Shown here: piece after piece, positions 1 through 64,000 of the stretch
Numbering within the stretch: the first letter of the stretch is position 1
Layout of the letters: each line of letters begins with the position of its first letter
Source: Rhodanobacter sp. L36
Lineage (GTDB): Bacteria; Pseudomonadota; Gammaproteobacteria; Xanthomonadales; Rhodanobacteraceae
NCBI RefSeq assembly: GCF_009765755.1
Contig: NZ_LMUV01000002.1
Coordinates: forward strand, 705,693-769,692
DNA length: 64,000 nucleotides
Direction of reading: 5' to 3'
Program-made: the position numbers and the translations under genes
The notes under the pieces: generated by a model
Seen by the model: the letters and a program-made list of their open reading frames with translations, nothing else
Database searches by the model: none
What the model was told of the DNA's origin: nothing

Positions 1-1
1 G

Positions 2-466
2 AAACGCGCCGAGCGGATTCGCGAAAACCTCATGCGCTTGCGTCTGGATGGCCGGATTGTGGTCGGCGATGCCGGCGCGCCGCGCGGTTGGTGGAACGGG
101 CAGCCGTTCGATCGCATCCTCCTCGACGCGCCGTGCTCGGCGACGGGCGTGCTGCGTCGGCGACCCGATGTGCGATTGCATCGTCGCGAAAGCGACATCG
201 CCGCCATGCACGCGCAGCAGCGGCGGATCCTGTCCGCGTTGTGGCCGTTGCTGGCAGTCGGCGGAAAACTCGTCTACATCACCTGCTCGGTCTTGCGCCC
301 CGAAAACGAAACCATCGTCAACGAATTGCTGGCCGCACAATCGGACGCGAAGGCGATCGCCTTTACGCTGCCGACGGGTCAGGCCGCCGCCGTGGGTTGG
401 CAAATACTGCCCGGCGATGGCGACCTCGACGGCATGTATTACGCGGTGATCGAAAAGCATTCCTGA
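2..466 (+). CDS. rsmB: 16S rRNA (cytosine-967 C5)-methyltransferase, C-terminal part
   Basis: This is the 3' part of a gene whose start lies before the window. RsmB-family enzymes place a methyl group from S-adenosylmethionine on C5 of a cytosine in 16S rRNA, in the cytoplasm. The reading frame is open from base 2 and encodes about 154 residues of the RsmB/NOP2 methyltransferase fold. Seen in it are the motif DAPCSATG, with one of the two conserved cysteines, and YITCSVLRPEN, with the second (catalytic) cysteine. The end, GMYYAVIEK, is typical of the family. In many gammaproteobacteria rsmB follows fmt, but that region is outside the window. The next gene, on the same strand, is an unrelated membrane glycosyltransferase. 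Confidence 0.93.
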   Translation, partial: KRAERIRENLMRLRLDGRIVVGDAGAPRGWWNGQPFDRILLDAPCSATGVLRRRPDVRLHRRESDIAAMHAQQRRILSALWPLLAVGGKLVYITCSVLRPENETIVNELLAAQSDAKAIAFTLPTGQAAAVGWQILPGDGDLDGMYYAVIEKHS

Positions 467-547
467 TCGAAGGTTCGACGCCTCGATGCGTTGACCATCT
501 TCGAACCGTCGCATTCCGCGGGCTATGCTTTCGCTGCTGTTCGACCG

Positions 548-2290
548 ATGGAATCTGCACTCGTGAAGTCGCATGTACCGTTGTCCCGGTCTCGTCCGCT
601 GTGGCTGAGCGACGCCCGCCGGGAATTGATTCTTTTCGCCGTGTTCGCGTTGCTGGTGCTCGGCCTGGGCATCGGTCTGCGCGATCCGTGGCCGTCGGAC
701 GAACCACGTTTTGCGCTGGCCGCACGCTGGATGGCGGAACACGGCGAGTGGCTGTTTCCGCATCGCGGCCACGAACTGTATGCGGACAAGCCGCCGGTTT
801 TCATGTGGCTTCAGGCATCGGCTTATCAACTCGTTGGCAACTGGCGCGTCGCCTTTCTGTTGCCTTCGTTGCTGGCCGCGCTGGGCGCACTGGCGCTGGT
901 CTACGACCTTGCACGCCGATGCTGGAGTCACCGCAGTGCACTGCTTGCCGCGGCGACCTTGCTGGTCACGATCCACTTCACCTACCAGATGCGCAACGCG
1001 CAGATCGATCCGCTGCTGCTCGGCTGGATCACCCTCGCCAATTACGGAATGCTGCGCCATCTGCTGGTCGGGCCGTCGTGGCAATGGTTTGCCGTGGGCT
1101 GTTTTTTCGCGGGCGTCGGCGTAATCACCAAAGGCGTGGGCGTGCTCGCGATGCTGATGCTGGTTCCCTATCTGCTGGCTCGCAAACAGCGCTGGAACCA
1201 GTTGGCCATCATCCACGGCGGATGGCGCTGGATCGGCGGCCTGGCGTGTTTTTTCGTTCCGATTCTGGCCTGGCTGTTGCCGATGCTGCTGGCGGCGCGC
1301 GCCAATGGCGATGCGCAACATGCCGAGTACGTGCAGGACATTCTTTTCGGCCAGACCGTGCATCGCTACGCGGCACCGCCGGGGCACTTCCATTCGCCGC
1401 TCTATTTCCTCGGCGTCATCATCTTCGACTGGATGCCGTTGTCGCTGCTGCTGCCGTGGGCGATACCGGCATGGTGGCGGCGATGCAAACGTCGCGATGC
1501 GCGTTTCCTGCTGCCGCTTGGCTGGACCTTTCTGGTCGTGGTGTTTTTCTCGCTGAGCCCGGGCAAGCGAGATGTCTACATTTTGCCGGCCCTGCCGATG
1601 ATCGCCTTCGCACTCGCGCCACTGTTGCCGGCACTGTTGCGAATGCTCCGCGTGCGTGCGGCCATCCTGGCGCTGACATTTGTGATGTCGGCGAGCCTGG
1701 CGGTTACGTCCGCCGTGGCTTTGGACGTCCATCCGGCGTGGGCGGCGCGGTTCGAACATGAACTCGATCCACGCATCTGGTGGCTGTTCCTGGCTATCGG
1801 CCTGGCCGGCTTTCTGATCACCGCCATTACCCGGCTGCGACAGGCACCGCTGGGATGGCTGTTGTTCGCCGCCACTTTGTGGAGCATGCACGGCCTATGG
1901 GGTTATCCACTGCTCAACGACGACCGTTCGGCCCGCGATGTGATGACGCGTGCGCGCGCCATCGCCGGCCCGGTTGCGACCATCGGGCTGGTCGCGTGGA
2001 AAGAACAGAACCTGCTGATGGCGCAGGGGCCGGTCGTCGAATTCGGTTTCGTCGTGCCGTGGCGGCAACAATACTCAGATGCCGTAGCATGGCTGCGCGC
2101 CGCTCCAGACCAGCGCTGGGTGTTCAGCCTGGACGAGGCGATGGGACATTGCGTGGATCGTGCGCGCGCGGTGCGCGTCGGCCACGCCAGTCGTCGCGAC
2201 TGGTGGATATTTCGCGCCGATGCAGTGAAATCAGGCTGCGTACCGGCCATCAGCGACAACGCGACGGACAAGGACAGCGATGCCGAATGA
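548..2290 (+). CDS. ArnT/PMT-type membrane glycosyltransferase (GT39/GT83-like)
   Basis: A protein of about 580 residues with roughly 12 hydrophobic segments. The family moves a sugar from a polyprenyl-phosphate carrier to lipid A, lipopolysaccharide or protein on the periplasmic face of the inner membrane. The first periplasmic loop contains WPSDEPRFALAARWM, which keeps the acidic DE pair expected for the active site, followed by ADKPPVFMWLQ, the usual second motif. I chose the ATG at 548; an in-frame TTG at 491 would add 19 residues of no recognisable type. The end overlaps the next glycosyltransferase gene by 11 bases, so the two are probably translated together. The true acceptor cannot be read from sequence. 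Confidence 0.85.
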   Translation: MESALVKSHVPLSRSRPLWLSDARRELILFAVFALLVLGLGIGLRDPWPSDEPRFALAARWMAEHGEWLFPHRGHELYADKPPVFMWLQASAYQLVGNWRVAFLLPSLLAALGALALVYDLARRCWSHRSALLAAATLLVTIHFTYQMRNAQIDPLLLGWITLANYGMLRHLLVGPSWQWFAVGCFFAGVGVITKGVGVLAMLMLVPYLLARKQRWNQLAIIHGGWRWIGGLACFFVPILAWLLPMLLAARANGDAQHAEYVQDILFGQTVHRYAAPPGHFHSPLYFLGVIIFDWMPLSLLLPWAIPAWWRRCKRRDARFLLPLGWTFLVVVFFSLSPGKRDVYILPALPMIAFALAPLLPALLRMLRVRAAILALTFVMSASLAVTSAVALDVHPAWAARFEHELDPRIWWLFLAIGLAGFLITAITRLRQAPLGWLLFAATLWSMHGLWGYPLLNDDRSARDVMTRARAIAGPVATIGLVAWKEQNLLMAQGPVVEFGFVVPWRQQYSDAVAWLRAAPDQRWVFSLDEAMGHCVDRARAVRVGHASRRDWWIFRADAVKSGCVPAISDNATDKDSDAE

Positions 2291-3254
2291 AACGACTACG
2301 CATGTGCAGCTGATCGGCCGCGACAACGGCGCCGGCCTGAGTCGCGACATGGTGCTTCTCGCCGACGCGTTGAGGAGCGTCGGCGTCCCATCGACAACCG
2401 CTGCGCTCGCGCATCGCGGCCGCCTTTTGGAAGCGTGGACACGATGGCGCCTCACAGGTCGCGCTCCGCGGTTCGATCTCAACGTGATGCTGGAACGCGT
2501 GCGGCCGGAATTCCTGCGCGCCGCCCGGCACAACGTGCTGATACCCAACCCGGAATATTTCCGTGCGCAGGATCGCGCCGCGCTGAGCCGCATCGACGCG
2601 GTATGGGTGAAAACCCGACACGCCGCGACGATCTTCCGCGCGCTCGATATGCCGGTGCGCTACATCGGTTTCACCAGCCCCGATCGACGAACAGAAAACG
2701 TGCCGCGCCGGCACGCGTTCTTCCACGGCCCGGGTCGCAGCGGCAACAAGGGCACGCAAGCCTTGCTCGAATTGTGGGCCGCGAATCCCGCGTGGCCGAT
2801 GCTGACCGTGGCGTGGCGCAGACGCCAGCACGGCGCGCTGCCTGAAGCATCCAACGTGCGGCTGATCCGCGATCACATCGACGACGACACTTATCGGCGA
2901 TTGCAGAACGAACACCGCTTCCACCTGTGTCCGTCGCAGACCGAAGGCTATGGCCACTACATCGCTGAAGCGATGAGTTGCAGTGCCGTGGTCGTGACGC
3001 TGGATGCCGAGCCGATGAATGAACTGGTTGCGCCGAATCGCGGCGTGCTCGTGCACGCCACGCCGAACGGCACGCAGGATCTGGCTACGCGTTACGTCTT
3101 CGATGGCGCACCGATGCGCGAGGCCATCGATCGCTGCATTGCAATGTCGACCGACGAAATGGATCGGCTCGGGCGCGAGGCGCGCGCCTGGTACGAACGC
3201 GAGCAGCTGGCGTTTCCGATCCGCCTGCGCGACGCGCTGGCGGCACTCGGCTAG
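2280..3254 (+). CDS. Glycosyltransferase, GT4-like
   Basis: A cytoplasmic sugar transferase of 324 residues. The N-terminus (VQLIGRDNGAGLSRDMVLLADALRSVG) fits a GT-B fold. The C-terminal half has CPSQTEGYGHYIAEAMSCS, an E-x7-E motif of family GT4 that binds the nucleotide sugar, and then a VVTLDAEPMNELV segment. The start overlaps the upstream ArnT-like gene by 11 bases. The stop shares the four bases CTAG with the stop of the convergent gene at 3251. The context points to lipopolysaccharide or O-chain assembly, but donor and acceptor are unknown. Confidence 0.78.
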   Translation: MPNETTTHVQLIGRDNGAGLSRDMVLLADALRSVGVPSTTAALAHRGRLLEAWTRWRLTGRAPRFDLNVMLERVRPEFLRAARHNVLIPNPEYFRAQDRAALSRIDAVWVKTRHAATIFRALDMPVRYIGFTSPDRRTENVPRRHAFFHGPGRSGNKGTQALLELWAANPAWPMLTVAWRRRQHGALPEASNVRLIRDHIDDDTYRRLQNEHRFHLCPSQTEGYGHYIAEAMSCSAVVVTLDAEPMNELVAPNRGVLVHATPNGTQDLATRYVFDGAPMREAIDRCIAMSTDEMDRLGREARAWYEREQLAFPIRLRDALAALG

Positions 3255-4135
3255 ACGTGGTTGCGCAGGTCGGGCAGCGCTTCACGCACGTGCCCGTCGA
3301 TACCTGAGTCGCAACGACGGATGCCCTGCTCCCGCGTCTGCCGCAGGATGACGTTATTGGGCAGCGTCGGGTCGTCCGGATCGGCGGGAGCGCGCGAAGC
3401 ATGTTCGAGATGAATCGCCAGCCCGGCGAATTTCAGCTGGCGCCGCCGCAGGCCGTTGTTCTGCAGACGCGCCGCGAGTTCGAGATCTTCGCTGCCGTAG
3501 CCTTCCATCGTTTCGTTGAACCCGTTGACGCGCAACAGATCGTCGCGCCAGATGGCCATGTTGCAGCTCATCACGTGTCCGCCCTTGCGCGAACGGGCCT
3601 TGCGGCGCGCGAGCCATGGCCAGCGCACGGTATGAATGCGCTTGCCATAGTGCAACTGCGTGCGCGGCGCATTTCGCTGACGAAAGTACGCATCCATCCA
3701 TGGGCCGAACCGCGGCGTGCCGCCGGACAACAATCGCGCCGTTTCGCGCTCGGTGGCACGCAACCGCGTGCCCTGCACGAAACTGCCGCGCGCTGCGAGC
3801 ATCAGGTGATCCGCGATGAAATGAGGATGCACCAGCATGTCGCCATCGAGCAGGATCACGTACTCGCCTGTGGCGTCCAGGATGCCTGCATTACGCGCAC
3901 GACCAGCGCGAAACCCGCGATCGTCCTGCCACGCGTGCCGCAGTGGAGCCGGATAACCACGCGCAAGGCGTACCAGCAATTCGCGCGTCTCGGGCGTCGA
4001 ACCATCGTCCGCGACGATCACTTCGTCGGGAAGCACGGTCTGCATCGCGAGTGCGCGCAATACCAGCGCCAGCGCCTGTGGCCAGTTGTATGTCAGCACG
4101 ATCACGCTGATCGTCGGGGGATGGCGTTGGCTCAT
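3251..4135 (-). CDS. Family 2 glycosyltransferase
   Basis: A GT-A enzyme of about 294 residues. It shows ISVIVLTYNWPQALALVLRAL at the N-terminus, VIVADDGSTPET for UDP-sugar binding, LLDGDMLVHP with the metal-binding DxD motif, and EGYGSEDLELAARL, an ED motif of the galactosyltransferase-like C-terminal region. I start it at the ATG at 4135, which begins MSQRHPPTISV. The frame is open to 4312 but that stretch overlaps the neighbouring gene and has no family-like sequence. It probably adds a sugar to lipopolysaccharide core or O-chain; the specificity is not visible. It lies in the same minus-strand run as the GT2 gene and UDP-xylose synthase upstream of it. Confidence 0.85.
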   Translation of the reverse strand: MSQRHPPTISVIVLTYNWPQALALVLRALAMQTVLPDEVIVADDGSTPETRELLVRLARGYPAPLRHAWQDDRGFRAGRARNAGILDATGEYVILLDGDMLVHPHFIADHLMLAARGSFVQGTRLRATERETARLLSGGTPRFGPWMDAYFRQRNAPRTQLHYGKRIHTVRWPWLARRKARSRKGGHVMSCNMAIWRDDLLRVNGFNETMEGYGSEDLELAARLQNNGLRRRQLKFAGLAIHLEHASRAPADPDDPTLPNNVILRQTREQGIRRCDSGIDGHVREALPDLRNHV

Positions 4136-4187
4136 GTGCGCGAACCTGATGCGGAACACGGGCTCGTGGAAAAGCCGAAGCGCCGGT

Positions 4188-5120
4188 TCATTGCGTCGAC
4201 TTTCCGGACGACGCGCCAAACGCTCGACGGGCAATGGCGACGGCTCGTTCCACGCGTTTGAACCACGAGGACGGACCGCGCAACGCCAGCGCGGCGTAGC
4301 GCCAGATTTCATCGTGCGCTGGCGCGGGCTTGCTGAGAAATTCGCGCTTGACCAGGTCGAACACGTGGTCGTCCATGTACATGCGACTGGCGTAATAGTT
4401 GATCAGGCAACGCGAACGGAATCCGCTGGCGAACTGACGCTCGCGATCGCGCGCATGCCACCAGCCATTGGTATCGTGGATGCGGTAGTGCACCGCGCCA
4501 GTTGGCAAATAGAATTTGCGTGCACCGAGCACGCTGCTGCCGAACACCAGGCAGTTGTCCGCCGAGATGCGCCAGCTCGACACGAAATCCGCCGGAAGAT
4601 CGAGCGCGCGTACGGCCCAGTGGCGACGCATGGACAAAGCCGAAGTTGCTTCGCCATACCAGTGGCCGGTCGCCCAGGTGCTGATGGCCGTGTAACCCAG
4701 GTCGGTGGCGTCTTTCGCGTAACCCTGCACGCCTTGTTCGTTCCCGAACAGCGCGACATCGCTGAACACGAAATCGATATCGCGACGCGTGTCGTAGATC
4801 TCACCGATTTTTGCCAGGTACTCGGGATCCCAGCGATCGTCCGCATCCAGAAAACAGATCACCTCGGCGGTCGCCGCACGCAACCCGCGCACGAATGCTG
4901 CAAGCTGACCGCCGTTTTCGCCAAGCAACAAAGTGACGCGCGCATCGCTGCCGTAGCGCTCGCGCAGCAGTTGCGGCGATCCATCGGTTGACCCATCGTC
5001 CACCACGATCACCTGCGCGGCCGCACGCGTCTGCGCCAGTGCACCGTCAACCGCCTCGGCGACGAATTGCCGATAGTTGTAGTTGGTGATGACGACGGCG
5101 AAGCCGACCGGATTGCTCAT
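4188..5120 (-). CDS. Family 2 glycosyltransferase
   Basis: A 310-residue GT2 enzyme. Residues 8-50 carry [14 protein letters not shown] and [13 protein letters not shown], the nucleotide-sugar fold, and [20 protein letters not shown] holds the DxD motif (DAD) for the metal. The C-terminal 100 residues are helical and variable. The start codon overlaps the stop of the UDP-xylose synthase gene as ATGA, so the two are translationally coupled, which makes UDP-xylose a reasonable candidate donor. That link is an inference from gene order only. Confidence 0.86.
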
Positions 5121-6067
5121 GCCGCCAGGCCCTGCTGCATCAACCCGCGGAAATAACGGATGGTTTCCTTCAGGCCGTCTTCCAGCGCCACGCTCGGCTG
5201 CCAGCCGAGTTTGTCTTTCGCCAGCGAGATGTCCGGCTGACGCTGGCGCGGATCGTCGGAGGGCAGCGGCCGATAGACGAGCTTCGACTTGCCGCCGACC
5301 AGCTGCAATACCTTTTCTGCCAGCGCGATCATGGTGAATTCCACCGGGTTGCCGATGTTCACAGGGCCGATGAAACCCTTGTCGCTGTCCATCATTCTCA
5401 CGAACGCTTCGATCAGGTCGTCGACATAGCAGAAGCTGCGCGTCTGGCTGCCATCGCCGTAGATCGTGATGTCCTCGCCGCGCAACGCCTGCATGATGAA
5501 GTTGCTTACCACGCGGCCGTCATTCGGATGCATGCGCGGACCATACGTGTTGAAGATGCGCACCACCTTGATCTCCAGCGCGTGTTGGCGGTGATAGTCG
5601 AAAAACAGCGTCTCGGCGCAGCGCTTGCCTTCGTCATAGCAGCTGCGGATACCGATCGGATTGACCCTGCCCCAGTAATCCTCGGTCTGCGGATGCACCT
5701 CGGGGTCGCCATAGACCTCGCTGGTGGAAGCCTGCAGGATGCGCGCGTGCAGACGCTTGGCCAGCCCAAGCATGTTGATCGCGCCATGCACACTGGTTTT
5801 GGTGGTCTGCACCGGATCGTGCTGGTAATGCACAGGCGATGCCGGGCAAGCCAGGTTGAAGATGCGGTCGACCTCCACGTACAGCGGGAAAGTGACGTCG
5901 TGGCGCATCAGCTCGAAATACGGATGGTCCAGCAGATGGGCCACGTTGCGCTTGCTGCCGGTAAAGAAGTTGTCCACGCACAACACGTCGTGGCCATCCG
6001 CGATGAGGCGATCGCACAAGTGCGACCCGAGAAATCCGGCCCCGCCGGTGACTAGCAGCCTGTTCAC
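5117..6067 (-). CDS. UDP-glucuronate decarboxylase (UDP-xylose synthase)
   Basis: A short-chain dehydrogenase-fold enzyme of 316 residues that converts UDP-glucuronate to UDP-xylose using bound NAD. The Rossmann motif GGAGFLGS is at residues 8-15. The catalytic Y144 and K148 are in SCYDEGKR, and the substrate region [13 protein letters not shown] is the signature of the UXS subfamily rather than of UDP-glucose epimerases. [19 protein letters not shown] is also typical. The stop overlaps the start of the next GT2 gene by four bases. Its presence suggests that the surface polysaccharide made by this block contains xylose or a sugar made from it. Confidence 0.92.
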
Positions 6068-6104
6068 TATGCCCTCGAATGCCCGAGGCGTCCGGGCTGA
6101 ATGA

Positions 6105-7325
6105 TCAGTCCCGCATCATAGCGAGGTCGTCTGCCGATCGCGCCGGCGTCGACGGGGATGGTGGCTGCGGTCGCGGCTGCGAAAGCATCAGAGCCAACGG
6201 CAGCCACACCAGCAACCAGCCCGGGCGCGGACTATCGAGAATCTGCGGCATGTCGAACTGCAACGTAATGCTGGCGTATACCCACAGCCCCATCGCCACC
6301 TGCCCGCGCAGCAGATAGCGCTGCTTCCACGCACGCCAGCCCAGCATCAGCCACAAGATCACCAGCAGCAGCAATCCCGGCAACCCCAGTTCAATGGCCG
6401 TCTGCGTCAGCACGTTGTGGCTGTGTGTGAAATCCATGCCGGCGACGTGCAGCGCGAACGGCGCGCCCTGGCCCAGGCCAAGCCACGGATGTTGCGCGAT
6501 GTGATGGATCGCTTGCGTAAACAATTCGGGCCGCCGCGAGGTGCCGCGTTCAACCAGCACATGCGGCGCGAACAGTACCAACGCCGTCGCGACCACCAGA
6601 ACCACCACCGCCAATCCGGAAATCAGATAATCGCGGCGTCGCCATAGCGGTGAAAGCACGGTGCAGAGGATGAGTGCGAGCCACACGCTGCGTGACTGGG
6701 TCAATCCAACGAATATCAGCAGCGGAATGCAAGCGACACAACGCAGCCAGAAACGTCGCGCGTCCCCACCGGGAAGCTGGCTGAGCCACACCACCACGGC
6801 GCCCATCAATGCCGCGGCGTAGTTCGAAGTAGCGATTGTGCCGTCGCCGACCAGACGATCGTCCGCAGGGGGCGCAAGCAGGTACTGGATATCGTAATAG
6901 GCCGCACAGAGCGCCAGCGCAACGCTGGCGACGAGCAACATCAGCTCCACGCGGAAACGGTCGTGGACATCCCACAACTGCCAGGCCAGCACGAAGATCA
7001 ACACGCTCAGCAATCGCCCCAGTTCATCCCAGGGCCGGCGCGCATGCTCCCAAAGCAGCGACATCGCTGCCCAGGCCAGCAGCAATAGAAATACACGAAA
7101 CAGTGGTTGCGCCCACAGCGACGCCCAGATCGCTTCGCGGCGCATCACAAGTGCCAGCAAGGTCGGCAGATAAAGCAGGATTCCCAGACTCACCTCATAG
7201 CCGTGACTGGGATTGAACGACACGCCGGCCGGCACCAGCACCATGCCCAGCATCATCCAGAGCAGTCCGATGCCGATCAGCCAGCGCCACGCAGGTTGTG
7301 TTTGGTAGAGACTCTGAAAAGACAC
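6105..7325 (-). CDS. O-antigen ligase-like membrane protein (Wzy_C/WaaL family)
   Basis: A protein of about 406 residues with ten or more membrane segments. Members join the O-chain to the lipid A-core, or polymerise O-units, on the periplasmic side of the inner membrane. The large loop after the mid-protein helices contains [12 protein letters not shown] and [20 protein letters not shown], the Wzy_C hallmark with its conserved histidines. I chose a GTG start at 7325 because no ATG precedes the first membrane helix and because the frame further upstream (open to 7991) runs into the divergent gene at 7539. The start is therefore uncertain. Ligase versus polymerase cannot be told apart here. 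Confidence 0.85.
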
Positions 7326-7526
7326 GTATGAAATCCGCGGATACCGCTTGAGTGTTGCGGGACAAGCTACCCGCGCCGTCGTGAAGGGTGACTTACCGAT
7401 TGGCGGCGCCCACCGATGAATTGCGACGCTTCCATGTCGACCGGGCCGCCGCGCATTATCACCCGTCGCAAGCGGCATCGGATATCTCGCGTGGATCCGA
7501 CAGCACGCGCAACGATTCGGAGCAGC

Positions 7527-7532
7527 TAGACT
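7527..7532 (+). promoter_or_regulatory. Possible -10 box of a leaderless transcript
   Basis: TAGACT lies exactly six bases before the ATG at 7539. If used, transcription would begin at or next to the start codon. There is no purine-rich ribosome-binding sequence in the gap. No convincing -35 box is visible, so this is tentative. Confidence 0.35.
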
Positions 7533-7538
7533 TTCGCG

Positions 7539-8354
7539 ATGGCTTCGCTCCCCGTCACGCTCATCGTCATCACATGCAACGAAGCACGCAATATCGCGCG
7601 CTGCCTGGACAGCGTGCCGTTCGCGGCCGAGAAACTCGTGATCGACAGCGGGAGCGACGATGACACGGTCGCGATCGCGCAGAAACACGGCGCGCGCGTG
7701 ATCCACCAAGACTGGCTGGGCTTCGGCGCGCAACGAAATTTTGCGTCGACTCAAAGCAGCCATCCGTGGATTCTCGTGCTGGATGCCGACGAGTACCTCA
7801 CGCAGAAACTTGCGAAGGAACTCGAACAGAAGTTGCCGACCCTGATGGAAGGCAATACGCCTGCCGCGTACCTGCGTCGCAGCACGATCTACATGGGTCG
7901 TCCGATGCGCTGGTATCGCCCGGCTGTCGGTGAGCGCATGGCGCGTCTGTATCACCGTGATCGCGCGCGCTGGACGGATGCGCGCGTGCATGAATCATTG
8001 CGTTTCGACGGCGCAGCGCCAACGCTGCAGGCGCCGTTCAACCACGTCAACAATCCGACCTTGCCGCACAAGCAGCTCAAGGTGTTGCGCTACGCCGAAC
8101 TGAAATGTCGCGACTGGCTCGACAAGGGCAAGCCGGTGCGCATGTGGCAGGCGCCGTTCGTGTATCCGCTCGCGTTCCTCAAGGATTATCTGTTCCGCCT
8201 CGCGTTCCTCGACGGGTGGCGCGGTTTTGTCATCGCGCGGACGGCCGCGAGCTACGCGCTGTACAAGCGCATGCGTTACTTCGAAATGGTTCACAACCCC
8301 GAGTCGGTGGCGAGCGCCGCCAACATCCTCTCGAAGCACGGCATCGATCGCTGA
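7539..8354 (+). CDS. Family 2 glycosyltransferase, WaaE/KdtX-like
   Basis: A 271-residue GT2 enzyme resembling the lipopolysaccharide inner-core beta-1,4-glucosyltransferases of the WaaE/KdtX group. VTLIVITCNEARNIARCLDS opens the fold, VIDSGSDDDTV binds the nucleotide, GFGAQRNF is a subfamily hallmark and LVLDADEYL gives the DxD motif. The C-terminus (KDYLFRLAFLDGWRGF) is the membrane-associated helix common in this group. It is transcribed away from the O-antigen ligase-like gene and is followed after 2 bases by the TagB/TagF-like gene, so the two are probably co-expressed. Confidence 0.88.
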   Translation: MASLPVTLIVITCNEARNIARCLDSVPFAAEKLVIDSGSDDDTVAIAQKHGARVIHQDWLGFGAQRNFASTQSSHPWILVLDADEYLTQKLAKELEQKLPTLMEGNTPAAYLRRSTIYMGRPMRWYRPAVGERMARLYHRDRARWTDARVHESLRFDGAAPTLQAPFNHVNNPTLPHKQLKVLRYAELKCRDWLDKGKPVRMWQAPFVYPLAFLKDYLFRLAFLDGWRGFVIARTAASYALYKRMRYFEMVHNPESVASAANILSKHGIDR

Positions 8355-8356
8355 CG

Positions 8357-9400
8357 ATGAACACAACAACGGCAACGCGCAAACATTATCTGCTGTACGG
8401 ATCGGAGCGTTACGCGCTCGCCATCCTGCGTCCGATACAGGAAGCGATTCGCGCGCGAGGCCACGAGGCGGCGTGGTTTTTCGACGGACCTGGCGCGGAA
8501 GATCTGGTCGACGGCGAACGCCTGCTCAGCGTCGCCGAAGTGCGCGCGTGGAAACCCATTGCGGTGATCACGTCGAGCAACGCCGTGCCGCATTTTTTTC
8601 CGGGCGTGAAAGTGGAAACGTTTCACGGCTTCGATGCCGGCAAACCGAGGCATATCTACATACGCGGTTTCTTCGACCTGTATTGCACCACCGGGCCACG
8701 AGACACCGCGCAGTTCAAGGCGATCTCCGAAAAACTCGGGCACTTCGCGGTGATCGAAACCGGCTGGCCCAAGATCGATCCCTTCATGCGCGACATCGAC
8801 GGGCCCTTGCCCGACGTGCGCAAGCCGCCGGTGATTCTGTACCACTCCACGTTTTCGCCATCGTGGAGCGCGGCGGAAATATTGTTCGAGGAGGTGAAGC
8901 GCCTGTCGCGCGATGGGCGCTGGCGCTGGATCGTCACCTTTCACCCGAAGATGAATCCCGAAACCCGCGCGCGTTACAAGGCGCTGCAGAACGATTACCT
9001 GACGTTCGCCGAGAACGACAACATTCTGGAATTGTTTCCGCAGGTCGACCTGATGTGTTCGGACACATCGTCCGCACTCAACGAATTCCTGCTCACCGGC
9101 AAACCGGTGGTGACGTTCAAGAATCGGCGGCCCGGGCCGCAACTGATCGACATCGACGACCCGGCGCAATTCGAACCGGCGATCGAACGCGCACTGGCGC
9201 GCCCGCCGGAACTGATGAAGGCCATTCGCGATTACGCCGATGCCATCCACCCTTATCGCGATGGCCGATCCAGCGAGCGTGTACTCGATGCCATTGATAC
9301 CTTCATCGCTGCCGGTGCACGCAATCCGCGACGCAAGCCGGGCAACCGGTGGCGAAAGCTCAAGCTGCGCCGGCGCATCGGTTACTGGGGGCCGGCCTGA
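8357..9400 (+). CDS. CDP-glycerol glycerophosphotransferase (TagB/TagF)-like protein
   Basis: A 347-residue protein with a GT-B-like fold. Seen are YHSTFSPSW, FHPKMNPE and CSDTSSALNEFLLTGKPVVTF, which match the active-site region of pfam Glyphos_transf, where a serine/aspartate loop and a conserved glutamate bind the CDP-alcohol. In Gram-positive bacteria relatives polymerise teichoic acid; in Gram-negative bacteria they sit in core or O-chain clusters, so the product here may be a phosphoglycerol or related decoration. I start at the ATG at 8357, two bases after the stop of the upstream GT2 gene, rather than at the longer frame that overlaps it. The C-terminus is very basic. Confidence 0.78.
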   Translation: MNTTTATRKHYLLYGSERYALAILRPIQEAIRARGHEAAWFFDGPGAEDLVDGERLLSVAEVRAWKPIAVITSSNAVPHFFPGVKVETFHGFDAGKPRHIYIRGFFDLYCTTGPRDTAQFKAISEKLGHFAVIETGWPKIDPFMRDIDGPLPDVRKPPVILYHSTFSPSWSAAEILFEEVKRLSRDGRWRWIVTFHPKMNPETRARYKALQNDYLTFAENDNILELFPQVDLMCSDTSSALNEFLLTGKPVVTFKNRRPGPQLIDIDDPAQFEPAIERALARPPELMKAIRDYADAIHPYRDGRSSERVLDAIDTFIAAGARNPRRKPGNRWRKLKLRRRIGYWGPA

Positions 9401-9473
9401 GTTTCCTTTTGCGGCAAGACGCCGGCTGATCGGCGCAGGCTAGAATTGCTCGATATTCGCCGGGGATCCGCCT

Positions 9474-11201
9474 GTGTCCGTCAGCACCTATAGCCGTTCC
9501 GAACATCTGCGCGCCGTATGGCCGTGGCTTCCGTTGTGGATGCTGGTGGCGCTGCTGGCGATGTTTTCGCACGGTCCGATGCCGCTCTACTCCACCCGCA
9601 CGCTCGCCGTCGCGTGGGAAATGTGGAGCCACGGCCACTGGCTGGTGCCACACATCAACGGCCAGCCCTACAGCGAAAAAGCGCCACTGCTGTTCTGGCT
9701 GATCCAGGCCGGATGGTTCGTGTTCGGTGTCACCGATGTGTGGCCGCGCGTTCTCGAAGTGCTGATCGGCGGCGCGCAGCTGGTGCTCGTGTCGATGCTG
9801 GCGCGGCGCCTTTTTCCGTCTCGCCCATGGATGACCAAGGCGGCGCCGTGGATGCTGCTGGCGCTGGGCTACGCGTTCCTGTTCGGCCTGCAAGTGATGT
9901 ACGACGTGCTGCTGGCGGTGTTCGTGCTGGCCGCTCTGCTGTGTCTGACGCCAAAGTCGCGGCGCACGGAACCACGCTGGATTCTGTTCGGCATCTGCAT
10001 CGGCCTGGGCCTGCTGACCAAGGGCCCGGTGATGCTGCTGCACGTGGTGTTTCCATGGTTGCTCGGGCCGATGTGGAACGAGTGGGCGCGACAGCATCGC
10101 GCGCGCTGGTATGGCGCAGGTGTGCTGTCGATTCTGCTCGGCGGCGCGATGATGCTGGCGTGGGCTCTGCCCGCGGGCTTCGCCGGCGGCGACGAATATC
10201 GCCACCGACTTTTTTTCACGCAGACGGCCGGCCGCGTGGTCAATGGCCTGCCGCAAGTGAAGGATCTGCAAAGCCACGCGCGGCCGATCTGGTTCTACGT
10301 AATCGGCCTGCCGTTGCTGCTGTTTCCCTTCAGCGGCTGGCCGCGTGTCTGGGTCGCACTGGCCACATTGCGTCGGCCGCTGGAACCGGGCCTGCGATTC
10401 GCGTTGTGCTGGCTGGTGCCGAGTTTTGTGCTGTTTTCGCTGATCAGCGGCAAGCAGTGGTACTACCCGCTGCCCGAGTTCGGCGGCGCTGCTCTGCTGA
10501 TGGCTGGCGCCATCGCAATGCTGCGCGAACGTAGTTCGTGGTCGTCCGAAAGCGGATGGCTCGGAACATGGCCGCTGGGCATCGGCGGCATCGGCTTCGG
10601 CGTGTTTCTGTTTCTGCTGCCGATCCTGGTGAACGGCAATCACCTGCATGGCGAATGGTTCGATACGGCCGCGCCGTACAGCCGCTATTTCAGCATGGTG
10701 TTTCTGCTGCTGGGTTCGCTGCTGTTGCTTCGTGGTCGCGGCGAACTTCGCCGGCTGGCCTTCGCCGGCCTGATCGGCGCGCTCGCGCTCAACACGCTGT
10801 TCACGCTCACGCTATGGCAGCACTACGACTTGCGGCCGGCGGCGCAGTTGCTCGGCGCAGCCGAAGCAGCCAATCGGCCGATCGGCAACGTCGGTACTTA
10901 CGAAGGGCAATTCCATTTCGAAGGTCGCCTGACGCAACCGATCACCGAGCTGTTCAACGATCAGGCCGTGAAAGATTTCGCGCGCGCGCATCCCGATGGC
11001 GTGATCGTGGCGCATCCGGAAAAACTCGATGCCAACGACCTGCGCTACGCATTGCTGGTGCAGCCGTTTCGTTCGTCGTGGATCGTGGTGTGGCCGGCCG
11101 CATCGCTGGCGGATCTGAAAAACGGCCTCACGCCGCCTGATTTGCCGCAGCCTACCCAGGTCTATCCGACCAACGACTGGCGCTACCGCAGCCGGCCATG
11201 A
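9474..11201 (+). CDS. ArnT-like membrane glycosyltransferase lacking the usual acidic pair
   Basis: A 575-residue inner membrane protein with about 12 hydrophobic segments, starting at a GTG. The second motif is present (NGQPYSEKAPLLFWLIQAG), as is AWEMWSHGHWLVPHING, so the family (GT39/GT83, ArnT-like) is clear. The first periplasmic loop reads MPLYSTRTLAVAWEMW, where most relatives have an acidic DE pair just before the arginine; here neither residue is present. This could mean altered chemistry or loss of activity. The other ArnT-like gene in the window, at 548, keeps the pair. The stop overlaps the start of the next gene as ATGA. Function in lipid or lipopolysaccharide modification is inferred from family and context. 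Confidence 0.8.
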   Translation: MSVSTYSRSEHLRAVWPWLPLWMLVALLAMFSHGPMPLYSTRTLAVAWEMWSHGHWLVPHINGQPYSEKAPLLFWLIQAGWFVFGVTDVWPRVLEVLIGGAQLVLVSMLARRLFPSRPWMTKAAPWMLLALGYAFLFGLQVMYDVLLAVFVLAALLCLTPKSRRTEPRWILFGICIGLGLLTKGPVMLLHVVFPWLLGPMWNEWARQHRARWYGAGVLSILLGGAMMLAWALPAGFAGGDEYRHRLFFTQTAGRVVNGLPQVKDLQSHARPIWFYVIGLPLLLFPFSGWPRVWVALATLRRPLEPGLRFALCWLVPSFVLFSLISGKQWYYPLPEFGGAALLMAGAIAMLRERSSWSSESGWLGTWPLGIGGIGFGVFLFLLPILVNGNHLHGEWFDTAAPYSRYFSMVFLLLGSLLLLRGRGELRRLAFAGLIGALALNTLFTLTLWQHYDLRPAAQLLGAAEAANRPIGNVGTYEGQFHFEGRLTQPITELFNDQAVKDFARAHPDGVIVAHPEKLDANDLRYALLVQPFRSSWIVVWPAASLADLKNGLTPPDLPQPTQVYPTNDWRYRSRP

Positions 11202-11524
11202 ATGCCTCGCTGATCGTCAGCCTGCGCAGCCAGCGCGGTGGCCCGCGCGACGGCGCGTTGCTGCGTTTCTCGCTTGGAAATGCGCTGATCGCCGCTGGCG
11301 ACGGCGCAGCGGCGATCGACGAATTGCGGCGCGCACTGGTTTTCGATCCGGTCTATTCGGCAGCGTGGAAATTGCTTGGCAAGGCACTGCTGGATAGCGG
11401 CCAGATCGCGGACGCGATGGACGCGTGGCGTCGTGGCATCGCAGCTGCCGCACAACGCGGCGACAAGCAGGCCGAAAAGGAAATGACCGTGTTTCTGCGA
11501 CGGCTGGAGAAAACAGCGCCGTAG
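11198..11524 (+). CDS. Small tetratricopeptide-repeat protein
   Basis: A 108-residue protein with two TPR-like helical pairs: residues 20-53 (LLRFSLGNALIAAGDGAAAI to the DELRRALVFDP end) and residues 55-88 (SAAWKLLGKALLDSGQIADA onward). There is no signal peptide, so it should be cytoplasmic. TPR units bind other proteins; the partner is unknown. Its start overlaps the stop of the ArnT-like gene by four bases (ATGA), which suggests it is made with that protein. It converges on the LpxL-type gene. Confidence 0.75.
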   Translation: MNASLIVSLRSQRGGPRDGALLRFSLGNALIAAGDGAAAIDELRRALVFDPVYSAAWKLLGKALLDSGQIADAMDAWRRGIAAAAQRGDKQAEKEMTVFLRRLEKTAP

Positions 11525-11530
11525 CCGGCG

Positions 11531-12424
11531 CTAACCGTTTTCGCGATCGTACGGGCTAATCCGGTCGCTGGCCGAGTAGCGCTTGTACTGCCACTGATAC
11601 TGCGCGAACGCGAGTTCGACGCAATTCTGCACGCCGCGGTTGAGAGCTGCGCACGCCATCACGAGATCGGTATCGGCGATGCCCGTTGGCGCAGGAAGCA
11701 AGTGGACGCGATATCCCGCGCCGCGTGGCAACCGTTCGGCGAAGGCGAACAAAACCGTTGCGCCGGTGCGCACGGCGAGTCGCGGCAGCAGCACCATCGT
11801 CAACGCGTCGCGTCCGAAGAACGGTGCAAATTCACCCTCGCCGGCACGCGGCTTCTGGTCCGGCAAAATCCCGACCGTTCCGCCGGAAGCAAGCCGCTTG
11901 TACAGCGTGCGTACGCCCGCACCATCGGCGCGCACCTGCTCCGGTGCCAGCGCGCCGCGAACCTTGCGCAACAGGCCTTCGATCGCGGCGATCCGTGGTG
12001 GCCGGTAGAGAATCGCCATCGGCATTTTGCGGCACAGCCAGTAATTCAAGACTTCCCAGCAACCCAGGTGCGGCGCCGCGATGATTACGCCCTTGCCCGC
12101 CGCGAGCGCCGCATCCAGCAATGCCTCGCCCTGCACGTCGCGAATCAGCGCCAGCGATCGCTCGGCGCCTGCGCCCCAGACCTTGACGATTTCGGTAGCG
12201 GATTTGCCGCTTTCCTCCATGACTTTTCGCAACAGTGAAGACTGTGCCGCTTCGTCCAGTTCCGGCCTTGTGATACGTATGTTCACTGCCGTGTTCTGCG
12301 CGGTCCTGCCGCGGCGCCACAATACAAGCCGGCCAAGCGCAGCACCGAATGCATGCAACGCGCGCAAAGGCAGCAATGCCAGCAGGCGAAGAAGAAGATA
12401 GAGGACAACCATGTCGGCGCGCAT
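11531..12424 (-). CDS. Lipid A biosynthesis acyltransferase, LpxL/HtrB family
   Basis: A 297-residue enzyme that adds a secondary acyl chain to lipid A from acyl-ACP at the inner membrane. An N-terminal hydrophobic helix (MVVLYLLLRLLALLPLRAL) anchors it. H119 and E124 in PHLGCWEVLNY form the HX4E catalytic motif. ILPDQKPRAGEG and FFGRDALT are the next conserved blocks, and YQWQYKRY ends the family domain. LpxL, LpxM and LpxP cannot be separated safely from this view. It fits the envelope theme of the block. The start at 12424 has no obvious ribosome-binding site; an ATG four codons later is possible. Confidence 0.87.
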   Translation of the reverse strand: MRADMVVLYLLLRLLALLPLRALHAFGAALGRLVLWRRGRTAQNTAVNIRITRPELDEAAQSSLLRKVMEESGKSATEIVKVWGAGAERSLALIRDVQGEALLDAALAAGKGVIIAAPHLGCWEVLNYWLCRKMPMAILYRPPRIAAIEGLLRKVRGALAPEQVRADGAGVRTLYKRLASGGTVGILPDQKPRAGEGEFAPFFGRDALTMVLLPRLAVRTGATVLFAFAERLPRGAGYRVHLLPAPTGIADTDLVMACAALNRGVQNCVELAFAQYQWQYKRYSASDRISPYDRENG

Positions 12425-12535
12425 TCGCGCAGTTTACGGGAGCCGATGAACGAGCTGTCCGTGATCAGGCGTACGGCGCTTTCGCCGATGCAGCGACGGA
12501 CTTAAGCTGCATCGTCGTCCATCATGCGTACCGAC

Positions 12536-12976
12536 ATGATTGCCTTGATCCAGCGCGTACTTTCCGCCCGCGTCGATGTCGACGACGAAACCGTCGGCTC
12601 GATCGGCCCCGGCTTGCTGGCGCTCGTGGCGGTGCAACCGGACGACGGCGAAGCACAGACAAAACGCATGCTCGAACGCCTGCTCGGCTACCGCGTGTTC
12701 TCCGATGACACCGGCCGGATGAATCGCTCGCTCACCGACATCGGTGGCGGCCTGCTGCTGGTAAGTCAATTCACGCTGGCCGCGGATACGCATTCGGGCA
12801 TGCGCCCGAGCTTTACTACCGCCGGCACGCCCGAACACGGCCGGCACTGGTTCGATCGTCTGGTGGAACTTGCACGCATCGCGCATCCGGGGGTGGAAAC
12901 CGGGCGCTTCGGTGCCCATATGGTGGTGCAGCTGGTCAACGATGGACCCGTCACTTTCTGGCTCGACACCCGTTGA
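12536..12976 (+). CDS. dtd: D-aminoacyl-tRNA deacylase
   Basis: A 146-residue cytoplasmic enzyme that removes D-amino acids, and glycine, wrongly attached to tRNAs. The start MIALIQRV matches the usual family N-terminus, so I prefer the ATG at 12536 to the one at 12524. SQFTLAADT with the catalytic threonine region, GMRPSF and the C-terminal [11 protein letters not shown], the substrate cross-subunit loop, are all present, and the length matches other Dtd proteins. It stands alone on the plus strand between the LpxL-type gene and rpoD. Confidence 0.95.
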
Positions 12977-13083
12977 CTCATGCGAACACGGCCCTTCGGT
13001 GGCCGAGCCTGCAAGGCGCGCTGCAACGTCTTGCGCTGGCGTGATTTTTGCGTCTCTCCCCGAAACTTTTTCCACTTGAAATC

Positions 13084-13112
13084 TGGTCAAAAAAGCAGCA
13101 CATCGCTATAAT
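13084..13112 (+). promoter_or_regulatory. Sigma-70-type promoter of rpoD
   Basis: A perfect -10 box TATAAT at 13107-13112 is preceded, after a 17-base spacer, by TGGTCA at 13084-13089, which matches four of six bases of the -35 consensus. Transcription should start near 13119, giving a leader of about 26 bases before the rpoD ATG at 13145. This is the clearest promoter in the window. Confidence 0.75.
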
Positions 13113-13144
13113 GTCCGGTTCTTGAACCCCTCGGCGGTCGGTTA

Positions 13145-15019
<1,875 letters not shown>

Positions 15020-15037
15020 ATCGCGACAAGGCTGCAC

Positions 15038-15069
15038 AAGAAAACGCCCGCTTTCGCGGGCGTTTTCTT
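15038..15069 (+). terminator. Rho-independent terminator of rpoD, probably bidirectional
   Basis: A 14-bp perfect stem (15038-15051 pairs with 15056-15069; core CGCCCGC/GCGGGCG) with a TTTC loop and A/T-rich flanks on both sides. It ends rpoD on the plus strand. On the minus strand it lies 18 bases past the stop of the small histidine-rich gene and has a T-rich tail there too, so it can serve both. Confidence 0.9.
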
Positions 15070-15086
15070 TGGTCTAGTTCACCCGA

Positions 15087-15269
15087 TCAATGATGGATCG
15101 GGTGATGGACCACGTGCCGGCGATGATGCCGCGGCGGTGGTGGACGATGGTGGACGATCCGGTGGTGGACCGGATGATGCACCACCACGACGCGATGAAC
15201 CTGCGCCGATGTCGGTGCCGCGATCATCACGCCAAAAGCAATCAATCCCGCAATCAACAGTCGCTTCAT
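15087..15269 (-). CDS. Small exported histidine-rich protein
   Basis: A 60-residue protein. Residues 1-22 form a clear signal peptide (MKRLLIAGLIAFGVMIAAPT then SA before QVH). The mature part, about 38 residues, contains 14 histidines in HH pairs, with arginine, valine and a run of four prolines (HHRPPPPRHHRRH). AAAGGAGAGG lies at a good distance before the ATG. Histidine pairs suggest binding of Zn, Ni or Cu in the periplasm, but this is an inference from composition; I do not recognise a family. It is convergent with rpoD and divergent from the tRNA. Confidence 0.7.
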   Translation of the reverse strand: MKRLLIAGLIAFGVMIAAPTSAQVHRVVVVHHPVHHRIVHHRPPPPRHHRRHVVHHPIHH

Positions 15270-15353
15270 GCCGCCTCTCCTTTCGTGGGCCGAGCTGCAG
15301 CATGCGCCCAACAATGTGAAAAAACCCCCATCGTCGTTTCCGCGACCATTCGC

Positions 15354-15359
15354 TACACT
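15354..15359 (+). promoter_or_regulatory. Possible -10 box of the tRNA gene
   Basis: TACACT, matching four of six bases of the consensus, lies 13 bases before the first base of the tRNA. The G/C-rich stretch after it resembles the discriminator of stable RNA promoters. No good -35 box is visible, so the call is weak. Confidence 0.4.
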
Positions 15360-15372
15360 TGCCGGCCGTAAA

Positions 15373-15448
15373 GGGCCTATAGCTCAATGGTTAGAGCAGA
15401 GGACTCATAATCCTTTGGTTCGAGGTTCGAGTCCTCGTGGGCCCACCA
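15373..15448 (+). tRNA. tRNA with anticodon CAU, probably tRNA-Ile2
   Basis: A 76-nt tRNA with encoded CCA. The acceptor stem GGGCCTA (15373-15379) pairs with TGGGCCC (15438-15444), followed by ACCA. The D-arm is AGCTCAATGGTTAGAGC, the anticodon CAT is at 15406-15408 within CTCATAA, and the T-stem CGAGG/CCTCG encloses TTCGAGT. CAU can belong to elongator Met or to Ile2, in which C34 is changed to lysidine by TilS to read AUA. The anticodon stem and the position after rpoD resemble E. coli ileX, which lies near rpoD and mug, so I favour Ile2. Automatic tools may call it tRNA-Met. Confidence 0.93.
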
Positions 15449-16056
15449 TACACAGCGCCATTTCGGACGATCTACGCCGATGCGCACCCAGGGTTCCGCC
15501 ACGCGATTTCTTCAGGCAACGCATGGCAGACGGTCAGCAGATGACTGTTTGATGTAAGTCGCGAACGCTGCGATGGACTGCGTCGAACGTCGGCAGCAGG
15601 TGATCACAGTCCGCGTCATGGAAACCGTACAGATTAATCCAGCCGTTCACCCGCGCAGCTCGCCTGAGCGTGCTGCCGAAGCTTCCGCGGCAGTTCAACG
15701 ATCCGGACGAAGCTGCCACGCGCGCCGCGTCGATTGCCAGCCAATGCGTCGGCGTCATCGCCTGTCTGGCAGCCTGTGCTGCTGCGCTTTCCAGCCGCCG
15801 GTAGCGATCAGGGGTTTCTGATCCTCATCAATGCCTTCGTCTACGGCGGCCCCCGTCTATCACGGCTGCTGTTCGGCGAGTCATCAACGCTCCAGTCGTT
15901 GGACGACGATCGGCAGATGGCATTCGTGCGTTCGCACTGTCCACACCACGTCCATCGCTGCGTGTATCCCATGCGATGGTTACTCCATCGCATCTCGACC
16001 GGTCGTTCACTACCCGGAAGATAGGTTGCGCCTGTCGAATCACGCCGGGCTCCGAA
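15449..16056. other. Stretch without a supported gene, downstream of the tRNA
   Basis: About 600 bases follow the tRNA with no open frame that has a good start, family-like sequence or consistent codon pattern. Short frames exist on both strands (for example the minus strand at 15534-15758) but none is convincing. Such a stretch next to a tRNA 3' end can be the decayed remains of an integrated element, but I see no repeat of the tRNA end and no integrase. Confidence 0.5.
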
Positions 16057-16284
16057 GTGAAATTGATCGAGATACCTTTCCGACCTGATGCAACTCGCGG
16101 CTGGACGGTTCCCGTTCCTGGCGATGGCGAGAAGCGCTTCGGATCACGTGAACAGGCGCTCGCGTTCGCGGTGAATCTTGCAAAAGTGCAACGCACCAAG
16201 GCCGTCGACGAGAGCTATCTCTGTGTCGAAGGAGCCGATGGTCAGTGGCGGCTGTTTACGGCTGATCTGCTCCCCGTGAAATAG
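16057..16284 (+). CDS. Small hypothetical protein, DUF2188-like
   Basis: A possible 75-residue protein starting at GTG (VKLIEIPFRP). It contains GWTVPVPGDGEKRFGSREQA, then a helix and a final strand pattern (GQWRLFTADLLP), resembling the small DUF2188 beta-alpha-beta proteins that are common but have no known function. An in-frame ATG at 15976 would give 102 residues, but the added part looks non-coding. There is no clear ribosome-binding site. No membrane segment or signal peptide is seen. The next gene starts 222 bases downstream on the same strand. Confidence 0.5.
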   Translation: MKLIEIPFRPDATRGWTVPVPGDGEKRFGSREQALAFAVNLAKVQRTKAVDESYLCVEGADGQWRLFTADLLPVK

Positions 16285-16506
16285 AATTTTTCGCGCAACG
16301 CGGCGACCAGCGTCGCTCGGACATCGGTGCCCGCGGAGCTGCGACTCGACACCGAAGCGGGTAACTCGGCCGAAAAGAATCTTGGTTTTTTCCGCAGGAT
16401 TTTTCGCCTTGAAACAATGCGGCCGTCGACTCGGCAAACACAAAACCATCGCAGGCGGTTGACGTAATATGCGCCGGTTGGCCCGAGGCGGGCCGGGGAT
16501 TTCACG

Positions 16507-19500
16507 ATGCAAGATTCGCAAGGCGTCGACCCGCTGGCATTTCTAGGGCCCGCTGTCGGGATGAGCGCACTCATCCGCGCGTTTGACTGGTCCTTGACGC
16601 CTTTGGGCGATATCTCGAGGTGGTCGCCACAGCTGAGGTTCACGACGTCGTTGATCCTGAGATCGGATGTCCCGATGACGCTGCTCTGGGGCGTGACCGG
16701 GGTCATGATCTACAACGACGCCTATCAGGATTTCGCCGGCGGCCGTCACCCGGCATTGCTCGGTTCGAATGTCCTCGAAGGATGGCCCGAAGTCGCCGAC
16801 TTCAACGCGCATGTGCTCAGCGAAGGTCTGGCCGGCCGCACGCTCAACTACGATGACAAACCGCTCGTGCTGATGCGCAAGGGCGAGCCGGAGGACGTCT
16901 GGCTGACGCTCGACTACAGCCCGCTCGTCGACGATTCCGGCACGCCGGTGGGCGTGCTCGCGATCGTCAAGGAAACCACTACGAAAGTGCTTGCCGAGGA
17001 GACCCTGAAACTGGCGCAGGAAATCGGTGGCGTCGGAACGTTCGAGTGGTTTCCCGAAACAGGTCGCATGGAAGTGTCGGCTCAATACCGCCGAATCTGG
17101 GATTTGCCGCCGGATGTGGAGGTGACCGATTCCCTGCTGGTCGACCTGGTTCATCCGGACGATCGCAGGCTGCTCGGGCCGGGGCGCCTGGACGCGGCCA
17201 ATCCGATCCGGTATTCCGAATTCCGGCGGGTCGATCCGAAAACCGGCGCGATCAAATGGATCGCGCGACGCGGCGAGCCTTTCCTGAAAGGTGTGACGCA
17301 GCAGCGACGCTACATCGGCATCGCGATGGATATCACCGAGCGAAAGGAAGCCGAAGAGGCCACGGCACGCAGCGAGTTTCGCTGGCGCGAATTGTTCGAG
17401 CGCATGCAGGAAGGCTTTTTTGTCGCGAGCGCCATTCGCGACGACTCGGGGAAAATGGTCGATTTCATGATCCTGGAAATCAACCCGGCATTCGGCGTGC
17501 AGACGGGGCTGGATGCCGCCAACTCGGTGGGCCATTCCATTCGCGAACTGGTGCCCTCGATCGACGACGTGACGATCGCGACGTATGCGGAAGTGCTGGC
17601 CACCGGCATTCCCAGGCAATTCGAAATCCACACGCCGGGCCTCGGAAATCGCTGGTTCGAAGCGCGCGCGCGACGCATGGACGCAGAACGTTTCGCCGTG
17701 CTGTTCGTCGAGATCTCGGCGCGGAAAAGATCCGAGGAAAACCTGCGCCAGAGCGAGGAGCGCTTTCGCCAGCTGGCGCAGTCGATGCCTAACCAGATCT
17801 GGACCGCGGACCGGGAAGGAAGGCTCAACTGGTTCAATGATCGCGTCTACGACTACTTCGGCACGCAGCCGGGATCGCTCGATGGCGACGGCTGGACCGC
17901 CATGCTGCATCCGGACGATATCGGCCGCGCTCTCTCGGAATGGGAGAAATCCCTCGTCAGCCGTCAGCCATACAACACCGAATTCCGCTTGCGTCGCCAC
18001 GACGGCAGCTACCGCTGGTACAGCGTTCGCGCCGTGCCCATTTTCCATGCCGATGGAAGCATCGAGCGTTGGGTCGGCAACAACGCGGATATCGAAGACC
18101 AGAAAGCAGTGGAGGCGGCCATGTCCGATTTGGCCGTGCAGTTGGAACGGCGCGTCGAGGAACGCACGGCGGACCTGGTCAGGACACAGGAAGCCCTTCG
18201 CCAGAGTCAGAAGATGGAAGCCATCGGCAATCTGACCGGCGGCGTGGCGCACGATTTCAACAACCTGCTTCAAGTCATCAGCGGCAATCTCCAGCTGGTC
18301 GCCGACGACATCGCGGACAACGAGCGCGCATCGCGTCGGGTCAACAACGCGATGGCCGGTGTCGCGCGTGGCTCAAAGCTCGCCTCGCAGCTGCTCGCTT
18401 TCGGTCGGCGTCAGCCGCTGGCTCCGCGCGCGGTCAATCCTGCGCGGCTGCTTCGCAGCATGGACGATCTCCTGCGCCGATCACTGGGTGAGGAAATCGA
18501 ACTGGAGACGGTGATCTCCGGTGGCTTGTGGAACACCTTCATCGACGCGGGCAATCTGGAAAACGCCCTGCTCAACCTGGCCATCAACGCGCGCGATGCG
18601 ATGAATGGCAAAGGTCGGCTCACCATCGAAGCCGGTAACGCCTGGCTCGACGAAGCGTACGTGCAGAATCATCTGGATGCCAAAGCCGGCCAGTACGTGC
18701 TGGTCGCCGTGACCGACACCGGTTGCGGCATGGACGCATCGCTGCTCGAAAAAGTATTCGAACCGTTCTACACGACCAAGGCCGAAGGACGCGGAAGCGG
18801 CCTCGGCTTGTCGATGGTTCATGGCTTCGTGAAGCAGTCCGAAGGCCACATCAAGATTTACAGCGAGCCCGGTCACGGCACCACGGTGAAGCTCTACCTG
18901 CCACGGTCAACCAAGTCCGAAGAAGTGATCGTCAGCGGCGCCACCGGTCCGGTCGAAGGTGGCAGCGAAACCATCCTGGTTGCGGAAGACGACGACGCCG
19001 TGCGCGAAACCGTCGTCGCGCTGCTGGGCAATCTCGGCTATCGCGTGCTGCAGTCGCGCGATGGGCGCCAGGCACTTGCGGTGATCGAGAGCGGCGCGAG
19101 TGTCGATCTCCTGTTCACCGATGTCGTGATGCCCGGCGACCTGCGCAGCCCCGATCTCGCAAGGCTGGCGCGCAAGCAGTTGCCCGAACTGGCCGTGCTC
19201 TTCACATCCGGCTACACGCAGAACGCGATCGTTCACGGTGGACGGCTGGACGAAGGCGTCGACCTGCTGAGCAAGCCCTACACCAGCGAAACCATGGCGC
19301 GAAAAGTCCGCTCCGTTCTGGCCGCTCAGGCGCAACGCAACGCAGCCGCCCGGTTGGACGCGGTGCCGATTCTTGGCGGTCTTTCGTCAACGATCTCTGC
19401 CGATGCGAAAACGGTACGGCCGCTTCGTGTCCTGCTATGCGAAGACGACGACCTGATCCGGATCGCCACCCACGAAATGCTGGAGGCGAAAGGGTTCCAT

Positions 19501-19767
19501 GTCGTCGGCACGCCGCGCGCATCCGTCGCCGAAAAACATTTCCGCACCGACAGTTTCGATGTACTGGTGACCGACATCACCCTTCCGGATATTTCCGGCA
19601 TCGAACTGGCGAAACGGCTTTGGCAAATCGTTCCCGATCTCCCTGTCGTGTTTTCAACCGGGCAACTCAGCGACGAGGCGATTCCCTTGGAAGGAAAGGT
19701 AGGCACGCTGCTCAAGCCCTACGGCGCAGCCGAACTGATGGGCGAAATCAGGCGGCTGACGTCGTAG
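16507..19767 (+). CDS. Soluble hybrid sensor histidine kinase with PAS domains and two receiver domains
   Basis: A 1086-residue cytoplasmic signalling protein with no membrane segment. The order is: PAS-like domain (about 20-160), PAS (165-285, ending DITERKEAEE), PAS-like (290-415), PAS (415-540), dimerisation domain with phospho-acceptor H582 in GGVAHDFNNLLQVISGN, ATPase domain (about 690-805; NLAINARDAM, DTGCGM, GSGLGLSMVHGF), a receiver domain with phospho-acceptor D872 in LLFTDVVMPGD, and a second one with D1023 in VLVTDITLPD. The HDFNN form of the H-box marks a common family of PAS kinases. The signal is unknown and no response regulator with an output domain lies nearby. Four sensor units and two receivers suggest a phosphorelay. 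Confidence 0.93.
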   Translation: MQDSQGVDPLAFLGPAVGMSALIRAFDWSLTPLGDISRWSPQLRFTTSLILRSDVPMTLLWGVTGVMIYNDAYQDFAGGRHPALLGSNVLEGWPEVADFNAHVLSEGLAGRTLNYDDKPLVLMRKGEPEDVWLTLDYSPLVDDSGTPVGVLAIVKETTTKVLAEETLKLAQEIGGVGTFEWFPETGRMEVSAQYRRIWDLPPDVEVTDSLLVDLVHPDDRRLLGPGRLDAANPIRYSEFRRVDPKTGAIKWIARRGEPFLKGVTQQRRYIGIAMDITERKEAEEATARSEFRWRELFERMQEGFFVASAIRDDSGKMVDFMILEINPAFGVQTGLDAANSVGHSIRELVPSIDDVTIATYAEVLATGIPRQFEIHTPGLGNRWFEARARRMDAERFAVLFVEISARKRSEENLRQSEERFRQLAQSMPNQIWTADREGRLNWFNDRVYDYFGTQPGSLDGDGWTAMLHPDDIGRALSEWEKSLVSRQPYNTEFRLRRHDGSYRWYSVRAVPIFHADGSIERWVGNNADIEDQKAVEAAMSDLAVQLERRVEERTADLVRTQEALRQSQKMEAIGNLTGGVAHDFNNLLQVISGNLQLVADDIADNERASRRVNNAMAGVARGSKLASQLLAFGRRQPLAPRAVNPARLLRSMDDLLRRSLGEEIELETVISGGLWNTFIDAGNLENALLNLAINARDAMNGKGRLTIEAGNAWLDEAYVQNHLDAKAGQYVLVAVTDTGCGMDASLLEKVFEPFYTTKAEGRGSGLGLSMVHGFVKQSEGHIKIYSEPGHGTTVKLYLPRSTKSEEVIVSGATGPVEGGSETILVAEDDDAVRETVVALLGNLGYRVLQSRDGRQALAVIESGASVDLLFTDVVMPGDLRSPDLARLARKQLPELAVLFTSGYTQNAIVHGGRLDEGVDLLSKPYTSETMARKVRSVLAAQAQRNAAARLDAVPILGGLSSTISADAKTVRPLRVLLCEDDDLIRIATHEMLEAKGFHVVGTPRASVAEKHFRTDSFDVLVTDITLPDISGIELAKRLWQIVPDLPVVFSTGQLSDEAIPLEGKVGTLLKPYGAAELMGEIRRLTS

Positions 19768-19780
19768 CGGATTGAACCGC

Positions 19781-19801
19781 GGCGCGCTTCAGGCGCCTTT
19801 T
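19781..19801 (+). terminator. Possible terminator after the histidine kinase gene
   Basis: GGCGC (19781-19785) pairs with GCGCC (19793-19797) around a seven-base loop and is followed by TTTT. The stem is short, so termination may be partial. Confidence 0.45.
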
Positions 19802-19908
19802 GTCGCTCAACACAAAATCTATCTTTTGAACCTGTCGCCGCGACTCGATTCGCGCGAATTCATGCCGCACACTGGCGCTCATGACAAGGACGCAGACCGA
19901 CCAGTCCC

Positions 19909-20766
19909 ATGCGTAGCAAATTGTTCGTGCCCGGCGCGCGGCCGGAGCTGTTTGCCAAGGCGCTGGCCGGCGAGGCCGATGCGCTGTCATTCGATCTGGA
20001 GGATTCCGTCGTCGAAGCTCGCAAGGCCGAGGCACGCGAAACTGTCGCGCGGTTCGTCGCCAGTGACGACGTCACGCATGCGGACAAGCTCATCATCGTG
20101 CGGACCAACGCGCCGGACTCGGCGCATTTCGCGGAAGACATCACAGCGGTCGCGCTGCCGAATGTCACGCTGATCAACCTGCCCAAGATCGAATCGCCGG
20201 AAGCATTGCTCCGTGCGATCGCGATGATCGAAAACGCCGAGCACGCGAACGGCGTGAAGCAACCGATCGGCCTGCTGGTGAATATCGAAACGCCGCTGGC
20301 GCTGGCGCATGCCGCACAGATCGCCGGCGCGCATCCACGTGTGGCCGGGCTGCAACTCGGGCTGGGCGACCTGTTCGAACCGCACGGCATCGACCGCACC
20401 GACGCACGCCATGTGCACGCGTCGATGTTTGCGCTGCGCATGGCTGCGGCGCAGGCGAACGTGTTCGCGATGGACGGCGCGTTCGCCACGCTGGACAACG
20501 ATGAAGGCTATGCCGTAGAAGCGCGCATGGCGCGTGGGCTGGGCTTCGTCGGCAAGAGCTGCATCCATCCGCGGCAGGTCTCGCTTGCGAATGCGGTCTT
20601 CGCAGCGACGGATGACGAACTCGAAGCGGCGCGACGCATCGTCGATGCCGCGAACGCGCCGGGACGTTCGTCGAACGGTGCCTTCGTGGTCGATGGAAAG
20701 ATGATCGACCTGCCCTTTCTCAAACGCGCGCAAGTCCTGCTTGCCGCATCGCGAAAATCGAACTGA
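19909..20766 (+). CDS. CitE-like CoA-ester lyase (HpcH/HpaI family)
   Basis: A 285-residue TIM-barrel enzyme. MRSKLFVPGARPELFAKAL opens the family, FDLEDSVVEARK carries acidic residues that bind magnesium, LINLPKIES and LLVNIETPLAL are barrel strands, and GKSCIHPRQV is the C-terminal hallmark of the citrate lyase beta-like group. Members cleave malyl-, citramalyl- or citryl-CoA. Alpha and gamma citrate lyase subunits are absent here, so it more likely acts alone on a CoA ester such as citramalyl- or malyl-CoA. Its stop overlaps the start of the transporter gene as TGATG, which couples the two. Confidence 0.87.
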   Translation: MRSKLFVPGARPELFAKALAGEADALSFDLEDSVVEARKAEARETVARFVASDDVTHADKLIIVRTNAPDSAHFAEDITAVALPNVTLINLPKIESPEALLRAIAMIENAEHANGVKQPIGLLVNIETPLALAHAAQIAGAHPRVAGLQLGLGDLFEPHGIDRTDARHVHASMFALRMAAAQANVFAMDGAFATLDNDEGYAVEARMARGLGFVGKSCIHPRQVSLANAVFAATDDELEAARRIVDAANAPGRSSNGAFVVDGKMIDLPFLKRAQVLLAASRKSN

Positions 20767-23150
20767 TGCGCGCCTTTTTTTGCATGCTGCTGATGGCGAT
20801 CGCCACGCCGCTATACGCGCAAAGCCTCGCGCCGTTGAACAGCGGTCGGCTGCCTTCGCTGGCGTCGACCACGCCGTTGCGCAGCATCATGGTGGTCGAC
20901 GGCACGCCGATTGCGTTGTCGGACAACGCAGCCTGGCGACTCGACGACGCGCACAAGGGATGGACGCCGTTGTCGTTGCCGTCCGGCGCGCCGCGTTTCG
21001 ATCAGGTCGTCGAAGGCGGCAGCAGTGCGTGGCTACTGCTCGATGCGACAGACAATGAAATCTCGGCCGTGGCGCGGCTTCATCTCGCCAACGGCGCATT
21101 GAATATCGACGCGCCGATTTCACTGCCCGCGCCACTCCGCGACGCGCGCGGCACGTGGTCGTCGGACACGCTTTCCATCGCCGGCATCGGCGCAAACGGC
21201 AAGGCGCAGCTGTTGCAGTACAACCCGACAGCGGAGCATCCGGCGTGGAGTGCGATCGCCGGCTGGCCGGGTGCGCAGCCGCCGACATCGTTGATCGCCA
21301 GTTCGTCGGCCGTGCTGCTTTCAGTGAAGGATGTCGCGGGCGGCACGGAACATTTGTTGCGCTGGAACAGCGGCACCGGCTGGACGGAACGCGGTCGCGT
21401 GCCTGGGCAAATCGTCGCCGGTTCCGGGCAGATTCTCGGGCAGGCGAACGCCTTGTATCTCGTTCGCGATGCTGCCGGCAGTGGCCCGTCGAAGCTGATG
21501 ACGTTCCAGATGATCACCAGTGCGTGGGCCGTGCTGCCCGGCGCGACCGTGGGCGACACCACCGTCACCGGCGCATGGACCGACGGCATGTTCTGGGCGC
21601 AACGCAGCACCGACGGCTCGCTTTTCGATTTTGGCTACGCGAGCGTGCAGACCACGAAGCATCTGTTGCGCTGGCTGGACTGGCTGGTGATCGTGGTCTA
21701 CCTGTCGGCGATGATCGGCATCGGGCTGTTTTTCTACGTGCGCGAAAAACGCAATTCCACTTCGAGCTTTTTCGTCGGTGGCCGCAGCATTCCGTTCTGG
21801 GCCGCCGGCGTCAGCCTGTACGCGGCCAACACCAGTTCGATCAGTTTCATCGCGATACCGGCGAAGGCGTTCGAGAGCAACTGGCAATACCTCACCAACA
21901 ATCTGATCGCCGTGTTCGGGCTGATGTTCGTCGCGGTGTGGATCGTGCCGCTGCTGCGCCGGCTCGACCTGATGTCGGTGTTCTCGTATCTGGAAACACG
22001 CTTCCATCCCGGCATCCGCATGCTCGCCAGCGCGCTGTGCATCTTCACCCAGCTCGGCAGCCGCATGAGCGTGATTTTGTTTCTGCCGGCGCTCGCGATT
22101 TCCACCATCACCGGCATCAGTGTCACCTGGAGCGTGATCCTGATGGGCGGCTTCACCATCATCTACACCGCGATGGGCGGCATGAAGGCAGTGATATGGA
22201 CCGACTTCGTGCAGGTGATCGTGAAGATGGGGGGCGCGATCTTCGCGATCGGCTTCATCGCGTACGGCTTGCATGGCGGCGTGAAAACAATGATGTCCAC
22301 CGCGATGGCCGAGCACAAGATGCACCTGTTCGATTTCAGCTTCGACCTGACCAAGGCGACGGTTTGGGGTTTCCTTTTTCTGGTGCTGTTCGACGTGGTG
22401 CTCACGTTCCCCAAGGATCAGGTGCTGATGCAGCGCACGCTGTCGACCAAGTCAGACAAGGAAGCCGGCCGTTCGATCTGGATGTTCGCCGCGATGATGA
22501 TTCCCGGCGGCTTCATTTTCTACATGATCGGCACCGCGCTGTTCGTGTTCTACAAGGCGCACCCGGAGCGCATGAATCCGCTGCTGCCGATCGATGCGAC
22601 CTTTCCGCTGTTCATCGCCGCGGAGCTGCCGATGGGCGTGACCGGGCTGATCATCGCGGGCATCTTCGCCGCGGCGATGGCGACGCTGTCGGGCATCATG
22701 AACAGCGTCGCGACATTGATCTCGGTGGATTTCTACGACCGCCTGGTGAAGGATTCCTCGCAGAAGAAAAGCGTGTTCTTCGCCGAGGCGATGACGATCA
22801 TGGTCGGCCTCACCGGCATCGGTCTCGCGCTACTGCTTTCGCGCTTCGATGTGCATTCGCTGTTCGACGTGTCGATCGAACTGGCGGGGCTGCTCGGCGG
22901 CGGCTTCGCCGGTGCATACCCGCTGGGCATGTTCACCCGCCGCGCCAATTCGCCGGGCGTGGCCATCGGCATCGGCGCCAGCATCTGCCTGACCCTGGTG
23001 GCGTGGTGGTTCAAGCTGGTGCATCCGTATTTCTACCTGGCGATCTCGATCCTGTTGTGCATCGTGATCGGTTATGTGGCGAGCCTGTTCTTTCCGGCGC
23101 CGACGCGTTCGCTGAAAGGGCTGACCATCTATTCCGATGAAGGCCATTGA
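20766..23150 (+). CDS. Sodium:solute symporter with N-terminal beta-propeller domain
   Basis: A 794-residue fusion. Residues 1-19 form a signal sequence (FFCMLLMAIATPLYA). Residues 20-300 have repeated W- and G-rich strand patterns (AWRLDDAHKGWTPLSLP, WSAIAGWPGAQPP, GTGWTERGRVPGQIVAG), fitting a kelch-type propeller in the periplasm. From about residue 304 a full SSS-family transporter with about 13 helices follows (LDWLVIVVYLSAMIGIGLFF, FFVGGRSIPFWAAGVSLYA). Propeller-SSS fusions are linked to sialic acid or other sugar-acid uptake in some bacteria, but the substrate here is unknown. Coupling to the CitE-like gene hints at an organic acid or sugar acid. Confidence 0.88.
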   Translation: MRAFFCMLLMAIATPLYAQSLAPLNSGRLPSLASTTPLRSIMVVDGTPIALSDNAAWRLDDAHKGWTPLSLPSGAPRFDQVVEGGSSAWLLLDATDNEISAVARLHLANGALNIDAPISLPAPLRDARGTWSSDTLSIAGIGANGKAQLLQYNPTAEHPAWSAIAGWPGAQPPTSLIASSSAVLLSVKDVAGGTEHLLRWNSGTGWTERGRVPGQIVAGSGQILGQANALYLVRDAAGSGPSKLMTFQMITSAWAVLPGATVGDTTVTGAWTDGMFWAQRSTDGSLFDFGYASVQTTKHLLRWLDWLVIVVYLSAMIGIGLFFYVREKRNSTSSFFVGGRSIPFWAAGVSLYAANTSSISFIAIPAKAFESNWQYLTNNLIAVFGLMFVAVWIVPLLRRLDLMSVFSYLETRFHPGIRMLASALCIFTQLGSRMSVILFLPALAISTITGISVTWSVILMGGFTIIYTAMGGMKAVIWTDFVQVIVKMGGAIFAIGFIAYGLHGGVKTMMSTAMAEHKMHLFDFSFDLTKATVWGFLFLVLFDVVLTFPKDQVLMQRTLSTKSDKEAGRSIWMFAAMMIPGGFIFYMIGTALFVFYKAHPERMNPLLPIDATFPLFIAAELPMGVTGLIIAGIFAAAMATLSGIMNSVATLISVDFYDRLVKDSSQKKSVFFAEAMTIMVGLTGIGLALLLSRFDVHSLFDVSIELAGLLGGGFAGAYPLGMFTRRANSPGVAIGIGASICLTLVAWWFKLVHPYFYLAISILLCIVIGYVASLFFPAPTRSLKGLTIYSDEGH

Positions 23151-23266
23151 GATGGCGCGACAATCACTTCCGGCACCCGCGCCAGCGCACCGCAGATGCG
23201 ATCATGACTTGCCGTCTGTGCACGGACCGCAACGCAAGGACTGCGCCGCCTGAACAGTGAGACGCC

Positions 23267-24151
23267 GTGGATACCCAGTTCCTGCATACCTTCATCACCA
23301 TCGTCGACCAGGGTTCGATGGCTGCCGCCGCACGCGTGCTGAACATCACGCCTGCCGCCGTCGCGCAGCAGATCCGCACGCTGGAGCGCGAGATCGGCGC
23401 CACGCTCATCGCCCGTGTCGGTCGCACGGTAAGCGTCACTGAAGAAGGCTCGCGCATCCTGCAACGATCGCGCGACCTGCTGCGCAACGTGGCCGACCTG
23501 CGCAGCGTGGCGAACGAAAACGGTGTGTCCGGCGAGCTTCGCCTGGGTGCCTGCCCTACCGCTCTGGCCGGCATGTTGCCGGACGTGCTGGCGCTGATGG
23601 TGGAAACCTTTCCGCAGATCAACGTGTTCATCAAGCCGGGCTATTCGGCCGATCTCTATCGCGCGGTGGAGACGGGCGACCTCGACGCAGCGATGGTGCT
23701 GCAGGCGCCTTACGCGCTGCCCAAGACCTGCGAATGGCAACTGCTGCGCGAGGAGCCGCTGATCGTGCTGGCGCCATCGAGCATGGCCGATCGCAACCCG
23801 CATGAATTGCTCGCGACGCAACCGCTGATCCGCTACGACCGCAATCAGTGGGGTGGACGCCAGGCCGACGAATACATGCGCATCAACGGCATCGTGCCGC
23901 GCGAGCGCTTCGAACTGAACGCATTGAACGCGATCGCCGTGATGGTCGATCGCGGCCTCGGCGTATCACTCGTGCCGGACTGGGCGCAGCCTTGGCCCGA
24001 AGGCCTGAATCTCGCGCGCATTCCATTGCCTTGCCCTGCGGTGCCGCGACGCATCGGCATCGTGTGGTCGCGCTCCAGCGTGCGCGTGCGGCTGGTCACG
24101 GTGTTCCTGCAGGAAAGCCGAAAGGCGATGAAAGCCAAGCCGCCGCGCTGA
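23267..24151 (+). CDS. LysR-family transcriptional regulator
   Basis: A 294-residue regulator with GTG start. The N-terminal winged helix (TFITIVDQGSMAAAARVLNI, then TPAAVAQQIRTLEREIGATL) is typical, and the rest is a periplasmic-binding-protein-like effector domain. It follows the transporter gene after 116 bases on the same strand, and probably controls the CitE-like/symporter pair or the receptor gene that follows. A terminator overlaps its stop codon. The effector is unknown. Confidence 0.9.
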   Translation: MDTQFLHTFITIVDQGSMAAAARVLNITPAAVAQQIRTLEREIGATLIARVGRTVSVTEEGSRILQRSRDLLRNVADLRSVANENGVSGELRLGACPTALAGMLPDVLALMVETFPQINVFIKPGYSADLYRAVETGDLDAAMVLQAPYALPKTCEWQLLREEPLIVLAPSSMADRNPHELLATQPLIRYDRNQWGGRQADEYMRINGIVPRERFELNALNAIAVMVDRGLGVSLVPDWAQPWPEGLNLARIPLPCPAVPRRIGIVWSRSSVRVRLVTVFLQESRKAMKAKPPR

Positions 24152-24171
24152 CACGCGCGGGCGCTTTTTTT
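24143..24171 (+). terminator. Rho-independent terminator overlapping the lysR stop
   Basis: CCGCGC (24143-24148) pairs with GCGCGG (24155-24160) and is followed by a run of seven T (24165-24171). The stop codon sits in the loop. This isolates the LysR gene from the receptor cluster downstream. Confidence 0.7.
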
Positions 24172-24466
24172 CACTGCGAACGAATTCGATGCGATAGACG
24201 TCCGATGCTGCAAAGCGGCATCTGCGCGCGTCATCGGTAAGCAACAAAAACTAGTCTCTGAACATAGTCCGCGCCAGTTCTACCCACGCTGCGAAGCGCA
24301 TAGGCTCGCTCAAAATCAAGCAAGGGTTGTCCGACGTCGGGGAGGACGTCGCCCTTTCGACCATGCGGCACGACGTTCAACGCGCGACAAGATTGCTCGG
24401 CACAAAAAAGACCAGGTTGGCCATCTCGGCCGGCCAAGGCCACCTAGAACAACCACGAGACACGAC
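24152..24466. other. Leader region of the TonB-dependent receptor gene
   Basis: Besides the lysR terminator, this gap holds the palindrome CCGACGTCGG (24331-24340) and a second GACGTC at 24345-24350, 12 bases apart, and an inverted repeat TTGGCC/GGCCAA at 24417-24437 close to the gene. No confident promoter boxes are seen. The paired GACGTC sites could bind a regulator. Confidence 0.4.
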
Positions 24467-26734
24467 ATGATCAAGCCACTTTCCGCAGCGATCAGCAGCA
24501 TCCTGCTGGTTTCCGTTTTTGCAGGCAGCGTGCATGCACAGAACACCACGAGCACGACGCCGGCCACCGGCACGGCGCCGGCAAAAGATGCCAAGGCAGC
24601 GCAGGACGCGGACAAAAAGAAGGCCGCCAACCTGGGCCAAGTCATCGTCACCGGCACGCGTGCACCCAAGGCGGTGGACGAAATCCCCGGCGCGATCACC
24701 GTGGTCTCCACCGAGGAAGTGCAGCACACGCTGGCGGTGACCGAAGACGCGACGGCCGTGTTGTCCAAGCAGGTGCCGGGCTATTCCGAATCCTCGCAGG
24801 CGATGAGCAACAGCGGCGAAACCCTGCGCGGCCGTGAGCCGCTGCGTTTGTTCGACGGCATTCCGCAAGGCTCGCCGCTGCGCGAGGGCGACCGCAGCGC
24901 CACGTTCACCGACATGGGCATCATCGGCCGCGTCGAGGTGATCAACGGTCCCTCCGCTTCCGAAGGTATCGGCGCCGCCGGCGGCATCATCAACTACATC
25001 TCCAAGGTGCCGACCGAGAACGGCAACCAGACCACTTTCACCACGCGTTACCAGACCCAGGGCCACGACGACAGCGAGAGCTGGAAGACCGGGCTCACCT
25101 TCACGCACAAGGACGATCAGTTCGACATGCTGTTCGCCGCCTCGTACATCGATCGTGGCCTCAGCTACGACGGCAACGGCCGCAGCATCGGCATGAATAC
25201 CAGCGGCTCGCTGGCCGATTCGCGAACCAAGAACCTGTTCTTCAAGGGCGGTTTCAATTTCGGCGACAACAACACGCAACGCCTGCAGGCCACCTACAGC
25301 CACTTCCAGATCAACGGCAAGGGCAAGTACATCCAGGTGCTGGGCTGCCGCGGGCCAACCGACGATCCACCGTGCGCCACGCCGGTCACCAACACGTCGG
25401 TGCGTGGCCAGATCAACGGTTCGGAAGATGCGTTCAACGACTTCGCGCAGTACGCACTGGAATACGACAACACCAACTTCTTCGGTGGCACGCTCAACGT
25501 CACGGCATACAAGGCCGACCAGCAGATGCGTTTCCTGCCGGAGAACGCACCGGAGAAACAGGATCCGCTGATCGCACCGGTCGGCACGCTGTTCGACCAG
25601 TCCGAAATCGACGCACACAAGAAAGGCCTGCGCACTTCGTGGACACGCGATGAACTGTTCAACGTCAGCGGCCTGGAGCTGCATGGTGGCGTCGACATCG
25701 GCAAGGATCAGGCGCAGCAGCGGCTGGCGCTGACCGATCGCCTGTGGGTGCCGCCGATGAACTACAAGAGCCTCGCGCCCTATGCGCAACTCTCGTGGGA
25801 TGTCGGCCCGGTCACGCTCAGTGGCGGCTGGCGCTATGAGGACGACAAGCTCGACGTCAACACGTACCAGTCGACCTGGGCGAACAACCGCGTGATCGTC
25901 CAGGGCGGCAGCCTGAAGTACAAGGAGAACCTCAAGAACCTGGGTGCCATCTGGCGCATCAACGACGAATGGTCGACCTACTACTCGTACAGCCAGGGCT
26001 TCACCTTGCCGAACGTCGGCATCCCGTTGCGCAATATCAACATCCCGGGCCAGTCGGTGGATCGCATCAGCGGCCTGAAGGACATCGTGTTCGACAACAA
26101 CGAATTCGGTTTCAACTGGCGCGGCGAACACGGCGCGTTCGGCGCGACGCATTACATTTCCAAATCCAAGTTCGGCGCCTCGCTGTCGGTCAGCCCGACT
26201 ACCTCGGATTTCATCCTGAGTCGTGCGCCGGTGCGCATTACCGGCACCGAAGTCACTGGCGAGTGGCGCTTCAATTCCGATTTCAAGATCAACGCGCTGT
26301 ACTCGCAGATCAAAGGTTACACCGCGTTCTGGGGTGCCGACCCGGCCGGCGCCTATGCGGGCGGCGGACTGAAGGAGCCGCTGGGCATCAACAACATCAG
26401 CCCGAACAAGTTCGTGACGGTGTTCACCTGGAACTTCCTGCCCAACGCCGACGCCACGATTGATTCCACCTCGCTGTTCGGCCGGCATATCTCCGGCAGC
26501 GACACGCGTGCCTATGACGGCCAGACCTTCAGCTATGAGGAACAGACCCATGGCTACACGCTGTTCGACCTCGGCGTGGACTACGACATGTATCGTTATG
26601 GCAAGCTCTCGCTCGGTGTCGAGAACTTGTTGAACAAGCAATACATCCTCACCTGGTCGCAGGTGCCGGGCTACCAGAATTACTGGGCCGGCCGCGGTCG
26701 GGTCACCTCGCTGACGTACTCGATCACGTTCTGA
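24467..26734 (+). CDS. TonB-dependent outer membrane receptor
   Basis: A 755-residue receptor. A signal peptide covers residues 1-25 (ending SVHA before QNTTST), then a linker of about 25 residues rich in T, A and K. The plug domain follows (VIVTGTRAPKAVDEIPGAIT, DGIPQGSPLREGDRS, GRVEVINGPSASEGIGAAGG). The 22-strand barrel runs to the terminal SLTYSITF, whose last F is the BAM signal. The plug looks like the siderophore or catecholate group, but the neighbours are carbohydrate genes, so either iron chelates or oligosaccharides could be the ligand. It starts the plus-strand cluster with GH127. Confidence 0.93.
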   Translation: MIKPLSAAISSILLVSVFAGSVHAQNTTSTTPATGTAPAKDAKAAQDADKKKAANLGQVIVTGTRAPKAVDEIPGAITVVSTEEVQHTLAVTEDATAVLSKQVPGYSESSQAMSNSGETLRGREPLRLFDGIPQGSPLREGDRSATFTDMGIIGRVEVINGPSASEGIGAAGGIINYISKVPTENGNQTTFTTRYQTQGHDDSESWKTGLTFTHKDDQFDMLFAASYIDRGLSYDGNGRSIGMNTSGSLADSRTKNLFFKGGFNFGDNNTQRLQATYSHFQINGKGKYIQVLGCRGPTDDPPCATPVTNTSVRGQINGSEDAFNDFAQYALEYDNTNFFGGTLNVTAYKADQQMRFLPENAPEKQDPLIAPVGTLFDQSEIDAHKKGLRTSWTRDELFNVSGLELHGGVDIGKDQAQQRLALTDRLWVPPMNYKSLAPYAQLSWDVGPVTLSGGWRYEDDKLDVNTYQSTWANNRVIVQGGSLKYKENLKNLGAIWRINDEWSTYYSYSQGFTLPNVGIPLRNINIPGQSVDRISGLKDIVFDNNEFGFNWRGEHGAFGATHYISKSKFGASLSVSPTTSDFILSRAPVRITGTEVTGEWRFNSDFKINALYSQIKGYTAFWGADPAGAYAGGGLKEPLGINNISPNKFVTVFTWNFLPNADATIDSTSLFGRHISGSDTRAYDGQTFSYEEQTHGYTLFDLGVDYDMYRYGKLSLGVENLLNKQYILTWSQVPGYQNYWAGRGRVTSLTYSITF

Positions 26735-26802
26735 AAGGCATGACGGGAACGGGCCGCGCACGGATACATGCCGTGCCGCGGCAACATGAAGGAAACCCGT
26801 TG

Positions 26803-28116
26803 ATGATCGACGTTGCCCGACGGCACCGCATCGCACCGCGTCTTGTGTGTGCACTGTCGCTGATCGTTTTCTGCTGTGGCCTTCCGCGATCAACGCAGGC
26901 CGCGTCGCCACTGCCGCCAGCGTCACCCGCGTCGCAGGGTTTCTCGGCCGAACGGCTGCAGCGACTGCACGAATTCCTCGATGGCGCCACCGACGAACAC
27001 GGCTATCTCGGCGCGGTATCGCTGATCGCCCGCAACGGCAAGCTGATCGAATGGCGCGCTTACGGCCATAGTGATCTGGCGCGCAGCAAACCGATGCGTC
27101 CGGATTCGATCTTCCGCATCTACTCGATGAGCAAGACCATCACGTCGGTCGCGGTGATGATGCTGGTCGAGGAAGGCAAGATCACGCTGGAAGATCCGGT
27201 CTCGCGTTACCTGCCCGGCTTCGATCATCCGCAGGTGCTGATCGGCGGCAGTGTCGATGCGCCGAAGCTGCGGCCGTCCGACAAGCCGGTGACGTTGCAC
27301 GCGCTGCTCACGCACACGGCGGGTTATCCGGCCGGGCTGAAAGACGAGGAAATCGCCACGCGGCGGATGGAACGGATCGATCCGCACGGCGCGAGCGACC
27401 TGCGCGATTTCGCCGAACGCATGAGCCGCGTGCCGCTCGCTGCCGATCCGGGCACGCGCTTCGGTTACGACGGCGCATCGATCGAACTGATGGCGCGCGT
27501 GGTCGAGGTGGTTTCCGGCCAATCGTTCGACAGCTTCCTGAAGCAACGCATCTTCGAACCGTTGCAGATGCGCGACACCGGATTCAGCGTGCCGGCGGCG
27601 CAACGATGGCGCGTGGTCGACATCACCACGACGAACACGGACGGCCATCTGGAAATCGCCAAAGGCCCGAGCGCCGTGCATCCGGGCGTGGCACTCAACC
27701 CCTACACCAGCGGCGCCGGTGGTTTGTATTCCACCGCCGCCGATTACGCGCGCTTTGCACAGATGCTGCTCGACGGCGGTACGCTGGACGGACACACCTT
27801 GCTGGGACGAAAAACCGTGGAACTGATGATGCGCAACCACCTCACCATGCTGAATCCGCCGGTGACGCAATTCAGCGACGCCGAAGGTTTCGGCATCGGC
27901 GGCTCGGTGGTGATCGACGCGGCGCGGCGCGGGCAGCTCGGCTCGAACGGCCAGTTCGGCTGGACCGGCGCGGCATCGACCTACTACACCGTCGATCCAC
28001 AGGAACATCTGGTCGCGATCCTGATGCTGCAGCATCTGCCGCGCGATGATGGCGGCAAGGATCTGCCGCGCATCAGCCGCAACTTCTACGACCTCGTTTA
28101 CCAGGCGCTGCAATGA
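26803..28116 (+). CDS. Exported serine hydrolase, beta-lactamase/esterase fold
   Basis: A 437-residue periplasmic or secreted enzyme of the class C beta-lactamase/esterase group. The signal peptide covers residues 1-34 (ALSLIVFCCGLPRSTQAA). The nucleophile S108 and base K111 are in YSMSKTIT. The usual YxN motif reads Y222-D-G, which differs from the standard. The third motif is probably FGWTGAASTY. The start at 26803 has GAAGGA at a good distance. In this family activity is more often on esters or D-amino acid peptides than on antibiotics. In a sugar cluster it could remove acetyl or feruloyl esters. Its stop overlaps the ribokinase start by four bases. Confidence 0.87.
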   Translation: MIDVARRHRIAPRLVCALSLIVFCCGLPRSTQAASPLPPASPASQGFSAERLQRLHEFLDGATDEHGYLGAVSLIARNGKLIEWRAYGHSDLARSKPMRPDSIFRIYSMSKTITSVAVMMLVEEGKITLEDPVSRYLPGFDHPQVLIGGSVDAPKLRPSDKPVTLHALLTHTAGYPAGLKDEEIATRRMERIDPHGASDLRDFAERMSRVPLAADPGTRFGYDGASIELMARVVEVVSGQSFDSFLKQRIFEPLQMRDTGFSVPAAQRWRVVDITTTNTDGHLEIAKGPSAVHPGVALNPYTSGAGGLYSTAADYARFAQMLLDGGTLDGHTLLGRKTVELMMRNHLTMLNPPVTQFSDAEGFGIGGSVVIDAARRGQLGSNGQFGWTGAASTYYTVDPQEHLVAILMLQHLPRDDGGKDLPRISRNFYDLVYQALQ

Positions 28117-29054
28117 GCGGCGCACGCAGTGTGCTGGTGGCCGGATCGGCCAATCTCGATTTCGTGGTGCGCGCGGCGCATGTACCGGCGCCTGGCGAAA
28201 CCATTCTCGGGCGTGCGTTCGAAACATTTCCCGGCGGCAAGGGTGCGAATCAGGCCGTCGCCTGCGCGCGCGCCGGCGGCGCGCCCACACGCATGTTGCT
28301 CGCGTTGGGCGACGACGATTTTTCCAAGCCACTCGAAGCTTCGCTGCGCGATGCCGGCGTGCAACTCGAGCTGATCCGCTCGCACAGCGAACCGACCGGT
28401 GTCGCCTTCGTCTGTCTTTCCGACAACGCCGAAAACGCGATCACCGTGGCGCCTGGCGCGAACAGTTCCTTGCGTCCCGAACACCTGCCATCGCTCGACG
28501 GTGTGTCGCACCTGCTGATGCAGTTGGAGACGCCGCTGGAAAGCGTCGAAGCGTGGGCGATCGCAGCACGCGACGCGAAAGTTTCCGTGGTGCTGAACGC
28601 GGCGCCGGCGCATCCGCTTTCCGCCGCGCTGATGTCGGCCATCGACATCCTCATCGTCAACGAAGGCGAGCTGGCGGAACTCAGCGGCGTCCGTCGTCGC
28701 ATCGCCAAAGGTATCGCCGCACTCGATGTGCCATGCGTGGTGGTGACGCTGGGCGAACGCGGATGCTGCGCGCGCATTGATGGCCAGTACGTGTTGCAAC
28801 CTGCTTTCAAAGTCGAAGCGGTGGACACCACCGGTGCCGGCGACACCTTCTGCGGCACGCTGGTCGCCGCCCTCAGTCAGGGCATGCCGTTCGCACAAGC
28901 CTTGCGTCGCGCGAGCGCTGCATCCGCGCTTGCGTGCACGCGCATGGGTGCGCAGACCGGCGTGCCCGCGCATGCCGAAGTCGAGAGCATGCTGGCCGCC
29001 AACACCGCGAGCCAGTCCACCGACGACCTCGCCGCGTACTGCGGTTTCGACTGA
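28113..29054 (+). CDS. rbsK: Ribokinase (PfkB family)
   Basis: A 313-residue cytoplasmic sugar kinase. It shows GSANLDFVVRAAHVPAPGET at the start, FPGGKGANQAVACARAG for sugar binding, VVTLGERG and DTTGAGDTFCGTLVAAL with the catalytic aspartate. This set is that of ribokinase, though other pentoses or 2-deoxyribose are possible substrates. Its start overlaps the serine hydrolase stop (ATGA) and the next gene begins 32 bases on, so it sits within an operon. With a GH127 enzyme two genes downstream, a pentose or a product of it is a fair guess for the substrate. Confidence 0.9.
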   Translation: MSGARSVLVAGSANLDFVVRAAHVPAPGETILGRAFETFPGGKGANQAVACARAGGAPTRMLLALGDDDFSKPLEASLRDAGVQLELIRSHSEPTGVAFVCLSDNAENAITVAPGANSSLRPEHLPSLDGVSHLLMQLETPLESVEAWAIAARDAKVSVVLNAAPAHPLSAALMSAIDILIVNEGELAELSGVRRRIAKGIAALDVPCVVVTLGERGCCARIDGQYVLQPAFKVEAVDTTGAGDTFCGTLVAALSQGMPFAQALRRASAASALACTRMGAQTGVPAHAEVESMLAANTASQSTDDLAAYCGFD

Positions 29055-29086
29055 TCGACTTCCCCACTTCCCCGAGCCCGCACTGC

Positions 29087-31258
29087 ATGAACACCGATCC
29101 TGATTCTCCCCGCGACGACGCGCCACCGAAGGTGAAGAACGAATACAAGTTTTCGCACGTCACCACCCAGCGTTATCTGCCAACGCCGGGCAAGGCGCCG
29201 GGCTGGCCATTCGCGGAAATCGGTCACTGGAAAACAGACGTCAATGGCAGCAGCGACGACTGGATCGCCGAGCTGATCGACTGGCGTCGCGAGCACCTCA
29301 CGCGCATCGGTTACGACGACACCCACTATCGCCGACCGGAACTGCAATGGGCGCAGCGCAACTTTGTGCACGCGCAGATGATGGTCGAGGATCGCTATTT
29401 CCACGATCCGGTCGCGGGGCGCTATACCGTCGATCGCTACCTCGACGATCTCGAGGCGAGATTCGGCGGCATCGACAGCGTGCTGCTGTGGTTCGTCTAT
29501 CCCAACATCGGCATCGACGATCGCAACAAGAGCGATCTCGCGCACGATCTGCCCGGCGGCATCGACGGCCTGCGCAGTGCGGTTGACGATTTCCACCGGC
29601 GCGGCGTGCGCGTGTTTCTGCCGACGATGCCGTGGGACAACGGCACGCGTCCGCCGGAACAGAACGACTGGAACGCCATCGCCGGACTGGTGAAAGCGCT
29701 CGGCGCGGACGGCATCAACGGTGATACCTACAACGGCGTGCCGCGCGCATTTTTCGATGCCTGCGATGCGCTCGGGCATCCGGTGGTGCTGCAGCCGGAA
29801 TCCACCATCAGCGCGGAAGAAGCACTGATCTGGAATGTGCAGAGCTGGGGCAAGAAAGCGCCGAACGAAATCGTTCCACCGGTGGCGAAGTTCAAGTGGC
29901 TGGAACCGCGCCACATGATCAACTACGAAAACCGCTGGGGCCGCGACCGCAACCACGACCTGCAATACATTTTCTTCAACGGCATCGGCTACAACGCCTG
30001 GGAAAACGTCTGGGGCATCTGGAACCAGCTCACGCCGCGCGATGCGGAGACGCTGCGCCGCATCGCGATGATCGAACGCCAGTTTGCAACGGCGATGGTC
30101 AGCATGGACTGGCGGCCTTACGAACACACGCTGCAAGCCGGTGTGTTCGCCAGCCGTTTTCCCATCGATGGCCTGACGCTGTGGACACTGGTCAATCGCA
30201 ACGAATACGACGTCACCGGCGAGCAGATTGCGGTGCCACACCGCGAAGGCACGCGCTATGTCGACGCGTGGAGCGGCGGGGCTCTGCAGCCGCGCATCGA
30301 CGGCGAACAAGCGGTGTTCGACTTCGCCATCGAGGGGCGCGGATTCGGCGCGCTGCTGGCGGTTTCTGCAAACAGGAACATCGATGGCCTCGACGATTTT
30401 CTCGCGCGCATGCACGCGCTGTCTGCCGTGCCATTGCGTTCGCTGTCGAACCAGTGGCACTCGCTGCCGCAATCGCTGGTGTCCATCGAACCTACCAAAC
30501 CCGTCGTCGAAGCGCCGCAAGGCATGCTCACGATTCCCGCTGGCGATTTCGATTTTGCAGTCGGTGGGGTGGAGATAGAAGGACAAACCTGGGAAGGCAA
30601 CGACGTGCAGTATCCGTGGGAAGGCAGCGCACGTCGCGGCCATCGCCGGCGTATCGCGATGCGCGCCTTCCACATCGATCGCACGCCGGTGACCAACGCA
30701 CAATTCCGCGCGTTCCTCGACGCCAGCGGCTGGCATCCGCGCGACGCACACAACTTTCTGCGCCACTGGAAAAATGATGCACCACCTGCGGGATGGGACA
30801 GCAAGCCGGTGACGTGGGTGTCGATCGAGGATGCGCGCGCCTATGCGCAATGGGCCGGAAAGCGTCTGCCGCGCGAGTGGGAATGGCAGTACGCCGCGCA
30901 GGGTTGCGATGGCCGTCTGTATCCGTGGGGCAACGACTGGAACGATGCGATGGTGCCGGTGACGAATCGTGCGCGCACGCTGCGTGCGCCCGACGATGTC
31001 GATGCACATCCCGATGGGGCCAGCCCGTTCGGTGTGCTCGATCTGGTCGGCAATGTCTGGCAGTGGACCGACGAATATGTCGACGAACACACCCGCGCGG
31101 CGATCCTGCGCGGCGGCAGTTCGTATCAGCCGCAGACCTCGCACTGGTATTTCCCGCAGGCGCATCGGCTCGATCAACACGGAAAATATTTGCTGATGGC
31201 GCCGTGCAAGGATCGCTCCGGCTGCGTCGGATTCCGTTGCGTGGTGGACGCGACCTGA
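29087..31258 (+). CDS. TIM-barrel glycoside-hydrolase-like / SUMF1 fusion protein
   Basis: A 723-residue protein without a signal peptide. Residues about 40-330 look like a TIM barrel of glycosidase type (SVLLWFVYPNIGIDDRNKSD, RGVRVFLPTMPWDNGTRPP, LGADGINGDTYNGVP, VVLQPESTIS), with D and E at strand ends. A beta-sandwich-like part follows to about 470. The end (residues 480-720) is a SUMF1/formylglycine-generating-enzyme-like domain: AMRAFHIDRTPVTNAQFRAF, KRLPREWEWQYAAQG, LVGNVWQWTDEYVDEHT, GGSSY and GFRCVVDAT. The two active-site cysteines of true FGE are not seen in the expected stretch before GFRC, so it may bind rather than oxidise. No sulfatase is nearby. I do not recognise a named enzyme. 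Confidence 0.7.
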   Translation: MNTDPDSPRDDAPPKVKNEYKFSHVTTQRYLPTPGKAPGWPFAEIGHWKTDVNGSSDDWIAELIDWRREHLTRIGYDDTHYRRPELQWAQRNFVHAQMMVEDRYFHDPVAGRYTVDRYLDDLEARFGGIDSVLLWFVYPNIGIDDRNKSDLAHDLPGGIDGLRSAVDDFHRRGVRVFLPTMPWDNGTRPPEQNDWNAIAGLVKALGADGINGDTYNGVPRAFFDACDALGHPVVLQPESTISAEEALIWNVQSWGKKAPNEIVPPVAKFKWLEPRHMINYENRWGRDRNHDLQYIFFNGIGYNAWENVWGIWNQLTPRDAETLRRIAMIERQFATAMVSMDWRPYEHTLQAGVFASRFPIDGLTLWTLVNRNEYDVTGEQIAVPHREGTRYVDAWSGGALQPRIDGEQAVFDFAIEGRGFGALLAVSANRNIDGLDDFLARMHALSAVPLRSLSNQWHSLPQSLVSIEPTKPVVEAPQGMLTIPAGDFDFAVGGVEIEGQTWEGNDVQYPWEGSARRGHRRRIAMRAFHIDRTPVTNAQFRAFLDASGWHPRDAHNFLRHWKNDAPPAGWDSKPVTWVSIEDARAYAQWAGKRLPREWEWQYAAQGCDGRLYPWGNDWNDAMVPVTNRARTLRAPDDVDAHPDGASPFGVLDLVGNVWQWTDEYVDEHTRAAILRGGSSYQPQTSHWYFPQAHRLDQHGKYLLMAPCKDRSGCVGFRCVVDAT

Positions 31259-31268
31259 TGGACGCGGC

Positions 31269-34118
31269 GTGAACTCTCCGTTTCGCGCGCGACGCTGGTG
31301 GATGTCGCTCGGCTTGCTTGTATCGCTGAGCTGCCACGCCCACGACGCGCCGAAGAAAATCGTGCTGGTTGGCGGCAGCAGCAGCGAAGGCCCGGCGCGA
31401 CACGACTACGGTAACGGCATCCGCTTGATCGCATCGTTCCTCGATGCATTGCCCGAAGCAAGGCGCGGCGACATCAAGGTGACGAGTTACCCGGATGGGT
31501 GGCCGGACGATGCGCATGCGCTCGACGATGCAGCGACGATCGTGCTGTATCTCGATGGCGACATGAAACATCCCTTGCGCGACGCGCAACACCGCCGCGT
31601 GTTCGAAGCGGCGATGCGGCGTGGCGCTGGCTTGGTCGCACTGCATCAGGCGTCGACCGTGCCGGCCGATGACAAGGACATCGGATTGCAGCGCTGGCTG
31701 GGAGGTGCGCGCTTCGGCATGTTCGATCGCACCACGGAAACGGCGAGCGTGCAGCTTGCGTCGCCTGCGCATGCGATCACGCGCGGCATGCATGATTTCA
31801 GCTATCGTGACGAGTTCTACCCGACGTTCCGGTTCACCGCGCCCATCACGCCGATCCTCAACGCGACTCTGCACGTGCAATACCGCGATGGCCAGTCGAT
31901 CGTCGAGGATCGTCCCGAGAAAACTGCCGTCGCTTGGGCGTACGAGCGCGACGGCGGTGGGCGTTCGTTCGGATTCAGCGGCGCGCACTATCTGGTTGCG
32001 CTCGATCAGCCGATGCTCCGTCGCATGTTGCTCAACGCCATCATGTGGACCGCGCACGTGGACGTTCCCATGAACGGCACGAGTGCAGGCGCGGCCGATG
32101 CCGCGACGCGTATCGCCACACACGAACTGCGCGATGCCGCGGCAGGAAAAACCACGCGCGTTGCTGCGCCCGATGCGCCGACGTTTCATCGCGATGCGCA
32201 GCGCAGCGGCTGGAATGATCGCGAAACCGCACTGACGCCGAGCAGCGTGGCCAGCCCGTCGTTCGGGTTGCTGTGGGAGTCGCCCGCACTCGACAGCTTC
32301 GATGGACAACCGGCGCGCCTTTACGCATCACCGCTCTACGTCGATCGCGTCGCGATCACGGCCGGCGAACATCGCGGGGAAATGTTTTCGGTGATCATCG
32401 CGGCCAGCAACAACGGCGACGTCTACGCGATCAACGCGACGAAGGCCGGCGATGTCGCGACTGGTCGCATCCTCTGGCGAACGCATCTGGCGACGCCTTG
32501 CCGATTGCAGCCAGCGCCGCTCGACGCCGTGCCGACCGGCGTGTTGAGCACGCCGGTGATCGACGTGGTGCATGGTCGCATCTACGTTACCGCGTGTGAT
32601 CCGAAGATGGGCTGGCAAGCGTATGCGCTGAATCTGGGCAGTGGTGCGGTGCTTCCCGGCTGGCCGGTGCGGCTGGACGAGCCGCGCCTCAACGACGTGA
32701 ACCATAACGCCGGCCTGCATCGATTGCCGCCGACGCGCCGTTTCGATTTCCGCGTGCAACGTGGCGCACTGAATCTGAGCCCGGATGGTTCACGCCTGTA
32801 TGTCGTCTTCGGCGAAACCGAAACCGGCTGGCTGGTGTCCGTGGATACGGTGCGCGCGACAGTCGACAGCGCGTTCGCCGCGGTGGCGATGCCGCATCGT
32901 GGCAGTGGTGGCATGTGGGGTGCGGGTGGCCCGGCGATGGATGCTGCGGGAAACATTTTCGTGGTGACAGGCAGCGGTTTCGATGGCTACATCGAACAGG
33001 CGCACGACTGGACACAGTCGTTGCTGAAACTTTCCGACATCGCGCCGCGCGGACTGCAGCTGATCGGAACCTACACGCCGTTCAACTATTGCGCGACAGC
33101 GAAGATGGATATCGATCTCGGATCGGGCGGCGCGTCGCTCCTGCCCGATCTCGATCATGCACTCACATCCACATCGCATCTGCTGGTGGTCGGCGGCAAG
33201 CAGGGCAACGCGTATCTGCTCGATCGCGATCACCTGCCCGGCCGGCTCGATCAGCGCCAGACTTGCAGCACCGACGCCGCAAGCGATGGCTCGTTGTTGG
33301 CGCCGCAAACACAGCCGCAATTCGGCACGCGCGGACCGCTGAATGTCTTTGGACCGTATTCGGATCGCGATGCGGCGATGGATCTTGCGCGCGCGCGCTC
33401 GGCCGTCGCGGTGTTTCGCGCTGCCGGCGGCAACACGTCGGTCTACATGACCGGCAACACGCACACGGCCAGTGGCTCCGCGGTCGGCGTCGCGCCGTCG
33501 CTGGTGAAGCTTGACGTGGCGACGGCGCGCGGACGACCCGCGTGGTTGCGTGTCGATCGTCGCCAGCCCGACGTGGTGTTCGGCAATCCCGGCTCGCCGG
33601 TGGTCAGCAGCGACGGCGCACGCGACGCGATCGTCTGGGTGCTGGATGAAAACGCGCGGCGCTCCGCGTTGCTCGCCGGCGACGACACGCCATCGCCCAT
33701 GTTGTATGCCTTTGCCGCGGACACGCTGCGCCTGTTGTGGAAAAGCAGCGCCGGCGATCTCTATACCAGCGGCAAGTACAACGAACCGTTGATCGAAGGC
33801 GGCCAGGCCATCGTCGGCACCGATCGCATCCAGGCGTTCGGCCTGGGCAAGGATCACCTCGTTCACGCGACGCAGCGAAAAGCTACGCACGCATCAGCGA
33901 CGCCGGTTGCACCGTCGGGCCTTGATGGCGCGACACTCTATCGACAGCGCTGCGCGATGTGCCACGACCACCCGCAGGGAAATATCCCGCCGCGCGCGTG
34001 GATTGCTACACGCCCGCGCGCAGAAATCGTCGAGGCATTGACGCGCGGCGTGATGCGCGCACAAGCCGCGGGACTCGGCCCGCATGATATCGACGCCATT
34101 GCCGGAGCATTGAAATGA
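31269..34118 (+). CDS. Exported ThuA / beta-propeller / cytochrome c fusion protein
   Basis: A 949-residue protein starting at GTG ten bases after the previous stop. Residues 1-24 form a signal peptide (WWMSLGLLVSLSCHA). Residues 28-260 are a ThuA-like domain (IVLVGGSSSEGPARHDYGNG, RGAGLVALHQAS). Residues 320-870 fit a PQQ-type propeller (IIAASNNGDVYAINATKAGD, TGVLSTPVIDVVHGRIYVTA). Residues 884-949 form a class I cytochrome c with heme motif C895-A-M-C898-H899 and a possible distal methionine in TRGVMRAQ. The layout suggests a periplasmic oxidoreductase that passes electrons from a sugar-type substrate to heme. The PQQ ligands cannot be verified here. Its stop overlaps the GH127 start by four bases. 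Confidence 0.8.
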   Translation: MNSPFRARRWWMSLGLLVSLSCHAHDAPKKIVLVGGSSSEGPARHDYGNGIRLIASFLDALPEARRGDIKVTSYPDGWPDDAHALDDAATIVLYLDGDMKHPLRDAQHRRVFEAAMRRGAGLVALHQASTVPADDKDIGLQRWLGGARFGMFDRTTETASVQLASPAHAITRGMHDFSYRDEFYPTFRFTAPITPILNATLHVQYRDGQSIVEDRPEKTAVAWAYERDGGGRSFGFSGAHYLVALDQPMLRRMLLNAIMWTAHVDVPMNGTSAGAADAATRIATHELRDAAAGKTTRVAAPDAPTFHRDAQRSGWNDRETALTPSSVASPSFGLLWESPALDSFDGQPARLYASPLYVDRVAITAGEHRGEMFSVIIAASNNGDVYAINATKAGDVATGRILWRTHLATPCRLQPAPLDAVPTGVLSTPVIDVVHGRIYVTACDPKMGWQAYALNLGSGAVLPGWPVRLDEPRLNDVNHNAGLHRLPPTRRFDFRVQRGALNLSPDGSRLYVVFGETETGWLVSVDTVRATVDSAFAAVAMPHRGSGGMWGAGGPAMDAAGNIFVVTGSGFDGYIEQAHDWTQSLLKLSDIAPRGLQLIGTYTPFNYCATAKMDIDLGSGGASLLPDLDHALTSTSHLLVVGGKQGNAYLLDRDHLPGRLDQRQTCSTDAASDGSLLAPQTQPQFGTRGPLNVFGPYSDRDAAMDLARARSAVAVFRAAGGNTSVYMTGNTHTASGSAVGVAPSLVKLDVATARGRPAWLRVDRRQPDVVFGNPGSPVVSSDGARDAIVWVLDENARRSALLAGDDTPSPMLYAFAADTLRLLWKSSAGDLYTSGKYNEPLIEGGQAIVGTDRIQAFGLGKDHLVHATQRKATHASATPVAPSGLDGATLYRQRCAMCHDHPQGNIPPRAWIATRPRAEIVEALTRGVMRAQAAGLGPHDIDAIAGALK

Positions 34119-35953
34119 CTGCACCCATCGTCCGACTTGGCGGCCTGCTCGGCGACGCGCTGGATGCCAACCGGCATGGCCGTCTGTCGCACTTCATCGT
34201 CGACGAGCACAGCCCGGCCATCGACATTTTTGCGCCGCCGCGACGTGAGCAGAATCGCGAGGGAGACTGGTACGGCGAGCATGCCGGCAAGTGGCTGTAC
34301 GCCACTGCGAAGGCTGCCGCGCGCAGCGACGACGAGACCTTGCTCGCGCAGCTGCGACAAGTCGCGGATTTTCTCGTGTCCCAGCAAGAGGCCGATGGTT
34401 ATCTCGGCACGTACGCGCCGGATCGTCGCTTCATGCGGCCGCAACTGCCCAAGCCGACGAGTTGGGACGGTGCGCCCAGCGTGCGCACGTGGGACATCTG
34501 GACGCACGCGTACCTGATCCTCGGCCTGCTCGAAGTGCATCGGCATTTTCCCGAGCCACGCTATCTCGATGCGGCACGCAGGATCGGCGACCTGTGCTGG
34601 CGCACGCTGTATGAAGGCGGCATCGACATCACCGAACTGGGCAACCATCACGGCATGTCTGCCACGGTGCTGATGGATCCGGCGGTCGAGCTCTATTTCG
34701 CCACCGGCGAGAAGCGCTACCTCGATCTCGCATTGTGCGTGCTGCAACAGGCGAACGACCATCGCGAACTCGCGTTGCTGCCGCGCGCACTCGCAGGCAT
34801 CGACGCGGCGGGCATCGCCACCGGCAAGGCGTATCAGCTGGAGTGGAACCTGGTCGGCTTGGCCAAGCTGCACAAGGCGACCGGCAACGCGGACTATCGA
34901 CTCGCGGTGGAACACCTGTGGCGCAGCATCCGCGAACACCACCTCACGCTCGGTGGCGGTCCGTGGGGCGGCGTGGCGCATCGCTCGCGCGAGGTGTTCA
35001 ATCCGCCCGGCGTGTTCAGTCCTTACGGCTATGTGGAAACCTGCTCGACGCTGTCGTGGATCCAGTTAAACCGCGAGTTGCTCGCGATCAGCGGCGACGC
35101 GATGTACGCCGAGGAGATCGAACGCAGCGCGTACAACGACCTACTCGGCGCACAGGCGCCGAATGGCGAGGATTGGTGCTACTACGTTTTCCCGAATGGC
35201 CGGCGCGTGCACACCACCTACTGGCGCTGCTGCAAATCCAGCGGCGCGATGGCGCTGGAAGAACTGCCGACGATCGCCTGCGCGCTCGATGGCGACAACA
35301 CGATCGCCGTGCATGTCCACGGCCCGGGCGAAGCGATTTTCTGGTTGCCCGATGCAGGTGAGGTGCGTATCGAACAGCGCACGGCGTATCCGTATCCCGG
35401 CCACATCCACATGCGCTTCGCGGTCGAACGCACGGCACGTTTCGCGTTGAAGCTGCGCATCCCGAGCTGGGCCGAAGGCGCGACGCTTTGCATCCATGAC
35501 GAGGATGCCGGCGTCGAAGCGACACCCGGGCAATACGCGTTGATCGAACGCGAATGGCATGACGTCGACGAGGTCGTGGCGCACTTTCCGATGCGTCCGA
35601 TGCTGCATCGCGCAGTGAATCGCAACGTGCAGGAATCGCTGGCGCCCGACGGCAGCGACGTGCGCCAGCAGGTACTGCGCTTCGACTATGCCGCGGTCAC
35701 CTGCGGGCCACTCGTCTACGCCACCGGCCTGATCGACGGTTTCAAGATCGAGGAAACACTGCGGCTGCCGACAAAGGCGCAGGACACGTGGCTGACGATG
35801 GTGCCGCCGCTCGAAGATGGCGTTCCGCGCATCGCGCTCTCGCCCGGCTATCGCGAGCCGTTGATCTTCACGCCGTATTTCGGCACCGGGGGACGTGTGG
35901 ATGGCGCATGGCGACTGACCTGGCTGCAACTTGCGCCGGAATCGTCCCCGTGA
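34115..35953 (+). CDS. Glycoside hydrolase family 127, beta-L-arabinofuranosidase-like
   Basis: A 612-residue enzyme with an (alpha/alpha)6 barrel followed by beta domains. The family uses a zinc-bound cysteine as nucleophile. The expected ligands are visible: E308 and C310 in YVETCSTLSW, and C372-C373 in WRCCKSSGA, matching E338, C340, C417 and C418 of Bifidobacterium HypBA1, so C372 is the likely nucleophile. There is no signal peptide, hence it should act in the cytoplasm on imported arabinose-containing fragments. It overlaps the previous gene by four bases (ATGA). The family also has members with other or unknown specificity. Confidence 0.9.
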   Translation: MTAPIVRLGGLLGDALDANRHGRLSHFIVDEHSPAIDIFAPPRREQNREGDWYGEHAGKWLYATAKAAARSDDETLLAQLRQVADFLVSQQEADGYLGTYAPDRRFMRPQLPKPTSWDGAPSVRTWDIWTHAYLILGLLEVHRHFPEPRYLDAARRIGDLCWRTLYEGGIDITELGNHHGMSATVLMDPAVELYFATGEKRYLDLALCVLQQANDHRELALLPRALAGIDAAGIATGKAYQLEWNLVGLAKLHKATGNADYRLAVEHLWRSIREHHLTLGGGPWGGVAHRSREVFNPPGVFSPYGYVETCSTLSWIQLNRELLAISGDAMYAEEIERSAYNDLLGAQAPNGEDWCYYVFPNGRRVHTTYWRCCKSSGAMALEELPTIACALDGDNTIAVHVHGPGEAIFWLPDAGEVRIEQRTAYPYPGHIHMRFAVERTARFALKLRIPSWAEGATLCIHDEDAGVEATPGQYALIEREWHDVDEVVAHFPMRPMLHRAVNRNVQESLAPDGSDVRQQVLRFDYAAVTCGPLVYATGLIDGFKIEETLRLPTKAQDTWLTMVPPLEDGVPRIALSPGYREPLIFTPYFGTGGRVDGAWRLTWLQLAPESSP

Positions 35954-36063
35954 CACCGGCATCATTCGTCACACAAGATTTTGTGGCGCCAGAACATATC
36001 CACTGCGCCTGTTTCCCGCCCGGGCCATGGTGCAAAGTGGCTCGCGCAATGGGATGAACCTTC

Positions 36064-37290
36064 GTGGACGCGCAGTGCATGGACACCTTTACGCCTGAGT
36101 CGAAAGCAGCCCGCAACGGTTCGTCCGGTCCGCTGGACGGGGTGCGCGTGCTCGACCTGAGCGCTTACATCGCCGGTCCGTACGCCTGTTCGCTGCTGGC
36201 CGACCAGGGCGCGGACGTGATCAAGGTCGAACCGCCCGACGGCGACAACCTGCGCCAGTATCCGTCGACGCTGCCCAGCGAAAGCCGCGCGTTTCTCGGC
36301 GTGAATCGCAGCAAGCGCGGCATCGTGCTTGATCTGAAACAGCCGAAGGATCACGCCGTCCTGCTGAAGCTGGTGCGCGATGCCGACGTGCTGGTGCACA
36401 ACTTTCGCCCGAGCGTGCCGACGCGGCTCGGCATCGATCACGAGCAGCTCAACCTGATCAATCCCCGGCTGATTTACTGCGCGATCACGGGCTATGGCGA
36501 AACCGGCCCGATGAAGGACAAGGCCGGCTACGACCAGGTGCTGCAGACCATGACCGGCATGTGCATGCTGCAGGGCAAGCGTGGCGGTGCGCCGGAAATC
36601 ATCTATGGCTCGGTGGTGGACTACTACGCCGCCGCGTTGCTCGCAGCCGGCGTGTCGTCGGCGTTGTACGAACGCGAGCGCAGCGGCGTGGGCCAGTTCG
36701 TCGGCGTGTCGCTGTTGCGCAGCGCGCTGACCATGCAGTCGGCGCGGATGATCTGGGCCGAAGGCGAATCACTCGACATCGGTCGCGACATGCGCTCGGG
36801 CGGCGTTACCGGCATTCACCCCGCGCGCGAGGGCTACATCTACATCTCCGCCAACACGCCACGCTTCTGGAAAGCGCTATGCGCAAAAACCGGCCTGCAT
36901 GTGCTCGCCGACGACGCGCGTTACGACACTGTGCGCAAGCGTGCGCAACACGTGGCGGAGATCGTGCCGCGACTGCATGCAGCGCTGACCGCGCGAACCG
37001 CGCTTGAATGGGAAACGCTGTTCGGTGACGACGTGCCTTGCGCGGCCGCGCGCCAGATCGAAGACATGTTCGATCACCCGCAGGTGCTGGCGCAGGGCAT
37101 CGTCGGCAACTTCGAACATCCGGTGGTGGGGCGTTACCGCGGTGTTGCGCAATCGATCAGCTTCGGGCGTACGCCGGGGCCGGCACCATTTGCGGCGCCG
37201 GTGCTTGGGGAACATACGGAGAGCGTGATTGCCGCGGTGGAAGAGGATTTGGAGTCGGCGTTTGCGGTCAGGGGTGATTTGAAGAAGTGA
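36064..37290 (+). CDS. Class III CoA-transferase (CaiB/BaiF family)
   Basis: A 408-residue cytoplasmic enzyme. GVRVLDLSAYIAGPYACSLL and ADQGADVIKVEPPDGDNLR open the CoA-binding fold, VNRSKRGIVLDLK and NFRPSVPTRLGI follow, and D186 in YGSVVDYYAAAL is the expected catalytic aspartate that forms the acyl anhydride. Members move CoA between organic acids or racemise acyl-CoAs. A GTG at 36064 is used here; an ATG at 36079 is as likely. It follows GH127 after 110 bases. Together with the CitE-like lyase at 19909 it could act in a CoA-ester pathway such as itaconate/citramalate breakdown, but no hydratase is present and the genes are 15 kb apart. Confidence 0.88.
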   Translation: MDAQCMDTFTPESKAARNGSSGPLDGVRVLDLSAYIAGPYACSLLADQGADVIKVEPPDGDNLRQYPSTLPSESRAFLGVNRSKRGIVLDLKQPKDHAVLLKLVRDADVLVHNFRPSVPTRLGIDHEQLNLINPRLIYCAITGYGETGPMKDKAGYDQVLQTMTGMCMLQGKRGGAPEIIYGSVVDYYAAALLAAGVSSALYERERSGVGQFVGVSLLRSALTMQSARMIWAEGESLDIGRDMRSGGVTGIHPAREGYIYISANTPRFWKALCAKTGLHVLADDARYDTVRKRAQHVAEIVPRLHAALTARTALEWETLFGDDVPCAAARQIEDMFDHPQVLAQGIVGNFEHPVVGRYRGVAQSISFGRTPGPAPFAAPVLGEHTESVIAAVEEDLESAFAVRGDLKK

Positions 37291-37341
37291 TGTGAGGCGG
37301 CGACCACTTTTGGATCAAGGTCAAGAGCTCGGTACTTATTT

Positions 37342-37378
37342 GCATTTGAGCGGGGCGCTCAGATGCACGCTCAAATGC
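37342..37378. repeat. Inverted repeat with alternative pairings between convergent genes
   Basis: GCATTTGAGCG (37342-37352) pairs perfectly with CGCTCAAATGC (37368-37378). Part of its left arm, TGAGCG, can also pair with CGCTCA (37356-37361) across three G. It lies between the ends of the CoA-transferase and queD genes. No T-run follows, so it is not a classic terminator. Confidence 0.55.
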
Positions 37379-37384
37379 GTGCAC

Positions 37385-37741
37385 TCAAATTCCCGAATAA
37401 CTGCAACCCGAAGTGCATGTCTCATGCACGACGACTTTCGACAGCAGCGGTAGTGACGGCTTCAGCCGTTCCCAGATCCACACCGACAGGCGTTCGCTGG
37501 TCGGGTTGTCCAGGCCTTCGATGTCGTTGAGATAGTGGTGATCGAGCTGGTCGTACAGCGGCTGGAACGCGGCCTTGACGTCGGAAAAATCCATCACCCA
37601 TCCGGTGTCGCTGCCGATCTCGCCGCACAGATGAATCTCGACGCGAAACGAATGGCCGTGCAGGCGCGAACACTTGTGGCCTGCAGGAACATTCGGCAGG
37701 CGATGCGCGGCCTCGATGGTAAAGCTCTTGAAAATATCCAT
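37385..37741 (-). CDS. queD: 6-carboxy-5,6,7,8-tetrahydropterin synthase
   Basis: A 118-residue cytoplasmic enzyme of queuosine synthesis that converts dihydroneopterin triphosphate to carboxy-tetrahydropterin. H13, H28 and H30 bind zinc, C24 in [11 protein letters not shown] is the catalytic cysteine, and [10 protein letters not shown] closes the site, as in E. coli QueD. Other queuosine genes are not in the window. The ATG at 37741 is preceded by TAGAAT with a six-base gap and no ribosome-binding sequence, which fits a leaderless transcript. Confidence 0.94.
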
Positions 37742-37747
37742 GCCGAC

Positions 37748-37753
37748 ATTCTA
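37748..37753 (-). promoter_or_regulatory. Possible -10 box of queD (leaderless)
   Basis: TAGAAT on the minus strand, matching five of six bases of the consensus, ends six bases before the queD ATG. Transcription would start at about the A of the ATG. No clear -35 box is seen. Confidence 0.4.
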
Positions 37754-38009
37754 CAGCGGCCATTGCCGATGAGCCGACGCCGGCATGGAATCCGCTGCGC
37801 CAAGCAGTGATCGCATCCAGCGCACGCATGTCACCCGACAATGAAACCTCTCGCGCATATGTGATCGCTGCCTCACTGCGATCATCCTTGCGTGCTCCAT
37901 CTCCACATCATGTGCACACCCCGGCTTCGTACCATTGCGCCGCAAATCCCCACGATGCCGCGAGAAAAATCCCGCGTCTCGTTTGCAACGAAATCCGGAG
38001 AAAATAGAA

Positions 38010-38852
38010 ATGAACCACTCTTCATCCCGTCTGTTGCGACGTGCTGGTGGCGCGATCGCGGCGGTCTCGCTGGCGCTCGCCAGCAGCGCCACGTTTGCAC
38101 AGCAATCGCCTGCGCTGGATCGTGTCAGCGTGTGGCTGGGCGGCTATTACGCCCACACCGATACCAACATCGGCGCGAGCGACAGCACCGGCCAGCTCAA
38201 GGGCAACGTGAACCTCGAGCACGACCTTGGATTTCAGGATCACAAGACGGTGCCGCGCGTGCGCCTGGATTTCCTGGTCGGCGACAGCCAGGGCTTTTCG
38301 TTTGATTACTACAGCGTCAACAAGTCGCGCACGAAGACGCTGTCCGATGCGATCAGCTACGGCGGCAACGACTACAGCGCGTCTGCTTCCGTGCACGGAA
38401 AGCTCGATTTCGATTTCGGCAGCGCGGCGTATCGCTGGTGGTTCGGTCACGAAAACGACGTGTTCGGCGTCGGCCTCGGTGGTGCCTATTACCGCGTGCG
38501 CGCCGGCATCGGCGGAGAAGCCAGCGTCAACGGCGAGTCTATCGGCGAAGCGTCCACCACCAGCAACGAAAGCGCCTGGGCACCCTTGCTGCAGCTCGGC
38601 TGGCGGCATTCGTTCAACGATCAGTGGCGCATGTACTTCGATGCATCGGGCGTCAAGAAAAATGGCGGCCCGCTCAACGGGCACATCTACAACGGCGCAC
38701 TGGGCGTCGAGTATTTCCCCTGGAAAAACCTCGGCCTCGGCGCGGAATACGGCTACACCAAGATTCGCCTCAACCAGCGCCGGACCGATTACAACGCGGA
38801 CCTCGACATGAAACTAACCGGTCCGTCGCTGTTCGTTCGTTTGCGTTTCTGA
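38010..38852 (+). CDS. Outer membrane beta-barrel protein
   Basis: A 280-residue protein. The signal peptide covers about residues 1-30 (IAAVSLALASSATFAQQ). The rest alternates strands of barrel type (FSFDYYSVNKSRTK, AAYRWWFGHENDVFGVGLGG, LGVEYFPWKNLGLGAEYGYT) and ends with PSLFVRLRF, with the terminal F typical of proteins inserted by BAM. Length and strand number fit a barrel of 10-12 strands. I do not recognise the family and cannot say what passes through it. The ATG at 38010 has GGAG ten bases upstream. The gene stands alone on the plus strand. Confidence 0.8.
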   Translation: MNHSSSRLLRRAGGAIAAVSLALASSATFAQQSPALDRVSVWLGGYYAHTDTNIGASDSTGQLKGNVNLEHDLGFQDHKTVPRVRLDFLVGDSQGFSFDYYSVNKSRTKTLSDAISYGGNDYSASASVHGKLDFDFGSAAYRWWFGHENDVFGVGLGGAYYRVRAGIGGEASVNGESIGEASTTSNESAWAPLLQLGWRHSFNDQWRMYFDASGVKKNGGPLNGHIYNGALGVEYFPWKNLGLGAEYGYTKIRLNQRRTDYNADLDMKLTGPSLFVRLRF

Positions 38853-38892
38853 TCAACATTCGATCGGATACTGCGGAAGCCATGCGGCTCGA

Positions 38893-39768
38893 TCAGAGTC
38901 GCTTGGCCATCCAGTCCGCCAGCTGCATGCGTACCTGTCCACGACCGGGTTCCGATTCGTTGAACAGCTCGTGGTACAGCGTCGAGAAGAAGCGCGTGGT
39001 GAGTTGTTCGGTCGACGCGGCCGCGCGAGCGAAGTCGCGACTGCCGCCCGGATCGACCAGATGATCGCTGTCGGCGACCAGCAGCATCGTCGGCACGGCG
39101 AGTCGGTGTGCGTCCGCAATGCACGATGCGCCGGCGCTGAATATGAAGTTGGCCAGCCGCGGCGTAATCATCGCCGTGCGCAGCGGATCATTGCGGTAAC
39201 TCTCGACCAGCGCGGTGTCGTGCGAGAGATATTTGTAAGGCAGGCCGTTGCGCAGCGGCAAACGTGGCGCGACGTGCGCGAGCAGCCACGCCAGCTTGAT
39301 CATGCCGCCGGTTTCCCAGCTGCGCAGCGCCGGCGACGACAGCACCAACCCCCGTGGCGCGATGCGTTCGTCCAGCACGGCGCGCAACGCCACCAACCCA
39401 CCCATGCTGTGACCAAGCAGCAACGGCGGCGTCGATGCGCGACTTTCGCAGTCGCGAAAAACCATCGTGAGATCCGACAACAGATCGTCCGAATGCCGGA
39501 TCGCGCCGCGCTGACCAGGCGATCGACCGTGCCCGCGCTGGTCGTAACTGCGCGCGGAATAACCGCGCTGATTGAACCACTGTGCGACGTCGCGGTAGCG
39601 CGCGCCGTGCTCGCCCAGTCCGTGCACGATCAACACCGATCCGCGCGAATTCTCCACCGGCCAGTCATGCAGGAACAGGCGCTGGCCATCGGGCATGCTC
39701 AGCCATGACTCATCCGCTGCACGACCGGCGACGGCTTGCTGCTGTTTCGATTGCGCTCGTTCCTGCAC
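38893..39768 (-). CDS. Alpha/beta hydrolase, monoacylglycerol lipase-like
   Basis: A 291-residue hydrolase. VLIVHGLGEHGARYRDVAQW gives the oxyanion region, YDQRGHGRSPGQRG is the cap entry typical of lysophospholipase/monoglyceride lipases, nucleophile S121 is in LGHSMGGL, the acid is in VADSDHLVD and the base in YHELFNES. No signal peptide is present, so it should act in the cytoplasm or at the membrane surface. It releases fatty acid from monoacylglycerols or lysolipids; the exact substrate is not visible. Confidence 0.9.
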   Translation of the reverse strand: MQERAQSKQQQAVAGRAADESWLSMPDGQRLFLHDWPVENSRGSVLIVHGLGEHGARYRDVAQWFNQRGYSARSYDQRGHGRSPGQRGAIRHSDDLLSDLTMVFRDCESRASTPPLLLGHSMGGLVALRAVLDERIAPRGLVLSSPALRSWETGGMIKLAWLLAHVAPRLPLRNGLPYKYLSHDTALVESYRNDPLRTAMITPRLANFIFSAGASCIADAHRLAVPTMLLVADSDHLVDPGGSRDFARAAASTEQLTTRFFSTLYHELFNESEPGRGQVRMQLADWMAKRL

Positions 39769-39797
39769 GCCTGCGTCTGCCCTCGTGATGTGTGCCG

Positions 39798-39821
39798 CGT
39801 CCCGCGAATGTTCGCGGGACG
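39798..39821. repeat. Short perfect hairpin between two minus-strand genes
   Basis: CGTCCCGCGAA (39798-39808) pairs with TTCGCGGGACG (39811-39821) around a two-base loop. It lies just after the stop of the protease gene on the minus strand. It has no T-run, so it may protect the RNA end or act as a weak terminator. Confidence 0.5.
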
Positions 39822-39829
39822 ATGTTCGC

Positions 39830-41872
39830 TCAGTGTTCCCTGATCTGCATGTCTTTCGTCAACAGGTCGAGCTTGCGCTTCATGTCGGCCTGCGGCTGCG
39901 TGCCGGCGACACCGTAGAACGCGGTGTACAGCACCGCCGGCGGCTGGCTGGCCGCGTTGGCCGGTGCGATCACGGCGTCGATCTTCATCAGGTCGTTCTC
40001 GTAACGAGCGACCGCGTTATAGGGATATGCGCGTGCCGACAATTTCTGCCAGTGGCTGCTGATGTCGTTGTCCAGTCCTTGCGGCGGCACGGCGAAACGC
40101 TGGATGTTGACGTTGTCGTGATCGTCGGAGGCGGTGGTCTTCCAGATGTTCACGTCGCCCACGTCCCAGATCGGCTGGTCGCCGTCCTTGAGGAAACGGA
40201 AACCAAGCCAGAGCAGATTATCCGGCGTGATCGACTGCACGTCGGACGTATAGGAAAAGGCCACCCGCTTCGACGTGTAGCTGAAGCGCTTGCCGATATC
40301 GAAATCGACATGGATGCTCTTGAATGCATCCGGCAGCAGCGTGCGCATCCTGAGGTAATCCTTCCACTGCGCCAGCGTGCCTTCGTACGTGGCGTAGATG
40401 TAGTTGCTGATCTCGTCCATGTCCAGGCGCGTGTCGTATTGCTGGCTTATCGACACCAGCCGCGTGAACGCCACGGTGCCGTCCGGCACCGGCAGCGAAT
40501 ACATCACGATCCAGCCATTCATGTACGGCAGCGGCCATGCGTCGACCTGCCACGGACGCTGCCAGCGATCCGTGTGCACCGATTCGAGTGTCGGCGTGCC
40601 CAGCGAGGTGATCTTGATTTTTTCGCCGGCGACCTCGCGCTGGAACAGTCCGGTCTTGAGCACCAGATCCATGCGCGTGACCGCGTCGCCATAGAATTTC
40701 GCCGCGTCCAGGCTGTCCGGGCGGCGCAGATGCATGAGGCCGTTGCGCGCCACTTCACCGATGTCGATATAGCCGTTGGCGTCGAGCGTGAAATGCTGCG
40801 AGGCGCTGCCGGTGCGTCCCCATTCGCCGTTGCTGCCACGCGCGATGATGGTGGGGAAATTATCGAGGCGTGTCTGCTCGGACAGCAGTCGCGCAGAGCC
40901 CGCGCCATTCGGAAACAGGCTGGAGGGATCTTTCGCCAGCAGCGCTTTCAGCTGCGTATCGCTGAAGCTGTCAAAGCGCTTGTTGTATTCGGCGTAGAAG
41001 GCCGCGAACGTCAGCGGCAACGCAAACTGCGTCTTGAACGTGCCGTTCTCGATCGTGTCGAAAATATCGAGCTGATAAGCGACGCGCGTATCCATCGTCG
41101 CCTGGTGATCCGGCGCATTCAGTACCGCGCTGATCGGCAGCGCGAAGTTGAGATTCTCGTTGGCCGATTTCATCAGCACGATACCGATCAGCTTGCCGTC
41201 CTTGTCCAGCAGCGGGCCGCCGCTGTTGCCGGGCGAAGCGGCCGCCGAAAAGCGCATCCATTTCCAGCGGCCGTCCTGGTCTTCGGGCGTGTCGGAAGTG
41301 TAGAGCCCGTCGCGAATCACCACGCCGGTGCCGAGCGCGTTGCCGACGGCGAAAACGACTTCGTTCAACGCCGGCTTGAGGTTCACTTCCAGCGCGGTCG
41401 CCGTTGCCGGTTGCTCGGCCAGCGAGAACACCACGAAATCCTGCTGCAGCGAAAATTTCTCGATCTTGCCGATCGCGTACACATGGCCGCTGGCATCGCG
41501 CAACGCGGGCTCGCCCCACAGGCTCTTGCTCCCGATCTGCAGCACGTGCGCCGCTGTGACGAAGCGGTTGTTGCCGATCGCGAATGCGGTGCCGATCGAG
41601 TAGTACTTGTCGGTGCGTTCCTGGAACGGCAGCAGTTCCAGCGGCAATGGTTTTTCGTAGGTAAGCGGATCGTTGACCGGCTTGGCCGCCACCACTTCGA
41701 ACGTGGCGGACTGGATTTTCGGCAGCACACTCGCATCGAGGCTGGCGGCGTGAACAGTCGCGCTGCTGCACAGGGCGACGCCTGCGACCCATGCCAACCG
41801 ATGGAACATCCTGCGCGTGGAGCGGACGTGTCGCGACATCACTTGCAGAGCGTGCATGGGCATCCTTCGCAT
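39830..41872 (-). CDS. Exported trypsin-fold serine protease with long unknown C-terminal half
   Basis: A 680-residue periplasmic protein. The signal peptide ends near residue 43 (WVAGVALCSSATVHAA). Residues about 50-260 form a DegP-like trypsin domain with catalytic H109 (FVTAAHVL), D145 (QQDFVVF) and S217 (SPGNSGGPLLDKDG). The remaining 420 residues show mixed strands and tryptophans (LAQWKDYLRMRTLL, DNLLWLGFRFLKDGDQPIWD) with no PDZ domain that I can see. I chose the ATG at 41872, which has GAGG five bases upstream; ATGs at 41863, 41857 and 41809 are possible. Its role may be in envelope quality control, but the C-terminal half is unassigned. Confidence 0.82.
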   Translation of the reverse strand: MRRMPMHALQVMSRHVRSTRRMFHRLAWVAGVALCSSATVHAASLDASVLPKIQSATFEVVAAKPVNDPLTYEKPLPLELLPFQERTDKYYSIGTAFAIGNNRFVTAAHVLQIGSKSLWGEPALRDASGHVYAIGKIEKFSLQQDFVVFSLAEQPATATALEVNLKPALNEVVFAVGNALGTGVVIRDGLYTSDTPEDQDGRWKWMRFSAAASPGNSGGPLLDKDGKLIGIVLMKSANENLNFALPISAVLNAPDHQATMDTRVAYQLDIFDTIENGTFKTQFALPLTFAAFYAEYNKRFDSFSDTQLKALLAKDPSSLFPNGAGSARLLSEQTRLDNFPTIIARGSNGEWGRTGSASQHFTLDANGYIDIGEVARNGLMHLRRPDSLDAAKFYGDAVTRMDLVLKTGLFQREVAGEKIKITSLGTPTLESVHTDRWQRPWQVDAWPLPYMNGWIVMYSLPVPDGTVAFTRLVSISQQYDTRLDMDEISNYIYATYEGTLAQWKDYLRMRTLLPDAFKSIHVDFDIGKRFSYTSKRVAFSYTSDVQSITPDNLLWLGFRFLKDGDQPIWDVGDVNIWKTTASDDHDNVNIQRFAVPPQGLDNDISSHWQKLSARAYPYNAVARYENDLMKIDAVIAPANAASQPPAVLYTAFYGVAGTQPQADMKRKLDLLTKDMQIREH

Positions 41873-41982
41873 GAAGGCCTCGCCGGATTCCCCAGCGGGG
41901 CCCCTGACCTGCGATGGCCGAGCGCGAATATTGACATGTCGCACCGCCGATTTGCATCGTGCAGGCGCGACGATTCCGTCAC

Positions 41983-44217
41983 TCAGCGCGGTGCGGCACA
42001 GCCGCTGTCCGGGCAATTTCTTGCGGCTAGTTCGACCGTCGTGTCGCCCTCGAACGACGAAGCCGAATGGCCGAGTTGCAGTCGGTAGTTTCCGGCCGGC
42101 TGCTGCCACTGCCGCTTCGCCTCGTCGTAGTCGGACAGCAGGCGCCAATCGGCCGTGATCTCGACGTGGCGCGTTTCACCGGCTTTCAACGCGACATGGC
42201 TCCAGCCAGCCAGCCGGCGTGTATGCCTGCCGCCGGGTAGCGTCACGTAAAGTTGCGGCACGTCGACGCCCGCGCGCTTGCCGCGATTGACCACATCGAA
42301 AGTCACCGTGAGCCGGTCGTGTGCGACATGCGATTGCAGATGCGCATAAGCGAATTGCGTGTAGGTCAGCCCATGGCCGAACGGGAACAACGGCTGGAAA
42401 CCGCGACGCTGAAACCAGCGATAGCCGACGTCCGCGCCTTCGATGCGATAGTCCACCGTGTCCGCCGGCTGGCCCTGCGGGTGCAAGCCGATGGCATCGA
42501 GTCCGGCACCGGGAATCACCGGCCGCGGCAATTGTGATTCATCACGCGGCCACGTCACCGGCAGACGACCCGATGGCGCGACCTCGCCGAACAGCAATCG
42601 CGCGATCGCTTCGCCGCCGGCCGCGCCGGGATACCACGCCTCGAGCACCGCCGCGCTGTGATCCAGCCACGGCATTTTCACCGGGCCATTGGTTTCCAGC
42701 ACGACGATGGTGCGCGGGTTGGCCCTGACCACGGCAGCCACCAGCGCGTCCTGATGATTGGGCAAAGTCATGTCGGGCACGTCCATCGATTCGGCCGTCC
42801 ATTGTTCGACGAACACCACCGCCGCCTCGGACTGCGCGGCGAGTTTCGCCGCCGCCGCGACATCCAGCCCGTCGCTGTATTGCGCCCTGCCATGGACGCG
42901 GCGGTTGAATGCGTCGAGCGGGGACGAACGCTGATAAACCAGCGGTCCCGGCCAGTTATACGGCAGCGACCCGTTCACCGCGCTACCGCCCGGCGGCACC
43001 ACGACGGACGAACCGCCGCCGGTCAGCACGCCCTTGTCCGCGTGGGCGCCGATCACCGCGATCGACTTCAACGCAGGCGACAACGGCAGCAGCGATTGCT
43101 GATTGCGCAGTAGCACCGCGCCCGCTTCCTCGGCGCGCTGCGACACGGCGCGACTGGTTTCGTAGTCGATCGGCGTGACCATGGCGGGATGATCGATCAC
43201 GCCAGCGGCGAACACGCTGCGCAGGATGCGCTGCGCCATGTCGTCAATGCGCGCCTGCGGCACTTCACCGGACGCCACCGCGGCGCGCAGCGGCTTGTCG
43301 AAAAAGACCTGCTTGTCGAACTTGTCACCGGCGGATTCCTGATCCAGCCCGGCCAGCGCTGCCTTGCCCGCGCTATGCACCGCGCCCCAGTCGGACATCA
43401 CGAAACCCGGATACGCCCAATCACGTTTCAGCACCTGGTTGAGCAGCCAGTCGTTCTCGCAGGCATAGACGGTGTTGACGAGGTTGTACGAACACATCAC
43501 CGAGCCGGGATGGCCGGTCTCGATGGCGATCTCGAAGGCGAGCAGATCCGATTCGCGCGCGGCGGTGGGGTCGATTTGCGAACTGACCGTCGTGCGCGCG
43601 GTTTCCAGATCGTTGATGGCGTAATGCTTGATGGTGGAAAGCACGTGCTGGCTCTGGATGCCGCGGATGGCCTGACCCACCATCGTGCCGGCCAGCAGCG
43701 GATCTTCGCCGGCATATTCGAAATTGCGTCCGGTGCGCGGGTCACGCTGCAGGTCGATGCCGCCGGCCAGCATGATGTTGAAGCCCTTGCGATGCGCCTC
43801 GCTGGCGATCATCGCGGCCCCCGCATAGGCAACTTGCGGATCGAAACTCGCCGCCGTGGCGAGCGCGGACGGCAGCGCGGTGGCGCCAACGCTGCGCGGT
43901 TTCGCCACGCCCAGCCCGGCATCGCTTTCCTGCAAGGCCGGCAGGCCGAGCCGCGAAAAAGCGGGCAGGAAGCCTGCCGAGTGCAACGCGCCGACGGGCA
44001 ACGGCCAGCCGTTTTCGTCGTCGCCGAAATCGACGCGGATCAGGCGGAATTTCTCGTCCTGCGTCATCGCCTTCACCACCAACGCGGCGCGTTGATCGGC
44101 GGACAGCGCAGTGTTCATCCATGGCCGCGAGGGCGCATCGGCTGCTTTCACCGTTACGCACAGCAAGCCGACGCCGAGGGCGACGATCCAGAACATGGGG
44201 CGCAGGTTCACAAGCAT
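41983..44217 (-). CDS. Glycoside hydrolase family 3, beta-glucosidase-like, exported
   Basis: A 744-residue enzyme. The signal peptide covers residues 1-27 (LRPMFWIVALGVGLLCVTVKA). The N-terminal TIM barrel has GRNFEYAGEDPLLAGTMVGQ for substrate binding and nucleophile D276 in GFVMSDWGAVHS. The alpha/beta sandwich (VFVEQWTAESMDVPDMTLP) and the C-terminal fibronectin-III-like domain (VDVPQLYVTLPGG) follow. The start at 44217 is backed by GGAGGAG seven bases upstream. Family members cleave beta-glucosides, xylosides or related bonds in the periplasm; the exact substrate is unknown. Confidence 0.93.
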   Translation of the reverse strand: MLVNLRPMFWIVALGVGLLCVTVKAADAPSRPWMNTALSADQRAALVVKAMTQDEKFRLIRVDFGDDENGWPLPVGALHSAGFLPAFSRLGLPALQESDAGLGVAKPRSVGATALPSALATAASFDPQVAYAGAAMIASEAHRKGFNIMLAGGIDLQRDPRTGRNFEYAGEDPLLAGTMVGQAIRGIQSQHVLSTIKHYAINDLETARTTVSSQIDPTAARESDLLAFEIAIETGHPGSVMCSYNLVNTVYACENDWLLNQVLKRDWAYPGFVMSDWGAVHSAGKAALAGLDQESAGDKFDKQVFFDKPLRAAVASGEVPQARIDDMAQRILRSVFAAGVIDHPAMVTPIDYETSRAVSQRAEEAGAVLLRNQQSLLPLSPALKSIAVIGAHADKGVLTGGGSSVVVPPGGSAVNGSLPYNWPGPLVYQRSSPLDAFNRRVHGRAQYSDGLDVAAAAKLAAQSEAAVVFVEQWTAESMDVPDMTLPNHQDALVAAVVRANPRTIVVLETNGPVKMPWLDHSAAVLEAWYPGAAGGEAIARLLFGEVAPSGRLPVTWPRDESQLPRPVIPGAGLDAIGLHPQGQPADTVDYRIEGADVGYRWFQRRGFQPLFPFGHGLTYTQFAYAHLQSHVAHDRLTVTFDVVNRGKRAGVDVPQLYVTLPGGRHTRRLAGWSHVALKAGETRHVEITADWRLLSDYDEAKRQWQQPAGNYRLQLGHSASSFEGDTTVELAARNCPDSGCAAPR

Positions 44218-44411
44218 CGTTCGACTCCTCCAATGACTGTCGGCCAGCATGTGCAACCAGGCCGGCGAACACAAGCCGTGTCGGCGCTGTCTGTAACCCG
44301 TTCGCCGTTGCGGCGCGTCTCATGTGCTGAGACAACGGCTTGCCACGCTTGCGCATCGACCTTATATCCTTGGGGGTGACTTCCCCACTCGCCCCATGCG
44401 GGAATCCGCCG

Positions 44412-47400
44412 ATGCCGGCCCACGATGTGCTCGCCGATTTCCACCCCGCCGTTGCTGCCTGGTTCCGCGGCAGTTTTGCTGCGCCCACCTCGGCGCAAAT
44501 GCAGGCGTGGCCGTCGATACGCGCCGGCCGGCACACGCTGGTGGCGGCGCCGACTGGTTCGGGCAAGACGCTGACCGCGTTTCTCGCGGCCATCGACGAA
44601 CTGGTGTGCGAGGGCGTGGCGAACGGTGGCGTGCTGCCGAGCACCACTTCGGTGATTTACATCTCGCCGTTGAAGGCGTTGTCGAACGACATCCACATCA
44701 ACCTCGAAGCGCCGCTGGAAGGCATCCGCGCGGAGCTCGAAAAACTCGGCCTGCCCGACGTGGCGATTCGCACCGCCGTGCGCACCGGCGACACGCCGCA
44801 AGCGGAACGCACGCTGCTGCGCAAGCAGCCGCCGCACATCCTGGTGACCACGCCGGAATCGCTGTACGTGCTGCTCAGTTCGGCATCCGGCCGCACGATG
44901 CTTGCCGGTGCACGCTCGGTCATCGTCGACGAAATCCACGCGATCGCCAACAGCAAGCGCGGCTCGCATCTGGCGTTGTCGCTGGAGCGACTGGAGTCGC
45001 TCTGCCGTCGCCGCCTGCTGCGAATCGGCCTTTCCGCCACGCAGAAACCCATCGATGAAGTCGCGCGTTTTCTGGTCGGCGGCCAGTCGGCCTTGCCTGT
45101 TCTTTCCCACGAGGCACAGCTCGCTGCGCGGCATGCTGTCGAACAGTCCGCGCCACGCACGCACGACCTGTTTGCGCGACCGACGATTTGCGCGAAGCCG
45201 GCGGATCACCTGCTCAGCGACGCTGAAAAAGAAGCCTGCACGATCATCGATGTCGGCCACACGCGTTCGCGCGACCTGGCCATCGAAGTGCCGCCGGTGC
45301 CGCTCGAATCGGTGATGTCCAACGATTGCTGGGAGCTCGTCTACAACCGGCTCGCGCAACTGGTGCAGACACACAGCACCACGCTGATCTTCGTCAACAC
45401 GCGGCGCATGGCCGAGCGCGCGGCGCGGCATTTGTCCGAACGGCTCGGCCGCGAAGTGGTCGCCGCGCATCACGGCAGCCTGTCGAAAGAATTGCGGCTG
45501 GACGCCGAACAACGGCTCAAGCGCGGCGAACTGTCGGTGCTGGTCGCTACCGCGTCGCTCGAACTCGGTATCGACATCGGCGATGTCGACCTGGTCTGCC
45601 AACTTGGTTCGCCGCGATCGATCGCCGCGTTCCTGCAGCGCGCGGGACGTTCCGGCCATAGTATCGACGGCACGCCGAAAGCGCGGCTGTTTCCTGCCAC
45701 GCGCGACGATCTCGCCGAATGCACCGCACTGCTCGACTGCGTGCGACGCGGTGAACTGGATGCGTTGATCCTGCCGCCACAACCGCTCGATGTTCTCGCG
45801 CAACAGATCGTCGCGGAAATCTCCTGCCTCGAATGGGACGAGGATGCGTTGTATGCGCTGGTGCGTCGAGCGCATCCGTATCGCAACCTGCAACGCGCGG
45901 AATTCGACGCGGTGGTGCGCATGCTCGCCGAAGGATTCACCACGCGGCAAGGCGCGAAATCCGCCTACATCCATCACGACGCGGTTCATCGCCAGTTGCG
46001 TCCCAAACGCGCCGCGCGGCTCACCGCGTTGATGTCCGGCGGCACCATCCCCGACACCGCCGACTACAAGGTCGTGCTGGAGCCGCAGGCGATTATTGTC
46101 GGCACGGTGAACGAGGATTTTGCGGTCGAGAGCATGGCCGGCGACATCTTCCAGCTCGGCAACACCAGCTATCGCATCCAGCGCGTCGAGCGCGATCGAC
46201 TGCGCGTGGAAGACGCGCACGGCGCGCCGCCGAGCATTCCGTTCTGGCTGGGTGAAGCGCCGGGACGCAGCAAGGAATTGTCATTCGGCGTGTCGCGACT
46301 GCGCGATGACATTTCCGCGCGACTCGACGCCGGTGGCATTCCAGCCGCACAAGCCTGGCTGACCAACGAACTCGGGTTGTGCGAGGCGGCGGCGCAGCAA
46401 CTCGTCGATTACCTCGCACGCGCGAAGGCCGCGCTTGGCGTGTTGCCGACGCAACATACGCTGGTGCTGGAACGCTTCTTCGACGAATCCGGCGGCACCC
46501 AACTGGTGGTGCATACGCCGTGGGGCAGCCGCATCAATCGCGCGTGGGGTCTCGCGCTGCGCAAGCGTTTTTGTCGCCAGTTCAATTTCGAATTGCAGGC
46601 CGCGGCGACGGAAGACGCGATCGTGCTTTCGCTGTCGACCAGCCACAGTTTTCCGCTGATCGAAGTGGCCGGTTATCTGCATTCCAACACCGCCGAACAT
46701 GTACTGATCCAGGCGCTGCTGGATGCGCCGCTGTTTCCCGCGCGCTGGCGCTGGAATGCGGTGACCGCGCTGGCGCTGCCACGTTTCATGGGTGGCAAGA
46801 AAACGCCGCCGCCGCTGCAGCGGATGAAGAGCGAGGATCTGCTCGCCGCGGTGTTCCCCGATCAGGTCGCGTGTCTGGAGAACATCGTCGGCGAACGCGA
46901 GGTGCCCGATCATCCGCTGGTCAACCAGACCATGCACGATTGCCTGCGCGAGGCGATGGACATCGACGGCCTGCTCGACATCCTGCGTGGTCTCGAAAGC
47001 GGCAGCATCGATGTCATAGCGCGCGATCTCACCGCGCCGAGTCCGCTTGCCGCCGAAGTGCTCAACGCCGCGCCGTACGCTTTCCTCGATGACGCGCCGC
47101 TGGAAGAACGCCGCACGCATGCGGTGCAGACACGACGCTGGGGCGATGGCGACAGCGCTGACGACCTCGGCCGGCTGGATCCCGAAGCGATCGCCGCCGT
47201 GCGTGACGAGGCCTGGCCGCAAGTGCGTGATGCCGACGAGATGCACGAAGCGCTGACCGTGCTTGGGTTTGTCACCGCGGGCGAAGTCGAAGCCAACCTC
47301 GGCTGGAACGAACGCCTGCAGACACTGGCGAAGGCCAGTCGCGCCACCTTGCTTGTTGTAGGAGCGCACCCTGTGCGCGAGGGAGTTCCTTGTGTCGTGC

Positions 47401-48971
47401 GCGATCGCCTTCTGCCGGATGACGAAGCGCCGTCGCGCACAGGGTGCGCTCCTACACCCTTCGCGATCTGGACATCTGCCGAGCAATTACCGATATGGCG
47501 CGCGGTGCACGCGAACACCTCCATGCATCCCGCCATCGATGCGCCAACGGCATACGCCAGCCGCAACTGGAGCCGCGAAGACGCCTTGCTCGAACTGGTG
47601 CGTCATCGCTTGTGCGGACTCGGCCCGGTGACGGTTGCCGCACTGACGCGAACGCTGGCCGTCGATCCCGGCGATGTCGAACTCGCCTTGGTCCGGCTGC
47701 AATCCGAAGGCTATGTGATGCAAGGCCGTTTCACCGCGGAGGGCGGCGAAACGGAATGGTGCGAGCGCCATTTGCTGGCGCGCATCCATCGCTACACGAT
47801 CGGCCGTCTGCGTCGCGAAATCGAGCCGGTCAGCCGTCGCCAGCTCATGCGTTTCCTGTTCGACTGGCAGCACGTATCGTCCACGACGAAACTGCAGGGA
47901 CCCGACGCGCTGGCCAACACGCTGGCGCAGCTGGAAGGTTTCGAAGCCGCCGCCGGTGCGTGGGAATCGGAAATCCTGCCGGCCCGCATCACGGATTACT
48001 CCAACAGCTGGCTCGACAGTCTGTGTCGCGCCGGCCGCATCAGCTGGAACCGCCTGCGCGCCGGCGGCGGTGGTGGCGGACCGGTGCGCAGCACGCCGAT
48101 CGTGCTGATGCCGCGTCGTCATCTGGCCATCTGGACGTCCGTTTCCAATAGCGACGACAACCAGCCGCCACTGATTTCATCGCGCGCGCAGATGGTGGCG
48201 GATGCGTTGCGCGAGCAAGGTGCGCTGTTCTTCGACGAGTTGCTGCAGATCACGCATCTGCTGCGCACCGAGCTTGAAGATGCACTCGGCGAACTGGTTG
48301 CCGCCGGCCAGGTGAACGCCGACAGCTTCGCTGGCCTGCGTGCACTGCTGCTGCCGGCTGCCAAGCGTGATGCCAGTCGCCAGCGCCGCCTGCGCAAGCA
48401 CATGCTCAACGGCATCGAGGATGCGGGACGCTGGTCGTTCACGCGTGGTGCGCTGCCATCGACCGAAGCGAAAACATCCGGCGATCCTGACGCGCTGGAA
48501 CACATCGCGCGCAGCTTGCTCCACCGCTACGGCGTAGTGTTCTGGAAATTGCTGGAGCGGGAAGCACCATGGTTGCCTTCGTGGCGCGAGCTGTTGCGCG
48601 TTTACCATCGACTGGAAGCGCGTGGCGAAATCCGCGGCGGACGCTTTGTCGAAGGCCTGGTCGGCGAGCAGTTCGCGCTGCCCGAGGCAATTGGGCCGCT
48701 TCGTGCCGTGCGTCAGCGCGCGGATGACGGCGAGCTGGTGTGCCTGAGCGGCAGCGATCCGCTGAACCTGGTCGGCACCGTGCTGGTTGGCGACAAGGTG
48801 CCGGCGCTGACCAGTTCGCGCGTGCTCTATCGCGATGGTGCACCCATCGCGGCGTTGATCGCGAGCAAGGTTGTGCCGCTGGTCGAGCTATCGACGAGTG
48901 ACACGCAAACGGTGCGGCATGCGTTGCTGCGACATGCCGCACCCCCGGAAGGTTTCCGGGCGGCGAGCTGA
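44412..48971 (+). CDS. lhr: Lhr-type ATP-dependent helicase with an in-frame palindromic insert
   Basis: A 1519-residue superfamily 2 helicase. Motif I is APTGSGKT, motif II DEIH, and motif VI lies in [30 protein letters not shown] marks the second RecA domain. The long C-terminal part with winged helices and an Lhr-like tail gives a length close to that of E. coli Lhr (1538). Lhr enzymes unwind DNA and DNA:RNA hybrids, with a role in repair. Residues about 982-1015 come from a 100-bp palindromic element (47357-47456) that keeps the frame and has no counterpart I know in the family. The ATG at 44412 has GGGAA eight bases upstream. Confidence 0.93.
47357..47456. repeat. REP-like palindromic element inside the lhr coding sequence
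   Basis: Two 24-base arms, 47357-47380 and 47433-47456, are exact inverted copies (starting TGTAGGAGCGCACC) and enclose 52 bases. The arm is of the GTAGGAGCGC type that is scattered between genes in many Xanthomonadales and pseudomonads. I saw no other copy in this window. The element reads through without a stop in the lhr frame. Confidence 0.85.
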
Positions 48972-48990
48972 TCTCACGGAGACGACGACG

Positions 48991-49149
48991 ATGGGATGCC
49001 TGCCGATCTTGCTGCTGTTTCCGCTTGGGGCCGGCGTCGGTTATCTGATCGCCGGGCCGATCGGCGCGTTATGGGGCGCGGGCATCGGACTGGTGGCCGG
49101 CATCGCCTTGACGGGCGTGTTCATCAAGGCGATGCGTGATCGACGCTGA
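48991..49149 (+). CDS. Small glycine-zipper membrane protein
   Basis: A 52-residue protein with two hydrophobic helices rich in glycine (LLLFPLGAGVGYLIAGPIGA, WGAGIGLVAGIALTGVFIK) and a basic end (MRDRR). Such glycine zippers pack tightly in the inner membrane. It begins 19 bases after lhr, with CGGAGA before the ATG. The function is unknown. Confidence 0.65.
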   Translation: MGCLPILLLFPLGAGVGYLIAGPIGALWGAGIGLVAGIALTGVFIKAMRDRR

Positions 49150-49197
49150 GTTCACTCGGAGTCGCACGCATCGCACGAACAAAATCGCACGGCGCAT

Positions 49198-51495
49198 TCA
49201 CGGCTGGCCCTTCGCCGGCACCAGCGTGACGTGACCCGTTGCATACAGCGGGCCGTCGATCGGCGCGGTGAATTGCAGACATAGCGCGTGATCACCGGTG
49301 AGCTTGGGCAGCGACGCATCGAGACGGAAGCGACGTGCGCTGTGCTGCGGATCGGGCAACGGCAGCGTGGCGAGCACCGCGCCGTTGCACTGCATGTCGT
49401 GCACGACGATTTCGCCGTAAGGCGTGGCGTGCGGATGCGCGATGACCTTCACCTGCTCGTGCGCCAAAGCGTAATTGCGTTCCAGCCTTGCGACGTCGAA
49501 ATGGATCGCCTGCAATCCATCCATGCGCGTCGATGGCAGCATCTGGCAGGTGTCGAACAGGTCGATGCTGTACACCGGCGACATGCTGGTGGCATCCGGC
49601 GTCGGCTGCACGCGGATGCGGAAACTGCTGTCCGGGCAATTGGCCAGCGCGTTGCCGTCGAAGTCGAGCAGGCTTGCGCGATCCAGCAGGCGTGTACGCG
49701 GCGCGGCCAGCGCATCGCCATCTTCAGTAAAGCTTGCCGCACGCACGGTCGTCGGCATGTGCGTGTCGAAAGGGGCCTTGTACAACGGCGAGTGCAACGT
49801 TGGCGTACTGCCATCAGTGGTGTAGTGGATCGCACCCAAGTCGGCGAGATTCGACAAGGTCACGTGCGTGTCATCACTTGCCTGTCCGACAATCGCATCC
49901 ATCGCGATGTCGACGGCGAACGCGCTATCGGCATAGCCGATGCCCTGTGCACGATAGCGTGCGAGCTGCGTCGGCAGGCGCGACAGGAAATTCTTCCAGT
50001 CATGCGTGGACGCCGGCGACCAGTCGACTTCGCTCAGTGCGTCGATGCGCGGAAACACGGCGTGTTCGACATGCTGCATGCTCGGCATGTGTTCGGTCCA
50101 CACGTTGGCCTGTGCACCGAGCACGTGTTTCGACTGGGCCGCATCGAGCTCCTTCGGCACGGGATCGAATGCATAGATGCTGGCGAGATCCTGCACCGGC
50201 ATGCGTCCGGTGGTTTCGTCCAGACGTGCACTTTGCAACTGATCGAAATACAAAGTCGGCGCGGGCGACAGCACGACGTCGTGACCGCTCTTCGCCGCAT
50301 CGATGGCGCCCTTGGTGCCGCGCCACGACATCACGATGGCATCGGGCTGCACATGGCCGCCTTCGAGAATTTCATCCCAGCCGACCAGTCGTCGCCCATG
50401 CTTCGCCAGATATTCGCCGATGCGATCGATCAGCCAGCCCTGCATCGCGTCCTCGTCGTGGATGCCGAGCGCATGCATTTTTGCCTGCACCGTTGCGGAC
50501 GCCTGCCATTGATCCTTGACCGCCTCGTCGCCGCCGACGTGGATGTCGTGCGACGGAAACAGCGCCATTACTTCATCGAGCACGTTGTGGATGAAAACGA
50601 GCGTGGCATCGTCCACGTTGTAGAGATACGGATTCACGCCCCAGTCGACCGACACCGGCGGACGCTTGCCGGTGACACCGAGCTGGGGATACGAAGCGAC
50701 CGCGGCCTGCGCGTGGCCGGGCATGTCGAGCTCGGGCACCACCGTGATGTGCCGCACGCTGGCAAAGGCGACCACCTTGCGAATGTCGTCCTGCGTGTAG
50801 AAACCGCCGTAGCGCATCGGCTCGCCATCGCGCCCCGCGCCGGGCAGCGTGCGCCACGCACCGATGCGCGTGAGTTCCGGGTAGCGCTTGATCTGGATGC
50901 GCCAGCCCTGGTCGTCGGTGAGATGCCAATGAAACACGTTGAGCTTGTGCTGCGCCATCTGGTCGAGCAGTCGCTCGACGTCGGCCACCGACTGGAAATG
51001 CCGCGCGGAATCGAGCATCAATCCACGCCAGGCGAATCGTGGCTGGTCGCTGATGTGCATCGCGGCCAACGACACCGCGCCGTGTTTCGCATCCGGCGTC
51101 AGCAACTGCGACAACGTGATGGCGCCATAGAAAAGACCGGCGGCGTCGCGTGCGTTGATGCGGATGCCGGCAGGCGTGACGTCCAGCGTATAGCCTTCCA
51201 TTTGCGCAACCGGCGCATCGGCCTCACGCGACAGCACGATGGCGCCGCGCGACGCCGGGCCCGTCTTGATTTTCAGATGCAGCCCACGCGTGCGAGCCAG
51301 CAAATCGACGAGATATTGAGCGGTGTCTCGCGTGGCGGCATCGTGCGCGGGAATCACGATCGACGCGCCGTCGGCGACTGACAAACTGCCAGTGGCGAAC
51401 TGGATCTGCGCCGGCATCGGCAACAGCGGTGGCGTGGCTGCATGAGCCGCGCCCGCCAGGGCGAGCATGCTGAAAGCGATACCGGCAAATTTCAT
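49198..51495 (-). CDS. Beta-N-acetylhexosaminidase (GH20), exported
   Basis: A 765-residue enzyme that removes terminal N-acetylglucosamine or N-acetylgalactosamine from oligosaccharides. The signal peptide covers residues 1-19 (MLALAGAAHA). Residues 20-140 form the GH20b domain and about 150-500 the catalytic barrel, with GLMLDSARHFQSV, HWHLTDDQGWRIQIKRYPEL and the catalytic pair D323-E324 in HVGGDEAV. A C-terminal beta region follows (IHYTTDGSTPTLHSPLYKAP). GGAG lies five bases before the ATG. It fits the GlcNAc-type locus with the receptor, kinase and transporter. Confidence 0.94.
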   Translation of the reverse strand: MKFAGIAFSMLALAGAAHAATPPLLPMPAQIQFATGSLSVADGASIVIPAHDAATRDTAQYLVDLLARTRGLHLKIKTGPASRGAIVLSREADAPVAQMEGYTLDVTPAGIRINARDAAGLFYGAITLSQLLTPDAKHGAVSLAAMHISDQPRFAWRGLMLDSARHFQSVADVERLLDQMAQHKLNVFHWHLTDDQGWRIQIKRYPELTRIGAWRTLPGAGRDGEPMRYGGFYTQDDIRKVVAFASVRHITVVPELDMPGHAQAAVASYPQLGVTGKRPPVSVDWGVNPYLYNVDDATLVFIHNVLDEVMALFPSHDIHVGGDEAVKDQWQASATVQAKMHALGIHDEDAMQGWLIDRIGEYLAKHGRRLVGWDEILEGGHVQPDAIVMSWRGTKGAIDAAKSGHDVVLSPAPTLYFDQLQSARLDETTGRMPVQDLASIYAFDPVPKELDAAQSKHVLGAQANVWTEHMPSMQHVEHAVFPRIDALSEVDWSPASTHDWKNFLSRLPTQLARYRAQGIGYADSAFAVDIAMDAIVGQASDDTHVTLSNLADLGAIHYTTDGSTPTLHSPLYKAPFDTHMPTTVRAASFTEDGDALAAPRTRLLDRASLLDFDGNALANCPDSSFRIRVQPTPDATSMSPVYSIDLFDTCQMLPSTRMDGLQAIHFDVARLERNYALAHEQVKVIAHPHATPYGEIVVHDMQCNGAVLATLPLPDPQHSARRFRLDASLPKLTGDHALCLQFTAPIDGPLYATGHVTLVPAKGQP

Positions 51496-51566
51496 GAAGA
51501 CTCCGGATTGAAGTATGCGTTGGAAAAAAGGGTTCGATCACGCGATCATCTCTGGCGAACGCGATG

Positions 51567-52598
51567 TCATAGGTGGTTCCGCGCGCCCTGCTTGAGCTGT
51601 TCGACGAGTTCCGCGGTCAACGGACCGAGCACGCCGCGGCGTTGTTCGGGAATGTGCGCGAGCGACTCGTCGTCGCCGAACGCGTAGTAGTCCATCAGGT
51701 TGCGCCAATGAGCGCGCTCCGCCGGCGGCAGCGCACGAAACGCGAGCAGGCAGTGATATAGCGCGGCCTTGGCATGACCGGTGTGATAGCCGTCGACATC
51801 CACCGGACTCCACCAGTAATTCACCAGCGCATTGAGTGGCCCGAGTGACTCGACGTTGTGCCACCACAGCGGTGGCATGTAGAGCGCATCGCCCGGATGC
51901 AGCTCGGCAACTTGCGCGGCCGCAAGCGCCCTACGCAGGCGTGGATAGCGCGGATCGTCCGGCTGATCGAGCCGTGCCATGCTGATTGCCGCACCGGTCG
52001 GCGCGTAATCGAGTGGACCGATGTAGAGGTTCTGCAATTGCTCCGGCGGAAACAACGTGAAGCGCCGCGATCCACACACCACGCAGGCAATGTTGTGCAT
52101 GGAATCGAAATGCGTGGGCGTGGTGACGCGGTTGCCAATCCATATGCGCGGCTCCACGCCGGGCAGCAACGACAATTCGTTTTCTGCAAGGAATCCCGGC
52201 AGGCATTCGCGGATGCGCGCGCTCTGGATCACCACGCCGCGCGCGTTGTCGAGTCGGCTGTACTTGGCCAGCCGTTGCAGGCCCAGCGTTACCGGTACCT
52301 TGAAATGCTGGTAGCTGAAACCGTCGAGCTCGGGTGCGTAGCCGATGATGCCGTCGGCGCTTGAGTCCACCATCAGCGTGCTGACGTCGGTGCCGTTGTC
52401 CAGCTGCGCCAGGCGTTGCGCAAAAGCCGTATCCGATTCCATACCCAGTTTCACGATCGGCCAGTCGCGCACAAGGCCACGAATCACGAGCGGTCGATCA
52501 TGACCGACCACGTCATTCAGACTGAATGGACGTCCATCGGCGGGACGGTATTCCTCGATCGCGGCAGGCGCGGACGTTGCGCCGGCTGGTTCACTCAT
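51567..52598 (-). CDS. Cupin_8 (JmjC-like) domain protein
   Basis: A 343-residue cytoplasmic protein with a double-stranded beta-helix of the iron/2-oxoglutarate type. The HxD iron motif is in TPTHFDSMHNIACVV, FTLFPPEQ follows and the distal histidine is in YMPPLWWHNVESLG. Proteins of this type often lie next to Xanthomonas/Caulobacter-type TonB receptors in sugar-use loci, but what they hydroxylate, if anything, is not known to me. The ATG at 52598 has GGAG nine bases upstream. Two terminator-like hairpins separate it from the receptor gene. Confidence 0.82.
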   Translation of the reverse strand: MSEPAGATSAPAAIEEYRPADGRPFSLNDVVGHDRPLVIRGLVRDWPIVKLGMESDTAFAQRLAQLDNGTDVSTLMVDSSADGIIGYAPELDGFSYQHFKVPVTLGLQRLAKYSRLDNARGVVIQSARIRECLPGFLAENELSLLPGVEPRIWIGNRVTTPTHFDSMHNIACVVCGSRRFTLFPPEQLQNLYIGPLDYAPTGAAISMARLDQPDDPRYPRLRRALAAAQVAELHPGDALYMPPLWWHNVESLGPLNALVNYWWSPVDVDGYHTGHAKAALYHCLLAFRALPPAERAHWRNLMDYYAFGDDESLAHIPEQRRGVLGPLTAELVEQLKQGARNHL

Positions 52599-52717
52599 GA
52601 TCTTTTCTCCGCTTCTGTCCACGGCCGCACGGCAATGAATGGCACGTTCGCTGCGTCGACCCGTTGCCGATGGTGCGCCAATCCGCTTCCATCAGACAGC
52701 GCTTGCGGGCATTCAAG

Positions 52718-52753
52718 CAAAAACTGCGATGTCGGCGGAGCCGACATCGCAGT
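52718..52753 (-). terminator. Second terminator-like hairpin upstream of the cupin gene
   Basis: A perfect 14-bp stem (52740-52753 with 52723-52736, arm ACTGCGATGTCGGC) with a three-base loop, followed on the minus strand by TTTTT. It lies about 60 bases after the first terminator and about 120 bases before the cupin start, so it could also work as an attenuator. Confidence 0.75.
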
Positions 52754-52803
52754 GGATAGCAAGCCGTGCGACATCCCCACGTTATTTCCGGCACTTTCCA
52801 CCG

Positions 52804-52835
52804 GAAAAAAACGGACCTGGCAAGATGCCAGGTCC
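52804..52835 (-). terminator. Rho-independent terminator of the TonB-dependent receptor gene
   Basis: A perfect 10-bp stem (52813-52822 with 52826-52835, arm GGACCTGGCA) and a three-base loop, followed on the minus strand by G and seven T. It lies 16 bases past the receptor stop codon. Confidence 0.88.
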
Positions 52836-52851
52836 TTGGGGAGAGCATGAC

Positions 52852-55782
52852 TCAGAACTTGAAGTTCGCGGTCAGGTAGTACTGGCGACCGTTCGTGTAG
52901 AACGCTTCCGGCACCTTGCCGAAACCGAGGCCGGCCTGTGAACCGGAGACGTAGTAGCGCAGCGTCGGGTTGTTGAGGTTCATCGCGTCGAACGAGAAGC
53001 TCAAATGCTCGTTGACCGTGTAGCCGAGCGAGAGCGACAGGTAGCCTGCGCCTGCCTGGTAGTAAGGCAGCAGCGGCATGGTGTTGCCGAGTCCGCCGGT
53101 GGTCACCGGCATCATGCCGTCGTAGAACGAGGAGCGGTACGTGTAATTGATGCGTGCGTTCCACTGCTTGTCTTCGTAGAACGCCGACACGTTGGCCGTG
53201 TTCCTCGAGGTACCGAACAGCGGACGATTGCCTGCGGACTGCTGCGAGCCCTGCGTGCCATCGGCGTTGTAGAGGTACGTGCCGCCTTGCGAGTGGCCGT
53301 TGCTGTAGGTGTAGTTGACCGACGTGCCGAAGTGCTCGCCGATCGGCTGCACCCAGTTCAACTCCACGCCTTTCAGGTTGCCGTTGACGTTGACCGGAAT
53401 GCTGACGAGGTAGCTGTTGTAGACCGGCGTGTGATTGGGGTTGTCCTTGTTGCCGTTCTCGGTCAGGTAGCTGTTGAGATACGTCCCCGTGGTGGTGCCG
53501 TAGTCGTAGTAGTTGTTCAGATCCATCGCGTAGACGCTGGCCGACAACAGGCCACGCTCGGAGTAGTACCACTCCAGCGACGCGTCGAAGTTGGTCGAGA
53601 GAATCGGCTTCAGGCGCGGATTCGGACCGGTGCCGGAGCCCACGCCACCGGCCGACTGCGGGTCGCTCAGAGACAGGAAGCCGGCCAGCTGACCATAGTC
53701 CTGACGGGTGAGCGTCTGCGAGGCGGCGAAGCGCGAGATCAGGCTGCCGTCATCGTTCAAGTTGAACTTGAGGTTGAAGCTCGGCAGCACCTTGCCGTAG
53801 TGATGGTTGTAGTAGTTCCAGTACCAGCCGCCCGGATAGAACGCCGAAGGCGGCGTGCCCGGGGCCGTCTTGGCTTCCTGTTGCGATGGCGCGGTATAGC
53901 CGATGTCCTCGGTGGTGCTGATATAGCGCAGGCCGGCGTTGCCGCTCCAGCGATCACCGGCAAAATTCACCTGCATGTAGAGGGCGTCGTTCTTCTCCGA
54001 CATGGCATAAATGTCATTCGGATAGAAACGCGAGGTACCCGGATCGTTGGTTACCACCCGGTTCGCATACTTGTCGTTCAACTGTGCCAGCTGGGCAGGC
54101 GTCCAGTACCAGATACCGCCCGGCATCTGGCCCACGTTGAGGTCGCCGGCGAAGCCACCGGGATAGTTGTTGCTGCTGGTGGGCCAGATGGTGGCGTTCG
54201 GAGCAGTCGAGATGTCGGTGGCAAAGTTCGGACCCTGCGCCACAGCCGTCGGGCTGTCGTGCGTGTGCTTGGCATAGCGTCCGCCGAACTGCAGCGAGGA
54301 CAGCGGGCCGGCATCATCGAAATCGAACTCGCCGTCGGCCTGGAACCAGTGTTCCTTGTCGATCACGTGGACGCCCTGGTCACCGAAGATCCAGTCGAGG
54401 CCGACGGTGGCGGGGTTGTAGACGCTGTTGTTGCCGCCCAGCGTCCAGTTCAGCGGCTTACCCAGACCATTCATCGAATAGCTGGCGCCCTGGCCGTAGC
54501 CGGTGTCCATCTCCATGACGTCCTGGGTCGGCGTGTTGCCGGTGCCGCGGGTGTAGCCGCCCTGAAACTTGAAGTCGAGGTTCTGGGTGGCTTTCCAGTC
54601 CGCGTCCAGCGTGACGTACGCGCTGGACTCGCTCTCGCCCGGACGCGAGATCATGTCGTAGATGCCCTGCGACACGCCGGGCTGTGCTGCCTCTGTCGCG
54701 CTGGTCAGCACGTTGCCGTCCCGGGTGTAGCTGGTGAGCACGTCGCCCGGCAGCTTGTCACGCAGGCGCAGCATGTAGTTGCGGTTGTAGTCGGTGGCGT
54801 CCATCTTGGAATAGAAGCCATCAAGGTTGAACGTCAGGTTGTCCAGCGCCTTCCACTCGAGGTCAATCGATGCACCCTTGCGCTTGCGCTCCTGGGTGAA
54901 CAGCGCCGCGCCGGGCAGGTTGGGGTAGAACACGCCGGTGCTGGCGCTGCCGGGCCGGGCCGGGCCGAGGCCCAGCTGCGTGGCTACGGCCGAACCGGTC
55001 GGGATGTACGAATAGCCAAGCATTTCCTGGCCATCGCGCTGCAGGCTGCGTTCTTCGTAGAACCCCTGCAGCATCACGCCGAAGGTACTGTCGCTGTTCT
55101 TCCAGTTGACCAGCCCGTTGAACTGCGGCTTGGCGTCCTTCGGCAGGTCGGAATACACGCCGCCCACGCTGGCTTCAGCCGAAAAAGGCTTGGCGAATTC
55201 CAGCGGCTTGCGCGTGATGATGTCGATCGAGCCCGCAGCGCCGCCTTCCAGCAAGCTGGCTTCGGAACCCTTGTGCACCACGACCTGGCTCACGATTTCC
55301 GATGGGAACATGGCGTAGCTGACGCTGCGGCTGCCGCCGCCACCGGTGATGAACCAGTCGCCCGAGGCGACCGTATGACCGTTGAGCGTGGTCAGGGTGA
55401 GCGAGGGCGCACTGCCGCGAATGCTGGCGCGATCGGCTTCGTCGAAGCCACCTTCGGCGCCGGCCGCGTCGGAGATATTCACACCCGGCAGCTGCGCGAT
55501 GGTATCGGCCACGTTCTTGGCTGGCAGCTTGCCGATGTCTTCGGCGGAAACCACCTCGATGTGCGAGACGGATGACTGCTTGGTGTCGAGCGACAGCTGC
55601 TGACTTTCGCGGATGCCGTGGACGGTGACGGTATTAAGCGTCGTCGCGTCCTTGGTCTTGGGCTTGCCGTCATTCTGCTGCGTCTGACTGGTGGGCTGAG
55701 TACTGTCCTGGGCGCTGATCGCACCGGACATACACAGGCTGGTGACGATGCTCGCGGCAAGTAGTGTCTTGCGGTAATTCAT
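52852..55782 (-). CDS. TonB-dependent receptor, Xanthomonas/Caulobacter type
   Basis: A 976-residue outer membrane receptor. The signal peptide covers residues 1-24 (SIVTSLCMSGAISAQD). The plug domain begins near residue 55 (VTVHGIRESQQLSLDTKQSS, VVSAEDIGKLPAKNVADTIA, QLPGVNISDAAGAEGG), which is the form typical of the large TonB-Xanth-Caul subfamily used for oligosaccharide uptake. The barrel runs to the end QYYLTANFKF. The strong GGGGAGGA is placed eight bases before the ATG. With GH20, the kinase and the transporter it probably imports N-acetylglucosamine oligomers; this is an inference from neighbours. Confidence 0.94.
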   Translation of the reverse strand: MNYRKTLLAASIVTSLCMSGAISAQDSTQPTSQTQQNDGKPKTKDATTLNTVTVHGIRESQQLSLDTKQSSVSHIEVVSAEDIGKLPAKNVADTIAQLPGVNISDAAGAEGGFDEADRASIRGSAPSLTLTTLNGHTVASGDWFITGGGGSRSVSYAMFPSEIVSQVVVHKGSEASLLEGGAAGSIDIITRKPLEFAKPFSAEASVGGVYSDLPKDAKPQFNGLVNWKNSDSTFGVMLQGFYEERSLQRDGQEMLGYSYIPTGSAVATQLGLGPARPGSASTGVFYPNLPGAALFTQERKRKGASIDLEWKALDNLTFNLDGFYSKMDATDYNRNYMLRLRDKLPGDVLTSYTRDGNVLTSATEAAQPGVSQGIYDMISRPGESESSAYVTLDADWKATQNLDFKFQGGYTRGTGNTPTQDVMEMDTGYGQGASYSMNGLGKPLNWTLGGNNSVYNPATVGLDWIFGDQGVHVIDKEHWFQADGEFDFDDAGPLSSLQFGGRYAKHTHDSPTAVAQGPNFATDISTAPNATIWPTSSNNYPGGFAGDLNVGQMPGGIWYWTPAQLAQLNDKYANRVVTNDPGTSRFYPNDIYAMSEKNDALYMQVNFAGDRWSGNAGLRYISTTEDIGYTAPSQQEAKTAPGTPPSAFYPGGWYWNYYNHHYGKVLPSFNLKFNLNDDGSLISRFAASQTLTRQDYGQLAGFLSLSDPQSAGGVGSGTGPNPRLKPILSTNFDASLEWYYSERGLLSASVYAMDLNNYYDYGTTTGTYLNSYLTENGNKDNPNHTPVYNSYLVSIPVNVNGNLKGVELNWVQPIGEHFGTSVNYTYSNGHSQGGTYLYNADGTQGSQQSAGNRPLFGTSRNTANVSAFYEDKQWNARINYTYRSSFYDGMMPVTTGGLGNTMPLLPYYQAGAGYLSLSLGYTVNEHLSFSFDAMNLNNPTLRYYVSGSQAGLGFGKVPEAFYTNGRQYYLTANFKF

Positions 55783-55885
55783 GGTGTTCCTCCCCTCAGA
55801 GGCTGGCTCGAATCAAAACCGCATGACGCGGTCGTGGACTGTTGTGATGGCTGGCTTGGTGCCTCGTTACTGAACTTTGGTCATC

Positions 55886-56980
55886 TCACTCTCCGTGCCC
55901 TTCATCCAGAAACCAGCCTGCGGCACCAATGACACCAAGCTGGCCGTGCTCGATCAGTCGTACGGGAATCTGCTGCAGATACGCGCGCATGACGCCCTTG
56001 TTGAAGAAGCGTTCCTTGAACGTGCTCGCGAGCAGGAACGTATGGATCTGCGGCAGGATGCCGCCGGCGAGATAGGCGCCGCCGCGCGCGCCGTAAAGCA
56101 ACACCAGATCGCCGACGAAGCTGCCGAGCAGGCCGCAGAAGACTTCCAGCGTTTCCACTGCGGCGGCGTCGCTGCCGGCGAGCGCGGCACCGGTGATCTC
56201 TGCCGGCGTCAACAATTTCGGCGTGCTTTTGCGCAGCTCGCACAGCGCGCGATAGACCTTGCGCAAGCCGGGACCGGAAAGTGCATCCTCGAACGATACG
56301 TACGCGCGATCGCGCGCCAGCACGCGCAGGATTTCTATTTCGCGTTCGGTACCTGGCGCCAGTGAAATCTGTCCTGCTTCGGTGGCCAGTACCTGCGCAT
56401 GCGGATGACCCGGCAACAACACTGCCGAGCCCAGGCCGGTGCCCGGGCCCATCACCAGCACCGGGCCTGCGGATGCAGGCTGCGCGTTCTCGATGATGAA
56501 GCGCACTTCGCCGGCTTCGACGAATTGCGTGGCGAAAGCCAGCGCCTCGAAATCGTTGATCACATCGAGCCGCTTGATGCCGAGGCTCTCGCGGATCTCG
56601 CGGATCGACACGTTCCACGGCAGGTTGTCGTTGACGATGGCGTCGTCGAGCACGTAGCCCGCGCAAGCAATCGCGCAGCGTTCAATGCCTTGTTGTGCCA
56701 TCGCGTGCGGCGTGCCTGCGAGTTGCGCGACGAAATCCTGCAGCATCTCCGTGAGGCTGGACCAGTCGGCGCAGCTGTAGCGGTGGTAGTGCAAGACACT
56801 GACAGGTCGTGCGCCGTCGTCGTTGCGAATCACCAGGCCAATGCGTGCATGCGTGCCGCCGACATCGGCCGCCAGGAATGGCTGGCCCGTGCGCGACGCG
56901 TTGGCGATCGACGTCGCCGACGGATTCGCTGCATGACGCTGGTTGGCAACTTCCCCCACTCGTACCCCCTTTGGCAGCAT
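55886..56980 (-). CDS. glk: Glucokinase-family sugar kinase
   Basis: A 364-residue kinase. FLAADVGGTHARIGLVIRN is the phosphate-binding motif near residue 40, CAGYVLDDAIVNDNLPW and DVINDFEALAF with the catalytic aspartate follow, and LVMGPGTGLGSAVLLPG is the second phosphate loop. The family is Glk (pfam glucokinase), usually about 330 residues, so about 40 extra residues precede the core. The ATG at 56980 is the last before the core. In this locus the real substrate could be glucose or N-acetylglucosamine; related Glk proteins in GlcNAc loci act on GlcNAc. It is divergent from the transporter gene. Confidence 0.88.
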   Translation of the reverse strand: MLPKGVRVGEVANQRHAANPSATSIANASRTGQPFLAADVGGTHARIGLVIRNDDGARPVSVLHYHRYSCADWSSLTEMLQDFVAQLAGTPHAMAQQGIERCAIACAGYVLDDAIVNDNLPWNVSIREIRESLGIKRLDVINDFEALAFATQFVEAGEVRFIIENAQPASAGPVLVMGPGTGLGSAVLLPGHPHAQVLATEAGQISLAPGTEREIEILRVLARDRAYVSFEDALSGPGLRKVYRALCELRKSTPKLLTPAEITGAALAGSDAAAVETLEVFCGLLGSFVGDLVLLYGARGGAYLAGGILPQIHTFLLASTFKERFFNKGVMRAYLQQIPVRLIEHGQLGVIGAAGWFLDEGHGE

Positions 56981-57054
56981 CGCCAAACACTCGACCCTGA
57001 AAAGATCGATGGCCGGATGATTCACCTCGATTCCGGCGGAGTCTGGATTCGCAA

Positions 57055-57068
57055 TGACAACGTTGTCA
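57055..57068. promoter_or_regulatory. LacI-type operator, kinase side
   Basis: TGACAACGTTGTCA is a perfect 14-bp palindrome with the central CG typical of LacI-family sites. It lies 75 bases upstream of the kinase start. The LacI regulator encoded at 58793 is the likely partner, by neighbourhood. Confidence 0.65.
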
Positions 57069-57298
57069 ATAGGGCAGTCGACAAGCGTTCGAAGAATCGA
57101 TGTGGCGGCGCGCCATAGCTGTCGTGGAAGTTTTCCATCGCACCGGACCAATTTCACTGAACGGCTTGCTGTGGCTTCGCATGTGCCAGACCACACATGC
57201 TCGTCACGTGCGTGCGGCAGCGCCGCAACAGTTGTGGCCGATAGGACATTCGAGGCCAGTCCAAGCGGTCATGCAAGCGACTGGGCCGAGATTCAAAT

Positions 57299-57312
57299 TG
57301 ACAACGTTGCAC
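57299..57312. promoter_or_regulatory. LacI-type operator, transporter side
   Basis: TGACAACGTTGCAC shares 11 of 14 bases with the first site; the right half is degenerate. It lies about 80 bases upstream of the transporter start. Centres of the two sites are 244 bp apart, which would allow looping. Confidence 0.55.
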
Positions 57313-57391
57313 TTTTTGGCGAATAAAGAGACATTCGGTTGTCCCGGTCATTCGGCCGGTGGCGACGCTGCATTCCGGGGAGAGCAAGAGC

Positions 57392-58678
57392 ATGGCCACA
57401 ACGATGACGGCGCCGCCGTCCGCGCGCACGAACATCGGGCCGATGATCATCATCGGCGTGCTGTTTTTCATCATGGGGTTTTTCACCTGGCTCAACGGGC
57501 CGCTGATCTCGTTCGTCAAAGTGGCTTTCACGCTCGATGACATCAACGCGTTCCTGGTGCCGGCTGCGTTCTACATTTCCTACTTCGTGCTCGCGCTGCC
57601 CGCCGGCGCCGTGCTCAAGCGCACCGGCATGAAAAAAGGCATGGTGCTCGGCCTGTTTGTCATGGCCATCGGCGCGGCGCTGTTCGGCGAGTTCGTGCGC
57701 ATCCGCATCTATCCCGGCGCGCTGTCGGGACTGTTCGTCATCGGCGCGGGGCTGTCGTTGTTGCAGACCGCGTCCAATCCGTACATCAGCGTCGTCGGCC
57801 CGATCGAAAGCGCGGCGCGGCGCATCGGCATCATGGGCATCTGCAACAAAGTGGCAGGCGCACTCGCTCCGCTCGCGTTCGGCGCGCTGGTGATGAAGGG
57901 CGTCGATGCGTTTCTGAATCGGGTCACCGCAATGCCCACCGGACCGGAGCGCGAAACACTGCTCAACGATTTCGCCGCACGCGTGTTCTGGCCCTACATG
58001 GCCGTCGCGGGTTTGCTCGTAGTGATCGCGATCGTCATCTCGTTCTCCTCGTTGCCGGAAATCAAACCGGCCGGCGCCAACAGTGAAAGTTCGGTTGGCC
58101 ACGCCAAGAGCAGCATCTTCAGTTTTCCGCACCTGTGGCTGGGCGTGCTTTGCCTGTTCGTTTACGTCGGTGTGGAAGTCATGGCGGGCGACGCTATCAA
58201 CACCTACGGCCAGGGTTTCGGCTTGCGATTGGAAGTCACCTCGCATTTCACTTTCTACACGATGGTGGCGATGCTGGTGGGTTACCTGGTGGGTTCGGCG
58301 CTGATCCCGCGCGTGATTACACAGCAGCGCTATCTCGCCGCCTCGGCCGTGCTCGGCGTGCTGCTCGCGATCGGCGCTTACCTGACGCATGGCGGCGTAT
58401 CGGTGGCTTTCGTCGCCGCGCTTGGTTTCGCCAACGCCATGATGTGGCCAGCGATCTTCCCGCTGGCGATCAAGGGTCTCGGCAGTCATACCGAGGTTGG
58501 ATCGGCGCTGCTGATCATGGGCATCGTGGGTGGTGCGCTGATCCCGCAGGTGTTTGTGCACCTGAAGGTGCACATCGATTTCCAGCTGGCGTTTCTCGTC
58601 CTGATGGTGCCGTGCTACCTGTATATCCTCTACTACGGCATGGCCGGCCACCGGGTCGGCCAGGGCGTCGCGCGCTGA
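57392..58678 (+). CDS. MFS sugar transporter, FucP/GluP/NagP type
   Basis: A 428-residue inner membrane protein with 12 helices. Recognised blocks are FFIMGFFTWLNGPLISFVKV, FYISYFVLALPAGAVLKRTG, LQTASNPYISVVGP and VGVEVMAGDAINTYGQGFGL, all typical of the glucose/galactose/fucose:H+ symporters and of NagP proteins that carry N-acetylglucosamine in Shewanella and Xanthomonas. The ATG at 57392 has GGGGAGAG at a proper distance. It is divergent from the kinase and followed by the LacI regulator, a layout usual for a GlcNAc uptake unit. Confidence 0.9.
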   Translation: MATTMTAPPSARTNIGPMIIIGVLFFIMGFFTWLNGPLISFVKVAFTLDDINAFLVPAAFYISYFVLALPAGAVLKRTGMKKGMVLGLFVMAIGAALFGEFVRIRIYPGALSGLFVIGAGLSLLQTASNPYISVVGPIESAARRIGIMGICNKVAGALAPLAFGALVMKGVDAFLNRVTAMPTGPERETLLNDFAARVFWPYMAVAGLLVVIAIVISFSSLPEIKPAGANSESSVGHAKSSIFSFPHLWLGVLCLFVYVGVEVMAGDAINTYGQGFGLRLEVTSHFTFYTMVAMLVGYLVGSALIPRVITQQRYLAASAVLGVLLAIGAYLTHGGVSVAFVAALGFANAMMWPAIFPLAIKGLGSHTEVGSALLIMGIVGGALIPQVFVHLKVHIDFQLAFLVLMVPCYLYILYYGMAGHRVGQGVAR

Positions 58679-58792
58679 TCCGGTTCGCGCCGGCCATGAG
58701 CCATACGCTACGATGCGGCGGCGATCGCGCACCACGCGCGGTTGCCGCCACGCAAATCGATATTCCCCATCACGACGCATAAGGCCGGGCTG

Positions 58793-59845
58793 TTGCGCAG
58801 TACCACCATCAAGGATGTCGCGGAGAGAGCCGGCGTTTCGCTGAAGACGGTCTCCCGCGTGATCAACAACGAGCCTTCCGTGCACGCCCGCACGCGCGAG
58901 AAGGTGCAGCGCGAAATCGATGCGCTCGGTTACCAGCCCGACCCTTCCGCACGCAGCCTGCGCAGTACGCGCGCCTATGCGTTGGGCCTCGTGTACGACA
59001 ACCCGAACGCGCACTACGTGATCAACATGCAGCGTGGCGTGTTGTCGGTGTGCCGCACCAGCGGTTTCGGTTTGCAGATTCATCCGTGCGATTCGTCGTC
59101 GCCGACACTGGCCACTGAACTGTGCGAACTGGTGCGGCGCTCGCGCCTTGCCGGCCTCGTGCTGGCGCCGCCGATGTCGGAACAGGCCGAACTCATCCAG
59201 ACGCTGAGCGACGCGAAAATTCCCTTCATGCGGATCATTTCCGCGCGCAAGGATCCGCAGGACGGCTATCCGTGCGTCTACGTCGACGATCGCGATGCCG
59301 CGTATGCAATCACCGAACACCTGATCCAGCTCGGTCATTCGCGCATTGGTTTTCTGTGGGGCGGTCAGGATCATCGTTCGAGCCCCGAGCGCTACCAGGG
59401 TTACGAGGATGCGTTGAAGGATTACGGCATCGCGCTCGATCGCAAGCTGGTCCTGCCGGGCGACTACACTTTCGACGATGGCTTTCGCGGCGCACGCAAG
59501 TTGCTCGCGCTGAAGGATCGACCCACGGCGATCTTCGGCTCCAACGACGAGATTGCCGCTGGCGTCCTGGCGGCCGCGCATTCGGATGGCATCAACGTGC
59601 CTTATGAGTTGTCGATCGCCGGTTTCGAAGACAGCCCGTTCTCCAAGCAATCCTGGCCCGCGTTGACCACCGCACGCCAGGCCACCGAGGAAATCGCGCG
59701 ACATGCGGCGCAGCGTTTGATCACCGATCTGCAACGCGACGCGAATGGCGAAGCGGTGATCAGCATCAACGAAGGTTTCAGCCCGGAACTCGTGGTGCGC
59801 GGTTCAACCGCACCGCGACAGACGTCGCTGCCGAAATCGCGCTGA
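58793..59845 (+). CDS. LacI-family transcriptional regulator
   Basis: A 350-residue repressor. The helix-turn-helix and hinge (TIKDVAERAGVSLKTVSRVI, then NNEPSVHARTREKV) are at the very N-terminus, followed by a ribose-binding-protein-like effector domain (AYALGLVYDNPNAHY, HSRIGFLWGGQDHRSSPERY, SIAGFEDSPFSKQSWPALTT). No ATG fits; I use a TTG at 58793 with AAGG eight bases upstream, while TTG at 58742 would add 17 residues. It follows the transporter after 114 bases and probably controls the kinase, transporter and perhaps receptor genes through the palindromes at 57055 and 57299. Confidence 0.9.
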   Translation: MRSTTIKDVAERAGVSLKTVSRVINNEPSVHARTREKVQREIDALGYQPDPSARSLRSTRAYALGLVYDNPNAHYVINMQRGVLSVCRTSGFGLQIHPCDSSSPTLATELCELVRRSRLAGLVLAPPMSEQAELIQTLSDAKIPFMRIISARKDPQDGYPCVYVDDRDAAYAITEHLIQLGHSRIGFLWGGQDHRSSPERYQGYEDALKDYGIALDRKLVLPGDYTFDDGFRGARKLLALKDRPTAIFGSNDEIAAGVLAAAHSDGINVPYELSIAGFEDSPFSKQSWPALTTARQATEEIARHAAQRLITDLQRDANGEAVISINEGFSPELVVRGSTAPRQTSLPKSR

Positions 59846-59864
59846 GTCGAAACCGCGCCGAACA

Positions 59865-61466
59865 TCATTTGACGTTGTCGGTCTGCTCGATGAAGTGCGC
59901 GACGTTGTCATGCAGCTGTTTCAGCGACGCCTCATGCGCGTACACCATGTGTCCCGACGGATACCACGAATAACTGATATTGCCTTCGAGGCTGGTCGGT
60001 ATCGGCAGGTGATGCATCTCGTAGTCGGCGGCGAAGAACGGCGTGGCCAGGTCGTAGTAACCACCATTCAAGTAGACCTTGAGATTCGGGTTGGTCTTCA
60101 TCGCGGTGGCGAGATCGGGCATCACGTTGGTCGATGACTGCAACGCCTCGCCCTGCACGCCGGGCGCCTTGTGTGAGAAATCCCAATGATCGATGTCGGC
60201 ATACAACCGATACTGACGACCTTCGCCGAATTTGAGGTCGCGCCGCACATAGTCGTTGAACGCTGCGACATACGCCGAGCTGATCGCCGAAGATTGCGGA
60301 TCGTAATCGGATGACTTGTTCAGTGGATCGATCGCCGGACCGGAAAAACGGCTGTCCAGGCGGCCGGTCGTGTTGTCGCCATCGGCCTGCAATTGCTGCT
60401 CGAACATGCCGCCGCTGACGCGCAGGTTGGCTTTCAACAAATACGCGACCGGCAGGCCGGTGTACTGATGCAGTTTCTCCGCAACCGCCTGTCTTTGCGC
60501 GTCACCGAGCCGCGAGCCGACCATCAATGCCTGCGCGTAATCGCCCAACGCGTACTGCTTTACTTCGTCGAGAAACGGTTCCAGTGATGCGGGCGCTTGC
60601 GGCAATTTGTGGTGATAGAACGCCGTGGCGGCAAACGTCGGCAACGCCAGCTCGTACGGCAGATCGACGCCGGGATTGAACTCCGGGCCGTCGATGCTGG
60701 TGTCGAAATTGAGGATCTGCGACAGCAGGATCACGCCGTTGAGATCGACGCTGTCCTCGTTCTCCAGAATGTTTGCGAGCACCGCCGATCGCGTCGTGCC
60801 GTAGCTTTCGCCGAACAGGTATTTGGGCGAGTTCCAGCGCTGGTATTTCGACAGGAACTGCGTAATGAATTGCGCGAAGGCGTGGCCGTCGCCATCGACC
60901 CCGAAGATCGCCTTGCGGCGATCCTTCATCTGCTCGTCGCGCTTGCCCTTGTCGTCGTCGCTGGCGATCAGTCGGCTGAAGCCCGCGCCCGGCGCATCGA
61001 TGAACACCACGTCGGAGACATCGAGCAGGCTGTAATCGTTGTTGACCAGGCCGTACGGCGCGGCCGGCGTGTGGCTGTCGTCCGACGTGACGACGCGGCG
61101 CGGACCGAATGCGCCCATGTGCAGCCACACCGTGGCCGAACCGGGCCCGCCGTTGTAGATGAAAGTGATCGGGCGCTTGCCGGCCGGCACGCCTTTCTTG
61201 AAATACGCGGCATAGAACATGCTGACCTGTGGCTCGTCTTCCTTGTCGCCGCTGCCGTGCAGTATCAACGTGCCGGCCATCGCCTTGTAGTCGACGCGAT
61301 GACCGCCGACCGACACTGATCCATCGCTGCTCGAGGTCTGCGGCTGCACCAGCGACGCATCCGGCTTGTCGTCACTTTTTGCCTTGTCGTCATGCTTGTC
61401 GGCAGCGACAGCAACGCTGCCGAACAGCAACGCGGCGAGTGCAGCGGCGAGAGAAAGTTTGTGCAT
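59865..61466 (-). CDS. Exported serine carboxypeptidase-like peptidase (family S10)
   Basis: A 533-residue enzyme with signal peptide residues 1-22 (LAAALAALLFGSVAVA). A charged linker (KHDDKAKSDDKPDA) precedes the alpha/beta fold: FIYNGGPGSATVWLHMGAFG is the oxyanion region, FGESYGTTR holds the nucleophilic serine, GGYYDLATPF the acid and YPSGHMVYAHE the histidine. S10 enzymes remove C-terminal residues from peptides. It likely works in the periplasm, and it is convergent with the LacI gene. Confidence 0.9.
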   Translation of the reverse strand: MHKLSLAAALAALLFGSVAVAADKHDDKAKSDDKPDASLVQPQTSSSDGSVSVGGHRVDYKAMAGTLILHGSGDKEDEPQVSMFYAAYFKKGVPAGKRPITFIYNGGPGSATVWLHMGAFGPRRVVTSDDSHTPAAPYGLVNNDYSLLDVSDVVFIDAPGAGFSRLIASDDDKGKRDEQMKDRRKAIFGVDGDGHAFAQFITQFLSKYQRWNSPKYLFGESYGTTRSAVLANILENEDSVDLNGVILLSQILNFDTSIDGPEFNPGVDLPYELALPTFAATAFYHHKLPQAPASLEPFLDEVKQYALGDYAQALMVGSRLGDAQRQAVAEKLHQYTGLPVAYLLKANLRVSGGMFEQQLQADGDNTTGRLDSRFSGPAIDPLNKSSDYDPQSSAISSAYVAAFNDYVRRDLKFGEGRQYRLYADIDHWDFSHKAPGVQGEALQSSTNVMPDLATAMKTNPNLKVYLNGGYYDLATPFFAADYEMHHLPIPTSLEGNISYSWYPSGHMVYAHEASLKQLHDNVAHFIEQTDNVK

Positions 61467-61566
61467 GGATAAATCCTGGGTGACGGCGCCGCCAATGCGC
61501 CCGCAGATCGCAGCTTAGGCACCGATCGGCACCGCTTTCATCTACCGAAAGTCACACCGAGCATAT

Positions 61567-62439
61567 CTACGTAGCCGCGATCAACACGATCGCGGCCAAA
61601 GCCAGCGCCACGCCACCGAAGTTCAACGCACTGAGCCGCTCACGAAATACCAGCGTGCCGACCAACGCACCGAGTGCCACGACGCCGATACTCACGCTGG
61701 TAAAGACCAGTGCAGGGTGTTGCGGCAGCGCCCGATGTCCGCGCAGATAGAAAAGGATGTTGCCGAAATTCGCCAGGCCGAGCGCAACGCCACCGAGTGC
61801 GCTGCGTGCGGTAAAGCGAACGCCCTCGTGCACGCGTCGCCATAGTTGCCACCCAAAGGCGATCGGCAACGACAACGTAAACATCGCCTGCAACGACGCG
61901 CCCAGCGGCACGCCGGCCAGCGCCACGCGCTTGAACAGAATATCGATCACGCCGAAACCGGACAGCACGAGCAGCGGATACAACCAGCTCGCCCGAGCTT
62001 CACTCGTCTGGCCTTCGCCCGAATCGATCGGACGACCGCGCCACACCATGCACAGCAGTGCGAGTAAACCGAGTGCAATGCCAATGCCGTTCAAAAGCGT
62101 GAGTTTTTCGCCGAACAACACGAAGGCTGCCAGCAGGGAAATCATTAGCGACAATCGTTGCGCCGCGTCGCTGCGCACGATGCCCGCATGCCGTACCGAT
62201 GCACCCAGCGCAAGAAAGATCGTCGGCAACAGAATCCCCAGTCCCACCAGTGAAAGCCACGGCGCACCCGGCACGCGCAACGTCGCCAGCGATGGTTGCA
62301 GAATCGACGCGGTGAGCACGCCTGCCACCACGTAATTCCACGCCACCGCCTGGCCTACATCGATGTCGCTGCGACGTGCCACTTTCAGCAGCACCGACAC
62401 CAGCACGCTGCATACCACGCTGAGAAAAACGTAGATCAT
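61567..62439 (-). CDS. EamA/DMT-superfamily transporter
   Basis: A 290-residue inner membrane protein with ten helices in two repeated halves, as in the drug/metabolite transporter superfamily. IYVFLSVVCSVLVSVLLKVA starts the first half and LVFTSVSIGVVALGALVGTL belongs to the second. The substrate is unknown; relatives export amino acids or drugs. Its start overlaps the TauE/SafE stop as ATGA, which couples the two. Confidence 0.82.
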   Translation of the reverse strand: MIYVFLSVVCSVLVSVLLKVARRSDIDVGQAVAWNYVVAGVLTASILQPSLATLRVPGAPWLSLVGLGILLPTIFLALGASVRHAGIVRSDAAQRLSLMISLLAAFVLFGEKLTLLNGIGIALGLLALLCMVWRGRPIDSGEGQTSEARASWLYPLLVLSGFGVIDILFKRVALAGVPLGASLQAMFTLSLPIAFGWQLWRRVHEGVRFTARSALGGVALGLANFGNILFYLRGHRALPQHPALVFTSVSIGVVALGALVGTLVFRERLSALNFGGVALALAAIVLIAAT

Positions 62440-63215
62440 CGGCGCAGATTCTCGAACAGCATGAACACGGCGACTGCGATGATCGCCAGCGCAAACAGCA
62501 CGTGCAACGTGCCACGTGTTTTTGCCAATCGATGCGCGCCCATCGCGCCCAGCCAGCCACCGAGAATGCCGCCGCCGATGAACTCCGCCGCGACCGGCCA
62601 GTCGATCAATCCCGATGCCGCGTAATTGACTGCCGTGGTGGTGGCGAACGCGCCGACCGAAAACAGCGACGTGCCGATCGCCGCGATGATTTCCATGCCG
62701 CTGGCGAACATCAGGCCCGGCACGATCAGAAAACCGCCACCGATGCCGAAGAAACCGGATAACCCGCCCGCAGCGAAACCGACGGCGCCCAGGCGCGGAA
62801 ACATGTGCGCGTGCGGGTAAGCGTTCACGCCACCGCCGCGCCGTCCACGCAACATCAACGCAGCGACCACCAGCATCAGCACGGCGAACAACACCAGCAG
62901 CCGATGACCATCGACCAGCTTGCCGACAGTCGACCCACAGAACGCACCGACGACGCCGGCGGCTGCGAACGTGAAAGCCGCTTTCCAGCGCACGTGGCCC
63001 GCACGCGCGTGTGGGATCAGGTTGGCGAATGCATTCACCGCGACCGCGACCGCGCTGGTGCCAATCGCCAGGTGCGGGTCACGCACGCCGACCACGTACA
63101 GCAGCAACGGCACGGCGAGTATCGAGCCGCCGCCACCGATCAGCGCGAGCGAAAACCCGACCAGCGAACCGCACGCGATGGCGAGCAGCGCGGACAAGGT
63201 GTGCGGAGACAGCAT
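62436..63215 (-). CDS. TauE/SafE (TSUP) family permease
   Basis: A 259-residue inner membrane protein with eight helices in two halves. GFSLALIGGGGSILAVPLLL and GGLSGFFGIGGGFLIVPGLM are the paired glycine motifs of the family, which moves sulfite, sulfonates or related sulfur anions across the membrane. I start it at 63215 because the longer frame covers the upstream gene. Next to a DUF442 protein and a thiosulfate-dehydrogenase-like cytochrome it probably handles a sulfur compound. Confidence 0.9.
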   Translation of the reverse strand: MLSPHTLSALLAIACGSLVGFSLALIGGGGSILAVPLLLYVVGVRDPHLAIGTSAVAVAVNAFANLIPHARAGHVRWKAAFTFAAAGVVGAFCGSTVGKLVDGHRLLVLFAVLMLVVAALMLRGRRGGGVNAYPHAHMFPRLGAVGFAAGGLSGFFGIGGGFLIVPGLMFASGMEIIAAIGTSLFSVGAFATTTAVNYAASGLIDWPVAAEFIGGGILGGWLGAMGAHRLAKTRGTLHVLFALAIIAVAVFMLFENLRR

Positions 63216-63258
63216 CAATGCGCGATGCCGTTGTCGCGGCGCGATGTGAATCGATCGA

Positions 63259-63684
63259 TCAAGGCGTCGCTGCCTGTTGCAGTCGTGTGCGCATTGGTTC
63301 GAGGTCGTAGCCTGCATCGGCCGCCATGCGCACCACGTCGTCCACCGGCCGGGTTCGTGCGGCAACCAAGGCCCACAACATCGTGGAGCGCGTACCGGTG
63401 CGACAGAACGCGAGCATCGGCGTTGGCATGTCATCGAGCGCCGCCGCGAACGATGTCACGTCGGCATCCTGCAGTAGCCCCGGAATCACCGGCACGTGAC
63501 GGCATGCAAGGCCGAGACGCGTTGCCTCTTCGGCGATCAAAGCGTGCGCCGGTTGGTCAGCCGCTTCGCCATCGGGACGATTGTTGACGATGCTGCGAAA
63601 ACCGAGAGCAGCCAGTGCGGCGAGATCGTCCGCGGCGATCTGCGGCGCGACGCTGAGCGTGCCGGTGAGCGGCTTCAACTGCAT
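63259..63684 (-). CDS. DUF442 / beta-lactamase-hydrolase-like (Blh) sulfur-transferase domain protein
   Basis: A 141-residue cytoplasmic protein of the phosphatase-like DUF442 family (TIGR01244). The cysteine loop is C94-RTGT-R99 in LAFCRTGTRSTMLW, and SIVNNRPDGE and HVPVIPG are the other conserved blocks. In Xylella and Agrobacterium this domain is part of Blh, coded with a TauE/SafE permease in the BigR operon for hydrogen sulfide detoxification. Here the neighbour permease is present but no bigR is seen in the window. Start chosen at 63684, since the longer frame overlaps the upstream gene. Confidence 0.85.
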   Translation of the reverse strand: MQLKPLTGTLSVAPQIAADDLAALAALGFRSIVNNRPDGEAADQPAHALIAEEATRLGLACRHVPVIPGLLQDADVTSFAAALDDMPTPMLAFCRTGTRSTMLWALVAARTRPVDDVVRMAADAGYDLEPMRTRLQQAATP

Positions 63685-63700
63685 GCGGCATTCCTCGCGA

Positions 63701-64000
63701 TCATCGATACGCCGACTTTTGCGCCGTCGGCTCACCGAGCAGATGGCCGTTGATCGACACGCCGTAAAGCGAATCGGGCGTGTCGTGAAATTTATGCCGC
63801 GTGTCCGCCACGTTGCCTGTGAAACGCGGATCCTGCGGGCGTTCGTGCGCGTCCATGAACATCGCCACGTCCCACGCGTCCCGATCGTTGAGCGTGCCGC
63901 CGCGACTCAGCGGCATGTTCGCCTTGATGAATCCAGCCGCATTGCCCACCTGATGCATGCCGGCGCCCCAGTTGAAAGATTGCGGCCCCCACAGCGGCGG
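63701..64000 (-). CDS. Thiosulfate-dehydrogenase (TsdA)-like cytochrome c, C-terminal part
   Basis: About 99 residues of a protein whose start is outside the window. The sequence LWGPQSFNWGAGMHQ, FIKANMPLSRGG, DAWDVAMFMDAHERPQDPRF is the end of the diheme TsdA-like family, periplasmic enzymes that join two thiosulfates to tetrathionate. ANMPL supplies the likely methionine ligand of the second heme. The heme motifs themselves are beyond the edge. The next gene starts 16 bases after its stop. Confidence 0.82.
   Translation of the reverse strand, partial: PPLWGPQSFNWGAGMHQVGNAAGFIKANMPLSRGGTLNDRDAWDVAMFMDAHERPQDPRFTGNVADTRHKFHDTPDSLYGVSINGHLLGEPTAQKSAYR

Follow-up and report, generated by a model that had tools for sequence, protein, structure and literature searches.

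The window, a stretch of 64,000 nt from the genome of a Rhodanobacter, a soil bacterium, carries lhr, a DNA-repair helicase gene whose open reading frame extends from a TTG at 44340 to 48971 and is open right through a palindromic element. The features considered here are as follows.

44412..48971, + strand: lhr, large helicase-related protein, from its likely ATG start (Pfam domains and open reading frame)
45108..45173, + strand: Lhr landing site around residue 256, in the linker of the two RecA-like domains, DEAD and Helicase_C (alignment and Pfam)
46329..46337, + strand: Lhr landing site around residue 663, in the interval from WH_Lhr to DEAD_assoc, unoccupied in the window and filled in some relatives
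47357..47456, no strand assigned: REPIN made of two inverted REPs, read in frame as 33 residues, with GTAG at both outer ends
47358..47380, + strand: left REP, GTAGGAGCGCACCCTGTGCGCGA, a hairpin by itself (genome pattern count and fold)
47381..47432, + strand: REPIN loop of 52 nt, longer than the 5 other loops extracted from the same genome (20-33 nt)
47433..47455, - strand: right REP, the same as the left REP on the opposite strand (genome pattern count and fold)
48456..48464, + strand: Lhr landing site around residue 1372, immediately preceding WH4_Lhr; the window has a short segment here, and many relatives have it filled

The window Lhr matches the Pfam domains DEAD, Helicase_C, WH_Lhr, DEAD_assoc, WH3_Lhr and WH4_Lhr, and thus has the composition of the bacterial long form (DEAD, Helicase_C, WH_Lhr, DEAD_assoc and C-terminal winged-helix domains); it scores under the cut-offs of the NCBIfam equivalog models for long helicases. 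The AlphaFold2 model of its C-terminal domain (mean pLDDT 79) resembles the Lhr C-terminal domain of M. smegmatis (7lhl, E 1.8e-22), and AlkX/AlkZ glycosylases also match. A uracil-DNA glycosylase activity of this domain is reported for E. coli Lhr (PMC10953399). Lhr is under purifying selection, with dN/dS of 0.08 against the relative L104 (888 codons) and of 0.08-0.18 across seven Lhr pairs. The open frame, the presence of the domains and the low value against L104 rule out a pseudogene.

An earlier note, made from the letters of this DNA, had described exact 24-base inverted arms around a 52-base spacer. The letters and a repeat search agree with this description: the exact 24-nt arms occupy 47357-47380 and 47433-47456, 52 nt apart, and the search of 47200-47600 returned one inverted repeat (47357-47383 / 47430-47456, 27 nt, 96% complementary). 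The hairpin nature of each individual arm had escaped that note. A single arm folds alone into a GCGCAC-CCT-GTGCGC hairpin, and both arms jointly form one long hairpin (RNA fold of 47350-47463, -69.8 kcal/mol, z -7.3 compared to shuffles). Since each arm is a hairpin, the element is to be read as two inverted REPs, that is a REPIN, with a GTAG..CTAC span of 98 nt. It shares with the known REPINs, the GTAG REP doublets that go with RAYT, an inverted pair of REP hairpins, the GTAG outer ends, the presence of multiple copies and a REP-flanked RAYT gene in the genome. Chance origin was excluded by the reversed-pattern control and the fold shuffles, and a known structured RNA by Rfam, where only sub-threshold microRNA matches were obtained and none above the gathering score. 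An assembly artefact was ruled out because seven other assemblies carry the same element type at the same position. With one mismatch allowed, the bare 10-mer GTAGGAGCGC shows no enrichment in the window, with 5 occurrences for 5.3 expected.

The element adds residues to Lhr in frame and without a stop, as proposed earlier for positions 982-1015: this numbering holds when counted from the ATG at 44412 and becomes ~1006-1039 from the TTG. Alignment with relatives, suggested in the same note as a check for an insert, gave a clear answer, since relatives devoid of the element are also devoid of the residues. Between fixed anchors, 59 residues are present in the window compared to 24 in L104 and 27 in L108, L111 and L112. 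L104, from which the insert is absent, is more closely related to the window's Lhr than any other sequence sampled, with 92% identity across 888 columns. As in the mode of insertion described for Rickettsia palindromic elements (RPEs), orthologues without the insert exist, the frame is intact and the host protein is conserved. The ~33 residues at the REPIN are therefore an insert into Lhr. In the C-terminal model they correspond to a low-confidence loop (pLDDT below 50 at model residues 152-178) flanked by strands 143-148 and 182-187, and by sequence they fall in a stretch of 7lhl without alignment, between its residues 936 and 995. The model thus predicts, at low confidence, that the encoded residues form a loop tipping a β-hairpin of the Lhr C-terminal domain.

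The 3.98 Mb genome contains 35 matches to the REP pattern GTAGGAGCGCNNNNTGTGCGC and 0 to the pattern read backwards. This accords with the earlier view of a REP-type element usually found between genes, and with the expectation that the arms would recur elsewhere: many copies lie outside genes, and a RAYT gene (C4:1534491-1535096; NF047646 1-146/146, E 5e-39) is present with REPs on both sides. The 35 REPs fall at 26 distinct sites, among which lhr is the sole one testing as intragenic. In contrast to usual REPINs, the lhr copy lies inside a conserved gene and is predicted to be translated, while none of the 25 further sites in the genome gave an intragenic result. Five candidates in this genome were dropped: L028 immediately precedes a release-factor gene, L020 is intergenic, L025 falls in an ORF that looks antisense and has no Pfam match, and in L005 and L007 the REP comes before the point where the domain starts.

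Of 41 genomes searched, 22 contain the exact REP 21-mer, and all 22 are Rhodanobacter. The eight genomes carrying the window-type REPIN in lhr (G000, G002, G004, G008, G010, G011, G013 and G020) contain from 14 to 359 exact 21-mers. Nine genomes with 0-3 copies (G007, G009, G014, G016, G018, G019, G021, G022 and G023) have no REPIN of this type in lhr. However, it is also absent from lhr in G001, G006 and G024, which have 26, 23 and 49 REPs respectively, and likewise in G003, which lies within the 13-49 range of REP 21-mers. G013 carries the window-type REPIN in lhr but its genome gave no RAYT (PF01797) match.

We then compared the same Lhr loop in 81 sequences, the window and the best 80 of 545 relatives found, these being Lhr loci from named records, a choice which skews the loci to close kin; types were assigned by eye. 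In this set (best 80 of 545 plus window), palindromes of at least four kinds occupy the loop in frame in 27 of the 81 sequences. The window's REPIN type accounts for 8/81, plus one truncated copy in L153; a GTAGGAGCGGCTTCAGCCGC-type GTAG/GTGG REPIN for 2/81 (Rhodanobacter C03 and T12-5); the CCCTCTCCCC..GGGGAGAGGG..GGGGTGAGGGG arrangement for 8/81, 7 being Dyella; and related palindromes for 6/81. Two further palindromes occur once each, one in a Lysobacter MAG and one, with some resemblance to the C03/T12-5 type, in Luteimonas gilva. In every one of the 27 filled loops the reading frame is open through the insert. In one CCCTCTCCCC-type carrier (L124, genome G015), a stop interrupts lhr past the insert. 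The loop is above minimum length, with no obvious palindrome, in several Lysobacter and in a small number of other sequences.

In a wider sample, 112 of the 160 genomes from the order gave a match, as did 34 of the 151 from the class. From this sample 20 stretches were picked by their listed spans and 11 inspected, L195 in the wrong frame; palindromic inserts were observed in G115, G046, G109, G070, G063 and G084. Yet another type of palindrome occupies the same place in G032, which belongs to another family of the order. In the class sample outside the order, no palindromic insert was seen in G272 and G307, the two genomes examined. Parsimony over the 81 sequences required a minimum of 18 changes in presence, 20 in multistate coding and 7 when the window's type is scored alone, on a quick gene tree of Lhr in which 19 forks are weakly supported. 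Taken together, these comparisons suggest that the Lhr loop is a recurrent landing site for palindromes rather than the scene of a one-off event. The 'recent insertion that was tolerated' of the earlier note is too narrow a reading, because the loop holds this and other palindromes in many species.

How the copies of the window's type relate to each other was examined in their DNA. Over 46 arm bases, the eight carriers differ by a mean of 1.6%, compared to 41% at synonymous sites of the same genes; this conservation is biased upward because the copies were recognised by their arms. Their loops, on the other hand, vary in sequence and length. Conserved arms together with differing loops imply copies that are younger than the species splits, or that have been renewed. 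All eight full copies have a length of 2 mod 3 and one common reading phase; among other REPINs, this length class was found in 8/11 in G010 and 0/5 of those extracted in the window's own genome. Moreover, the left boundary is the same nucleotide in all eight full copies, which calls for site specificity, or else for common descent accompanied by renewal. A fixed left edge beside new loops would be expected if REPINs recombine with each other and so renew the copies, or if insertion favours a single nucleotide.

Full-length Lhr alignment showed four main insertion hot spots, around window residues 256, 663, 1011 and 1372, where the DNA is palindromic in many sequences. At the site around residue 256, the window has a variable segment with no obvious palindrome, and many relatives have palindromes. 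No loop is seen in the N-terminal model (mean pLDDT 67) at residue 663, because this site falls inside a predicted helix. A second helicase gene, hrpA, came to light through an intragenic copy in Dyella. HrpA has one such loop, after QELGW, with paired palindromes in many Rhodanobacter species; in the window's own genome no intact palindrome was seen in this loop.

We further counted perfect hairpins (stem of 9 or more, loop of 3-10) and derived the expectation from synonymous-codon shuffles. In the Rhodanobacter/Dyella set, 51 lhr genes contain 98 perfect hairpins for 18.0 expected, and 30 other lhr genes (Lysobacter kin and remaining Rhodanobacteraceae) contain 29 for 13.3 expected. For HrpA, 36 were counted in 30 fragments for 15.3 expected, 23 of the 30 fragments having at least one perfect hairpin anywhere. 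The control, a narrow one of only a single gene (Rhodanobacter homologues of the TonB-receptor gene at window positions 52855-55782), gave 2 in 20 genes for 3.7 expected.

A census covered 13 genomes and 219 sites belonging to three element types. A copy was called intragenic when an open, coding-like frame was found on both sides of the element, and 15 copies were classed in this way: 8 in lhr (L023, L265, L266, L328, L276, L286, L395 and L430) and 7 in hrpA (L263, L312, L460, L414, L421, L432 and L440). Gene identity was established by Pfam for L276, L286, L312, L328, L395, L414 and L430, by translation for L263 and L460, and by position in the same contig and gene for L265, L266, L421, L432 and L440. 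None of the remaining 204 sites in the 13 genomes was found within another gene. The positives are ascertained: 7 of the 13 genomes were chosen for inserts in lhr, the window's own genome was included as the source of the finding and G010 as a known lhr carrier, and the 4 D-type genomes were picked after their HrpA loops were known. The informative figure is therefore 0/204 in another gene, for a test that is blind to copies ~420 nt or less from a gene end and to short genes. Loci taken were 30/359 REPs in G010, 30/42 in G332, 5/62 in G334, 5/118 in G335, 45/84 in G336 and 5/8 in G339, the other census genomes being complete; ten loci were passed over because they lay close to a contig end or lacked the pattern.

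Further ORFs open through the element were left uncounted, their codon score on one side or both being negative, zero or close to zero. Among them, L275, L307, L310, L415 and L441 gave no Pfam match, and in L327, L418, L434 and L425 the only domain lies downstream of the element; the Pfam scan covered these nine, and L402, L404, L413, L417 and L423 were set aside on their codon scores. A looser rerun of the census yielded no additional gene but is a weak check, because most of the known cases escaped it too.

We consider it probable that the window's element is a RAYT-associated REPIN present as a tolerated and repeatedly renewed insertion, and that it is part of a recurrent process in lhr and hrpA. 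The REPIN would be read in frame into a predicted flexible loop of ~33 residues at the tip of a β-hairpin in the Lhr C-terminal domain. Short mobile palindromes would enter loops or linkers at four sites of Lhr and one of HrpA, in a process spanning Rhodanobacter, Dyella and some relatives. Frame-keeping copies would persist because, as we propose, the loop can grow without destroying the helicase, which would tolerate the extra length. Copies would afterwards be renewed, swapped or deleted in part, with RAYT or REPIN-to-REPIN recombination as the putative mover or renewer, and Lhr would presumably be functional with its loop. The restriction to lhr and hrpA departs from the prediction of plain tolerance.

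That all 15 intragenic copies of the 219-site census lie in two nucleic-acid helicases could also mean that the hairpins are kept for a function, either as strong coding-region hairpins in the lhr and hrpA mRNAs, which the encoded helicase or ribosome quality control would sense for self-regulation, or as variable peptide loops tuning the enzymes. The occupation of the same loops by different hairpin families, arms far more conserved than synonymous sites and the excess of hairpins over synonymous-codon shuffles point in the same direction. We nevertheless judge this explanation unlikely: the loop is empty or decayed in many species (L104 is empty and the HrpA of the window's genome lacks an intact palindrome), the elements vary in position and structure to a large extent, recent insertion or renewal would leave the arms just as conserved, the way copies were recognised biases this conservation, and most census genomes were chosen with inserts already known. 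Only marginally less doubtful is the broader proposal that lhr and hrpA are privileged palindrome hosts in Rhodanobacter, Dyella and relatives, repeatedly recruiting hairpins of different families into the same coding loops because the message hairpin or the variable peptide loop would serve the helicases, for example in a self-sensing control of their level.

The left boundary nucleotide bears on two other explanations, both of which we find highly improbable. Shared by the carriers along with the reading phase, it would suit one ancestral REPIN insertion in Rhodanobacter lhr, passively inherited and lost in several lineages, of which the truncated copy in L153 would be a remnant; the tree changes, at least 7, may be gains or losses. 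However, arms differing by so little when synonymous sites differ by so much, loops variable in sequence and length and other element families at the same site all argue against a single event, which is tenable only combined with renewal, or if decayed copies went unrecognised. The identical boundary in the eight full copies, together with the recurrent hits at fixed loops, would equally suit a transposase or integration reaction favouring a sequence or structure at the lhr and hrpA loops; L107 has a clean 66-nt insert relative to the empty L108, with GAAA at both flanks. Against such site-directed insertion, families with different ends share the loops, and the other REPIN type enters at codons differing from those used by the window's type. 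Tolerated insertion with repeated renewal remains the explanation we favour.

In-frame palindromes are already known. The 2013 REP survey (BMC Genomics, PMC3733652) describes in-frame REPs in DNA synthesis/repair genes and RNA helicases of O. terrae, as well as two Xanthomonas species whose recB genes have REPs that differ from each other but occupy roughly one position, and it leaves as an open remark that DNA-repair and helicase genes are favoured REP hosts. Its main text makes no mention of lhr or Rhodanobacter; the host-gene list is in Additional file 3. Compared to the intragenic GTAG/CGTC REPs described there, at least four kinds of elements are found here at one loop, at four sites in lhr, and also in hrpA. 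According to a review (PMC10969869), Rickettsia RPEs are selfish palindromes of ~150 bp inserted in frame in many unrelated protein genes; palindromes are in frame in both systems, whereas here several families are involved and were found in two helicase genes. Coxiella QMITEs are stated to prefer the 3′ ends of repair genes (PMC5896051). In the literature covered, partial and at the level of titles and abstract openings, we found no published account of recurrence at fixed lhr or hrpA loops.

It is this recurrence at fixed loops of two helicases that appears to be new here. In-frame mobile palindromes have so far been mostly scattered cases, and here several families refill the same loops. 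Related species show empty, full and decayed loops, which amounts to a natural experiment in the conversion of mobile DNA into protein. The system also bears on why DNA-repair and helicase genes are favoured hosts, and on how REPINs remain almost perfect inside a gene that diverges around them.

The lhr gene of Rhodanobacter C03 (L107) carries a clean REPIN insert of 66 nt (positions 4506-4571) when compared with L108, a relative with an empty loop, and the loop is likewise empty in close relatives. GAAA flanks this insert on either side; the pair is possibly a short target duplication, or it may have arisen by chance. The lhr loop of another genome (G115, L189) holds about 400 additional nt with the frame kept, composed of palindromes followed by a short repetitive tract coding for Asp-Ala.

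In-frame palindromes also recur at one loop of HrpA, after QELGW, in both Rhodanobacter and Dyella (L263, L312, L460, L414, L421, L432 and L440). In the HrpA of strain L36 itself (L369), the loop after QELGW is long, and an intact palindrome was not seen there. The L36 genome includes a further Lhr-like helicase ORF of 947 codons (L095, G000:C4:551406-553067), with 33-38% identity to the helicase core, over parts of the core.

In the metagenome assembly G015 (L062 and L124), inserts occupy two lhr sites and a stop lies at about codon 1140, 3′ of the loop insert, reflecting either a genuine break or a sequence error. Two reading frames share lhr in G023 (L065), split near window residues 1450-1461; here the gene is broken or the sequencing is in error. 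Contigs stop within lhr near the residue 663 site in G002 (L081/L082) and G008 (L084/L085), as if the assemblies had been broken by a repeat there.

A RAYT gene of about 170 codons is present in the L36 genome, with REPs flanking both sides (L188, G000:C4:1533000-1537000). At another locus (L020), a REPIN lies directly between two genes and provides the TAG stop of the upstream one, as has been reported for other GTAG REPs.
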